Source: Planctomycetota bacterium | GTDB lineage: Bacteria; Planctomycetota; Phycisphaerae; Phycisphaerales; SM1A02 | DNA length: 46,801 nt | NCBI GenBank assembly: GCA_003671025.1 | Contig: QWPW01000007.1 | Location: 13,122-59,922 of the forward strand | Reading direction: 5' to 3' | Shown: in pieces, positions 1 to 46,801 of the stretch | How the letters are laid out: every line of letters starts with the position of its first letter | Numbering within the stretch: position 1 is the first letter of the stretch | Made by a program: the position numbers and the translations under genes | The notes under the pieces: generated by a model | Seen by the model: only the letters and a program-made list of their open reading frames with translations | Told to the model about the DNA's origin: nothing | Databases searched by the model: none

Positions 1-163
1 TAAGTAGGATTACCTGCGCGAGGCTCTGCTCCCGACCGCTTGTCGTTCGGTGCGCAACCCCGACCCCTACCCAGGTGGGGGTTTTTCATTTTTACCCTGC
101 GAAAATGCTCGCCGATCGTCGCGTCAACCACGGTGAGATGCACCGCGAACGCGCGCGTCGCGC
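1..163. other. non-coding left edge
   Basis: No convincing coding frame is seen. The stretch holds a terminator-like hairpin near 64-86 and otherwise plain sequence before the 3' end of the first minus-strand gene. Bases 1-60 may be the 3' end of a transcript entering from outside the window; I do not recognise an RNA family in them. Confidence 0.5.
64..86 (+). terminator. rho-independent terminator
   Basis: A short GC-rich hairpin (left arm CCCCTACC at 64-71, right arm GGTGGGGG at 74-81, with one T-G pair) is followed at once by five T residues at 82-86. In practice the inner pair opens to a four-base loop. The T run lies on the plus strand, so it would end a plus-strand transcript that starts left of the window. 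On the minus strand it sits downstream of the first CDS but lacks a T run. Confidence 0.6.
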
Positions 164-1015
164 TCATCCCCACGCGTTGAGCAAGATCGAAAGATCCGCG
201 CCGTTCACCGTGCTGTTGTTGTCGAGGTCGCCGGGGCCCGCTGTTCCCCATGCGTTGAGCAGGACCGAAAGATCCGCGCCATCGACACGACCGTCACCGG
301 TGAGGTCATTGGGATTGACGGGCGGAGCAGGCGTGTACGTCACCGTGAGCAGTGGACGCGCGGAGACGGCGGTGGACTCGCGGCTATCGAAACGCTTCGC
401 GGATTGCATCGTGGTTTCGTTGCCGACGACGCACCAACCGAAATTGGTCGCGCTGTTGTTGAGCCATCCCTGCACGTCGGCGACCATCGCGGGCGTCGTC
501 GTCCATGTGTAGAACGCGATGCCCGAAATATTTTTCGTCGCGCTGGTGACCGTCGAAAACGCTCCGCCCGGCGTCGGCCATGGTTGTCCGGGATAGAAGC
601 GCAGGTTCCATGTCACATCGCCGACGGTTGCATCGGCCCCGCCACCGCCGAACGCGACGCTCGTGCCTTCGCCCCACGACAGCAAGAATTTCTTCAGCGC
701 CACGGGATACGGGCTCGTGAGTCCCGCCGCGGAGCAATACATCTTGAGAGAGACCGCATTGATGGTCGCGCCTGCGGGGATTGACGAGAGGTTGAAGCGA
801 AGCGCGCCGCGACGCAAGTAGCCGCCGCCGTTGACTCCCACACGTCCCGCGAAAAAATATTGCGCCGCGCCGCAGCTGTACTCGCCGGCGGGATCTTCGA
901 TGAGCGTGTTGTCCGCGACTGAGACCAACGCGACTTGATCAGCACTCAATGATGAACTCACTGAGGAACACGCGAGAAGGAATGTTGTCGCGATGGAACG
1001 AAACGTCATACGCAT
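164..1015 (-). CDS. secreted DNRLRE-domain protein with dockerin-like tail
   Basis: A 283-aa exported protein. Residues 1-24 are a signal peptide (hydrophobic core TTFLLAC, likely cleavage after SLSA). Residues about 28-225 look like a DNRLRE-type beta sandwich, judged from the ADNTLIED opening, the RRGALRFNLSSIPAGATI stretch and the KMY strand; this fold is common in surface and fibre proteins of planctomycetes. A short Pro-rich linker leads to residues 237-283, two dockerin-like EF-hand loops (DLTGDGRVDGADL and DLDNNSTVNGADL), each ending LLNAWG. Such tails are calcium-binding in true dockerins; here they more likely serve surface attachment or sorting. The next gene upstream on the same strand has the same tail. 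No strong ribosome site was found; the third residue is also Met. Confidence 0.8.
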   Translation of the reverse strand: MRMTFRSIATTFLLACSSVSSSLSADQVALVSVADNTLIEDPAGEYSCGAAQYFFAGRVGVNGGGYLRRGALRFNLSSIPAGATINAVSLKMYCSAAGLTSPYPVALKKFLLSWGEGTSVAFGGGGADATVGDVTWNLRFYPGQPWPTPGGAFSTVTSATKNISGIAFYTWTTTPAMVADVQGWLNNSATNFGWCVVGNETTMQSAKRFDSRESTAVSARPLLTVTYTPAPPVNPNDLTGDGRVDGADLSVLLNAWGTAGPGDLDNNSTVNGADLSILLNAWG

Positions 1016-1115
1016 GTTTGGAAGGCTCGTGTCGAAGCGCCGTGTTGCCGGCGTGGCGCGAATGAGAGGTTCGAAGTTTACTGATGATCGCTGCGTTTGC
1101 TTTCAGCGCATGCTC

Positions 1116-2963
1116 TCAACCCCAGGCGTTGAGCAAGATCGCAAGATCACTTCCGCCCACGAGCGAGTCGTGGTCGAGATCTGCAGTTCCGTTGGTGCCC
1201 CACTGATTGAGCAGCATCGCAAGATCGGCGCCGTCAACATGTCCGTCGTTGTTGAGGTCCGCTGGTTCCGCCGCGCTTGAGATCGTCACCGTGAGCGTGA
1301 TACTACGCACGACGTTGGTCGCGCCCGCAAGATTCTCATCGCTGGTCTGCACCACTGCGGTTTGCGAATACACGCCCGCAGCGAGTCCCGTGGTGTTGAT
1401 CGAAAAGCGCAGCGTCGCAGGCGTTCCCGCGATGTTGAGCTCCGTCGCATCGACCACTGCAAACGGCGCGGTGAGACCGCTCGCGCTATCGCTGTCGAGT
1501 TTCGCTTGCAATGCGCCGTAGCCAAAGTTGTGCAGCGACACAGGGATTTCGATGACGCCCGTGTTGGCCGCCTGCGTCGACGTCACGGTAGTTGTGGTGA
1601 CGAGACTCTTCGCGCTCCACGATGCGCGCGCATGCGCGAGCACGGTGCCGGTGACGTTGCGCACGATGGTTGGATTCTGCGTGGCTTCGACTGTCGTGGT
1701 CGTCGTTGCGGTTCCGTTCACCACGCCTGCTGCGGCGGTGTTGACCGCGAGATTCACCGTAGTCGCCGATGGCGCGAGTGCTGCAGTAATCGCTTGCGTT
1801 CCCGTCAATCCTGTCGAACCCGTGACCGTCGCCGTCAGCGCATCAACTGCGATCGGGCTCACCACACTGGCTGAGTTGGACACTGCAATCGCCACAGGAA
1901 CAACGGCGCCCACGATGACTGTGCCAAAGGTCGTGGGCGCGGTGACCGTCATGATTGGCGGCACTTGGAAATCGGAAATCACCGGCATGTGATCGCTGGC
2001 GGCGAAGAGCAAATCCGCAATCGCGTTCGAAGTGGCGATGTCACCGGGGTAATACGAATTCGTGCCCGCGTTGATGGCGAGGTTGTAGTGATCGCCGTCG
2101 TTGCCAAACGTGTGACAGCTTCCAACGATGAAGGACAAGCCATCCATATCGCGGAGTTCACTCGTGACGAACTGGAAATCAAATCGATCATCAACGCCGC
2201 CACCGACGAGTGTTCCCGAAACGTCGCGTGGTGATTGCGAATGCTTGATCGCGTTGGCCACGCCCGTCCAGTTGCCCGTGCCGAAGGGATCAATGCACTG
2301 CGCATTGCCCGGCGCAGTCATGGTGGCGTATGCCGCTTCGTCGTTGCCATACAAGTTGTAGTCACCGACGAAGATCACGTTCTGCCCCGCGCCGAGCGCA
2401 TCGGCGTTGGCACGCAGCGCGATGGCACCGGTGTTGCGCGTCGCGGCATCAGCGGAAGTGTTGCTCGCCTTGAGGTGAGACGAGAAGACATAAAACCGCG
2501 CTGCAGTCGAGGTGTATCCGTTGAGCGACAGCAGCCAACGATCGCTGTTGCGCGACGCGCCTGTCGCGATGTCGGCGTGGCCCGAAACAATTTCGGTCAC
2601 CTTGTCGGTGCGGTAGTACATCGCCTGCGCGCCGCTGGCACTGTCTTCGGTGCCTGATGTCGTGAAGGTTCCGCGCGCATAGGGAATGCCGGGATACGCG
2701 GCGAAGACGTGCGTGTCGAGCTCTGCGATATCCGCGTTGCGAATTTCTTGAAACATGAGCACCGTGGGCGCGACTGCGAATGCGCCGACAAAATTCGCAC
2801 CATCATCAAAGGCGATCTCCGCGAGAGTCGCGCGCAACGCCGTGGGGTCGCCCGCAAGTTTCGCGAGGTTGTAATTCACGATGCGCACTTGCGCCGATGC
2901 GGCAGAAGTCACCGCGAGAACGACGGCGCTAAGAGCGAGAACTGTTTTTGTGAGCATCAGCAT
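1116..2963 (-). CDS. secreted endonuclease/exonuclease/phosphatase-fold protein with dockerin-like tail
   Basis: A 615-aa exported protein. The start at 2963 puts a standard signal peptide first (core VLALSAVVLAV, cleavage near ASA-QV). Residues about 26-335 are an EEP-fold domain: opening VRIVNYNLA, the metal-binding Glu in MFQEIRN, VFSSHLKAS, VGDYNLYG and the catalytic SDHMP are all present, so it should be an active phosphodiesterase or nuclease; the substrate is not visible. Residues about 340-560 are Ala/Thr/Val-rich repeats resembling surface beta sandwiches. The last 50 residues are a dockerin-like EF-hand pair (DLNNDGHVDGADL, then DLDHDS...). An extracellular nuclease scavenging phosphate or nucleotides is an inference. 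An upstream in-frame ATG at 2999 would place 12 charged residues before the signal, so I reject it. Confidence 0.85.
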   Translation of the reverse strand: MLMLTKTVLALSAVVLAVTSAASAQVRIVNYNLAKLAGDPTALRATLAEIAFDDGANFVGAFAVAPTVLMFQEIRNADIAELDTHVFAAYPGIPYARGTFTTSGTEDSASGAQAMYYRTDKVTEIVSGHADIATGASRNSDRWLLSLNGYTSTAARFYVFSSHLKASNTSADAATRNTGAIALRANADALGAGQNVIFVGDYNLYGNDEAAYATMTAPGNAQCIDPFGTGNWTGVANAIKHSQSPRDVSGTLVGGGVDDRFDFQFVTSELRDMDGLSFIVGSCHTFGNDGDHYNLAINAGTNSYYPGDIATSNAIADLLFAASDHMPVISDFQVPPIMTVTAPTTFGTVIVGAVVPVAIAVSNSASVVSPIAVDALTATVTGSTGLTGTQAITAALAPSATTVNLAVNTAAAGVVNGTATTTTTVEATQNPTIVRNVTGTVLAHARASWSAKSLVTTTTVTSTQAANTGVIEIPVSLHNFGYGALQAKLDSDSASGLTAPFAVVDATELNIAGTPATLRFSINTTGLAAGVYSQTAVVQTSDENLAGATNVVRSITLTVTISSAAEPADLNNDGHVDGADLAMLLNQWGTNGTADLDHDSLVGGSDLAILLNAWG

Positions 2964-3229
2964 GATTCTTTCGTCGTGAGTCGCGGACCTGGCCTCCACG
3001 CGTGCATCGCCTGGAGAGCGATTCGCACCGCCACCCCTGCTTGTGCCTCTGCGAAGATAGACCCGATTCGTCGCTTTGGAAGCAGAGATCCTGAAATCAC
3101 AGGGAAAGAGCCTGCGCCCCGCAGCGAACCCCCACTTACTCGGTCTCTGTGCTCGCGCACCAACTCTCGCTCGCGCTGAGACCGTTAGGATTCTCGATTC
3201 CCCCGCAACGCGGAATTCAGGAATCTCCT

Positions 3230-5110
3230 ATGCGCAACACGATCACCGCTCTCGCCGTCTCTCTTGCCGCTTTCTGTCTCGCAGCACCCGTCTGCGCACA
3301 ACAAGTCTCTCCCGAGGTCTTCACGCTCGACAACGGCATGAAGTTCTTGCTCCTTCCGCGAACCGATCAACCAAACGCAATTGCCGCGGGTTGGGTGGCC
3401 AAGGTCGGATCGGTCAACGAGCGCCCCGGAATCACGGGAATCAGCCACTTTTTTGAGCACATGATGTTCAAGGGTACGAGCACGATCGGCACCGCCAACC
3501 CAACCGGCGATGCCGCCTATCGCGCGCAGCAGTCCGATCTTCGTTTGCGCATGAACACGATCACGTGGAATGAGCAGTACCGCCGCTACTTCAATGGCGA
3601 GATCAACGACCCATGGAGCGCCGAGAACGACACCGCCGAATTGGCGGCGTTGCGCGCGGAGCTCAAGACCGCGATGGACTCGCAACAGGGACGTCTCGGC
3701 GCCGATCGCGTCGCGGAACTGAAGAAGGCGCTCACCACCGCAACAGGCGAGGCCGCGCAAAAGATCGAAGACGAATTGGCGCTGCTGCAAGCCGAGCAAA
3801 CCCGCGCGTCAACGATCGTCAAGGATGAGTTCGACAAGCTGTACACCGCCGGTGGTGGTTCGCAGATGAATGCGTTCACCTCCAACGACCTCACCTTCTA
3901 CTTCATCAATGTCCCGTCGAATAAATTCGAACTGTGGGCGTGGATGGAATCGGATCGTCTTTCGGACTCGGTGTTTCGTGAGTTTTTCTCTGAGCGCGAT
4001 GTCGTGCACGAAGAGCGCCGACTCCGCACCGAGAGCACGCCGACGGGAATCTTCCAAGAGCAATTCGAAGCGATGTTCTACGCATCGAGCGGTTACTCGT
4101 GGCCAGTGATTGGCTGGACCAGCGACCTCAACAGTTACACGATGGAAGAGGCGATGCGCTACTGGAACGTCTACTACCGCCCCAACAATCTGTGCGGCGT
4201 GGTAGTCGGCGACTTCAATCCCAGCGAAGTCAAAGCCACCATCGTTCGTTACTTCAGTCGTCTTTCTCCCGGCACGCAAGCGGTGCCGCCAGTGGTCACG
4301 CTCGAAGTCGAGCAACTCGCAGAGATGCGCATGAACGCGGAGGGCGACTGCCAACCCGCAGTTGAAGTGCGCTACCACACCGTGCCCTTCATGCATAAGG
4401 ATTCGTATGCGCTCGAGGTGCTCGCGTCGGTGCTCAATGGACGCACGGGACGTTTGTACAAGTCACTCATCGAAGGTGGCGAGATCGCGTCCGATGCCAG
4501 CGCCGCGCAAGACAGTCGTAAGTATGCGGGCTCGTTTGCGTTCAGCGCAGAAATCAAAGGCGATGCGAAACCCGCGCAACTCGAAGCGGCGTGGTACGAG
4601 GAACTGGCAAAGCTGCAAGAAACTGCCGTGCCCGAACTGGAATTGCAGAAGGTCAAGAATCAGTTTGCCGCGGCGAGCTTCCGCAGTCTCAAGAGCAACT
4701 TCTTCTTGATGGTGCAACTCGGTTACGGCGAAGGTCTCGGCGCGTGGGAAGAAATCAACGACGGTCCGCAGAAGATCAAGGCGGTCACTGCGGCCGATGT
4801 GCAACGCGTCGCGAAGACCTATTTCAACGCACAAAATCGCTCGGTCGCGACTTACACGCGCAAAGCTGGTGCAGCGCCCGAAGCTCCTGAAGATCCCGCG
4901 CTCGCTGCAATGCCCGCGCAAGCACAGGCGCAGATGAAGGCGCTCGCGCAAGCGATTGCCAAGGAGACCGACGTCGCGAAGTTGCGTCTGGGCATCACCA
5001 ACTACGAAGCGCAGGCTGACAAGATTCCAGCGCAAATGAAGCCGATGGCGGACTTCCTCCTCTCCAAAATGCGCGCGCGACTTGCGGAACTTGAAGCCGC
5101 TAGCAAATGA
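3230..5110 (+). CDS. M16 zinc metallopeptidase, active-type subunit
   Basis: A 626-aa secreted peptidase of the insulinase/processing-peptidase family (M16). The start at 3230 gives a clean signal peptide (TALAVSLAAFCLA, cleavage near VCA-QQ). The inverted zinc motif HFFEH is at residues 73-77, and the downstream acidic block SERDVVHEERR near residue 255 supplies the third ligand. The Asn-Ala-Phe-Thr-Ser substrate strand precedes it. Between the two motifs there is an insertion of roughly 100 residues relative to typical M16 spacing, rich in Ala, Glu, Lys and Leu and probably a coiled-coil hairpin (about 120-205). The C-terminal half is the second, non-catalytic M16 domain. The following gene encodes the motif-less partner, as in known bacterial M16 heterodimers. 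A periplasmic or cell-surface role is inferred. Confidence 0.9.
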   Translation: MRNTITALAVSLAAFCLAAPVCAQQVSPEVFTLDNGMKFLLLPRTDQPNAIAAGWVAKVGSVNERPGITGISHFFEHMMFKGTSTIGTANPTGDAAYRAQQSDLRLRMNTITWNEQYRRYFNGEINDPWSAENDTAELAALRAELKTAMDSQQGRLGADRVAELKKALTTATGEAAQKIEDELALLQAEQTRASTIVKDEFDKLYTAGGGSQMNAFTSNDLTFYFINVPSNKFELWAWMESDRLSDSVFREFFSERDVVHEERRLRTESTPTGIFQEQFEAMFYASSGYSWPVIGWTSDLNSYTMEEAMRYWNVYYRPNNLCGVVVGDFNPSEVKATIVRYFSRLSPGTQAVPPVVTLEVEQLAEMRMNAEGDCQPAVEVRYHTVPFMHKDSYALEVLASVLNGRTGRLYKSLIEGGEIASDASAAQDSRKYAGSFAFSAEIKGDAKPAQLEAAWYEELAKLQETAVPELELQKVKNQFAAASFRSLKSNFFLMVQLGYGEGLGAWEEINDGPQKIKAVTAADVQRVAKTYFNAQNRSVATYTRKAGAAPEAPEDPALAAMPAQAQAQMKALAQAIAKETDVAKLRLGITNYEAQADKIPAQMKPMADFLLSKMRARLAELEAASK

Positions 5111-5131
5111 TCAGACACGTGATCAGACACG
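5108..5131 (+). repeat. 12-bp direct repeat at the M16 gene junction
   Basis: The unit TGATCAGACACG occurs twice head to tail (5108-5119 and 5120-5131), starting on the stop codon of the first peptidase gene. It leaves an ATG overlapping that stop (5107) in frame with the second peptidase, but the residues it would add are charged and precede a good signal peptide. Confidence 0.85.
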
Positions 5132-5193
5132 AATCACAACCACGAAATGAACGCGTCCACGCGACGCTCCTCGCCACTACGAAACACACTCTT

Positions 5194-6666
5194 ATGACTC
5201 ACCTCATCACCACTCTCTCGCTCACGCTCCTCACGGGACTGTCGAGCGCGCATGCAATCGCGCAGGACATTCCCGCGCGCCCCGAAACCATCGTGTTTCA
5301 ACCACTCGTGTTCAACGCGCCCAAAGCGTCGGACTTTCGTCATGTGCTCTCCAACGGCGTGGTGGTCTTTCTTGCGCCTACGCGTGAGTTGCCCCTCATC
5401 GATCTCACGATGAGTTTCAAGGGCGGCGACTATCTCGAACCTGCGGACAAGGTTGGACTCGCAGGTTTAACTGGCACGATGTTGCGCACCGGCGGCACCG
5501 AAAGTCTCGCGCCGACCGAGCTCGACGAGAAGCTCGACTTTCTTGCCACGCAGATTTCGATTCGCTCGCGCGGCGCGAACACGTCGGCGTCGATCGATTG
5601 CCTCAGTGCAAATTTCGACGAGAGCCTCACGTTGCTCATCGACATGCTTCGTCGCCCACGCTTTGACGCGGGCAAGCAGAAGATCGCCGTCGACGCCGCA
5701 CTCGAATCGATGAAGCAGCGCAACGACGAGGCCGACTCGATTCTCAGCCGCGAGTGGGCGATGCATCTCTACGGCGTCGATCACTTCGAAGCGCGTGAGC
5801 CGACCGAAGCATCAATCCGCGCCATCACCAAAGAAGACATGGTCGCGTTTGCGAGTCGCGTGTTCAATCCCGGCAACACCATCGTCTCGGTGAGCGGCGA
5901 TTTCGACAGCACCGAGATGCTCGCGAAGTTGGAGCGTGCATTTGCGAATTGGCCGCTAGGCACGCGCATGGAAAACCCACCCGCGCCTCCGTCGACGTTT
6001 GCTCCTGGAGTGTTTCACGTCGAGAAGGAAATTCCTCAAGGCAACGTGATCATCGGGACGCGCTCGCTCATGCGCGATGATCCCGATTTCTTCGCGAGTC
6101 TCATGATGAATGAGATTCTCGGCGGCGGCGGATTCACCAGTCGCATCACCAAGACGGTGCGCTCGGATGAAGGTCTCGCCTATTCCGCAGGAAGCAGACT
6201 CAACGCCGGCGTGTATTACCCCGGCGAGTTTCGCGCGGCCTTTCAATCGAAGAACGCCACCGTGCCTTTGGCGATCAAACTCATCGAAAACGAGTTCGCC
6301 AAGATTCGCGCCGAAGATGTGAGCGCCGAAGAACTCGCGGTCGCCAAGAATTCGTTCATCGAAACATTCCCGCGCTCGTTCGAGTCCAAGCCCGCGATGT
6401 TGGGCATCTTTGTCGACGACGAATGGACCGGACGCGACGCCGCCTACTGGCAGAGCTACCGCGACAACATCACCAAGGTCAGCGCGGCAGACATCAAGCG
6501 CGTGGCCAATCGTCTGCTCGATCCCAAGCAGATGGCGATCTTTGTGGTGGGTGACTGGGACACGATCTCGGTGGGCAACGCGCGCGCAACGATGGCCGAG
6601 GTGAACAACGACTCTGCCACGCAACTTCCGCTGCGTGATCCGATGACGATGCAGCCGATGCCCTGA
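5194..6666 (+). CDS. M16 peptidase-like subunit lacking the zinc motif
   Basis: A 490-aa secreted M16 family protein. The start at 5194 begins a signal peptide (MTHLITTLSLTLLTGLSSA, cleavage near IAQ-D). The position of HxxEH in the active partner is here occupied by GLTGTMLRTGG, so both histidines and the glutamate are gone and no zinc can bind as in the family. The remaining M16 fold is well kept, including the C-terminal domain with the GGGGFTSRI loop and the RSDEGLAYS strand. In described bacterial pairs the inactive subunit helps form the substrate chamber. It is 83 bases downstream of the active subunit, so the two are probably co-transcribed. A longer start at 5107 (ATGA overlap) is possible but less likely. 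Confidence 0.88.
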   Translation: MTHLITTLSLTLLTGLSSAHAIAQDIPARPETIVFQPLVFNAPKASDFRHVLSNGVVVFLAPTRELPLIDLTMSFKGGDYLEPADKVGLAGLTGTMLRTGGTESLAPTELDEKLDFLATQISIRSRGANTSASIDCLSANFDESLTLLIDMLRRPRFDAGKQKIAVDAALESMKQRNDEADSILSREWAMHLYGVDHFEAREPTEASIRAITKEDMVAFASRVFNPGNTIVSVSGDFDSTEMLAKLERAFANWPLGTRMENPPAPPSTFAPGVFHVEKEIPQGNVIIGTRSLMRDDPDFFASLMMNEILGGGGFTSRITKTVRSDEGLAYSAGSRLNAGVYYPGEFRAAFQSKNATVPLAIKLIENEFAKIRAEDVSAEELAVAKNSFIETFPRSFESKPAMLGIFVDDEWTGRDAAYWQSYRDNITKVSAADIKRVANRLLDPKQMAIFVVGDWDTISVGNARATMAEVNNDSATQLPLRDPMTMQPMP

Positions 6667-6718
6667 TCACGCCGTGATCGCGCGTTCATCGCGCCAACAT
6701 CTTGCTCGACAAAAACAA

Positions 6719-6744
6719 GGACGCCGCTCGTGAGAGCGGCGTCC
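6719..6744. terminator. strong hairpin terminator between convergent genes
   Basis: A perfect 11-bp stem, GGACGCCGCTC at 6719-6729 and GAGCGGCGTCC at 6734-6744, with a GTGA loop. It is followed on the plus strand by TGCTTTTCC and preceded by CAAAAACAA, which reads as a T run on the minus strand. It could therefore stop both the peptidase operon (+) and the small-protein transcript (-). Confidence 0.8.
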
Positions 6745-6825
6745 TGCTTTTCCATTTCCCATGAGATCCAAAAGGATCTACTCGTATGGCGCGGCACAGA
6801 GTTCGCAGCGGTCGCTGCAAAGGTC

Positions 6826-6987
6826 TTACGCGGCGCGTGGTTCGTCGTTGTTGTTGCAATTCAATTCGGCGCGCAATCGTTCGAAGGAGAAGGTCATCAT
6901 CTCCAACGCGTCGAGCGCATCATCTGCCGTGTGTCGACGCGCACCGATCGGAAGATCGCGAACGCAAGTTGGAAAGGGAAGTGGCAT
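6826..6987 (-). CDS. small hypothetical protein (53 aa)
   Basis: A 53-aa reading frame beginning MPLPFPTCVRDLP and ending NCNNNDEPRAA. I do not recognise a family. It has no signal peptide or membrane segment; residues about 20-43 are predicted helical (ADDALDALEMM, then FSFERLRAEL) and the tail is polar and Asn-rich. The start is decided by an AGGAGG site at 6996-7001, eight bases upstream of the ATG, the best ribosome site seen in the window. An inverted repeat GCGCAT-CA-ATGCGC at 7008-7021 lies just upstream of that site in the leader. A longer frame to 7068 exists but has no such site. The gene is isolated between the peptidase terminator and the coiled-coil gene. Confidence 0.6.
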   Translation of the reverse strand: MPLPFPTCVRDLPIGARRHTADDALDALEMMTFSFERLRAELNCNNNDEPRAA

Positions 6988-6995
6988 CGGATTCT

Positions 6996-7001
6996 CCTCC
7001 T
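6996..7001 (-). promoter_or_regulatory. strong ribosome binding site of the 53-aa gene
   Basis: AGGAGG on the minus strand with an 8-base spacer to the ATG at 6987. It fixes the start of the small gene and argues that this short frame is translated. The adjacent inverted repeat at 7008-7021 could fold in the leader and modulate it; that part is inference. Confidence 0.65.
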
Positions 7002-7210
7002 GTGTGTGCGCATCAATGCGCTTCACGGGAGTTGTTCCGACGAGCCTGAGTCCTGCGAATCCGTGCATGAAATCCCTTTCCGGCCATCGTTCCGTGACGA
7101 CCTGCGTTGCAGATCAATCGTCGCTTGCCTCGAGTGACTTTGCTTCTTGTGCACGATTGTTCGCGAATGCGCCAAATCGGCAAAGAGTGCTCTAACGCGC
7201 CTGATAAAGA

Positions 7211-9286
7211 TCAATCGACGCGTTCATTCACGCGGGCGGTCTTGCGGGCAATGATGGTGAAAGTCATCACGAAGAGTCCGGCCAACAACGCAAATCCCGC
7301 GAAGAGCGTCCCCGCGCGCAGCAGACGCGTTGGATCAGGCAAGACCTCAACGCTGGCGAAGACTGCGCGGCCAACTTCTTGCTTGGCGTTGACGATGCCG
7401 ACACGCAAGAGATCCGATCGGCGCACGACATCGCGATTGGATTCGATCACCACGCTGGTCGCAATCGCATCGAGTGTGGCCACGCTGGCGTCCGCACCGC
7501 TCCCGCGCAAACCCAATCGAATCGTTGGTCCGGTCTGTTCGATGGTGAGGCGTTCGGCGAGACCGAGCGCCATCGCGTCGCTCTCGCTGCGCGTGCGCCC
7601 GCGTTCATGCAAGCGTCCCGCAACCATTCCCGCGAATGCCTCGCTCGGAAGCGTTTCCGTGATCCACGCGGCGATGGGTGCCGCATCCGCTGCTTGATCT
7701 TGTTTGGCTTCAGGCGCGCGACTGGTCACACCGAGATCAATCGTTGCCAGCACTGGGCTAGGCGCGATGACTCCTGAGAGATGCCATGAAGTCAGTGCGC
7801 CGGCAGCGGCGAATGCGATAGAGATCGCCGCGGAAGTCCACGGTCGCATCGCTGCCGCGCGTTGCGCCAGCGAATGTTCGGTGGCCATGAGCATCGCGCG
7901 CAGCTCGGTGATTTCGTTGCGCTCGTTCGCGAGTGCTTCGCGCTCTGCTGCCACTTGCGCATCACCGCTGACGATGGGGCGACGCACGCGTTCTTCGCGC
8001 AACTCGCGCATGCGCGCCTTCACGCCGCGATGCAGCGCATTCAAGCGCGCGCGGCGCGTGCGCAAGAACACCGCGGCCTTTGTGAGTGCGACGAGTTTCG
8101 GCTCCATCATTGACGTGAACTGGATTTGCGCTGCAGCGACTGCTTCGGCCGTGGCTTCCGCCATCGCCTCTGCCTTGCCTTCACTCCGAGCGCGTTCGAT
8201 GTCCGCGGAGCGATCAGTGGATGAATCATTCGACGCGTCCGCGTGTGCCGCTGCGACGCGCTGCGCGGACTCGTCACGTTGCACCAGCTCCTGCTCGAGT
8301 TCCTGCACGCGCGCGGCGTCTGCTTGTGCCGCGACGACGAGTTGCCCCAACTGCTTCGATGACTGGGCAAAATCATCGCGCGTCTGACTGAGTTCACTTT
8401 CGAGTTGCACGATGCGCGCATCGCATTCAGTACGAAATGCGGCAAGCGCGTCACGATGTCCCGATTCACTTCCATCGAGCAGTGCTGCGGTTTGCCGCGA
8501 ATACGCCAATCGCATCTCGAGCGCTTCGTGCTCGATGCGCGCGCACTCGCGCTCCGCGCTCTCGGCGCGCAACTGCGCGTCGGCCAGACTCAAGCTCGCC
8601 GCAGTCGCGTTGACCTGCGCCGCGTCGGCACGCGCTTGCGCCGCAGTCATCTCGAACTCCGCTTTATCGAGCCGCAATTGCGTTGTTTCTGCGCTCAAAC
8701 GCGTCGATTCGAGATTCGTCTGCGTCGATTCGAGATTCGATTGCGTTCGCGCGCAGTTCAACTGCAGCGCTTCGTGCAGCGACTGCGTGGATACGAGATT
8801 AGCGTGCGTCGCCTCGAGTGCCGCCATCGTCACGGAGAGATTGCACTGCGCCGACTCAAGATCGCTGCGCGCAGACGCGAGCTGTGATCGCGTGGTGTCG
8901 AGATCAGACTGCGTCGTATCGCGATCACTTCGAGTCGCATCAAGATCAAACTGTGTTGCGTGCAAATCACTTCGCGTCGTCTGCAAATCCGATTGCTTCG
9001 CTTCCAGATCCGACTGGGTGGTCGACGCGCGCGTTTCGAGATCCGCACACGTTGAACGCAGCGACGCCAACTGTGATTCGAGTGCGATTTGTCGCTCGAG
9101 CAATCGCGCGCGCTCGTCGGCATGCGCGCTGAGTTCGCGCTCAAGTTCGCTCGCGTGTACTGCGTGCGCAGAGTCGCTATCCGCACGTTCGCGCAGCGCA
9201 CTGAGCACGCGCTCCATGTCCGCGATCAGCGAGAGCGCATCAGGGGCGAGTGTGTGTTCCGTAAGAAATGTGGTGTGATCCGCCAT
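7211..9286 (-). CDS. membrane-anchored long coiled-coil protein
   Basis: A 691-aa protein of no recognised family. The start at 9286 (MADHTTFLTEH) is chosen because the upstream residues lie in the intergenic gap after murJ. Residues about 20-440 are almost entirely coiled coil; residues 92-245 form a striking seven-residue array of the type SDLxxTQ/SDLxxTR. A membrane segment follows at about residue 550 (AAISIAFAAAGALTSW), then some 120 residues of soluble domain, then a second membrane segment close to the C-terminus (AGTLFAGFALLAGLFVMTF). The two-helix arrangement with an external domain recalls Wzz-type chain-length proteins, but no family motif supports that. It is the last gene of the murJ operon, 88 bases after murJ, so a structural envelope role is inferred. 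Confidence 0.75.
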   Translation of the reverse strand: MADHTTFLTEHTLAPDALSLIADMERVLSALRERADSDSAHAVHASELERELSAHADERARLLERQIALESQLASLRSTCADLETRASTTQSDLEAKQSDLQTTRSDLHATQFDLDATRSDRDTTQSDLDTTRSQLASARSDLESAQCNLSVTMAALEATHANLVSTQSLHEALQLNCARTQSNLESTQTNLESTRLSAETTQLRLDKAEFEMTAAQARADAAQVNATAASLSLADAQLRAESAERECARIEHEALEMRLAYSRQTAALLDGSESGHRDALAAFRTECDARIVQLESELSQTRDDFAQSSKQLGQLVVAAQADAARVQELEQELVQRDESAQRVAAAHADASNDSSTDRSADIERARSEGKAEAMAEATAEAVAAAQIQFTSMMEPKLVALTKAAVFLRTRRARLNALHRGVKARMRELREERVRRPIVSGDAQVAAEREALANERNEITELRAMLMATEHSLAQRAAAMRPWTSAAISIAFAAAGALTSWHLSGVIAPSPVLATIDLGVTSRAPEAKQDQAADAAPIAAWITETLPSEAFAGMVAGRLHERGRTRSESDAMALGLAERLTIEQTGPTIRLGLRGSGADASVATLDAIATSVVIESNRDVVRRSDLLRVGIVNAKQEVGRAVFASVEVLPDPTRLLRAGTLFAGFALLAGLFVMTFTIIARKTARVNERVD
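8594..9013 (-). repeat. degenerate 21-bp heptad-coding repeat array
   Basis: About twenty consecutive seven-residue units coded by degenerate 21-bp repeats, for example SDLEAKQ, SDLQTTR, SDLHATQ, SNLESTQ, TNLESTR. The register is unbroken (residues 92 to about 231 of the coiled-coil protein), which indicates expansion by tandem duplication followed by divergence. Confidence 0.85.
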
Positions 9287-9374
9287 TGGTGATAACGATG
9301 CCTCGTGTGGGGCATCGACCCAATGCACTGCCTGCTCAAGTGGAACTGCGCAGAGTCGTGTGGAAGAAACGCGA

Positions 9375-11027
9375 TTAGCTCTTCGATGACGCGCTGCGTC
9401 CGAGAGCCCACCCGAGTTCGGGCATTGCCATCGCGCGCGCTGCAAGAACGAACGCGGCGGTACCGATCACGATCTTGCTCGTGAGCGCAATCGCCATCTC
9501 CATCCACGTCGTGCCCGCAGGAACAAACGGCGCGATGGCCACGATGGCGAGGAGCAACGCCCCCGCCGCGATTACCGAACGCATCCAACTCGCGAGCACG
9601 TCGCGACTCATGAATCCGGGCACTCGTTGCACCAAGACCCACGCGAGCACCGCCGCTTGCACGATGGCGCAGATCGCGGTCGACCATGCGAGTCCCGCTT
9701 CGCGCAGTGGCGTAAAGATCAACGCGATGTTGAGACACACGTTGAGCGCGACCATCGCCACTGCGATCTTCACTGGTCGCATAGTTTCTTTGAGTGCGTA
9801 GAACGCGCGCGTGAAAATCTGAATCGCTTGATAGGCCCAGATCGCCGGCGCGAATCCAACCAGCACCCATGCCACACGCGCGGTGTCGTCGGCGCCGAAC
9901 TCGCCGCGTTGAAAGAGAACCCCCACTGCTTCGCGCGCGACCAACATCAAGCCAACGCTCGCAGGCAATCCAATGAACAGCGACAAACGCAATCCACGAC
10001 GTAGCGTGTTGGTGAACGCGGGGAGATCGTTGTTTTGTCGTGAGAGCGCGGGAAAGATCGCCATCGCGATGGAGATGCCAAACACGCCCAGTGGAAATTC
10101 GTAGAGGCGCGACGCGTTGGTGATCGCGGTCATCGCGCCTTCGGCTAACGGATAAGGCATACCCAAAATGTTGGGACCGACGATGCTCGGCCAACTGGCA
10201 ATGATGCCGTCGACCACGATGTTGATTTGCAAAACGCCTAATCCCAACATCATGGGAAGCGCCGAACGCAGCGTGGCGCGCACCGAGGCACGCGCCGATG
10301 GATCATGCGGAGCAAACACTGGACGCGCGTGACGCAACACGAACAAAGTCCACGAAACCTGCAGGATTCCCGCGACAATCACGGCGCATGCGACCACGCG
10401 CAAATGGGTCGCGGGGTCCATCGATCCATCGAGGAAAAACGGCGTGAGTCCGAGCATCGCCGCGATCATCAACAGATTGAGAATGATCGGGCTTCCCGCG
10501 GTGGGACCGAATCGACCGTGCGCTTGCAACGCTGAACCGCCAACCGCGACGATGCAAATCAACGGCATGTAGGGCAGCATGATCGCTGCGAGTTCGTAGG
10601 CGAACCGTGCGTAGCGCACACTCATCGACGCGATGGGAACGCCTCCCACGTGCACCATGTTGCCCACGGTGTATTCGACTTGCGGCGCGCCGCTCCACAA
10701 CACGTAGATCACCAACTCGCCCACGAGCACAACCAACCACAAGAACGTCGCTAACACGCCGAGCAGTAGTCCGCAGTACTTGCGGGCTCGCTCAGGATCG
10801 TCACGCAACAACTCGGTGTAACGCGGAATGAAGGCCGCTGAAATCGCGCCTTCGCCAAAGAGACGACGAAAGAGATTGGGAATCTGAAACGCGAAGTTGA
10901 ACGCGTCCGTGAATGGAGTAATGCCAAACACGCTGGCCAACGCGGCATCGCGCACGAGTCCAGTGATGCGACTCACGAACGTGAAGATGCTCAGCGTGCG
11001 CGCGTGCTTCTCAAACTGTTCGGACAT
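9375..11027 (-). CDS. murJ: lipid II flippase MurJ (MviN)
   Basis: A 550-aa polytopic membrane protein of the MOP/MviN superfamily that flips the peptidoglycan precursor lipid II across the inner membrane. The N-terminus carries the family hallmarks: TFVSRITGLVRDA, then TDAFNFAFQIPNLFRRLFGEG and SAAFIPRY. About 14 hydrophobic segments follow, matching the family's usual topology. The ATG at 11027 is preferred over the GTG at 11030 because GGAGG lies six bases upstream. It starts 12 bases after the small putative lipoprotein gene. Its presence supports a peptidoglycan wall in this organism. Confidence 0.95.
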   Translation of the reverse strand: MSEQFEKHARTLSIFTFVSRITGLVRDAALASVFGITPFTDAFNFAFQIPNLFRRLFGEGAISAAFIPRYTELLRDDPERARKYCGLLLGVLATFLWLVVLVGELVIYVLWSGAPQVEYTVGNMVHVGGVPIASMSVRYARFAYELAAIMLPYMPLICIVAVGGSALQAHGRFGPTAGSPIILNLLMIAAMLGLTPFFLDGSMDPATHLRVVACAVIVAGILQVSWTLFVLRHARPVFAPHDPSARASVRATLRSALPMMLGLGVLQINIVVDGIIASWPSIVGPNILGMPYPLAEGAMTAITNASRLYEFPLGVFGISIAMAIFPALSRQNNDLPAFTNTLRRGLRLSLFIGLPASVGLMLVAREAVGVLFQRGEFGADDTARVAWVLVGFAPAIWAYQAIQIFTRAFYALKETMRPVKIAVAMVALNVCLNIALIFTPLREAGLAWSTAICAIVQAAVLAWVLVQRVPGFMSRDVLASWMRSVIAAGALLLAIVAIAPFVPAGTTWMEMAIALTSKIVIGTAAFVLAARAMAMPELGWALGRSASSKS

Positions 11028-11039
11028 CACGCGCCTCCG

Positions 11040-11579
11040 TCAATGCGTGGTGGTCGTGGAGGCGCTCGCAGAAGTCGCGTCGTTTGCTGCGGGCGTGATC
11101 GTGTTCGCCGCGGGCGTGATCGGCGCGCGTGTTGCGGCGTCGCTGATCAGCAGCATTCCGCTGGACATGTCGGGCTCGACCGCGCGTCGATAAAGCGTGA
11201 GCGACACAGTGCGCGTGTCCTTGGTGAACACCGCGCCCGCGCGATCAAGTCCGCCCGTGCGCTCGACCAAGCGCCAACCCGATGCGAGGTACGCCGCGAT
11301 GGCATCGTTGATCGTTCCATTCGCGTCGTTGACTTCGCCCGACAAAAGAAATCGCCCCGCACTCACCGTGCCGCTGGTGCGACGAATGTCGGCACTGCGC
11401 GCGCTCGACATGCCGCGCGGAAGCGGAACGTCACTCTCGAGCAACATCGTGTGCGAAGAGCACGCCGCGGTCGCGAGAAGCAGCAGTGGTACGGCTCGCA
11501 GCGAGCGCACGGACAAGCCATAAGACAACGAGAAGCGCGCACGCATGACGGCGAAGGATCGGATTCCGACGGGCATCAT
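11040..11579 (-). CDS. small putative lipoprotein of unknown function
   Basis: A 179-aa protein. The start at 11579 overlaps the stop of the VanZ-like gene as ATGA, the same coupling used by that gene and parA; ATGs at 11576 and 11546 are alternatives. A hydrophobic segment (AVPLLLLATAAC) ends in Cys, an imprecise lipobox (Thr at -3), so outer-membrane lipidation is likely but not certain. The mature part has one compact region (residues about 60-150: GRFLLSGEVNDANGTI, then an AYLASGWRLVER helix and a TVSLTLYRR strand) and ends in a Thr/Ala/Ser-rich tail. I do not recognise the family. It stands between VanZ-like and murJ in one transcript. Confidence 0.7.
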   Translation of the reverse strand: MMPVGIRSFAVMRARFSLSYGLSVRSLRAVPLLLLATAACSSHTMLLESDVPLPRGMSSARSADIRRTSGTVSAGRFLLSGEVNDANGTINDAIAAYLASGWRLVERTGGLDRAGAVFTKDTRTVSLTLYRRAVEPDMSSGMLLISDAATRAPITPAANTITPAANDATSASASTTTTH

Positions 11580-12526
11580 CGGAGGATACCGCGTGAGCGG
11601 ATGCTGCGGTTTCGATAGGCAAACCACACGCTCAACGCATCGGCGGCGCACATCGAAAGCAACGCGGCAACCACCGCAAATCCCTGCGCGAGAATCAAGA
11701 AACCATCGTGATCGCTGCCGGTCACGACGCTCGACGCAGGACCAAACAGCGCTTCGATTGCTGCGTGATACGCGCTGAACAAACCAACGCAGAGCGCAAT
11801 CGCCAGTAGCCACGACCACGGAGGAATCGTCACTCGTGCGGCGACGAGATTGCGTTCACGCTGCCATTGAAATCGCGCGAGACGCAGCGAAACCGCGCTC
11901 GTGAGAATGATGCCAAAGAGCCCTGCAAATCCGATGGTGTACACGACGGTGCTGAGCAAGATCTCGTCGCCTGCGATGCGTGCGCGCGTGAGCATCGCGC
12001 CACCGAGCACAACAATCGCCGCGCTGGTGATCAAGCCGCCGCGCGACCAGGTACTCGCACGAGAAAACGCCGTCGCTTCAATAGACCGCGCATCGCATTG
12101 CGCCTCACTGCGAACCAAGAACGACTCGTGACGCAGCGCGAAGATCGCACCGGCACAGATGACGCCGATCCACCCCGCGAGCATGTCGTAAAAACTAAAC
12201 GTGCGCCCGAGGATTTCGATCGCTTGCGTGCGCTCATCGAGATAGACCCACATGAGCGCAATCAGAAAACCAATCCACGCGCGTTGTCGCGGCGCCGCGT
12301 GCAGCATCAGCCACGCCAACACGCCGAAGCCTAGAAAATGCACGAATTTGTCGATGGTTCCGCCGGCGCCGAAACCCAAGCGCGGCCAGTGAGTCGCGAT
12401 CGACATGGGCACGAGATACGCGATCAACGCGATGCGCCACGCGCGACGAGCGCGGCATGCGAGCGCGATGTCGGACTCGCTCGTCCCGTCCTCACCGACG
12501 AGCGACAGCTTCGAACCGGCCGTCAT
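11576..12526 (-). CDS. VanZ-like membrane protein
   Basis: A 316-aa membrane protein. Residues about 30-130 fit the VanZ-like family: a first helix, the DKFVHFLGFGVLAWL segment, and the acidic DERTQAIE site followed by SFYDMLAGWIG. Family members include VanZ of teicoplanin resistance, but most are of unknown role at the envelope. Residues about 165-310 add three further helical regions not part of the core family. The start overlaps the parA stop by four bases and its own stop overlaps the lipoprotein start by four bases, so translation is probably coupled through all three. Confidence 0.8.
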   Translation of the reverse strand: MTAGSKLSLVGEDGTSESDIALACRARRAWRIALIAYLVPMSIATHWPRLGFGAGGTIDKFVHFLGFGVLAWLMLHAAPRQRAWIGFLIALMWVYLDERTQAIEILGRTFSFYDMLAGWIGVICAGAIFALRHESFLVRSEAQCDARSIEATAFSRASTWSRGGLITSAAIVVLGGAMLTRARIAGDEILLSTVVYTIGFAGLFGIILTSAVSLRLARFQWQRERNLVAARVTIPPWSWLLAIALCVGLFSAYHAAIEALFGPASSVVTGSDHDGFLILAQGFAVVAALLSMCAADALSVWFAYRNRSIRSRGILR

Positions 12527-13806
12527 GCGTCTCGCGTGCGCGATGCTGCGCGGAATGGATGCGATGGATTGATGGACTCGACTTCGCGCGCGCGTTCACT
12601 CGTGTCATCGCTCACGCGCGGCAGCTCTGTCGGCGCGTTGAGTGTCGCGATGTTTTTCGCGACGACAACGCGCGGTGGCAGCGACGTTGCGGCCTCGACC
12701 GTGCGCGCAACACTGGGCTTGACCTCAATTGATTTCAAGTCCGTGCTACTCACGTCACTCGCGATGCCGCCCTTGCCTGTTCCCGCGTTGCCATCAACCT
12801 TGGCCGCGACCATCGGCGCTTCTTTCGTCGGCGCGGTCGCACGCAGTGCACGCGCCGCTGCCGAACTCGCTGGAGTAAATCGAGTGGACGCAAGCGCCGC
12901 CGCCGCAACCGCCGCAGCGTTTGCCGCCGTCGCCGCAGCAGCATCGGCTGCCGCTTGAGTAGGTTTGCCCGCGACCGCTTCGCTCACGCCATGCTTGATT
13001 TCCCACTCGCGCACGAATCGCTCCGCAAGCGCGCGATAGTCGATCGCTCCAGGACACCACGGTGCGTAATCGAAAATCGTCTGGCCAAAGCTCGGCGCTT
13101 CCGCGAGTTTGATGTTGCGACGAATCGCGGGCGTGAACACTTTCGCGCCATCCCACGGCAAGCCACTGCCTGCGTTTTCATCGAAGAAATTCGACAACTC
13201 TTGCACGACTTCACGCGAGTGCGAAGTTTGCGTCTCATGCATACAGAGCACGACGCCTGCCACTTTGAGTGTTGGATTGAGTCCTTGCGCGAGCAATTGC
13301 ACTGTCTGCAACAGCTTGGTCAATCCTTGCATGGCCAAGAATTGTGCTTGCATCGGAACCACCACTTCATCGGCGAAGCAAAGTCCGTTGAGAGTGAGCA
13401 CACCCAAGCTCGGCGGGCAATCGATCAACACAAAATCAAACTCGTCACGGAGCGATTCGAAGCGCGCGCGAAGAATGCGGTTGCGATCGGAATGCGTCGC
13501 GAGTTCGGTTTCAGCGCCGGCGAGATCAGTCGTCGAGGGAAGCAACCAAAGATTGTCGCGCACCTGAACCAAGCAATCACGCAACGCGACATCGGGTTCA
13601 ACCAGCGCGTCATATGCGGTTCGTCCCGCAGACTCGCCATCGACTCCAAGATGAAGCGAAAGATGTGACTGCGGATCGAGATCGATGAGCAAGGTTCGCC
13701 GTCCCAGCGACGCGATGGCCGCGCCGATGTTGACGGTGGAAGTCGTCTTCCCTACGCCGCCCTTCTGATTGAGAAGTGCTGTGATTCTCGGCGGAATTTG
13801 CATCAT
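12523..13806 (-). CDS. ParA/Soj family ATPase with long Ala-rich tail
   Basis: A 427-aa P-loop ATPase of the ParA/MinD group. The deviant Walker A motif NQKGGVGKTT is at residues 13-22, switch I is DLDPQSHLSLHLG, and the Walker B region is FDFVLIDCPPSLGVLTLNG. These place it with chromosome or cargo-positioning ATPases. The catalytic domain ends near residue 265; the remaining 160 residues are low complexity, first Ala-rich, then Pro/Ser/Thr-rich, which is unusual for a ParA. No parB is in the window. Its operon partners are envelope genes rather than segregation genes, so it may position an envelope machine. A second ATG at 13803 is equally possible as start. Confidence 0.88.
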   Translation of the reverse strand: MMQIPPRITALLNQKGGVGKTTSTVNIGAAIASLGRRTLLIDLDPQSHLSLHLGVDGESAGRTAYDALVEPDVALRDCLVQVRDNLWLLPSTTDLAGAETELATHSDRNRILRARFESLRDEFDFVLIDCPPSLGVLTLNGLCFADEVVVPMQAQFLAMQGLTKLLQTVQLLAQGLNPTLKVAGVVLCMHETQTSHSREVVQELSNFFDENAGSGLPWDGAKVFTPAIRRNIKLAEAPSFGQTIFDYAPWCPGAIDYRALAERFVREWEIKHGVSEAVAGKPTQAAADAAAATAANAAAVAAAALASTRFTPASSAAARALRATAPTKEAPMVAAKVDGNAGTGKGGIASDVSSTDLKSIEVKPSVARTVEAATSLPPRVVVAKNIATLNAPTELPRVSDDTSERAREVESINPSHPFRAASRTRDA

Positions 13807-13827
13807 GCTTCTGAGTATACGGTCTGC

Positions 13828-15579
13828 TCAATCCGTTTCCGTGCGCGACAAAATGTCGACGCGCGCGACCCGCGCACTTGCGCGCCAAGGCACCGATGCA
13901 TAGGGCGCGTCGGCCTCGCCTGCTTCGCTCACGCGACGAAAGCCAAGCCCAACAATTCCCTGCGCGCCCGTGCGCTCGATCCATGCGGCAGGCAACACGA
14001 ATGATGCGCGAAAGCGATCCGCGTAACTGCGAAACTCAAAGCCGCCCGCCCCCACGAGCACGTTGCCGACGTCCTCGAGCGTGCCATCGGCTGCGATCGA
14101 AATCGAATCACCGAGCGCGCTCACGATGATCACGCGATCTGCGGCGTTGGCCTGTGTGGCAGTGCGCGCTTCCACAAAAATCTCCCATCCATCCAAGCGC
14201 GGCCGCAGCGCGGCGTAGGTTCGCAACGCAGGATCGGGATCGAGCTCGGTGCCTGTTGCGACCGAGACCAAATCGAGTGGTCGCCGAAATCCGCTCCACG
14301 CAACGCCGCTTGCGCTTGAAGCGATGCTCGTTGGCGGCACGCTGATGCTGCGAACTTGACCGCGATGCTCAAGGCGCAACACATCCGTTTCGCTGCGCAC
14401 GATCGCGACACCATCGATGGAGGGCATGATCGGACGCGGCACGCGCACACGAACGACTTCACTCGGCGCAACCACCGCGGCCAGTGGTGCATCGCTTTGC
14501 GCGAGCCATTGCAGGCGCACGACTTGTTCATCCGCCGAGGGATTTCCCAGTGCGAGCGTGATCGATTCGGAGTCGTCGTTGTCGATCCACACCAACAGCG
14601 GCGCGCGCACACGCATCCACGAAACGATTCCTTCCACCATCTGCTCGTTGGAACGCGAGGGATCGAAGATCAACGCGAGCAGTGCGCCGAGTTCGCGCGG
14701 ATCCGCAATCCACGCGGCGATGGGCGCACTGGCGAATTCGTCTTGACACTGGGCGACGAGAAGCTCTGCGAGTTCTGTTGCAGTACCCACGCTCGAGGCC
14801 GCGATACGCGCAAGCGCCGCGCGCCAGAGCGCTGACGTCGCGCGCGCTGCGATGTCGTCTGGTGATGCGCGCACAAATGCGTTGGGCGCATTCCATCCCC
14901 GCAACGCGCCGCCGATCTCAAAACGAAAACGTTCAAAGGGAGCGAGTGGATCAGGAAGCGAAAGCAGCGGATCAAGCGCGCCGCTGGGAACCAACGCGCT
15001 CGCGCGCACCGCGAGATCGGTCAAGAGTGTGACGCTCGCAGCGTCGTGCAACACAGGCGACACCGTCGCGCCGTCGATGATGATGCGCAGTCCATCGCGT
15101 GCATCAATGGGCACATCAATCGCGAGGTACGCGTCGCGTGCGCCGCTTTGTCGCGCCGAAGACAAACGCAAATCGTTGCATGCAGTTGCCCAGCGTGCGC
15201 GCGTGGATTGGTCGTCAACGCTCGCTGCCGGCGAACCCTGATTCACTGCGCGATTTGGCCAAAGAATGCGCGCGGAAACGGTTTGGTTGGTACTGCCGCG
15301 CGGCGTGTTGGCGCTGGGTGTTCCACGCATGGACGTTGGTTCGTTGACGCTCTCGAGCCGCACCGAAATCGATTCGCGCACCGAGCCCTCAACCGTGATC
15401 GGAACCAAGAGTGGCTCGCCGCGCACCGCGTGCGGTCGACTCGCGAGCGGCCGCACATCAGCGGCGCTGACCGTGGCAATCATCAGCGTCGCCAGCGCGG
15501 CGATCACCTTGATCGGAGCGACTGCGAGAGATTGAAGATGCCGTGCATCCGCGCGCATCGTGCGATGGTACGGGTTCAT
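13828..15579 (-). CDS. secreted protein of unknown function (583 aa)
   Basis: I do not recognise a family. The start at 15579 leads into a signal peptide (KVIAALATLMIATVSA, cleavage near SAA-DV); an ATG at 15558 would also keep it. The mature protein opens with a beta-rich part (EPLLVPITVEGSVRESISV), contains a helical stretch around residues 225-330 with ALWRAALARIAAS, and continues as beta-rich segments to the C-terminus with no membrane anchor. It ends 21 bases before parA and is probably the first gene of the parA-VanZ-lipoprotein-murJ-coiled-coil operon. The promoter would lie in the 36 bases shared with the divergent small lipoprotein gene or inside its 5' end. Confidence 0.7.
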   Translation of the reverse strand: MNPYHRTMRADARHLQSLAVAPIKVIAALATLMIATVSAADVRPLASRPHAVRGEPLLVPITVEGSVRESISVRLESVNEPTSMRGTPSANTPRGSTNQTVSARILWPNRAVNQGSPAASVDDQSTRARWATACNDLRLSSARQSGARDAYLAIDVPIDARDGLRIIIDGATVSPVLHDAASVTLLTDLAVRASALVPSGALDPLLSLPDPLAPFERFRFEIGGALRGWNAPNAFVRASPDDIAARATSALWRAALARIAASSVGTATELAELLVAQCQDEFASAPIAAWIADPRELGALLALIFDPSRSNEQMVEGIVSWMRVRAPLLVWIDNDDSESITLALGNPSADEQVVRLQWLAQSDAPLAAVVAPSEVVRVRVPRPIMPSIDGVAIVRSETDVLRLEHRGQVRSISVPPTSIASSASGVAWSGFRRPLDLVSVATGTELDPDPALRTYAALRPRLDGWEIFVEARTATQANAADRVIIVSALGDSISIAADGTLEDVGNVLVGAGGFEFRSYADRFRASFVLPAAWIERTGAQGIVGLGFRRVSEAGEADAPYASVPWRASARVARVDILSRTETD

Positions 15580-15615
15580 TCCATGCTCGCGTATGCTGCG
15601 CGCTCGGAGCCAACT

Positions 15616-16092
15616 ATGCGACTCATGCACACACCCGCCCCTCGATTGAATCTTCGCAACGCCTTCATTTCAAGCGCGTTTGGCATCGTCCTCATGACCA
15701 CCGCATGCGATCCAGTCGCGCCTGCGCCGACTCCGCCCATCGCGCCAACCAGCGTGACGACAGGCGAGAGCGTGCCTCCCGTTGCCGTCGTCAAGACCGA
15801 GCCCGCTGCGACAGAGACGCCCGTCGTCGCTGCGAATGACGAGGTGAAGATCATGTCGGAGAAGTGGGAGAACGGAAAGCTCAAGTACTGGAACGAGATG
15901 CGTCGCGACGAGAAGGGAAAGTGGCAGAAAAACGGGCTCGGGCGCGCGTTTTACTTCGAGGGGCAGATGGAACGCGAAGGCTCGTACAAGAATGGAAAGC
16001 GCGTGGGTAAGTGGCGCTACTTCGACGCGCAGGGCAAAGAGATCGGCGGAGAAGATCGCGGTCCCAACGGCGAGATTCCTGGCACGCGTTGA
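15616..16092 (+). CDS. small putative lipoprotein with YwqK/MORN-like repeats
   Basis: A 158-aa exported protein. The ATG at 15616 has GGAG six bases upstream. A hydrophobic segment (AFGIVLMTTAC) ends in Cys, an imprecise lipobox like that of the VanZ-operon lipoprotein. After a Pro/Thr-rich linker, residues about 80-145 show MORN-variant repeats: KWENGKLKYWNEM, then GRAFYFEGQMEREGSYKNGK and RVGKWRYFDAQGKEIG. Proteins with such repeats are often annotated as YwqK-type antitoxins or surface repeat proteins; no toxin is visible here. It is transcribed away from the 583-aa secreted protein. Confidence 0.75.
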   Translation: MRLMHTPAPRLNLRNAFISSAFGIVLMTTACDPVAPAPTPPIAPTSVTTGESVPPVAVVKTEPAATETPVVAANDEVKIMSEKWENGKLKYWNEMRRDEKGKWQKNGLGRAFYFEGQMEREGSYKNGKRVGKWRYFDAQGKEIGGEDRGPNGEIPGTR

Positions 16093-16144
16093 TTTGTTTC
16101 GACGTGCACATCAATCGCGCGATGCCATGCGATGCAATCGCAAC

Positions 16145-16168
16145 GACGCGCGCATGAACTCGCGCGTC
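16145..16168. terminator. hairpin between convergent genes
   Basis: GACGCGCG at 16145-16152 pairs with CGCGCGTC at 16161-16168 across an eight-base loop, in the 108-base gap between the convergent YwqK-like gene and the 236-aa gene. There is no T run on either strand, so termination is plausible but not shown. Confidence 0.4.
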
Positions 16169-16200
16169 GCGTCAGCATCCATCACACAACCACAACTGAA

Positions 16201-16911
16201 TCAGCGTGACGAACTTGTGCGCGTCGGTCCAAACGCAAGCGCGCGATACGCATCTTCTTCGGAAGCGCGGGGAAACAGCGCGTCCTCCGATTGAGCGTCA
16301 AGCGCCGTGGCTTTGCGTTGGCCCATCGTGTGCTTGGTGCTGGATTCATTGGATTTTGCCGCGTTTTCAGCAGGAAACGGCAGGGCAACCAGTGGCGCGT
16401 TTGGCAAATCATTCGCGACCCGCTTGGGTTCCACGCGCGTGTTGACTCGGACATCGATTGCGGATGAAGCAGTAAGCGCGGCGTCAGACGTTGGAGGTTT
16501 CAGATCGAGCACACTCGGTCCAGGCATGCCGATATGAAAAACTGTTCCCGGAGGAACCTGCGGCACGTCCTGACCATTGGCTCGTCGATACGCACTCTGC
16601 GGAAACACCGCAAACAACGCACCGTTTCCGCGCATGAGTTTGCTCTCGTCACCAGGGACGCGATAGACGCGCTGAAACGAAGTGGGAAGACGCATGTCGA
16701 GCGGCATGAGTCGAAAGCTGGTCGCGTGTCCACCGAGGTCGTCTCTTCCCGCGTCAATCGCTTCGAGTTTGTCGTGCAATTGCCCTGCGGCCGCGTTGCC
16801 CACGCGAGGCGCGAGCTCACGTTGCGTCGCGGGTGACGGGGTCGTCGCTGCGGGAGGCGCAACGGGAGGCGCAACGGCAAACATGACGGGAATGACAAGC
16901 AACGCGAGCAT
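16201..16911 (-). CDS. hypothetical exported protein (236 aa)
   Basis: Not recognised. It opens directly with a hydrophobic stretch (MLALLVIPVMFAVA) followed by a Pro/Ala/Thr-rich segment, like a short signal peptide without the usual basic start. Residues about 55-125 look folded (ATSFRLMPLDMRLPTSFQRV, then GNGALFAVFPQSAYRRA), and the C-terminal third is Ala/Ser-rich and probably disordered. An AGGAAC site lies a few bases upstream of the ATG. The gene follows birA by 131 bases on the same strand and may be read from the same transcript. Confidence 0.6.
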   Translation of the reverse strand: MLALLVIPVMFAVAPPVAPPAATTPSPATQRELAPRVGNAAAGQLHDKLEAIDAGRDDLGGHATSFRLMPLDMRLPTSFQRVYRVPGDESKLMRGNGALFAVFPQSAYRRANGQDVPQVPPGTVFHIGMPGPSVLDLKPPTSDAALTASSAIDVRVNTRVEPKRVANDLPNAPLVALPFPAENAAKSNESSTKHTMGQRKATALDAQSEDALFPRASEEDAYRALAFGPTRTSSSR

Positions 16912-17042
16912 GGTGTTCCTATCGGTTCGCGGCGGAGCGCGTCATGAGTGAGCGATGACCAAATGGAGCAGACGCTCCGCACAGAAATCGATGGAGATAC
17001 GCAGAGCAGGTGCGCGCGCTCCACGAGTGTCGCGGCCGCGCA

Positions 17043-17840
17043 TCAAGTTCCCAAAGAGCGGACAACGCGACCCCCCCACTGCGCCACGCTCGTTGAATGC
17101 GCGGGCAAGAATCGCTCGCCCACATCGGTGCGCACCACCAATCCGCGCATGGGATCGATTGAGCAAACCTCGCCCTCGACGGGGCCCGTGGGCGTGGCGA
17201 ACAACGCACGCGTTCCGCGCAGCGCATCGCGACGCAAGAACGCGGCGATCAGAGTTTCGTCGGACGAGCCGAGCGCTCGGTCGAGCGACGTCAGCAATAC
17301 GCACAGCACATCCAATCGATCGATGACGCTTCCCAGCATCGACAAACTTGTTGCGCGCGACTCCAACTCGCCCTCGAAGCGCGCCTGCATGACATTGATG
17401 CCGATGCCGATGAACGCGCGATTCTCTCGCGTCTCAATCAACACCCCCGCAAGCTTCTGTCCCGCAACCACGATGTCGTTGGGCCACTTGATGCCGACGG
17501 TGGTGATCGCGCCAGCATTGCTCAGCGCATGCTCACATGTCTCCGCGGCGGCGATGGCGCTAGCGAGCGCAAGACGTTCCGCTGCTTGCGTGTGCACGAC
17601 GAATGTCGCGGCCACACCCGCGGAGGCGGTGTCTTCCCACGCGCGACCAAATCGGCCTCTTCCCGCGGTTTGACGCCATGTTGCGATCACCGAGCCTGCG
17701 CGCGCGTCGCGAGTTTGCGGCGCGTCTTGTGTTGACGGAGTCTCCGCGAGAGTGAATGCGTGACGAAAGTTTTCGCTCGCGTGACACGCCGCTTCGAGAC
17801 GCGACTGCCAGTGATCGAATGTCACGCGCGGCATGTTCAT
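17043..17840 (-). CDS. birA: biotin--[acetyl-CoA-carboxylase] ligase
   Basis: A 265-aa enzyme that activates biotin with ATP and attaches it to the carboxyl-carrier protein of biotin-dependent carboxylases. The biotin-loop motif is read as RQTAGRGRFGRAW, and the catalytic core continues with IKWPNDIVVAGQKLAGVLIE and GIGINV, all hallmarks of the BPL_LplA fold. There is no N-terminal helix-turn-helix, so it is a mono-functional ligase and not the repressor type. Its start overlaps the nadC stop by four bases (ATGA), so the two are translationally coupled. Confidence 0.93.
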   Translation of the reverse strand: MNMPRVTFDHWQSRLEAACHASENFRHAFTLAETPSTQDAPQTRDARAGSVIATWRQTAGRGRFGRAWEDTASAGVAATFVVHTQAAERLALASAIAAAETCEHALSNAGAITTVGIKWPNDIVVAGQKLAGVLIETRENRAFIGIGINVMQARFEGELESRATSLSMLGSVIDRLDVLCVLLTSLDRALGSSDETLIAAFLRRDALRGTRALFATPTGPVEGEVCSIDPMRGLVVRTDVGERFLPAHSTSVAQWGGRVVRSLGT

Positions 17841-18841
17841 GAAGACGCTCGCTGCGAATCGTTGTGCGAGTTCGGCTCATGCCCGTGCTCAGGATCAAGA
17901 TCAAGTCCAAGGTCGAGTGCCGGCGCCGAATGGGTGATCGCGCCCACCGAAATGCGATCAACTCCGCACTCGGCGATGCGACGAACGGTGTCGAGACGCA
18001 CGCCACCCGATGCTTCGAGCAACACATGCGCCGCGCGCGCGTCTCTGCGTTTCACGGCCTCCGTAAGCAGTTCCACATTCATGTTGTCGAGGAGAATCAT
18101 GTCGAGCACGCCGCGCTCGAGCGTCAGCAGCGCATCGAGTTGTTCGAGCGAATCAACTTCGCACTGCACAAACGCGACATGATTTCCGCTGCGTGCACGC
18201 AGAGCGGCGAGTCGCACGCGCTCGACGAGGGTGCCGCTGGAGAACGCGGCGAGATGATTGTCTTTGAGCAGCACCGCATCGAAAAGCCCGATGCGATGAA
18301 GCGTCGCACCAGCGCAGCGCGTGGTGTATTTTTGCAGCGTGCGCAAGCCCGGCACGGTCTTGCGCGTGTCGGTGATCTGCGCCTTCGTCCCGCGCACCGC
18401 ATCGACAAACTGCGCGGCGAGCGTCGCGTTTCCAGATAGCAATGTCAGAAAGTTGAGCATCGTGCGCTCATGCGCGAGCAGTGCGCGCAGCGAACCTTCG
18501 ATCGTCGCGATGCGCGTTCCTCGCGACACACGTGCGCCGTCATCGAGATGGGTGGTGATCGAAAGTTGCGCGCGTTGCGCGACGATTTCCGCAACGCGCA
18601 GCCCCGCGATCACCCCGTCGCCACGACTATGAATGGTCGCGCGGCCTTGCGTGTCCGCAGCGATGCACGCGTTGCTAGTGAGATCGCCAACGCTCGAAAG
18701 ATCTTCGTCAAGCGCGCGCGTGACCAGCGCCTCGGCGTCGACGCGCGCAAGTTTGTCGAAGAGCGTGCGCAAGTCCAGCGCATTCCAATCCGCAGGCAAC
18801 GCGATTGGCGCCGCGTTGTCGTTTGTCGCGCGCGTGTTCAT
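17837..18841 (-). CDS. nadC: nicotinate-nucleotide diphosphorylase (carboxylating)
   Basis: A 334-aa quinolinate phosphoribosyltransferase of NAD synthesis; it converts quinolinate and PRPP to nicotinate mononucleotide. Diagnostic stretches include ALDEDLSSVGDLTS, the NFLTLLSGNATLAA helix, the TRKTVPGLRTLQKYT loop and LKDNHLA, and the C-terminal LLEASGGVRLDTV. The start at 18841 overlaps the HIT gene stop as ATGA and drops 24 residues of out-of-family leader. The protein has a slightly long N-terminus, about 30 residues before the first conserved helix, and an acidic, His-containing tail (DLGLDLDPEHGHEPN). Confidence 0.95.
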   Translation of the reverse strand: MNTRATNDNAAPIALPADWNALDLRTLFDKLARVDAEALVTRALDEDLSSVGDLTSNACIAADTQGRATIHSRGDGVIAGLRVAEIVAQRAQLSITTHLDDGARVSRGTRIATIEGSLRALLAHERTMLNFLTLLSGNATLAAQFVDAVRGTKAQITDTRKTVPGLRTLQKYTTRCAGATLHRIGLFDAVLLKDNHLAAFSSGTLVERVRLAALRARSGNHVAFVQCEVDSLEQLDALLTLERGVLDMILLDNMNVELLTEAVKRRDARAAHVLLEASGGVRLDTVRRIAECGVDRISVGAITHSAPALDLGLDLDPEHGHEPNSHNDSQRASS

Positions 18842-19248
18842 TGCGCGAGTGCTGCCTGCATCTTGGTCACGAGAACTTTCGCGCGTTCGTTGTCGAGCGT
18901 GCCCGCATTCCACGTAAACGCAAGCCCAGACGAATCGAAGCGCGGCACGATGTGAAAATGCACGTGCATCACTGCTTGATGCGCCAGTGCCCCGTTGTTT
19001 TGCAGGATGTTGTAGGCCGTCGCGCCAGTCGCCGCGAGCACCGCACGAGCGACGCGAGGAAGCGCGCGCCCTAACGCCGCGGCACTCTCATCAGACAACT
19101 GATGCATCTGCGCTTTCGCTTCTTTGGGAATGACCAACACGTGTCCGTCGCTGAGCGGACCGACATCAAGGAACGCGAGTACGAACTCGTCTTCGTAGAC
19201 GCGATGACATGGAATAGTGCCCGCGAGGATCTTGGCGAAGACAGTCAT
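18838..19248 (-). CDS. HIT family nucleotide-binding protein
   Basis: A 136-aa histidine-triad protein (HINT/Fhit-like hydrolase of nucleoside phosphoramidates or dinucleotides). The active-site motif HVHFHIV is present near residue 100, preceded by the family's FAKILAGTIPCHRVYED opening and DGHVLVIPKE strand. The start at 19248 (MTVFAKILAG) matches the family N-terminus; the upstream ten residues are untypical. Its stop overlaps nadC by four bases, giving a HIT-nadC-birA unit. The physiological substrate is not evident. Confidence 0.92.
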   Translation of the reverse strand: MTVFAKILAGTIPCHRVYEDEFVLAFLDVGPLSDGHVLVIPKEAKAQMHQLSDESAAALGRALPRVARAVLAATGATAYNILQNNGALAHQAVMHVHFHIVPRFDSSGLAFTWNAGTLDNERAKVLVTKMQAALAQ

Positions 19249-19373
19249 GCGCAGGCGAGTGTACTCAGTGTGCTGCACTGGTTGGACTGCGAAGGTGCGA
19301 GCGAGTCACGCTCATTACATCCATCGCCGCAACCATCCACACTGCGTTGCGAGATCACCGCGCGCGCCAAAAG

Positions 19374-20705
19374 TTACGGGAAAACCCCGCGCAATTGATA
19401 GATTTTCCCGATGCGCTCGAGGCTCGCGCAAATCGCCGCAGTGCGCAAGTCGCACTCGTAGCGCGCGCGCGCGACGCGCACTCGTCGCGCGGCAAGGGTC
19501 ATCTGACGACGAATGTGGGTTTCAATGTCGTCCTTGCGGAACGACGGATCATGACGCACATCGCGCCATTCCAACGCGCTCGCGACATCGCCCCCTGCGC
19601 ACGCGAGCACGTCGGGAATGATCTCGGCGCCTTGTCGAATGAGGATTTCTTCGGCCTCGGCCGAAACATTGGCGTCGCCCGCTTCGACCACCACGCGCGC
19701 GCGGCAGAGTGGAGCGCGCTTCGCATCGAGCACCGCGTCATCTGCGCACACCACGAGTACGTCGCTCGGCGCGTCCCAAAAATCTCGCTCCAGCACCGAA
19801 GTTGCAGTATCAAATCCATCGATGCCGCCCGTGCGCGCACGATGCTGCGCCAAGGCAATGACGTCGATCCCGCCGGACTCATAGAGCGCGCAACCCGAAC
19901 TCATCACCGCCGTCACGCGCGCACCACGCGCGGCCAACGCTTTCGCGAGCGCGCTTCCCGCGTGTCCAAATCCAAGCAGTGAAACGCGGGCCGCTTCGAT
20001 CTCGATGCCCATGTCTTCGAGAAGTTCATCGAGCACCGCGATCACACCCGTGGCATGCAGTCGCGCGCGAGAGACCAACCCGCCCAACTCCACAGGTTTG
20101 CCCATGACAGTTCGCGACTGGTCTTGTCGCGTAGGTTCGGGAGTCGTCTGCGCCAGCGTGTCGAGAAACCACGCCATCACTTGACTGTCCGCGCCAGCAT
20201 CGGGCGAAACGACGTCATAGGCCGGACCGAGTTGATGGCTGATCGCGCTGCAAAAGCGGCGAGTCACACGCATGAGTTCGTCGTTGGAGAGTTCGCGCGG
20301 ACTCACCTTCACCCCACCGAACGCGCCGCCAAAGGCAATACGCACGAGCGAAGCGCGCAACGTCGCCAACATGGCGTGACCCTTAATCGTGTCGAGTGAA
20401 AGTCGCGGCGCGTAGCGGATTCCGCCGAGATATGGCCCCAACGCATTCGAGTGCTGCACCCGATAGCCCTTGAACAATCGATGGCGCCCGTCATCCATCT
20501 GCACGGGAAACTGCACCATCACTTCACTCTTGGGTTGCGCGAGGATGATTTGTTGGTGATGACGCAATCCCACCATATCTGCCGCGCGCAGCAAGCATTC
20601 CGCCGTCTCGTGGAAGAGATTGCGCGGCTGAGGCGCGATTCCGATCTCTTCGAAGATCCGTGCTGCTGCGGGGCGATCGGTTCGTGTGACGCTTGAGCGT
20701 TCCAT
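19374..20705 (-). CDS. glutamate-dehydrogenase homologue lacking the catalytic lysine
   Basis: A 443-aa member of the Glu/Leu/Phe/Val dehydrogenase family by overall match: VQFPVQMDDGRHRLFKGYR, LGGIRYAP, SPDAGADSQVMAW, and the Rossmann loop GFGHAGSALAKAL. Key residues differ. The catalytic Lys of GGAKGG or GGGKGG is Phe (GGAFGG, residue 129), the substrate-binding Lys of the preceding helix is Arg (TLRAS, residue 117), and GGSxGR is GGLVSR. Only the first substrate Lys (residue 108) and the Asp after SP are kept. The frame is intact, so it is a conserved-looking pseudoenzyme or an enzyme with altered chemistry, not a decayed gene. An ATG at 20735 is an alternative start; the intervening bases are AT-rich and look untranslated. 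It may share a transcript with HIT-nadC-birA. Confidence 0.85.
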   Translation of the reverse strand: MERSSVTRTDRPAAARIFEEIGIAPQPRNLFHETAECLLRAADMVGLRHHQQIILAQPKSEVMVQFPVQMDDGRHRLFKGYRVQHSNALGPYLGGIRYAPRLSLDTIKGHAMLATLRASLVRIAFGGAFGGVKVSPRELSNDELMRVTRRFCSAISHQLGPAYDVVSPDAGADSQVMAWFLDTLAQTTPEPTRQDQSRTVMGKPVELGGLVSRARLHATGVIAVLDELLEDMGIEIEAARVSLLGFGHAGSALAKALAARGARVTAVMSSGCALYESGGIDVIALAQHRARTGGIDGFDTATSVLERDFWDAPSDVLVVCADDAVLDAKRAPLCRARVVVEAGDANVSAEAEEILIRQGAEIIPDVLACAGGDVASALEWRDVRHDPSFRKDDIETHIRRQMTLAARRVRVARARYECDLRTAAICASLERIGKIYQLRGVFP

Positions 20706-20902
20706 GAAATGAACATACTTCCAACCATGGTTCATGCTGCGTGAAGTGCTTGATTTGCCGAAGATCTCGCGATTTGCGTGGAAGACTCACCCGAGTTCAA
20801 TTCCGGCGGCGCGCGAACGGCGACGCGAACCCGTTCAAGCATTGCCTCGCGAAGCTCGCTGCTGCATGCGCAACCAAGGGCGCACCTATCGCCGCGTGTG
20901 TC

Positions 20903-21856
20903 TTACTTCACAAACTTCACGCGACCCCACCAACGCGGATCATGCATGTCGATCTGCCATTGCGGCGTCCACACCCAATTGTCTTCGGGTTTGCCTTTGA
21001 TCTTCTCGTACTTAGGCGCGGTGTTTTGTTCGACGGGCGGCGGAGTTTGATCGAAGCTGTCGTTGATCGGAGGCGCGATCGGTTTCGCGGCGGTGGTGCC
21101 TTCGAAATTGTGCGTCCATTGCACGCGTGAAAAATTGACGCGCCACTCTTGGTTGACCGCGGGCGCCGCTGCGGCGCGCTCTTTTTCGCCAAATCCTGGC
21201 TTGTCCCACGCTGGTGGTGTGAACGCACTCCACGGAATCGCCCACTCCAATGTCCAACTAGTGTCGCGGTCACGCGGATCATCAAGCGTGCCATTGATGT
21301 GCACGGCAGTCTTCAGTCCCTGCGCGTTCCATCCATGTTCGGCTGGTCCCGCCTCTTTGTAGCGACGATGCAAGAAGAGATCGAAGATCGTCTTCACCGC
21401 GTTCACTTCGAGTTCGTAGTACTCGCGCGTGTCGCCATCGGGATCGATGAACACTTCGAAGTCGTTGTCTTGAAAAACGATTTCGTCGTGCTTGGTGAGC
21501 GTGGCCCAAACATGCGGCTCGATCAACTCGGCCGCGATGTAGAAGTACTGCGCATCCCAAACCATCTTCACGCGCGTGCGATAGCGCGGCGTAGGAAGCT
21601 TTGGGCCTTGGATGTCGACGAAATCGTCAGTCCATGCCGCAGTGGCCCACGCGCCATCATCAAGCTTGCCATCGAGCGTTGGAGCGATGGTCACAAACTT
21701 GCATTCATACGAACGCGGCAAGTACTCGGGCGTCTGCGCGGTGGCTTCACCAGCGGGCAACTGCGCGGGCGCGGGTGGAGTCGCAACGGAATTCTGCCAA
21801 CAGGCCACAAGAGCGATGGTGGTGAGCAAGGTCATAGGCGGAAACGGTACTTGCAT
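20903..21856 (-). CDS. secreted CBM9-like protein
   Basis: A 317-aa protein with a signal sequence ending near a Cys (MTLLTTIALVAC), so possibly a lipoprotein. Residues from about 55 match the carbohydrate-binding module family 9-like fold: PTLDGKLDDGAWATAAW, VKMVWDAQYFYIAAEL, QDNDFEVFIDPDGD and EWRVNFSRVQW. This fold is common in planctomycete and Bacteroidetes exported proteins that bind sugars or act in polysaccharide use. No catalytic domain is attached. The start at 21856 removes 15 basic residues that precede the signal; an ATG at 21835 is also possible. It diverges from the NRPS gene across 192 bases. Confidence 0.82.
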   Translation of the reverse strand: MQVPFPPMTLLTTIALVACWQNSVATPPAPAQLPAGEATAQTPEYLPRSYECKFVTIAPTLDGKLDDGAWATAAWTDDFVDIQGPKLPTPRYRTRVKMVWDAQYFYIAAELIEPHVWATLTKHDEIVFQDNDFEVFIDPDGDTREYYELEVNAVKTIFDLFLHRRYKEAGPAEHGWNAQGLKTAVHINGTLDDPRDRDTSWTLEWAIPWSAFTPPAWDKPGFGEKERAAAAPAVNQEWRVNFSRVQWTHNFEGTTAAKPIAPPINDSFDQTPPPVEQNTAPKYEKIKGKPEDNWVWTPQWQIDMHDPRWWGRVKFVK

Positions 21857-21942
21857 GAGCGATCGACGACGAAGCCTCGGTCGCGCCGCCGCGCAATTCA
21901 TCGAGAATTCATGGCAGTTTCAGCGACTGCACGGGCGCTCGG

Positions 21943-21972
21943 TTGCCTCGATCGAACCCGCGAATTCATACT
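21943..21972 (+). promoter_or_regulatory. candidate sigma-70-type promoter of the NRPS gene
   Basis: TTGCCT (21943-21948) and CATACT (21967-21972) are spaced by 18 bases, each matching four of six consensus positions. Transcription would start near 21979, downstream of an in-frame ATG at 21911, which supports 22049 as the NRPS start. Planctomycete promoters are poorly defined, so this is only a candidate. Confidence 0.3.
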
Positions 21973-22048
21973 GATCTCTCCCAACTCCGATCCTGCGTTG
22001 CACTTGACCGATGCCTCCGAGCGCGCGAGCATCGTGGATCGAGGAACC

Positions 22049-25000
22049 ATGCAATTCAATCTCACGGCAACGCAGCGCAGCGCACTCAATCATGCACTCT
22101 CGGCACACGCTCCTGATCACCATGTTTTGGTGCATCAACTCAGCGGCGCAATCGACATCGCCCGTTGGCGGCGCGCAGAGGTGGCGCTAGCGAAGAGTTG
22201 CGCGCTCTTCCGCCGCAGCTACTTGCCGGGTGATGAAGGTTGGCTCATCGTCGAGCCGCCGTTTGTGGATGGCGGCGATACCTCGAGTGCTCTCGCGGTC
22301 TTTGATCTGTCGAGGGCACCTGCGGGAACCTCGCTCAGTTTGGTTGAAGAACTTGTCTCGCGCAGGTTTCATCCCGAAGAAGCGCCGCTCGTTCGTCTCT
22401 CGCTCGTGCTCGAAGCGGGCGGTGGATTTTTGGTCATCACTGCCGCGTCGTTTGCGATGGATCGGTTTTCGCTGCGGCCGTTGGTGAGTGCACTGACACG
22501 TGCCTACGCCGGCGAAGAGCTGAGCGAAATCGTGCTTGCGCAACCGAAGCTGTTGCAACACGAGACCGAGTATCTCGCGTCACCTAAGCAACAAGCGGAC
22601 AAGCAGTTTTGGATGCGATTGCTCGCGGCCGCTCGCTTCTCGTGGCAACCCGCGAAGTGGAGCGACGCGACCTCGCCCACATTCTGGTCGAGTTCACTTT
22701 CGTCGCAAAGCACAACGCGGTTGAGTGAGTTGGCCGCGACGTTGCAAATGAATCTGCAGGAACTGCTGCTGTTTTCGTTTCACTTATTCCTGTGCAAACT
22801 CACTGGCGATGAAAATATTCTCACCGCGTCGGGTCACCGCGTCGGCTCTGACGCAGACACCGGCGTTGGCATTGGCTACTGCCAACAACGCGCTCTCTTG
22901 CCGAGTCACATTGAACGTGCGACATCCGTGCGCGACTTTCTCGTGGCGAGCAAGCGACTCGTCGAGTACGGACGCTTTCACGCGGGAATCCCTCGAGGCG
23001 AAGTCATTCGCGAACTGCAGAAGAAGGACCCCTCGCTGCTTCGACTCACCAATGTGACGTTTGAAGAGGACCTCCTGCCCTACGGCGTGTTGCGCGCCGA
23101 TGGATTGACCATCACGCTGTTGCCCGCACACTCGGGCGGCGTGGATATCTCTGACATCGCGGTCACGGTGACTCACGATGAAGCGCAGCAACAAGCGCTG
23201 CGCTTCAACATCAGCGTGCGCAATCCCCAGCACGCTGCTGCGATCGCTGCGGCGTTCCCCAGTTACTTCGATCTGCTCAACAATCTTCCCGACGCGCTCG
23301 ATGGCACGGTCGGCGAACTCTCGCTGTTGAGTGATGCGACCCGCGCACAAGCGCTCGCGCAAAGTTGCGGCGATGTGCTTTCGTCTCCACCGCGCAGCGT
23401 GCTTGATCGATTCAACGACATGGTCGCGCAGACTCCCGATGCGCCGGCCCTGCGCTGCGGCGACGAGACGTACACCTACGCGCAACTCTCGCACGCGGCC
23501 GACAAAGTTGCAGCGACGATTCTGCCACTGTTGAGCAACGATCAAGAGTCGCTCATCGGCATTTGCATGACGCGTGGCACCGCGATGATTGTGTCGCTGC
23601 TTGGCGTGCTCAAGAGTGGCGCTGGATATCTGCCGCTCGATCCGGCCAATCCCTCGGAGCGTTTGTCGTTCATTCTCGGCGACGCGGGCGCGCGCGCGGT
23701 TCTCGTGGATAGCAAGACTGTTGATATCGCCACACAAGCCGCGACGGCAACGAGCAACCTTCCCAGCGTGTTGCGAATCGAAGAAATTCTGCAACGCCCA
23801 ATCGCGCAAATGCCGCGGTTTCCTGCGCAAATCTCATCGTCCGTCGCCTATGTGATCTACACCTCAGGCACAACTGGCAAGCCCAAGGGAGTTGTCGTCG
23901 AGCGCGGTAATGCGGCGTTGTTTGTCCAAGCAAGTGAAGCGGCGCTCGGATGCGGTTTGGGAAATCGCTGGCTGCAATTTGCCTCGCTCAATTTTGATGC
24001 ATCGGTGTTGGAGATCTTCAACTGCCTCACGCGAGGTGCGGAACTCGTCGTGGCTGCGAGCGAAGTGCGCGCTGATCCCAAAGCTCTGTGGACGCTGCTG
24101 CATGATGCGAAGATTTCGCACGCATTCGTTCCTCCGGCGATGCTGCGCGTGTTGCCGCGACAGACGCTGCCTGATCTCGCCAACATTTATTGCGGCGGTG
24201 AAGCGAGCGACGACGCCACTGTCGCGTACTGGTCCAACTCAGTGCGACTATGGAATGTCTACGGCCCCACCGAGACCACCGTGTTGTGCTCGGCGAATCT
24301 GCTTGGTCCAGGACGCAGCGCTTCGAATCTCGGGCGACCGTTGCCCGGCTACACGATGTATGTGCTCGACGAGCGCGGCGAGCCAACGCCCACTGGTGGC
24401 GTTGGTGAAATCTTCATCGGCGGCGACGGCGTGACGCGCGGTTACTTCGGCAGACCCGAACTCACCGCCACGAAGTTCGTGCCCAATCCCTTTGGCGCGG
24501 GGCGGCTCTATCGCAGTGGCGATCTCGCGCGAAGACTTCCCGATGGCGAACTCGAATATCTCGGCCGCAACGATTTTCAAGTGAAAATCCGCGGGTTTCG
24601 CATCGAAATCGGCGACATTGAATCGGCGATTCGCGCCGTGGCCGGTGTGGGCGGCGTGCTGTGCACGGTGGTGAAAGGTCCAGGCGGAGCAACCCTCGCT
24701 GCGTGGTACACCTCAACAAGCACTGCAGAAGAAACCGTGCGTGACGCGATCTCGACGGTGCTGCCGCATTACATGGTGCCGACTCATCTGGTGCGACTTG
24801 ATTCGTTCCCCGTGAATATCAGTGGCAAGATTGATCGCTCCCGCTTGCTCATTCCTGATGCGAGTGAAGAGAGCACGCAGCAAGTACTCAACCCGTTGCA
24901 GCGACAAGTGCGCAGCGCGTGGGCCGACGCACTCAAGTGCAGCGCCGATGGACTGGGCACCGCGTCGCACTTCTTTCATCTCGGTGGCCACTCGCTCGCG

Positions 25001-28000
25001 GCATCGGTGGCGTGCGCCAAACTCTCGAACCAGTTGGGCATGAGCATTCGTCCCCGCACGCTGTTCGAGTTTCCTGTTCTTGCGGCGTTTTGCGAGCAAA
25101 TCGCGCACGCGCCGATATCAGTTGCGCTCGCGCCCATCGTTCGCACAGGCGAGAAGTGTGGACCGATCGTGGGCGCGCTCTCGTCGATGATGTGGAATCG
25201 CTCCGTGCAACGCGGCAGCGACAACACCTACACCATCGTGGTGCGCGTTGATCTTGATGCGCGCGTCAACCCGCAAACGCTTCGTCATGCTTTGCGCGCA
25301 GTCATCGCGTCCGATCCGATTTTCCGCAGCACGCTGCGCGAAAAGAACGCCCGACTTTGCATCGAAGAGCAAGATGCGACGGCGCCGTTGATCGCCATCG
25401 TCGATTGCACAGAGGCACAACGCGACGCGCGCATTGATGCCATGCGCTCTGTGGTGTTCGAGCTCGCCACCGCCCCGCTGTGGCGCGCCGAGATTCTGGT
25501 GTGCGACGATGATCGTTCCGTGCTGCTTTTTGCCGTGCATCACGCGATTTTCGATGGTTGGTCGCTCAACTTGTCGCTCGAACAATTGAGCGCGCAATAC
25601 GCCGCAGCGGTCAACGGCACATCGATGACGCGCACGACCGCCACCATGGTCGATTACGGAATTTGGTGCGAGTCTCCTTCGCATAAGGACGCGGTGAAAA
25701 CGTCGGTCCAGTACTGGAACAGCAAACTGCGCGGCGTGACTGCGCGCACCGAGTTGCCCATCACTTCATCGACGCGACGCGCCGATGCCAACGCGTGGTT
25801 GCCCGTTCGTGTCGCGCCCAAAGTTGTCGCGCAACTCAAGCGCCTCGCATCGGACCTCGATGTCACGCTGCCACCGGTCTTGTTTTCCGCCTATCTCGTG
25901 TGGCTGTGGCGCATCACTGGTCAACGCGAGTTGACCGTGTCCTATCCCTATGCGGGACGCGATGTGCCCGGCACCGATGAGATCTTCGGTCTCTTCGTCA
26001 CCATGGGATTTCTGCATCAGTCCATCGATGCAGACTCGAGTTTCGCCTCGTTGGTTCGGCACGTCGCTGCGCAGATGATTTCCGATCGCGAACATCTCGT
26101 CGCGTCGCCGTACGACACCGATCTCTCCGCAGTCGGCGTGCCCAACGTGCTGTTCAGTCTGCAATCAGGAATCAATCTCAGCGGCACGATTGGCGGCTAT
26201 CCCTTCGCCGCGCACGAGATTCCTTCGCGCACATCGAAGGCCGACATCGGCGGAATCTTCTATGAAACAGCGGACAACGCGATCGAAGGTCGCATCGAGT
26301 TCGATAGTTCGTTGCTCGACCCAACGTTGGTCACGGGGTTTCTTCGCTCACTCGAAGCGTTGATCGGCGCGGTTGCTCCCGCGTCCACGGGCACGCTCAT
26401 GGACTTGCCTTACTTGAGCGATGCCGAGCGCGCACTCATCACTGGAATGTCGACGGGGCCTGCGCTCGAGCCATGCGCGTTGACCATCGTGGAGAACTTC
26501 GCGCAAGTGGTGAAGGATCATCCGCAACGCATCGCCATGGAATGCAATGGTCGATCGTGGACCTACACGCAACTCGATCAAGCGACGGATCGCCTCGCCA
26601 GCGCACTCATTGCGCGTCATCACCCCGTGCCGCAGACCTTAGTGGGACTTTCGGTGAGCAAGAGTGGCGAGCTCATTCAAGGTGCGTTGGCGATTCTTAA
26701 GGCGGGATGCGCCTATGTGCCGCTTGATCCGCATTACCCGCCCGACCGTTTGCGCTACCTCATCGACGACAGCGGCGCGCGCTTGATCATCGCGGATGCG
26801 TCGAGCGCAGACGCTGTTCGTGCGACCGGCGCATCTGACTTGTCCTTCATCGATCCCTTTGACAGCGCACTCGAGCAACAACAAGTGCTTGCGTTTCCTC
26901 GCGTGAGGCCGAGTGATCTCGCCTATGTCATCTACACCTCGGGATCAACAGGCAAACCAAAAGGCGTGTTGGTCGAACATCACTCCGTGCCGCGTTTGAT
27001 GGCCGCGTCACGCCCTGCGATTTCGTTTACCTGCGCGGGACGCTTTGTTTTGCTGGGTACGCTCAACTTTGATGCCAGCGTGTTGCAAGTGTTCTTGCCC
27101 CTGCTCTCGGGCGGGACGCTGGTGGTTCCTCCGCCCAACATCGAGAAGGAACCAGACGCGCTCCATCAAATGCTTGATCAACAGCGCGTCACCCACGCGT
27201 TAGTCACGCCTTCACTCATTCGCAATTTTCCACGCCGACCATTGCCGCACATCGAAGTGCTCGGCTTCGGTGGTGAAGCGATTGACGCAGCATCGGCTGA
27301 GTACTGGTCCACGCAAACGCGCTTCTTCTCGATGTACGGCCCGACCGAAATCACGGTCATGTGCAGCGCGGGCGTGATCGCTCCGGGCAGTAATCCGCGC
27401 ATCATCGGACGACCGTTGCCGGGATACACGATGCATCTCCTCGATCGACAGATGCAGTTGGTTCCGTATGGCGCCGTCGGTGAAATCTTCATCGGCGGTG
27501 GTTGCGATGCGCGCGGATATCTCGGCAAGAACGAGCTCACTATGGATCGCTTCGTGCTCGATCCTTTCAGCGACTCGCCCTATGCGCGTTGCTATCGCAG
27601 CGGTGATCTCGGTCGATTTCTCAGCGACGGAACCATCGAGTACTTCGGGCGCAACGATGACCAGATCAAATTGCGCGGATTCCGCATTGAACTAGGTGAA
27701 GTTGAATCGGCGTTGCAACGCATCGATGGTGTGACCGAAGCTGCGGCGGCGGTGCGTGGCGAAGGCGACCTGCGCGCCATCGTCGGCTACTACACGTCGA
27801 ATTCAGGCGCGCCGCTTGATGAGGCCGCGGTGCGCAAGGCGTTGGCGGTGTTTCTCCCCGAGTACATGCTGCCGTCGTTTCTCGTGCATCTCGCCGCGTT
27901 TCCCCTCAATGCCAACGGCAAGCTCGATCGCAAGGCGCTGCCCGCAGTGTCGATGCGTTCACAATCAGGCGATCCTCCGCGCGCGGGACTCGAGAGCGAC

Positions 28001-29362
28001 ATCGCACAAGTGTGGGAAGAGTTACTGCGCTTCAAAGGTGTTGGGCGCGACGATGACTTCTTTCACTTGGGCGGAAACTCGCTGCTCGCGGCACGATTGC
28101 AAACACTCTTGCGCGAGCGGCTGCAACTGCAAGTGTCGATCGCAACGCTCTACGCCAAGCCGACAATTGCCGCGCTCGCCCATGCGACCGACGCGGGTTC
28201 CATCGCCGCTGCGATCGCGTGTGCGCGTGCGGGTGTTCGCCTCGATCATCCCATTGCGCAAGGCCCCGTCGCAGCAAACATGCAACATGCGCTACTCACG
28301 GGTGCCGCGGGTTTCCTCGGCATCTATCTGTTGCACGCGTTGCTGAGCAAGGCACAACTGGTGACGTGTCTGCTGCGCGGACGCGACGAAGCGACCGTGT
28401 TGAAGACGCTGCAATTGGCGGCGGAGAAATCGCAGCTCGACATCGACTGGAGTCGCGTTCGCGTGTTGCTCGGCGATCTTGGTGCCGCGAAACTCGCGCT
28501 CAGCGAAGATGTGTTGGGCGTGCTCGCAGAATCAATCGACACGATCGTGCACTGCGGCGCATGGGTTCATCATCGTTACTCCTACGCCACGCTCAAAGCC
28601 ACCAACGTTGATGCAACGGTTGAGTTGCTGCGCTTGGCGTTGCGCGGCAAGCGCAAGCGATTCTGTTTCGTCTCGACTGAATCAGTGGGTGACGCGATGG
28701 CCAACATCGATCACGTGAGCGAAGCAATCCTCGACATCGATGCCCATCCACCAATCAGCGAGGTGGGCTATCTGCTCACCAAGTGGACTGCCGAGCAGTT
28801 GGTCGCGGACGCGTCGCGCAAGTACGGCCTTCACGCGGTGATCGCGCGCGCAGGCAATATCACGGGCGATTCGCGCACGGGCTACAGCAACTTCGATCAC
28901 AACCACTTCTGGCTTTTCGCCAAGTGCTGCGTGCAATTGGGCGCGTATCCCGACATTCTCACGCGCGTGGAGATGACGCCGGTGGACTGTGTCGCCGCGA
29001 ATGTGGTGGGACTCACGTTGGCACCGCCGGACGGTTTGCGCGTGGCAAACCTGAGCAATCCGTTGGCAACAACGCTGCCTGAGTTTTTCGAGCACGTCGC
29101 GCGCGCGGGAAATTTCGCGACGCAACGCGACACCACGGCGCAGTGGCAAGAGAAGTTGGCGCACATCGATGAACACAACGCGTTGTGGCAGATTCGCGAT
29201 TTGTATGCAGGCGATCTCAGCGGCGAGCCCGTGGCGGTGGATCACCAAGAGACCACGCGTTGCCTCGCGGCCGCCGCTGTCCCACTCGCACCAGCGCCGA
29301 ACATCTTGATTCCCCGCTACGTGACTTACTTGCAGCACGAAGGATTTCTTCCGAGTGCGTGA
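22049..29362 (+). CDS. two-module nonribosomal peptide synthetase with terminal reductase (C-A-PCP-C-A-PCP-R)
   Basis: A 2,437-aa synthetase. Order by residue: C1 about 1-440; A1 about 450-940 (YTSGTTGKPKG at 604-614, NVYGPTETT, YRSGDLARRLPDGE, NISGKIDR); PCP1 with LGGHSL near 977; C2 about 1030-1460 with intact HHAIFDGWSL (H1164, H1165, D1169); A2 about 1477-1965 (YTSGSTGKPKG from 1629, MYGPTEIT, NANGKLDR); PCP2 with LGGNSL (Ser 2011); reductase about 2080-2437 (LLTGAAGFLG, VSTES, GYLLTK as the Tyr-Lys pair). C1 has ASFAMDR (residues 133-139) where HHxxxDG belongs. The chain is predicted to be a dipeptide released reductively as aldehyde or alcohol. The start has GAGG four bases upstream; the frame runs on upstream only antisense to the CBM9-like gene. 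A PPTase gene overlaps the 3' end. Confidence 0.95.
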   Translation: MQFNLTATQRSALNHALSAHAPDHHVLVHQLSGAIDIARWRRAEVALAKSCALFRRSYLPGDEGWLIVEPPFVDGGDTSSALAVFDLSRAPAGTSLSLVEELVSRRFHPEEAPLVRLSLVLEAGGGFLVITAASFAMDRFSLRPLVSALTRAYAGEELSEIVLAQPKLLQHETEYLASPKQQADKQFWMRLLAAARFSWQPAKWSDATSPTFWSSSLSSQSTTRLSELAATLQMNLQELLLFSFHLFLCKLTGDENILTASGHRVGSDADTGVGIGYCQQRALLPSHIERATSVRDFLVASKRLVEYGRFHAGIPRGEVIRELQKKDPSLLRLTNVTFEEDLLPYGVLRADGLTITLLPAHSGGVDISDIAVTVTHDEAQQQALRFNISVRNPQHAAAIAAAFPSYFDLLNNLPDALDGTVGELSLLSDATRAQALAQSCGDVLSSPPRSVLDRFNDMVAQTPDAPALRCGDETYTYAQLSHAADKVAATILPLLSNDQESLIGICMTRGTAMIVSLLGVLKSGAGYLPLDPANPSERLSFILGDAGARAVLVDSKTVDIATQAATATSNLPSVLRIEEILQRPIAQMPRFPAQISSSVAYVIYTSGTTGKPKGVVVERGNAALFVQASEAALGCGLGNRWLQFASLNFDASVLEIFNCLTRGAELVVAASEVRADPKALWTLLHDAKISHAFVPPAMLRVLPRQTLPDLANIYCGGEASDDATVAYWSNSVRLWNVYGPTETTVLCSANLLGPGRSASNLGRPLPGYTMYVLDERGEPTPTGGVGEIFIGGDGVTRGYFGRPELTATKFVPNPFGAGRLYRSGDLARRLPDGELEYLGRNDFQVKIRGFRIEIGDIESAIRAVAGVGGVLCTVVKGPGGATLAAWYTSTSTAEETVRDAISTVLPHYMVPTHLVRLDSFPVNISGKIDRSRLLIPDASEESTQQVLNPLQRQVRSAWADALKCSADGLGTASHFFHLGGHSLAASVACAKLSNQLGMSIRPRTLFEFPVLAAFCEQIAHAPISVALAPIVRTGEKCGPIVGALSSMMWNRSVQRGSDNTYTIVVRVDLDARVNPQTLRHALRAVIASDPIFRSTLREKNARLCIEEQDATAPLIAIVDCTEAQRDARIDAMRSVVFELATAPLWRAEILVCDDDRSVLLFAVHHAIFDGWSLNLSLEQLSAQYAAAVNGTSMTRTTATMVDYGIWCESPSHKDAVKTSVQYWNSKLRGVTARTELPITSSTRRADANAWLPVRVAPKVVAQLKRLASDLDVTLPPVLFSAYLVWLWRITGQRELTVSYPYAGRDVPGTDEIFGLFVTMGFLHQSIDADSSFASLVRHVAAQMISDREHLVASPYDTDLSAVGVPNVLFSLQSGINLSGTIGGYPFAAHEIPSRTSKADIGGIFYETADNAIEGRIEFDSSLLDPTLVTGFLRSLEALIGAVAPASTGTLMDLPYLSDAERALITGMSTGPALEPCALTIVENFAQVVKDHPQRIAMECNGRSWTYTQLDQATDRLASALIARHHPVPQTLVGLSVSKSGELIQGALAILKAGCAYVPLDPHYPPDRLRYLIDDSGARLIIADASSADAVRATGASDLSFIDPFDSALEQQQVLAFPRVRPSDLAYVIYTSGSTGKPKGVLVEHHSVPRLMAASRPAISFTCAGRFVLLGTLNFDASVLQVFLPLLSGGTLVVPPPNIEKEPDALHQMLDQQRVTHALVTPSLIRNFPRRPLPHIEVLGFGGEAIDAASAEYWSTQTRFFSMYGPTEITVMCSAGVIAPGSNPRIIGRPLPGYTMHLLDRQMQLVPYGAVGEIFIGGGCDARGYLGKNELTMDRFVLDPFSDSPYARCYRSGDLGRFLSDGTIEYFGRNDDQIKLRGFRIELGEVESALQRIDGVTEAAAAVRGEGDLRAIVGYYTSNSGAPLDEAAVRKALAVFLPEYMLPSFLVHLAAFPLNANGKLDRKALPAVSMRSQSGDPPRAGLESDIAQVWEELLRFKGVGRDDDFFHLGGNSLLAARLQTLLRERLQLQVSIATLYAKPTIAALAHATDAGSIAAAIACARAGVRLDHPIAQGPVAANMQHALLTGAAGFLGIYLLHALLSKAQLVTCLLRGRDEATVLKTLQLAAEKSQLDIDWSRVRVLLGDLGAAKLALSEDVLGVLAESIDTIVHCGAWVHHRYSYATLKATNVDATVELLRLALRGKRKRFCFVSTESVGDAMANIDHVSEAILDIDAHPPISEVGYLLTKWTAEQLVADASRKYGLHAVIARAGNITGDSRTGYSNFDHNHFWLFAKCCVQLGAYPDILTRVEMTPVDCVAANVVGLTLAPPDGLRVANLSNPLATTLPEFFEHVARAGNFATQRDTTAQWQEKLAHIDEHNALWQIRDLYAGDLSGEPVAVDHQETTRCLAAAAVPLAPAPNILIPRYVTYLQHEGFLPSA

Positions 29363-29975
29363 CTTGTCGACAGCTCTGTCATGCGTGCAGCTGTTCGTCG
29401 TGGACCTGCGCACGATCGATGCGCGCAGTGAAGCACTTGACGCGGCCCAGTTGCAGCGCGCGAACCGTTTCACGCACGAAGCGGATCGTGTGCGTTTTGT
29501 GCGACGACGACTCGCGATCAAAGCGATTGCGCATCAACAGGGCCACGGTGATGTCGTATGGCGTTGCCTGACTTGCCACGGTGACGATCATGGAGTGCCG
29601 ACGCTCATCGGCGCGTCGGTGAGCACGAGTTCGTACGGCGACGCACTCGTCGTCGCGTTGGCGCCCTCGGGTTGGCAATTGGGCGTCGATGTCGCACCGC
29701 GTCAAGCGCCTGTGGAAATGCTCGAGGTGGCAAAACACCTGTTTACCCCGCAAGAACAAGCAGATTCACAACTCATGCGCGTGTGGGCGCGCAAGGAAGC
29801 GCTGGGCAAGGCGCTGGGCATCGGGCTTGCAAGCGATGACTCGGCGATGCCGCGCGGAGTGCTCGACACGCATGCGACAAAGCTTCAGTTTGAAGATCAC
29901 GATGTTGCGGGATTCGATTCTCTGTTGATCGCGATTGCGTTCGCACGCGCGGAGCCGTTGCTCGATCACTCGTGA
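29355..29975 (+). CDS. Sfp-type 4'-phosphopantetheinyl transferase
   Basis: A 206-aa enzyme that moves phosphopantetheine from coenzyme A to the carrier-domain serines (977 region and 2011) of the NRPS just upstream. Motifs are LGVDVAP (the GxDxE-like site, here with Ala-Pro following), the STSSYGDALVVALA strand and VWARKEALGKALGIGL, the WxxKEAxxK signature. The GTG at 29355 overlaps the NRPS stop by eight bases, with AAGGA about ten bases upstream; a GTG ten codons later is a possible alternative. The overlap suggests coupled translation with its substrate. Its 3' end overlaps the convergent permease gene by ten bases. Confidence 0.88.
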   Translation: MRDLSTALSCVQLFVVDLRTIDARSEALDAAQLQRANRFTHEADRVRFVRRRLAIKAIAHQQGHGDVVWRCLTCHGDDHGVPTLIGASVSTSSYGDALVVALAPSGWQLGVDVAPRQAPVEMLEVAKHLFTPQEQADSQLMRVWARKEALGKALGIGLASDDSAMPRGVLDTHATKLQFEDHDVAGFDSLLIAIAFARAEPLLDHS

Positions 29976-31372
29976 AAGGCGTTGTTGCGACGGAGCGTGC
30001 TGTTGCGAAAACCAAACAATGCATACACAGCCACGCCTGCGCCAATCCAAATCGACAGTGGCAACCACAGCGATGGAAGCAGTTGCGCGATGAGTCCGCC
30101 GCAGATGACTGCGCCGATCAGTGGCACCCAGTTTGGACCTGGCACGCGAAACGGTCGCACGAGATCGGGCTCGCGTTTGCGCATCACCACCACTGCGATG
30201 CATACCGCAGTGAATGCAGTCAAGGTGCCAACTCCAGTGAGACTCGCGAGAGCATTGAGTGGCAAGAGCCCTGCCGCAAGCGCGACGACTACCGCGGAGA
30301 TCACGGTGGTGAGCAGTGGCGTCCCTGTGCGCGCGTTCACTCGCCCAGTCCAACTGGGCAACAACCCGTCGCGGCCCATCGCCATCAAGATGCGCGGAAG
30401 TCCCACCATCACTGCGAGTAACACACTCGCCATTCCCACCAACGCACCCAGTGAAATCACGCCGCCGATGAAGGGCATGTTCGCGCCCTTGAATGCGCTG
30501 GTGATTGGACTCTGCGCATCGATCTCGAGATACGGCACCATTCCTGTGAGCGTCGCCACCATCGCGCAGTACAGAACGGTGCAGACCAAGAGCGTGCCCA
30601 AGATGCCGCGCGGAAGATCGCGACCAGGATCGCGAACTTCGGCGGCAGTCGAAGAAACCATGTCAAAACCCACGAAGGCGAGAAACACCAACGCGGTTGC
30701 TTTGAACACTGGCCCCCATCCTTCAGGAACAAACGGCGTCCAGTTGCTCGGTTGAATACACGTGGCACCGATGATGATCACTGCGGCAACGACGACGAGC
30801 TTGAGCACGACCATCGCGCTGGTGAAGCGCGCGCTCTCACGAATTCCTAGCGCGACCACCGCGGCCATCGACAACACGATGAGCACTGAAAGCACATCAA
30901 TGAACCCGCCTTCGAACGGCCCGTTCAAAAACATCGTGGGCAACGCGACTCCTGCATCGTCCAACACGCCCGCCATGTAGCCCGACCAACCTCGCGCGAC
31001 CAGACTCGCGCCCAGCGCGTACTCGAGCAGCAGATTCCAGCCGACGAGCCACGCGATGCATTCGCCGAGCGTCGCGTAAGCAAAGGTGTACGCGCTGCCG
31101 GTCACAGGAAGCGCGGCACTCATCTCGGCATACGAAACCGCGGCGAAGGAGCAAGCGATTCCCGCCATCAAAAAGCTCAACACCACCGCGGGACCAGCGG
31201 AATGCGCGACAACTCCAGAGAGCACGAAGATTCCCGCGCCCACCGTGGCACCGATACCGAGTGCCATCAGTTGCCACGAACCGAGATGACGCTTGAGTCC
31301 TCCCGATTGCGTTGCTCGCTCTTCCTGCACGGCGCGCAGAGGCTTGACGGAAAATGGAGAAGATGTCGTCAC
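29966..31372 (-). CDS. APC family amino-acid permease
   Basis: A 468-aa integral membrane transporter of the amino acid-polyamine-organocation superfamily, closest by eye to the cationic amino-acid transporter/YfnA branch. It shows the helix-1 signature ALGIGATVGAGIFVLSG, then SFLMAGIACSFAAVSYAEM and the helix-6 AFVGFDMVSSTAAEVRDP; 12-14 hydrophobic segments are visible. The start is the GTG at 31372, because GGAGG lies exactly six bases upstream; a TTG further upstream has no such support. The cargo is probably an amino acid. Whether it feeds the NRPS is unknown; it is convergent to that operon, not part of it. Confidence 0.92.
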   Translation of the reverse strand: MTTSSPFSVKPLRAVQEERATQSGGLKRHLGSWQLMALGIGATVGAGIFVLSGVVAHSAGPAVVLSFLMAGIACSFAAVSYAEMSAALPVTGSAYTFAYATLGECIAWLVGWNLLLEYALGASLVARGWSGYMAGVLDDAGVALPTMFLNGPFEGGFIDVLSVLIVLSMAAVVALGIRESARFTSAMVVLKLVVVAAVIIIGATCIQPSNWTPFVPEGWGPVFKATALVFLAFVGFDMVSSTAAEVRDPGRDLPRGILGTLLVCTVLYCAMVATLTGMVPYLEIDAQSPITSAFKGANMPFIGGVISLGALVGMASVLLAVMVGLPRILMAMGRDGLLPSWTGRVNARTGTPLLTTVISAVVVALAAGLLPLNALASLTGVGTLTAFTAVCIAVVVMRKREPDLVRPFRVPGPNWVPLIGAVICGGLIAQLLPSLWLPLSIWIGAGVAVYALFGFRNSTLRRNNAFHE

Positions 31373-31445
31373 GAGTAGCCTCCAGAGCAACCATGGCGTT
31401 GCGAGTTGTGCGACGAGCGACGAACGACCATCGACGGGCGAAGAC

Positions 31446-31634
31446 TCATGCTAACGCACACTCATCGAGCACAAGGACTGTGTGCACGACGCACGACCGT
31501 TCGCTCCGAGGCGCCGAGAGAGTGATGGCGCCAGAAACGCTCGAGAAAATGCCGAGAAACAAGGCGATTTTGATGAGTGCGAGTGAATCAGCAGTCACGT
31601 GACCACCGATCACGCAAGCAAGCAGACGACCCAT
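31446..31634 (-). CDS. possible small membrane protein (62 aa)
   Basis: A 62-aa frame in the gap between the Asp-box gene and the permease gene. It has one hydrophobic segment (LALIKIALFLGIFSSVSG) and starts just after the upstream stop. I see no ribosome site and no family, so it may be chance; it is listed because it fills an otherwise unexplained 269-base gap. Confidence 0.22.
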   Translation of the reverse strand: MGRLLACVIGGHVTADSLALIKIALFLGIFSSVSGAITLSAPRSERSCVVHTVLVLDECALA

Positions 31635-31641
31635 GTCGTAA

Positions 31642-32931
31642 TCATCGCAACGAGTCAATCGGAAGTTGGATCACCTTCACGCTGCGTGACTTTTCGCCGC
31701 CTACTGCCGTAATGGCCAACCAAAGATCCGTGCCTTGCACGGTCGCGCGCGGAAAGCCACTCGACCGATCCGCAGTGACCTCTGCCACGGTGTGAAGTTC
31801 ACCGAGCGATCCATCCGCGTGCATGCGACGAAGCACAACGATGCCATCGCTTCGGCGTGCATCGATCCAAAGAATCAACGCATCACCTGAGGGCAGCAAC
31901 AGTGTTTCGACTCTTCCTACTGAGCCATTCGAATCGAGTTCCACCGTCGCTGCAAATGTTGCGCCGCCATCACGCGATCGAGCCGCACGCACCGCGCCTT
32001 TGACAAGCCCACCCTGCGCGAGCGCGCCAGTCCACCACGCGACCACGACATCATTGCCGTTCGCCGAAATGCTCGGTCCATTCACGGGACAACCTTCGAG
32101 CTTCCATCCATCGCTGCCGATCGCTTGCGGCTGCGACCATCCTTCACCGAGCCAGCGCACCAGCGAGATATCGCGCGTGCCATCTTCGCGGCGATCGCGA
32201 TAGACCACGATGGGACCGTTGCTTCCAATCGCAAGATCGGTGGGACAGCATTCACACGTGCGTTCATCGAGGATTTCCGACGGCGGCGATGGTCGCTCGG
32301 TCGTCGGCGCGACACGCGCGGCGCGCAATGTCATGTCGCCTCCACCGTGATCGTCGCCAGCGCCATGCGAATCATGTGCCGTCATCGCGCGTCCATCGAG
32401 CCAACAGAACGCAGTGGAATCACGCGCGGTGTCTGCGCTGACAAAGCCATGTTCCGCAGGCTTTCCATCATCGTGCAGTGGACCGAGGATGTTCCACGAG
32501 CGACCATCATCCGTTGATCGCGAAACCATCGCGTCGTAGATGTAGCCGCCCGCTTCTGCTTGACGCAACCACGTTGCGAGCAACGCGCCATCGCGCGCGC
32601 GCACGATCGTCGGTGTGTCCGCCCAATTGGCGAAGAGCTTCTGTCCTGGCGCAACATTGGCCACCGGCGACCACACGTCCTTCTCGCAACGCGACATGCA
32701 AAAGCGAAACCCATCGGGTTGGCCGGCGATCGAAGACGCGTCGCGTTCGATCCACGAAAGAATCACACCTGCGCCATCGGCCACGATGCGCGGCGCAAAC
32801 GAATCGCCTTTGGCTGGTGAGACGATGTCCACTGCGCAGGCGCGGCTTCCCTCGACGAAGACCGCGGATGTGATTGAGATCACGACCGTCAACGCGCGCA
32901 CATACGCACCGATTCGATAAGTGTGGATCAT
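31642..32931 (-). CDS. secreted Asp-box (BNR) repeat protein, sialidase-like fold
   Basis: A 429-aa exported protein, start at 32931 before a signal peptide (ALTVVISITSAVFVEG, cleavage near ACA-VD). Asp-box repeats of the six-bladed sialidase propeller are visible: SRSTDDGRSWN and ARSRDGGATF, plus several WLRQ/WIDARR blade strands. The catalytic Arg triad and Tyr/Glu pair of true sialidases cannot be assigned, so hydrolase activity is not claimed. Unusual features are a His/Asp/Gly-rich loop (AHDSHGAGDDHGGGDM) and a Cys cluster (RTCECCPTDLAIG) that could bind a metal. The gene stands alone between the permease and the ppdK terminator region. Confidence 0.78.
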   Translation of the reverse strand: MIHTYRIGAYVRALTVVISITSAVFVEGSRACAVDIVSPAKGDSFAPRIVADGAGVILSWIERDASSIAGQPDGFRFCMSRCEKDVWSPVANVAPGQKLFANWADTPTIVRARDGALLATWLRQAEAGGYIYDAMVSRSTDDGRSWNILGPLHDDGKPAEHGFVSADTARDSTAFCWLDGRAMTAHDSHGAGDDHGGGDMTLRAARVAPTTERPSPPSEILDERTCECCPTDLAIGSNGPIVVYRDRREDGTRDISLVRWLGEGWSQPQAIGSDGWKLEGCPVNGPSISANGNDVVVAWWTGALAQGGLVKGAVRAARSRDGGATFAATVELDSNGSVGRVETLLLPSGDALILWIDARRSDGIVVLRRMHADGSLGELHTVAEVTADRSSGFPRATVQGTDLWLAITAVGGEKSRSVKVIQLPIDSLR

Positions 32932-33018
32932 CGTGCCACTGTATCGGCGGCGAGTTTCGCGCAAGCAACGCGCGCTGAAGTACTCACGCGCCGCATGAGC
33001 TCGACCCTCCAGCAACGA

Positions 33019-33048
33019 CAGCGCCCGCGGCATGTGCCACGGGCGCTG
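33019..33048 (-). terminator. hairpin downstream of ppdK
   Basis: CAGCGCCCG at 33019-33027 pairs with CGGGCGCTG at 33040-33048; the loop contains a further GGC/GCC pairing. It lies 29 bases past the ppdK stop on the minus strand and before the Asp-box gene start. No T run follows, so it may act as a terminator or as a 3'-end stabiliser. Confidence 0.55.
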
Positions 33049-33076
33049 ACGAATTCTCGATTCAAGTCTCACATAA

Positions 33077-35860
33077 TCACGCGTTCAAGGCCGCTTGCGC
33101 CGCCGCAAGTCGCGCCACGGGAACGCGAAACGGCGAGCAGCTCACATAGTCAAGACCGCACTCGTGGAAGAAGGTGATCGACGCGGGGTCGCCACCATGC
33201 TCGCCGCAAACGCCCAGTTTGAAGGCCTTTTTCTGCTCTTCCGCAACTTCACGGCCCATGTCGCAGGCGAGCGCAACCAGCGTGCCCACGCCTGAAGTGT
33301 CGATCGACTGGAAGGGATCCTTCTCGAGCATTCCTTGCTCAAGGTAAGAAGGCAAGAACGATCCGATGTCGTCACGACTGAAACCAAACGTCATCTGCGT
33401 GAGATCGTTGGTGCCAAACGAGAAGAAGTCGGCGACTTCGCCAATCTCGTCCGCAGTCACTGCCGCGCGAGGAATCTCGATCATGGTGCCGATCGGAATA
33501 TTCAACCCGTTCTTGCCCGTCGCCTTCACGCCCTTCTCGACGCACACCTTGGCAATGGTTTGCTCAGTGAGCGCGCGCAGAAGAACGAGTTCCTTCTTGG
33601 TGCCGACCAACGGGTGCATGATCTCGGGACGTGCATCGATCTTGCGCGCGTTGCAGTCGATCGCCGCTTCAACGATGGCGCGAATCTGCATCTTGAGAAT
33701 CTCGGGATAGGTGATGGCCAAGCGACAACCACGGTGACCGAGCATCGGGTTCGCTTCATGAAGTTGCGAGACGCGTCGCTGCACGTGCTCGAGTGAAAGA
33801 CCCATTTCGCGCGCGAGTTCCGACTGCTGCTTCACGTCGTGCGGAACAAACTCGTGCAACGGTGGATCAAGCAAGCGAACGGTGACAGGGAACCCCGCCA
33901 TCGCGGTGAAGATGCCGATGAAATCTGCGCGTTGGAACGGCAGCAGTTTCGCGAGCGCCTTCTCGCGCGACTCGGTGGTCTCCGCGAGAATCATCTCGCG
34001 AATCGCTGCTGTGCGATCACCGCCGAAGAACATGTGCTCGGTGCGACAGAGGCCAATGCCCACTGCACCAAACTCGCGTGCGCGTCGCGCATCTTCAGGC
34101 GAATCGGCATTCGTGCGCACCTTCATCTCTGCATACTTGTTGGACCACTCCATGACCTTCGCGAAGTCGCCGGAGATCTTCTCGGGGATGGTGGCCTTCA
34201 CTGCGCCGACCATGACTTCGCCAGTTGCGCCATCGATGGAGAGCACATCGTCGCGGCCGAAAGTCCAACCCTTCACATGCACTTGACCCTTGACGGCGTC
34301 GATCGAAAGTTCGCCCGCGCCCACGACGCAGCACTTGCCCCAACCAACCGCAACAACTGCGGCGTGACTGGTCTTGCCACCGGTTGAAGTGAGAATGCCC
34401 ACCGCGCTGTGCATGCCCGCGACATCTTCAGGGCTCGTCTCTTTGCGCACCAACAGGACCTTCTCGCCGTTCTTCGCGCGCTCGACTGCTTCGGCCGCAG
34501 TGAACGCGAGCTTGCCCGTCGCTGCACCAGGACTCGCGCCGATTCCGCGCGTCACTGCCGCGGCACCTTTCTTGTCCGTGGTGGAGAAGAAGGGCAACAG
34601 CAACTGGGTGAGATCGCTCGCGGGAATGCGCTTGATCGCGGTCTTCTCGTCGATCAACTTCTCTTTGACCATCTCGACTGCAATGCGCACCGCCGCTTGC
34701 GCCGTGCGCTTGCCCGTGCGAGTTTGCAGCATGAAGAGTTTGCCGTTTTCCACGGTGAACTCGATGTCTTGCATGTCCTTGTAATGCTTCTCCAACTTCA
34801 CGCGCACCTTCATGAGATGTGCATACGCCTTAGGAAATTCGCGCGCCATTTCTGAGATCGGCTTCGGCGTGCGAATGCCTGCGACGACATCTTCACCCTG
34901 CGCATTCACCAAGAATTCGCCGTAGAAAACGTTTTCGCCGGTGGTGTTGTCGCGCGTGAACGCAACGCCAGTGCCCGAGTTGTCGCCCATGTTTCCGTAG
35001 GCCATCGCCTGCACGTTCACTGCGGTGCCGTTGATGCCCTTGATCTCTTGGATGCGGCGATACTCAATCGCGCGATCGCCGTTCCACGAACTGAACACTG
35101 CCTTGATCGAGTGCTCGAGTTGCAACATCGGGTCTTGCGGGAAGTCGCTGCCGACTTGCTCCTTGTAGACCTTCTTGTATTCCGCAACGAGCTCAATCAG
35201 ACCTTCTGTTGGAACGTCGGTGTCTTCCTTCACGCCGAACTTGGTCTTGATCGCGCTGAACGCATGCTCAAACTTGTGATGATCAACACCCATCACCACA
35301 TCGCCGAACATGTTGATCAAGCGTCGGTACGCGTCATACGCAAAGCGCGGATTTCCCGTGCCTTTCGCGAGTCCCTCAACAGCCTTGTCGGTGAGACCGA
35401 GGTTGAGCACGGTGTCCATCATGCCTGGCATCGACACTGCCGCGCCCGAACGCACCGAGACCAACAGCGGGTCTTTGTCGGAGCCGAACTTCTTGCCCGA
35501 CTCACGCTCGAGCATCTTGATGTTCTTGCGCACGTCATCCATCAAACCCTTGGGCAACTTGCCGCCGAGGGTGTAATAGTTCGCGCACGTGTCGGTGGTG
35601 ATGGTGAATCCCGGTGGAACGGGAAGCCCAATCGAAATCATGTCTGCGAGATTCGCACCCTTGCCGCCGAGCAACATCTTCTGCGACGCGTTGCCCTCAC
35701 ACTTAGTTTCGCCGAAGTAGAAGACCATCTTGCCGGACTTCGCGACGCTCGCGCTCTTGAGCGACTTGGTCTTTGGTGACTTGGTCTTCGGTGACTTGGT
35801 CTTCGCGTTCTTGGACTTCGATGACTTTTGCGCGGACTTCGCGGACTTCTTGCTCGCCAT
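33077..35860 (-). CDS. ppdK: pyruvate phosphate dikinase with basic SPKTK-rich N-terminal tail
   Basis: A 927-aa enzyme interconverting pyruvate, ATP and phosphate with phosphoenolpyruvate, AMP and pyrophosphate. The nucleotide-binding domain begins at KMVFYFGE with LLGGKGANLADM; the swivelling phosphohistidine is in GGKTSHAAVV at His 499, and the PEP domain ends with GVCGEHGGDP (Cys 885). Compared with the well-studied Clostridium symbiosum enzyme (His 455) the offset is 44 residues, exactly the length of an extra N-terminal tail made of Lys, Ser, Ala, Thr and Pro with three near-identical SPKTK-type units. Such a tail is not part of the family and resembles histone-H1-like basic segments. 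The start at 35860 has a weak ribosome site; the long upstream extension overlaps the pabB gene and is not real. Confidence 0.94.
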   Translation of the reverse strand: MASKKSAKSAQKSSKSKNAKTKSPKTKSPKTKSLKSASVAKSGKMVFYFGETKCEGNASQKMLLGGKGANLADMISIGLPVPPGFTITTDTCANYYTLGGKLPKGLMDDVRKNIKMLERESGKKFGSDKDPLLVSVRSGAAVSMPGMMDTVLNLGLTDKAVEGLAKGTGNPRFAYDAYRRLINMFGDVVMGVDHHKFEHAFSAIKTKFGVKEDTDVPTEGLIELVAEYKKVYKEQVGSDFPQDPMLQLEHSIKAVFSSWNGDRAIEYRRIQEIKGINGTAVNVQAMAYGNMGDNSGTGVAFTRDNTTGENVFYGEFLVNAQGEDVVAGIRTPKPISEMAREFPKAYAHLMKVRVKLEKHYKDMQDIEFTVENGKLFMLQTRTGKRTAQAAVRIAVEMVKEKLIDEKTAIKRIPASDLTQLLLPFFSTTDKKGAAAVTRGIGASPGAATGKLAFTAAEAVERAKNGEKVLLVRKETSPEDVAGMHSAVGILTSTGGKTSHAAVVAVGWGKCCVVGAGELSIDAVKGQVHVKGWTFGRDDVLSIDGATGEVMVGAVKATIPEKISGDFAKVMEWSNKYAEMKVRTNADSPEDARRAREFGAVGIGLCRTEHMFFGGDRTAAIREMILAETTESREKALAKLLPFQRADFIGIFTAMAGFPVTVRLLDPPLHEFVPHDVKQQSELAREMGLSLEHVQRRVSQLHEANPMLGHRGCRLAITYPEILKMQIRAIVEAAIDCNARKIDARPEIMHPLVGTKKELVLLRALTEQTIAKVCVEKGVKATGKNGLNIPIGTMIEIPRAAVTADEIGEVADFFSFGTNDLTQMTFGFSRDDIGSFLPSYLEQGMLEKDPFQSIDTSGVGTLVALACDMGREVAEEQKKAFKLGVCGEHGGDPASITFFHECGLDYVSCSPFRVPVARLAAAQAALNA
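35760..35804 (-). repeat. 15-bp tandem repeat coding the SPKTK units
   Basis: Three head-to-tail 15-bp units at 35760-35774, 35775-35789 and 35790-35804; the last two are identical and the first differs at a few positions. They encode the TKSPK-like repeats of the ppdK tail and keep the frame. Confidence 0.85.
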
Positions 35861-36032
35861 GGTGTGAGTGCTTTCGGGTGGTGTGCGTGCGCGGACTCTT
35901 CGGGCCGCGGTGAATCGTCGAGTGTACAACCGCTTCAAGTGCGCGCAATCGCTGTGATTCATTGGGCGCGCGCGAAGGTGTCGCAGTGTGTCAAGACGAT
36001 CATTTGCTCGAAAGCGAGTGCAAGCAAACCCG

Positions 36033-37472
36033 ATGCTCGTCGTACGATCACGCCTCCTCGTGGCACTGGTCTCAACCATCAACGCATCCGCCCACCGCGA
36101 GTCTGCACTCGCGGCCGATGTGTTGTTGCGTTGGCCTGCAGATGAGCCACTCGCAGCACTGGTTTCGGGAGGCGCCAACAACGCGCAGAACACATGGTCG
36201 ATCTTCGCGCGTCCTCGCAAGACCGTCACCATCGCTGGTGACATCGCTCCACATGAAGCGCTGCAACAACTCAATGATGCGCTGGCCACGACACCGCGCG
36301 TGTTGGATTCGAACTCATGCGATCCTCACGGCATGCACGATGGCGCGCCTCCATTTGCGGGCGGATGGGTTGTCGCGTTGGGATACGAACTCGGCGCGTG
36401 CTTCGAACCGCGCGCGCAGCACATCGCGCGAGTGAGTAACCATCCGCGTGCGGTGCTGCATTGGTGCCCCGATGCGTGGTGCCTCAATCACGCGACGGGT
36501 GCGTTGCACGCAGTCGGTGCGCCGCCTGCGTTGGCATCAGATGAACAACGCGACGCATGGCAACTCGACGCGGTCCACGCATGCACCAGCGATGCGCAGT
36601 ACGGCGAACTTGTCGCACGAACGGTGGAACACATCCATGCAGGTGATGCGTTTCAAGCGAGCATCGCGCGACGCTTTGAAGCATCGCTCACCGGAAGCGC
36701 ACGCGCGTTTGCACACGCGGCCATCACAGAAAATCGCGCATGGTTTGGCGCGTTGATCGAACTTCCATGTGGTGGCGCGGTGATCTCGATGAGTCCCGAA
36801 CTTTTCTTGCGCGTGCGCCGTGACGGTTCGGTGGTCACGCGACCGATCAAGGGCACGAGACCACACACGGTCTGCAGCGGTGAACTCATCGACAGCGAAA
36901 AAGATGCCGCAGAACTCGCGATGATTGTCGACCTCATGCGCAACGACCTCGGGCGCGTCGCAGAGATTGGATCAGTCGCCGTCACCCAAAGTCGCGTGTT
37001 GGAAACACATCGCACCGTGCATCATGGTGTCGCCGAAATTTATGCACAGCTGCGCGACGATGTTTCGTGGATGGACCTGCTGCGCGCGACATTTCCGCCG
37101 GGCTCAGTGACGGGAGCGCCGAAAGTTCGCGCGATGCAAATCATCGATGAACTCGAGAACGCGCCGCGCGGGTTTTACTGTGGCGCGATCGGCTTCATCT
37201 CACACAACGGTGAAGCGGCGTTGAACGTGGCGATTCGCACGGCGCAGGTTTCTGCGCTCCGAGACGATGGTTCGCGTGTACTTCACTATCACGCAGGATG
37301 CGGCATCGTGGCGCAAAGTGAAGTCGCCTCGGAAATCGCTGAGTCGCATGCGAAGACGCGCGCGCTGGTGCAGCTCTCGCGCGACGATCTTGCGCTCACG
37401 CCGCGCGAAGATCTTGCGCTCACGCCGCGCGGCGATCTTGCGCTCACGCCGCGCGGCGATGCGAGTCGGTGA
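36033..37472 (+). CDS. pabB: aminodeoxychorismate synthase component I
   Basis: A 479-aa chorismate-binding enzyme that makes 4-amino-4-deoxychorismate for folate. The diagnostic lysine of PabB is present in PIKGTRPH, where anthranilate synthase TrpE has Ala (PIAGT), so PabB is preferred. Other motifs: DLMRNDLGRVAEIG, HHGVAEIYAQL, PPGSVTGAPKVRAM and YHAGCGIVAQSE. No glutaminase subunit (pabA) is in the window. The C-terminus after the conserved SHAKTRAL helix is an unusual tail of three DLALTPR units coded by a 24-bp tandem repeat. Start at 36033; an upstream in-frame ATG at 35988 would add basic residues. The last 29 bases overlap the convergent PilZ-like gene. Confidence 0.92.
   Translation: MLVVRSRLLVALVSTINASAHRESALAADVLLRWPADEPLAALVSGGANNAQNTWSIFARPRKTVTIAGDIAPHEALQQLNDALATTPRVLDSNSCDPHGMHDGAPPFAGGWVVALGYELGACFEPRAQHIARVSNHPRAVLHWCPDAWCLNHATGALHAVGAPPALASDEQRDAWQLDAVHACTSDAQYGELVARTVEHIHAGDAFQASIARRFEASLTGSARAFAHAAITENRAWFGALIELPCGGAVISMSPELFLRVRRDGSVVTRPIKGTRPHTVCSGELIDSEKDAAELAMIVDLMRNDLGRVAEIGSVAVTQSRVLETHRTVHHGVAEIYAQLRDDVSWMDLLRATFPPGSVTGAPKVRAMQIIDELENAPRGFYCGAIGFISHNGEAALNVAIRTAQVSALRDDGSRVLHYHAGCGIVAQSEVASEIAESHAKTRALVQLSRDDLALTPREDLALTPRGDLALTPRGDASR
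37386..37457 (+). repeat. 24-bp tandem repeat in the pabB 3' end
   Basis: Three 24-bp units at 37386-37409, 37410-37433 and 37434-37457, starting GATCTTGCGCTCACGCCGCG; units two and three are identical and unit one differs in its last triplet. The frame is kept. The stop codon of the convergent PilZ-like gene (37444-37446) lies inside the third unit. Confidence 0.93.
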
Positions 37473-38304
37473 GACGCGCAATCGCTTGCACCAACTGCTC
37501 GCCCACGACGCGTTGATGCGCGGGATTGAAATCGAAATCAAAGGAAATGCCCGCGTAAATGCGATGCGAACTGTCCATGTGAGTGTGCACCACTCGCGCG
37601 GCGGCGCAAATCGGAACAGGCATGATGTCGCCCAGTGTGAAGCGCAACCAAAACATGCGATGACGCGAAAGTGAAGCCGCGTCGCTCGCCTCGACGAGTA
37701 CGCCAAGTCCACCGCCGCCGAGATTCACCAACGTGGCGCGAAAGCCGGGACCGACAGTGGGCAGCAAATCATCGGACGTTGGCAACGGCGCTTCGCCGGC
37801 CATCGCAGCCTTGAATGCGAGTTCACTCGCGCGCTCTGCAGGCAGAACTGAACGCGGCTCGAGCAGCGGCCACATGTCAACTTTGGGAAGCGTGACGCCG
37901 CCCACATCAACGCGGGTGGTGCGACGCAAGCATCGCTCGACATGATCCGGAAGCGTCAGTCGCACACCGCGATGCGTGCGCGGATAGGGAGCGCGCGCGG
38001 TCCATGCACCCGTGACGACGGTGCGAAACATCCAACGATTTTGTCCGATAGCAATCGCGCATACGAGCGGCGTGCCTTCGGGCAACTCCACCGCGCGACC
38101 AAGGGCGAAGGGCAAATCGACCGAGACTTCGCTCTGCGACAACTCAAGCACGCGCACGCGCCACACCAAGTCTGTTGAATTGAGAATCGACTCGTCGCTG
38201 CCCGCGCCATCGCGCGCCACTGCGATCTCGATCGCACCGTCGCGGTCGCGCAGTTGTTCGAGTGAGCGTCGCCACTCGGTTGTTCGTGATCTTGATGCTG
38301 GCAT
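37444..38304 (-). CDS. PilZ-like domain protein
   Basis: A 286-aa cytosolic protein. The C-terminal part has a PilZ-like pattern: RRTTR (RxxxR, residues near 140), VNLGGGGLGVLVE in place of the usual D/NxSxxG strand, and a RIYAGISFDF ending typical of the barrel. The N-terminal half (EVSVDLPFALGRAVELPEGT) resembles the YcgR/flagellar-brake N-domain. PilZ proteins bind cyclic di-GMP; the Ser of the second motif is Gly here, so binding is uncertain. The start at 38304 has GGAG about eight bases upstream. Its 3' end overlaps pabB by 29 bases in opposite orientation. Confidence 0.78.
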   Translation of the reverse strand: MPASRSRTTEWRRSLEQLRDRDGAIEIAVARDGAGSDESILNSTDLVWRVRVLELSQSEVSVDLPFALGRAVELPEGTPLVCAIAIGQNRWMFRTVVTGAWTARAPYPRTHRGVRLTLPDHVERCLRRTTRVDVGGVTLPKVDMWPLLEPRSVLPAERASELAFKAAMAGEAPLPTSDDLLPTVGPGFRATLVNLGGGGLGVLVEASDAASLSRHRMFWLRFTLGDIMPVPICAAARVVHTHMDSSHRIYAGISFDFDFNPAHQRVVGEQLVQAIARLTDSHRRAA

Positions 38305-38415
38305 GGGGGCTCTCCAAGCGCGACAAAAATAGCGCGCGTGACTCGTCGGAAATCTCGTGTTGGAACTCAACGCGTCCTTCGCCACACCGAGCGAAGTCGG
38401 TGTGAGGACTTGCAA

Positions 38416-38908
38416 TCAATCGGCTCGAATCGCCGCAAGGTTTTGCCAAAGCAACGCGCGAAAGGCCAGAACGAGTGATTGGTGGGAACTCGCCTCGCTC
38501 GCGGATGGCGTATGTCCGCCGTATCGGACGCGATAGAACTGCTCCGCGATCTCTGCGAACGCGAGTCCGACCGCGTGATCGCGCGTCCCGAGCTCCAGTG
38601 CAAACGCGCGCGGGGTCAGATGCCTCGGCTTCGACACGCCCACCGAGTCCAGTTCCCGCAGCGCTTGCGCGTAAAACGCCGCATCGCGAAGAAGTATCCG
38701 CTGTTGTGCGGCAGTCAATCCTTCGACGTGCAACAACTTGCGCACGCGATTGCGATGGACGCGCACAATCAACATGGCCAACGTGGCGGTGGTCGCACCA
38801 AGCGCGATGATCGCAAACCAAAAAGCGCTGGCGCCCGCGCCGAGATTGAATCGCGCGGCCAACGTGCGCAACGCATTGCTTGCCGAGGTCATGCGCTCAC
38901 CGAGCGCC
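38416..38908 (-). pseudogene. cut-off C-terminal part of the TgpA-type protein
   Basis: This stretch continues the TgpA reading frame after removal of one copy of the 172-bp duplication. It encodes the last membrane helix region (ASAFWFAIIALGATTATLAM) again, and then a DUF4129-like cytosolic tail: LLHVEGLTAAQQRILLRDAA, LTPRAFALELG, FAEIAEQFYRVRYGG. Because 172 is not a multiple of three, translation from the main gene stops at 38897 before reaching it. It is coded as a separate open frame with an ATG at 38940, but has no ribosome site. It could be a true disrupted domain, or the duplication could be an assembly error and the gene whole. Confidence 0.8.
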
Positions 38909-39080
38909 CTTGCGCACGCGATTGCGATGGACGCGCACAATCAACATGGCCAACGTGGCGGTGGTCGCACCAAGCGCGATGATCGCAAACCAAAACGCGC
39001 TCGCGCCCGCGCCGAGATTGAATCGCGCGGCCAACGTGCGCAACGCATTGCTTGCCGAGGTCATGCGCTCACCGAGCGCC
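38737..39080 (-). repeat. 172-bp tandem duplication inside the transglutaminase gene
   Basis: Copy one is 38737-38908 and copy two is 38909-39080, directly abutting. They differ by eye at only two positions, both silent third-codon changes in alanine codons when read in the TgpA frame. The unit covers the codons for the last membrane helix and its flanks. Confidence 0.95.
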
Positions 39081-40876
39081 GCGCGCCACTGCGACTGCAT
39101 GCCTTGCGCGATGGTGGTCTGCGCGGCGGCGTCGTAGGCAACCACACGCGAGTTCCACAAGAACTCGACGCGTCCATAGATCCAACGGAATCGATCGATG
39201 AACGAACGGTTTTCTCCCGCGATACGCAGCAGCGTGTCTTCCGGCGTGGCATCGACCGCGGTCCACGCGAACTCACCCGTGCGCACTTCGACCCACGCAT
39301 GTGCGTTGGATTCGCGCACCACATAGTGCATCGCGTCATCATCAAACTCGATCGCGATGAAGCCGGTGACGACGCGCGAGTCCACGCCGAGCGCACGCAG
39401 CGCTGCGCACAGTCCACTCGCGAAGTACTCGCAATGACCGTTGCGCGAACTCTGCAAGAACGTCACGATCGGATCTTCATTCTCCACGCGCGCGTTGGAC
39501 GAAAGATCGGTGCTGTAAGTGAAGTTGGCCTTCATCCAACTCGCGAGTGCGCGCGCGATTTCGCGGTTGTATGTCCAGCGAATTGCCGCATCACTGTCTG
39601 CTTGCGGCTCGGATGGAAGGTTGGATCCTGCTTTGGCGCTGTTCAACATGCTCTGCGCGATGGCGCGCATTTTGGGAACAGGAAAGCTCACCGCGCGCTC
39701 AGTGGAGGACTCGCTCGTCGCCAGCGATTCGAGCAGCGCGGTGGACGGCTGCTGATCCACTTGCAATCGGTAACTCCAGTAACGCCCGACACGATCAGTG
39801 CTCACATCACGCAGGAGCATGGTCGTCGGATCGAACGCGATCAGTCGCGTCTCGGGCGTTGCCATCGCGACCGGCGCATAGAGCGAGAAGACCACGTCCG
39901 TGGCCAACGAACGCATTTCGATTTCTGCGATCGAGTCATTGAGCGAAGCCTCCACGTCGCCACGCCCGATCTTGCTGAGGTGATCCCCCACCGACGTGCG
40001 AAAGGTTTGAATGCTGGTGGAACGACGATCCGAACTCCATCGCTGTTGATTGGGGTCGTAGTGATCGAGCACTGCTCCGCGTAACAGCAGCGGACGCACT
40101 GCGCGATGAAGCGCGCCCGACGAATCTTTCCAACGCACGGTGAAGAGTTCGCGCCGACTGTCATTCACGCGATCACGATTTCCCAACTGAATCTCATCGT
40201 TGAAACCGGAGACGCTGTGACCGTGGCGAGGTCCCCCAGTTCGCCCCGAGAAACGCGGAAAGAGCACGAAAACGCCTGCGCTCAGCGCAAAGATGGTCGC
40301 GGTCGCGATGATGACCAATCCGCGAAACTGTGGCGCGGCACGACGCCCGATGGCGATCTCGAGCGGCAACGCAAAGCCCGCATTCGCGGCGCGACTCGCG
40401 CGCGCGCTCTCGGCGCTGAGCGTGAGTCGCCACAGCATCGTGGTCCACACCGCCAGCGCGGCGTACACCAAGACCAACACGCCAAACACCAGTTGCACGC
40501 TTTCGAGACAACCGGCAACGACGAGCAACGTCGCCAAGGTCAAGCGTTGACGATCTTCGCTGTTCGTGCGATGCGCAAACAGTTTGATCACGAGCAACCA
40601 CAACAAGAACTCACCCAGCACCGCCATCGCTTCGACGAGATCTCGAAACATCATGAAGTCGTAGGCGGTCCATGCCAACAGCGAAACCACCAACAGGTTC
40701 GCCACCCATTCAGGTAGCGCGCGTCCTCGAGGCCCTTCGGTGACATACCAACTCGAGGTCGCCAACACGACACCGATGAACAGCATGGTGAAGTCAAGCT
40801 CAGCGATGGCAAACGAAATGATCGCGAGCAACACCAACAAGAAACTCGCGATGCGATATTGGCGCAGCAGCGTCAT
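38897..40876 (-). CDS. TgpA-type membrane transglutaminase-like protein, truncated at the C-terminus
   Basis: A 659-aa protein with about six N-terminal membrane helices, a periplasmic transglutaminase-like domain and one more helix near the end. The Cys-His-Asp triad is seen in GHCEYFASGLCAALRALGV (Cys), SNAHAWVEV (His) and WTAVDATPED (Asp), with the N-terminal DUF3488-like helices ahead. Family members end in a cytosolic DUF4129 domain; here the frame runs into a stop (VRKGAR) because of a 172-bp tandem duplication, and the missing domain lies downstream in another frame. The start overlaps the DUF58 gene stop by four bases (ATGA), the usual DUF58-TgpA pairing. Catalysis in the periplasm may survive; the cytosolic tail would be lost. 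Confidence 0.88.
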   Translation of the reverse strand: MTLLRQYRIASFLLVLLAIISFAIAELDFTMLFIGVVLATSSWYVTEGPRGRALPEWVANLLVVSLLAWTAYDFMMFRDLVEAMAVLGEFLLWLLVIKLFAHRTNSEDRQRLTLATLLVVAGCLESVQLVFGVLVLVYAALAVWTTMLWRLTLSAESARASRAANAGFALPLEIAIGRRAAPQFRGLVIIATATIFALSAGVFVLFPRFSGRTGGPRHGHSVSGFNDEIQLGNRDRVNDSRRELFTVRWKDSSGALHRAVRPLLLRGAVLDHYDPNQQRWSSDRRSTSIQTFRTSVGDHLSKIGRGDVEASLNDSIAEIEMRSLATDVVFSLYAPVAMATPETRLIAFDPTTMLLRDVSTDRVGRYWSYRLQVDQQPSTALLESLATSESSTERAVSFPVPKMRAIAQSMLNSAKAGSNLPSEPQADSDAAIRWTYNREIARALASWMKANFTYSTDLSSNARVENEDPIVTFLQSSRNGHCEYFASGLCAALRALGVDSRVVTGFIAIEFDDDAMHYVVRESNAHAWVEVRTGEFAWTAVDATPEDTLLRIAGENRSFIDRFRWIYGRVEFLWNSRVVAYDAAAQTTIAQGMQSQWRAALGERMTSASNALRTLAARFNLGAGASAFWFAIIALGATTATLAMLIVRVHRNRVRKGAR

Positions 40877-42066
40877 GCGCGCTCCTCCGCTGCGCCGACG
40901 CTTGATGCATCGGCGTGGGTGGTTGATTCGCTGGCGGCGCGCGTGATCTCACACATCGACTCCAACTGCCGCGCGGTGAAGTGCCACGAATCACGCGGAG
41001 CGATGGTGGTGTCGCTGCGATCAGGATGCACCGCGATGATCGTCGCGCGTTCGTCGCTCGAAGCGATCCCGTTGCCCACCGTTCGCGGCGCATCGAGATC
41101 AAGCGCCGCCAACAGCGACATCAGTTTTTCTCGATGAAAGTGACCGCGACGCAAGGCAATCGGCGGCAAATCGACGCCGGCCACCGAGAGTGCGAATTCG
41201 TATCCCATGCGATCAGCGAGCGAAAGCAAACTCGCGGCGAGCACGATGGCGGACTCTTCGAGATCGCGCGCACGCTCGTTGGCCGTCACGCGAAGCGAAT
41301 CAGTGGGACTGCGTAAATCGAGGAGGACACGCACTCGTGGCGGAACGGCGCGACTGCGTTCGATGGTCGCGAGTCGACCAGTGCCTGCTAATCGCTTCCA
41401 CGCGATCTGCCGCACGCTGTCACCCGCGCGATACTCGCGCACTCCGAAGTAGTCATCGCCACCGCCCGCACTCGACGCAAGTCGTTGACCACCAACACCA
41501 CCTGCGGTCACCCGCGCCAAAATCTCGTGGCGCAAGAAACGAATCTCTGGATGAATCAGCACATCACCTGACTGCGCAAATCGCAGCACTCTGCGCAGCA
41601 ATCCAAAGGGAAATGTGGTCGAGACTTCAAAGTCGCACAGACGCACGGGTCCGCGTCGCATCGGTTGGAACACTGACTCGGCGTGAACAGTGTCACGCGG
41701 ACCAGCGTGCAGAATCCATGCGTCGCCCACGCAACGAAGTCGCTCGCTGGTGAGGACTTCGTGCGCATGCAGGTCGTACACGGGAACGTAGCGCGAGATG
41801 TTGCGGATTTCGTAACGGACAATCAGCGGTTCACCGACGCGACCGCGACGAGGCTCGATGCGCAGAGCGCGCACGCGCCGCATCAAAATGCCCGATGCGA
41901 AAGTCGAGATGATCATCGCCGCGACCAACGCGCTGAAGACCCACACCAAGAGATTGTTGGGGCGACTCGCCGCAGCGAGTCCGATCACGATCACGACCGC
42001 GATGTAGACCGCGCCTGCACGGACGAGGCGCGTGCGTCGACGCGGAAGTTGTGTGACCAACGACAC
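40873..42066 (-). CDS. DUF58 domain protein
   Basis: A protein of about 397 aa. Two hydrophobic segments open it (AGAVYIAVVIVIGLAAA, then VWVFSALVAAMIISTFASG), followed by a beta-sandwich part (EPLIVRYEIRNIS) and the DUF58 core with GDDYFGVREYRAGDSVRQIAWKRLAGTGRL, the family signature, and a VWA-like end. Such proteins accompany MoxR ATPases and TgpA-type transglutaminases; function is unknown. The GTG at 42066 is a guess: it lies just before the first helix, but the frame stays open to 42306 and no ribosome site decides it. The stop overlaps the TgpA start by four bases. Confidence 0.85.
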   Translation of the reverse strand: MSLVTQLPRRRTRLVRAGAVYIAVVIVIGLAAASRPNNLLVWVFSALVAAMIISTFASGILMRRVRALRIEPRRGRVGEPLIVRYEIRNISRYVPVYDLHAHEVLTSERLRCVGDAWILHAGPRDTVHAESVFQPMRRGPVRLCDFEVSTTFPFGLLRRVLRFAQSGDVLIHPEIRFLRHEILARVTAGGVGGQRLASSAGGGDDYFGVREYRAGDSVRQIAWKRLAGTGRLATIERSRAVPPRVRVLLDLRSPTDSLRVTANERARDLEESAIVLAASLLSLADRMGYEFALSVAGVDLPPIALRRGHFHREKLMSLLAALDLDAPRTVGNGIASSDERATIIAVHPDRSDTTIAPRDSWHFTARQLESMCEITRAASESTTHADASSVGAAEERA

Positions 42067-42214
42067 GTTGCCATTGTGGCATGGAGTCGCATTCACGGCG
42101 AGAGCGCCGCGGTACGTCACGCGAGTCCTGGCAATTTTCAGGGAAAAACGGCCGCTAACAGAGGAACGGTCCTTACTCGACGCGTCGGTGCGATGCGAGG
42201 ACTCAACACCACGC

Positions 42215-43516
42215 TCAGTCGAGAAGCGTCGCGCTCTCTGGTCCAACCTCGGCAAGATCAGGGCGCAATCCGAGGATGCGCCAATCACCAACATCGGTGG
42301 ACGCAAACGTCACGGCTCTCGCCGCTGACGCGTCGCCGGTCACGACACCGCTGCCGGACTCGTTGCTCAGCGTCGAAACCTCAACCCACACATGCGCGCG
42401 TTCATCGGAATCGTCGCGGCTTGCCCGCGCAACAGAATCCGTTCCCAACGCCAGCGAAACTTTGGCGACAAACACCGCCGTCGACTGCGCGTCGCGCGCC
42501 GCGTGCGCTGCCACAAACGCGCCCCACGTTTGTCGCGCCAATCGTTGGCGCACATCGACCACCCGCGGCGCGAGATACAAGCCGGTCTCGTGCGCGGCGA
42601 GTCGTTGCAGTTCTTCCAGCGGCGGCATCCACACCTTTCGAAACGCGCCACGTTGTTGCGCGGCGCACACCACTGCGCGTGGCCCCGGCGGTAACGCGCG
42701 ACGATCATTCGCATCACCCGCTGCACCAGCGCTCAACGTCTCGATCACCTCGCGCGCAGGAACGAGCGCAATGCTGAGCGCGGGTCCTGCTTCAAAGGGA
42801 ACGCCTGCATCAGGAAGATCGTTGGTGATGAATCGCGCCGCGAGCGCATCCATCAACTCGAGTGCGGCGCGCACATGCGTGACCGGAACTTCGAGTAATT
42901 CCAATTCCGGCTTGGCCAATCGCGCGAGTCCGACCGAGCTCAACCAGTACGGCCCTTTGCTTGTGTCGCGCGCGGTCAACTCGATGCGATAGAGATGACG
43001 CTCATCGACCAGTGCGCCTGCGTTGGCGTTTTCACCGAGAAAAAGCTGGGAAAACTCGCGGCGGTGCCACGTGACGCCCAAGGTTGGATCGTAAAGCAGG
43101 AGCGTGCGCGCACCACCAGCGGCGGCGGCGGTCGCAGCGAGCGCGATCGCATCTTCGACGGGACGCGTGGCATCAAGCAGCGTCTCGACCAAGATGACCC
43201 AACACGCATCGGACACAGCGCCATCGGGAGTTTGTCCCGGTTGAGCTCGCTCGCACCACACTAAGACGCGAGCTTCGCGGCGCGCCACACGAAATCCAAA
43301 TGCCCATGCAACTTGATCATCGTCGATTGGCAACGGCTCGACATCGCGCGGCTCTGAGGCGAACGCACATCCTGCCGCGAGAAACGCTTCACCGGGATCG
43401 GGCATCTGCTCGCCCGCGATGAACGCGATGTACGAGAGCGGTGCGGGCTCCGCTACTTGCCACTCACGCTCAACAGGAAGCCCAATCTGAATCGGAAGAT
43501 GATCGCGCGATGCCAT
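42215..43516 (-). CDS. hypothetical cytosolic protein (433 aa)
   Basis: Not recognised with confidence. It has no signal peptide or membrane helix. Readable features are a mixed alpha/beta first half (AWAFGFRVARREARVLVWCE, then CWVILVETLLDATRPVEDAI with an Ala-rich helix), a middle part with LELMDALAARFITNDLPDAG, and a C-terminal HVWVEVSTLSNESGSGVVTGD stretch that recalls DUF2314-type modules seen with DUF4026, offered as a weak suggestion. AGGA lies about nine bases before the ATG. It occupies the place where a MoxR ATPase usually precedes DUF58, but it has no P-loop. Confidence 0.65.
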   Translation of the reverse strand: MASRDHLPIQIGLPVEREWQVAEPAPLSYIAFIAGEQMPDPGEAFLAAGCAFASEPRDVEPLPIDDDQVAWAFGFRVARREARVLVWCERAQPGQTPDGAVSDACWVILVETLLDATRPVEDAIALAATAAAAGGARTLLLYDPTLGVTWHRREFSQLFLGENANAGALVDERHLYRIELTARDTSKGPYWLSSVGLARLAKPELELLEVPVTHVRAALELMDALAARFITNDLPDAGVPFEAGPALSIALVPAREVIETLSAGAAGDANDRRALPPGPRAVVCAAQQRGAFRKVWMPPLEELQRLAAHETGLYLAPRVVDVRQRLARQTWGAFVAAHAARDAQSTAVFVAKVSLALGTDSVARASRDDSDERAHVWVEVSTLSNESGSGVVTGDASAARAVTFASTDVGDWRILGLRPDLAEVGPESATLLD

Positions 43517-43572
43517 AAGCTCATCATCCTATGCGATTGCATTCGAGGCACTGACGACGCACGCACCGAGTA

Positions 43573-46101
43573 CTACTTGAACAAGGGACGAAAGCGGCGC
43601 GGCGGATTGAGCGGGAACGAGTGCAACGAGGCTTCAGTGTCCGAAAGCGTTTTATCCTCGCGCAGAATCATCGTGGCCTGTGCCAACGCACGCTCATCGC
43701 CGTCGGTGATGCGCGAATGAAGCAACGCGCCCAGCGGCGAACGGAAGGCGAGATCGGCCCAATCACTTCGCGCCCTCAATGATCCGAGCAAGCTCCACGC
43801 CGAGCGCCATCGATGCGTCGCCGCGATCGCGAGTTCACGCTGCGCGTTCGCGGTATCGAGAACTGAGGCGATGCTTGCGCGCACCAATTGCGTTGCTGCG
43901 CGCTGCTTTGGACTCATGCGATTTCCCTCGGCAAACGCCGCGAGTTCCGCCATTTGCGAAGAGCGTACGGGTTCCAACGCGGGCTGAGTCAATTGGCGAA
44001 AGCACGCGATGTACTCGTCCGCGACCTCGCTGCCGAGCGCGACGCGAATGTCTTGCGCCAACTCAAAGCGCAATGCGGCTGCTCGCAATCCTGCGCTCTC
44101 TGCGCGCCACGGTGGCAGCTTCGCTTCCATGGCTCTACCGCCAATCGCGAGATAGCGAAGGAAGCGCGTGCCGTTTTCTAGCAGCTCGCGCTTCGCATCT
44201 CGCGCCGCGGCAAGCAGCTCGTCCTCTCTGCGCATGATGATCTCCTCGACTGCGAGTCGAACGCCATCATCCACATCCATCGTCGCTGCAATCTCAAGAG
44301 GCGAGATGAGCGACTCTGCGCCGACGCCAACGATTCCTTCGAAATCATTGGGGCCACTGTCCACGCCGATGATCAAGAGCAATTCCAGCTCAAGACGCGT
44401 CGCGTCAAGACGCGCATCATCGACATTGGTCGCGGCGAGTCGTGCGGCGTAGTCGAGAAAGCGCGCGTTGGCGGCGGCATCAAGTCCGTTGACTTGCATG
44501 GCCGTCTGCCGTAACCCGCGCATGAATTGACGCACTCCATCATCGACATCGGCGAGTGCGCGTTCTTCGATGTGACTCTTGAATCGATCGAGGCGCTGCG
44601 CGACCGACCCTGTCGCTTCGCACAGACGCTTGAGTTCATCTCTGCGAAATGTTTCGAGTTCGAGCGCGGCCGCTTCACTCAGGTTGAGGCGACGCGCAGT
44701 TTCGCGGCAAACGCGCGGCGAAAGCGGATCACCCACGAAGAGCCGCAGTCCTTTATCGCGCACTTCGTTGAGCACGTCATCGACCTGCGCTACTTCCTCC
44801 GCCGCGACTTGCGCCTGTGTCGCGGCAATCGCCTCATCCGCGGCGTCCATCGCACTCACGCGCTTTGAAGTCACGGAAAACGTTGCGATTTCAGCGCGTC
44901 CAAGACGATCATCGCCGATGCGGCTCGCAAGAAAATCCCACATTGGCCCAGTGACTCCCGACAGCGACTCATATGCCAGACGCTGCACCTCTGTCGAGTT
45001 CGCGTGCAAGAGTGCGCGTTGCTCCGCATGCGTGCGCAGCGCTTGCTCGACAATCACGTCGAACTGCTCAATCTCATTCGGTTGCGTTTCCGCACGTAGT
45101 TCCAGCAAGCGCCGGCCCACTGCTGCGAGCGCGCGCAGCGACTGACTGCTGCGTATCGGCTCGTGCAAGAACGCGTCGCTGCGTTCGAGAAACTCCGCGC
45201 GTCTGGTCGCGTCGGTGAGCGCGTTGGCGAAGATGTCATTCTCGCGCATGATTGCTCGACGCAACAATTCGTCTGCATGCGCACGCGCTTCGACGAGCCG
45301 TTGCCTGCACGCGTTCGACGCCGCTGCGGCATTCTCGGTTGCGTGCGTGCGTTCGGTAGAATTGTCGGAGCCAACCGTGCGCGCAACATCTTCAGCGTTG
45401 TCGTAGGGCATTCGCTCGTCGAGATATGCGAGAAATAGCTTGGTTCGCCTCGTCGCGTGCTGCTGCGCTTCAACCGCAAGTCGTAGATACGCATCGGTCG
45501 CGGCGGTGACCAACTCGGCGCTGAGAGGGAAAGCTCCATCAAGCGGAAGCAATTCCAGTGGGCCAGGCATCAGCTGCGAGGGCATGACCCACAGCGCGCT
45601 CGCGCGTTGGAAAGCGATGCGCGCGCTGAGCAATTGCACGAACGGAGTTGCTGTCGGTGGAAGACGAGACGCGATGTCGTTGCACAGCGCACGCTCTGCA
45701 GATTGCAACGCGGCGTCGACCGACTTCTGCGCCGACCACATTTGCTTGGGAAGACGCGATCCATCTTTGAGTTGTTGTTGCGCCGCGAGCGTCGCCGATT
45801 CGGCGTGTGGTTCCCATTGCTGCACGCATACGAGTTCGACTTGCGCGTCGTACGCCTGGTACGCCGCATCGATCGCCTCCCACCACGCGTGGTCAAACGT
45901 TGGACACCACGACGCGGTCTCGCGCAATGTTGCGAAGCGCACCGGCGGCGTGACGCGCTCGAATTCCGCTTGATTTCCCGCGCATCCCGTCGCAAGCACT
46001 GTTGCGAGGACTGTTGCGAGGACTGTCCCAAGCGACGCGAAAGCCAACGTCAACACCGCGAGCCAACTCCGCGATCGATCGATGCGTCTAGTCATTGGCA
46101 T
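43573..46101 (-). CDS. large helical putative lipoprotein (842 aa)
   Basis: Not assigned to a family. The signal peptide contains three TVLA units (from the 12-bp repeat at 45992-46027) and ends LATGC, an imprecise lipobox, so lipidation is likely. The mature protein is almost all alpha-helical and rich in Ala, Arg, Glu and Leu, with several coiled-coil-like stretches such as RLVEARAHADELLRRAIM and DVLNEVRDKGLRL. There are no catalytic motifs. It is 52 bases after leuS and 56 before the 433-aa gene, on the same strand. It may be a periplasmic scaffold; that is inference from composition only. Confidence 0.7.
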   Translation of the reverse strand: MPMTRRIDRSRSWLAVLTLAFASLGTVLATVLATVLATGCAGNQAEFERVTPPVRFATLRETASWCPTFDHAWWEAIDAAYQAYDAQVELVCVQQWEPHAESATLAAQQQLKDGSRLPKQMWSAQKSVDAALQSAERALCNDIASRLPPTATPFVQLLSARIAFQRASALWVMPSQLMPGPLELLPLDGAFPLSAELVTAATDAYLRLAVEAQQHATRRTKLFLAYLDERMPYDNAEDVARTVGSDNSTERTHATENAAAASNACRQRLVEARAHADELLRRAIMRENDIFANALTDATRRAEFLERSDAFLHEPIRSSQSLRALAAVGRRLLELRAETQPNEIEQFDVIVEQALRTHAEQRALLHANSTEVQRLAYESLSGVTGPMWDFLASRIGDDRLGRAEIATFSVTSKRVSAMDAADEAIAATQAQVAAEEVAQVDDVLNEVRDKGLRLFVGDPLSPRVCRETARRLNLSEAAALELETFRRDELKRLCEATGSVAQRLDRFKSHIEERALADVDDGVRQFMRGLRQTAMQVNGLDAAANARFLDYAARLAATNVDDARLDATRLELELLLIIGVDSGPNDFEGIVGVGAESLISPLEIAATMDVDDGVRLAVEEIIMRREDELLAAARDAKRELLENGTRFLRYLAIGGRAMEAKLPPWRAESAGLRAAALRFELAQDIRVALGSEVADEYIACFRQLTQPALEPVRSSQMAELAAFAEGNRMSPKQRAATQLVRASIASVLDTANAQRELAIAATHRWRSAWSLLGSLRARSDWADLAFRSPLGALLHSRITDGDERALAQATMILREDKTLSDTEASLHSFPLNPPRRFRPLFK
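45992..46027 (-). repeat. 12-bp tandem repeat in a signal peptide
   Basis: Three 12-bp units at 45992-46003, 46004-46015 and 46016-46027; they encode VLAT-type units in the hydrophobic core of the putative lipoprotein's signal peptide. The frame is kept, so copy-number changes would lengthen or shorten the core by four residues. Confidence 0.9.
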
Positions 46102-46153
46102 AGAGAAAGCGTAGCCGAGGACATGATCGATCGAGGCGCGCGACAGGTTGACT

Positions 46154-46801
46154 TCACACGACGATGTTCACCATGCGACCCGCCACGACGATGACCTTCT
46201 TCACCGGTCGTTGCGCAATCGCCGCGACCACATCGGCATGCGCCAACGCAAGTGACTCGATGGTCGCCGCATCTGACGCGATAGGAACCAAGAGTCGTGC
46301 TCGGATCTTGCCCTGAATCTGCACCGGGATCTCGACCTCTGACTCGAACAAGAGCGACGCATCATGGCTGGGCCACGCACGACCATACAACCCACCCACC
46401 ACGCCAATGCGCAGGGCGAGTTCATCCGCAATGTGCGGCGCGAAGGGCCAAAGGATAGTGACGAAGCGCTCGAGTTGATCGCGCGTCATTCCACCCGCGG
46501 TGTGATCAGTCATGCCCGTGGGTCGCGTCGAGGCATTGACCAACTCGATCAACGCGGCGATCGCGGTGTTGAGGCTGAGGCGTTCGATGTCCTCGGCAAC
46601 GCGATGAATCGTGCGATGAAGCAGCTTCTCGATCTTGGGATCGGTCGCCGCTGCGAACAACACCTCGCCTGACTTCTCATCGACGACCAGTCGCCAGGCG
46701 CGCTGCAAGAATCGAAACACACCGATGATGTCGCGCGTGTTCCACGGCTTCGACGCTTCGAGTGGACCCATGTACATCTCGTAGAGTCGAAAGGTATCCG
46801 C
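46154..46801 (-). CDS. leuS: leucyl-tRNA synthetase, C-terminal part (cut by window edge)
   Basis: The last 215 codons of a class I aminoacyl-tRNA synthetase. Reading in from the edge gives ADTFRLYEMYMGPLEASKPW, the conserved stretch after the KMSKS loop (the loop itself is outside), then FRFLQRAWRLV, the anticodon-binding helices (LNTAIAALIELVNA) and FAPHIADELALRIG. The C-terminal domain closes with VQIQGKIRARLLVP and KKVIVVAGRMVNIVV, typical of bacterial LeuRS. It is the first visible gene of the minus-strand run that continues into the 842-aa putative lipoprotein. Confidence 0.96.
   Translation of the reverse strand, partial: ADTFRLYEMYMGPLEASKPWNTRDIIGVFRFLQRAWRLVVDEKSGEVLFAAATDPKIEKLLHRTIHRVAEDIERLSLNTAIAALIELVNASTRPTGMTDHTAGGMTRDQLERFVTILWPFAPHIADELALRIGVVGGLYGRAWPSHDASLLFESEVEIPVQIQGKIRARLLVPIASDAATIESLALAHADVVAAIAQRPVKKVIVVAGRMVNIVV

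Follow-up and report, generated by a model that had tools for sequence, protein, structure and literature searches.

The window, by which we mean the whole stretch of 46,801 nucleotides analysed here, carries on its minus strand a gene for a homologue of glutamate dehydrogenase (GDH), hereafter the pseudo-GDH. It lies in a block with genes for a HIT-domain protein, nadC, a biotin/lipoate protein ligase-like protein, a CBM9-like protein and, at a greater distance, a PPDK-like protein (Table 1). The reading frame can be opened at either of two ATG codons, and the MER(S/T)xVT start of most relatives in the genus aligns with the second, which gives the 443-aa protein. Residues are numbered here on the 453-aa protein.

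Table 1. Features of the window at and around the pseudo-GDH gene; g1 is the genus of the window, g17 its sister genus, and the canonical set and the clade are described in the text.
Feature	Position	Strand	Remarks
Biotin/lipoate protein ligase-like gene	17043..17840	-	End of conserved block (locus comparison)
nadC (quinolinate phosphoribosyltransferase)	17837..18913	-	Neighbour annotation
HIT-domain protein gene	18838..19278	-	Next gene downstream; same strand as pseudo-GDH in 7/10 clade genera
Pseudo-GDH gene	19374..20705	-	443 aa from start conserved in relatives; 453 aa from 20735
RGVFP C-terminus	19377..19391	-	Match to C-terminal part of leucine site (PMC9570180); kept in window
C379	19599..19601	-	In place of Asn of NAGG (NAD site); alignment
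S279	19899..19901	-	In place of Asp after second strand of NAD fold; alignment
GFGHAG	19956..19973	-	Glycine-rich dinucleotide-fold loop, kept; alignment
H227	20055..20057	-	Thr position; Thr in 0/34 clade rows, 29/30 other rows
D192	20160..20162	-	Match to leucine-site Asp (PMC9570180); kept in 34/34 clade rows
D179	20199..20201	-	Equivalent of the catalytic Asp of APDVGT; D in window, E in 8/15 rows of g1 + g17
R159 R160	20256..20261	-	One of them matches leucine-site Arg (PMC9570180); kept in 34/34 clade rows
F139 (GGAFGG), codon TTC	20319..20321	-	Catalytic Lys position; F in 15/15 rows (g1 + g17), K in 27/27 canonical
R127 (ATLRAS)	20355..20357	-	Second active-site Lys position; R in 15/15 rows (g1 + g17), K in 27/27 canonical
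L103 (GPYLGG)	20427..20429	-	First active-site Lys (GPxKGG) position; L 13, H 1, M 1 of 15 rows (g1 + g17), K in 27/27 canonical
CBM9-like protein gene	20903..21901	-	Upstream neighbour in most of clade (locus comparison)
NRPS	21950..29362	+	Two AMP-binding, two condensation and two carrier stretches; terminal reductase-like NAD_binding_4
PPDK-like gene	33077..36289	-	Upstream of GDH in seven other clade genera

The open reading frame is intact, as had been read from the letters alone, and both Pfam GDH domains are matched from end to end (PF02812 with 140.9 bits and PF00208 with 128 bits). The closest PDB relatives by sequence are GDHs. The NCBIfam GDH equivalogs (GdhB_Halo, GdhA_Arch, PRK09414) were missed at their cut-off, the best match reaching 262 bits against 620. 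All three active-site lysines are replaced, by L in GPYLGG, by R in ATLRAS and by F in GGAFGG. The sequence-only reading had correctly noticed the last two, at its residues 117 and 129 (R127 and F139 here), and had missed the first. The protein thus has neither the catalytic lysine of GG(A/G)KGG nor the substrate-carboxylate lysines (GPxKGG; TxK) that mark an ELFV dehydrogenase. We take L103, R127, F139 and D179 to be the equivalents of K89, K113, K125 and D165 of Clostridium symbiosum GDH.

The rows of g1 and g17 were compared with a canonical set of 27 rows that keep the catalytic residues, from which L033 (a long branch) and L017 and L078 (Lys lost) are left out. The claim that the NAD-binding loop is intact held for the GxGxxG motif, but D279, N258 and N379, which we take to be NAD-site positions, are invariant in the canonical rows and replaced in all 15 rows of g1 and g17. 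In the GDH mechanism it is the lysine that drives catalysis. As the catalytic Lys is gone, the Asp is variable and the NAD-site residues are gone, GDH chemistry is very unlikely. A sequencing error at the lysine positions was ruled out, since R127 and F139 are common to the 15 aligned rows, which come from 15 different genomes.

The first search matched the window protein in 49 of 61 genomes. In the genus of the window, an orthologue was found in 11 of 16 genomes, its own included, and the other ten are 72–79% identical to the window protein. The orthologues of g17 are 60–61% identical and carry the same R and F (4/4). In a scan of named assemblies, the best 80 of 220 relatives comprise 38 with the three lysines and the aspartate (K/K/K/D) and 42 that have lost one or more of them; 11 of these 42 are changed in the manner of the window, but they come from genomes already counted and so are not independent. 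The named assemblies with these genes bear clashing taxon labels (Candidatus Kuenenia, Limnohabitans, Singulisphaera, Bacteroidia), yet they group by sequence. This group of Planctomycetota is known from metagenomes, and isolate names (Erken and Baikal, for example) point to lakes. Among GDHs from other Planctomycetota families, 64 of 65 are K/K/K/D, in a non-random set of 25 best-scoring phylum-wide loci and 40 hand-chosen ones (some two per genome, and four from order-level genomes that are also in the tree); the exception is L242, with L/K/Q/D. In the open-licence full-text library searched, we saw no earlier account of such a clade, nor of a comparable pseudo-GDH other than Thermus GdhA.

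The gene order PPDK, CBM9 protein, GDH, HIT, nadC and biotin ligase can be followed, with gaps, through the clade described below, and PPDK, GDH, HIT, nadC and ligase stand in that order at the canonical loci of g58, g45 and g49 too. The HIT gene follows the GDH on the same strand in g1, g17, g18, g41, g6, g50 and g62, and is inverted in g60, g2, g55 and the three canonical loci. The CBM9 gene is on the opposite strand in g17 and was not found in g2. PPDK was not found in the stretches of g1 except the window, nor in g50 or g62 (a short contig), and in the window the NRPS gene and other genes lie between it and the CBM9 gene. The scan gave no promoter-like site, with 1.0 expected, and four terminator-like sites, with 4.6 expected.

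Co-transcription with nadC had been suggested from the sequence. A same-strand nadC is indeed nearby, but a HIT-family gene stands between, and the linkage predates the catalytic loss. In addition, nadC was not found in the block of the four g17 and three g41 loci checked, where the pseudo-GDH is present; two g41 genomes (G068 and G073) have nadC elsewhere. That nadC is close by therefore tells little about function, and we dropped it as a functional clue because it is ancestral and not universal. The gene order common to the canonical genera indicates that the pseudo-GDH is the syntenic orthologue of a working enzyme that was changed in place, and it rules out a horizontal gain or paralogy.

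The tree was made from 64 orthologues of the family and the order, with duplicate rows left out. It places 34 rows from ten genera on one side of a branch, with a support of 98/94 for all columns and of 97/96 after deletion of the 63 columns that surround the active and NAD sites, and the order-level outgroups sit across this branch. All 34 rows are without Lys125, Asp165 or both (C. symbiosum numbering). Lys125 is replaced by F in g1, g17 and g6, by A in g18, g2 and g41, by M in g50 and by C in g62; g60 has Y at this position together with Gly for Asp165, and g55 keeps Lys125 with Gly for Asp165. In the g55 rows (for example L079 and L041), the three lysines are kept and GPGVGTD holds the Gly in 7 of 7 aligned rows. 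The most stripped members of the clade are g1 and g17, and the first two lysines are kept in the other eight genera. By hand count of the ten clade genera, 67 genomes carry a small GDH, with a single match in 66 and a second match in G139; their Lys/Asp status was read in the 34 aligned rows and the named loci belonging there.

At least eight residue changes at Lys125 and at least six at Asp165 are needed on the 64-row tree, and a label for Lys125 kept or lost requires three changes. A tree constrained to unite all Lys-less rows in a single clade is 28 log-likelihood units worse (AU p 0.065). A single loss of Lys125 is thus not formally rejected, and what the tree supports is one clade in which Lys125 or Asp165 is lost. 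Outside this clade, rows of g9 (L017 of G023, GGSSGA) and g42 (L078 of G084, GGGAGA) have S and A for Lys125, possibly by a separate, perhaps independent, or unplaced event; L078 is incomplete. Position 227 of the canonical enzymes presumably acts through its Thr on the nicotinamide side of the cofactor, and the founding change may have been made there, by loss of Thr227, after which Lys and Asp would have gone by different routes.

The AlphaFold2 model of the window protein, made from a 53-row alignment, has a mean pLDDT of 90.4. The 50 Foldseek matches listed were all GDHs or complexes with one, with 3aoe_A first by E-value and TM-scores of up to 0.87 when normalised by query length. PMC9570180 describes a leucine site in Thermus and bovine GDH, made up of an Arg, an Asp and C-terminal residues. 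The Arg would be R159 or R160 in the window protein, as the printed number and the alignment count are off by one at the Asp. Among the clade rows that reach the C-terminus, R449, G450 and P453 are kept in 33 of 33 and F452 in 31 of 33. In the 27 canonical rows, R449 is found in 23, and R159/R160, D192, G450, F452 and P453 are invariant. Apart from R449, these residues are thus not specific to the clade, and structural constraint may explain why they are kept. They would be compatible with effector binding, which they do not prove, and nucleotide binding could also persist since GxGxxG is retained.

The conservation of the protein is uneven. There are 126 columns invariant in the canonical set, of which 63 are kept in all rows of g1 and g17 with a residue there (15 rows per column, or 14 near the C-terminus). 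The oligomerisation part keeps 44 of 67 such columns, and the NAD domain (residues 201–394) keeps 19 of 59 (Fisher p 0.0003). The divergence of the NAD domain relative to the oligomerisation domain has a median of 1.75 within g1 and of 1.85 for g1 against g17, with 1.33 and 1.09 in two canonical sets, 1.33 in g17, 1.33 in the set of g41, g18, g2, g62 and g6, 1.40 in g55 and 1.14 in g60; the medians omit L014 of g1, which is cut by a contig end, and pairs at least 97% identical in the oligomerisation domain. The contrast between the domains is therefore clear only for g1 and for g1 versus g17, the other clade sets giving 1.14–1.40. The better conservation of the oligomerisation domain suggests that the job is done by the assembled protein.

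The replaced residues may instead belong to an enzyme that has turned to another substrate, in which R127, R223 and D179 or E179 would form a new site and a nucleotide would be bound at GxGxxG. All 15 rows of two genera that are only about 60% identical have R127 and F139, so that the new residues are themselves conserved, and R223 and GxGxxG are kept in all 34 clade rows. On the other hand, the clade varies at residue 179 (D 14, E 11, G 9) and at residue 139 (F, A, M, Y, C or K), the NAD domain of g1 drifts faster than the rest, and none of the new invariants listed for g1 and g17 is common to the whole clade. New chemistry, which the sequence-only reading had offered as one option, is thus disfavoured, and we regard it as quite unlikely.

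Decay of a superfluous gene was also weighed. In this explanation the large GDH of the genome, described below, took over, and the conservation merely reflects a recent loss of constraint. It would fit with the several ways in which the active site was lost, with the partly relaxed NAD domain of g1 and with the absence of the gene beside intact neighbours in a few genomes. The GDH gene is gone from a g55 genome (G134) in which CBM9 and the nadC/HIT region are still there; in G004 of g1, HIT and nadC are present and about 9.7 kb upstream shows no trace of it, and in G002 of g1 none was found in the 0.7 kb of contig beyond HIT. The contig of G012 ends too early for a call, and G003 and G007 yielded no nadC. 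The losses beside intact neighbours mean that the pseudo-GDH is not essential everywhere.

However, the gene shows none of the features of a pseudogene (stops, frameshifts or a dN/dS near 1), and no internal stop was found among the clade matches listed. The NG86 median dN/dS was 0.11 in g1 (55 pairs), 0.05 in g17 (6), 0.06 in g55 (21) and 0.12 in g41 (3), and single pairs gave 0.06 in g18, 0.10 in g6 and 0.30 in g60; these values are rough because synonymous change comes close to saturation in several groups (dS about 1.4 in g1). The canonical medians were 0.11 in g45, 0.11 in g47, 0.19 in g61 and 0.38 in the order set. The pseudo-GDH is conserved at least as well as nadC in the genus, where nadC is 61–71% identical to that of the window (8 loci), and the clade covers ten genera. 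We therefore consider slow decay very unlikely, the conservation arguing against it. The gene is kept by purifying selection, which acts most strongly on the oligomerisation domain, and most groups measured show signs of such selection.

The assembly of the window, which is 95.9% complete, has two other PF00208 proteins. One is a leucine/tryptophan-dehydrogenase-like protein with GGAKSV, and the other is a large GDH of 880 aa, the Lys of which lines up with the one in mycobacterial GDH180. A second GDH of the hexameric type was not found in this assembly, so that a canonical GDH elsewhere in the genome, considered in the sequence-only reading, did not turn up and the sole other GDH found is of the different, large class. 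The large GDH is present in 16 of 16 genus members, including the five without a pseudo-GDH match, and in 63 of the 67 genomes with a small GDH by the same hand count (G129, G139, G150 and G192 are without it). Both the large and the small GDH seem to be inherited vertically.

The best match of PF01645 (glutamate synthase) in this assembly has 22 bits over 40 of 369 positions, with a Pfam cut-off of 20.4; the best in the ten clade genera has about 30 bits, and other genera of the family reach 55 to 295 bits. We take these weak matches to be other proteins, and glutamate synthase is probably absent. Glutamine synthetase has one match in the assembly, in an 802-aa frame. With no strong glutamate synthase match and this one match, the large GDH, which presumably carries the GDH activity, may be the sole route of ammonium assimilation.

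The protein may be a regulatory partner of another GDH, as suggested earlier, but a hetero-hexamer of the Thermus type looks unavailable. A regulatory subunit that joins a catalytic small GDH in mixed hexamers is highly improbable. It has a precedent in Thermus GdhA (PMC9570180), and a tandem pair of a canonical and a Lys-less gene does occur in the planctomycete G292, but this assembly yielded no second GDH of this type and 66 of the 67 clade-genus genomes have one small-GDH match only.

Taken together, the loss of three lysines, the change of D to E in 8 of 15 rows, the lost NAD-site residues and the purifying selection agree with the pseudoenzyme that had been proposed from the sequence. 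Judged from these comparisons, the protein very probably has no GDH activity and the gene is kept for another role. The explanation that we favour is a pseudoenzyme that still folds as a GDH but has lost its catalysis, and that arose in place from the normal hexameric GDH of the family; taken as a whole, with the way of working given next, this explanation has about an even chance of being right. For its way of working, we tentatively favour a regulatory hexamer, which would bind an effector at the retained inter-subunit site and act by binding another protein, and we hold this to be somewhat less probable than its opposite. The homo-hexamer would still assemble, its substrate pocket being plugged by Phe and Leu, and an effector at the leucine-type site would change its shape. 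The best candidates for the bound protein would be the large GDH and the adjacent HIT protein, and it is quite doubtful that the large GDH is the target.

In its widest form, the proposal would be that the only hexameric GDH of the clade became a stand-alone, non-catalytic sensor of amino-acid or nucleotide supply. It might work with the nucleotide-binding HIT protein and might govern the entry of nitrogen by way of the large GDH, in cells where no glutamate synthase was found, its active site having been dismantled by several routes after a founding change on the nicotinamide side. This whole scheme is unlikely to hold in all its parts. The lysines of GDH are treated as fixed in textbooks, and here a graded series is seen at one orthologous gene, which runs from intact sites through Asp-less and Lys-less forms to fully stripped ones. 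The lineage makes it possible to test directly how an enzyme can turn into a non-enzyme when no gene duplication is involved, and what the GDH hexamer does beyond catalysis. Annotation by homology would assign to these bacteria a GDH reaction of which this protein is probably incapable.

The canonical hexameric NAD(P)-GDHs (T. maritima 1B26, B. thailandensis 4XGI and plant 8S38) have the same full-length fold as the window protein at about 33% identity, but the window protein is without their three Lys, T227 and the NAD-site D279, N258 and N379. GudB1 and RocG of Bacillus subtilis (3K8Z, 3K92) also match its fold. They are GDH homologues with known non-catalytic or gated roles, and they keep the catalytic residues. 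PMC9570180 describes Thermus thermophilus GdhA as a catalytically inactive regulatory subunit. This protein, seen with GdhB in PDB 3AOE, is a GDH homologue of the same fold as the window protein; 3AOE chains are among the Foldseek matches, chain A being GdhB. Thermus GdhA works in a mixed hexamer with the active GdhB, whereas no catalytic homologue of that type was found in the assembly of the window. The tandem pair of G292 (contig C62), from another Planctomycetota family, consists of L199 with K/K/K/D followed by L242 with L/K/Q/D, an arrangement that recalls Thermus gdhAB. L242 is also without two Lys (GPYLGG, GGSQGG) and is 34% identical to the window protein, but it adjoins an intact GDH. 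Mycobacterial GDH180 (7A1D) is a relative of the large GDH of this genome, which keeps its Lys; its class differs, and it is kin to the pseudo-GDH by the superfamily fold only.
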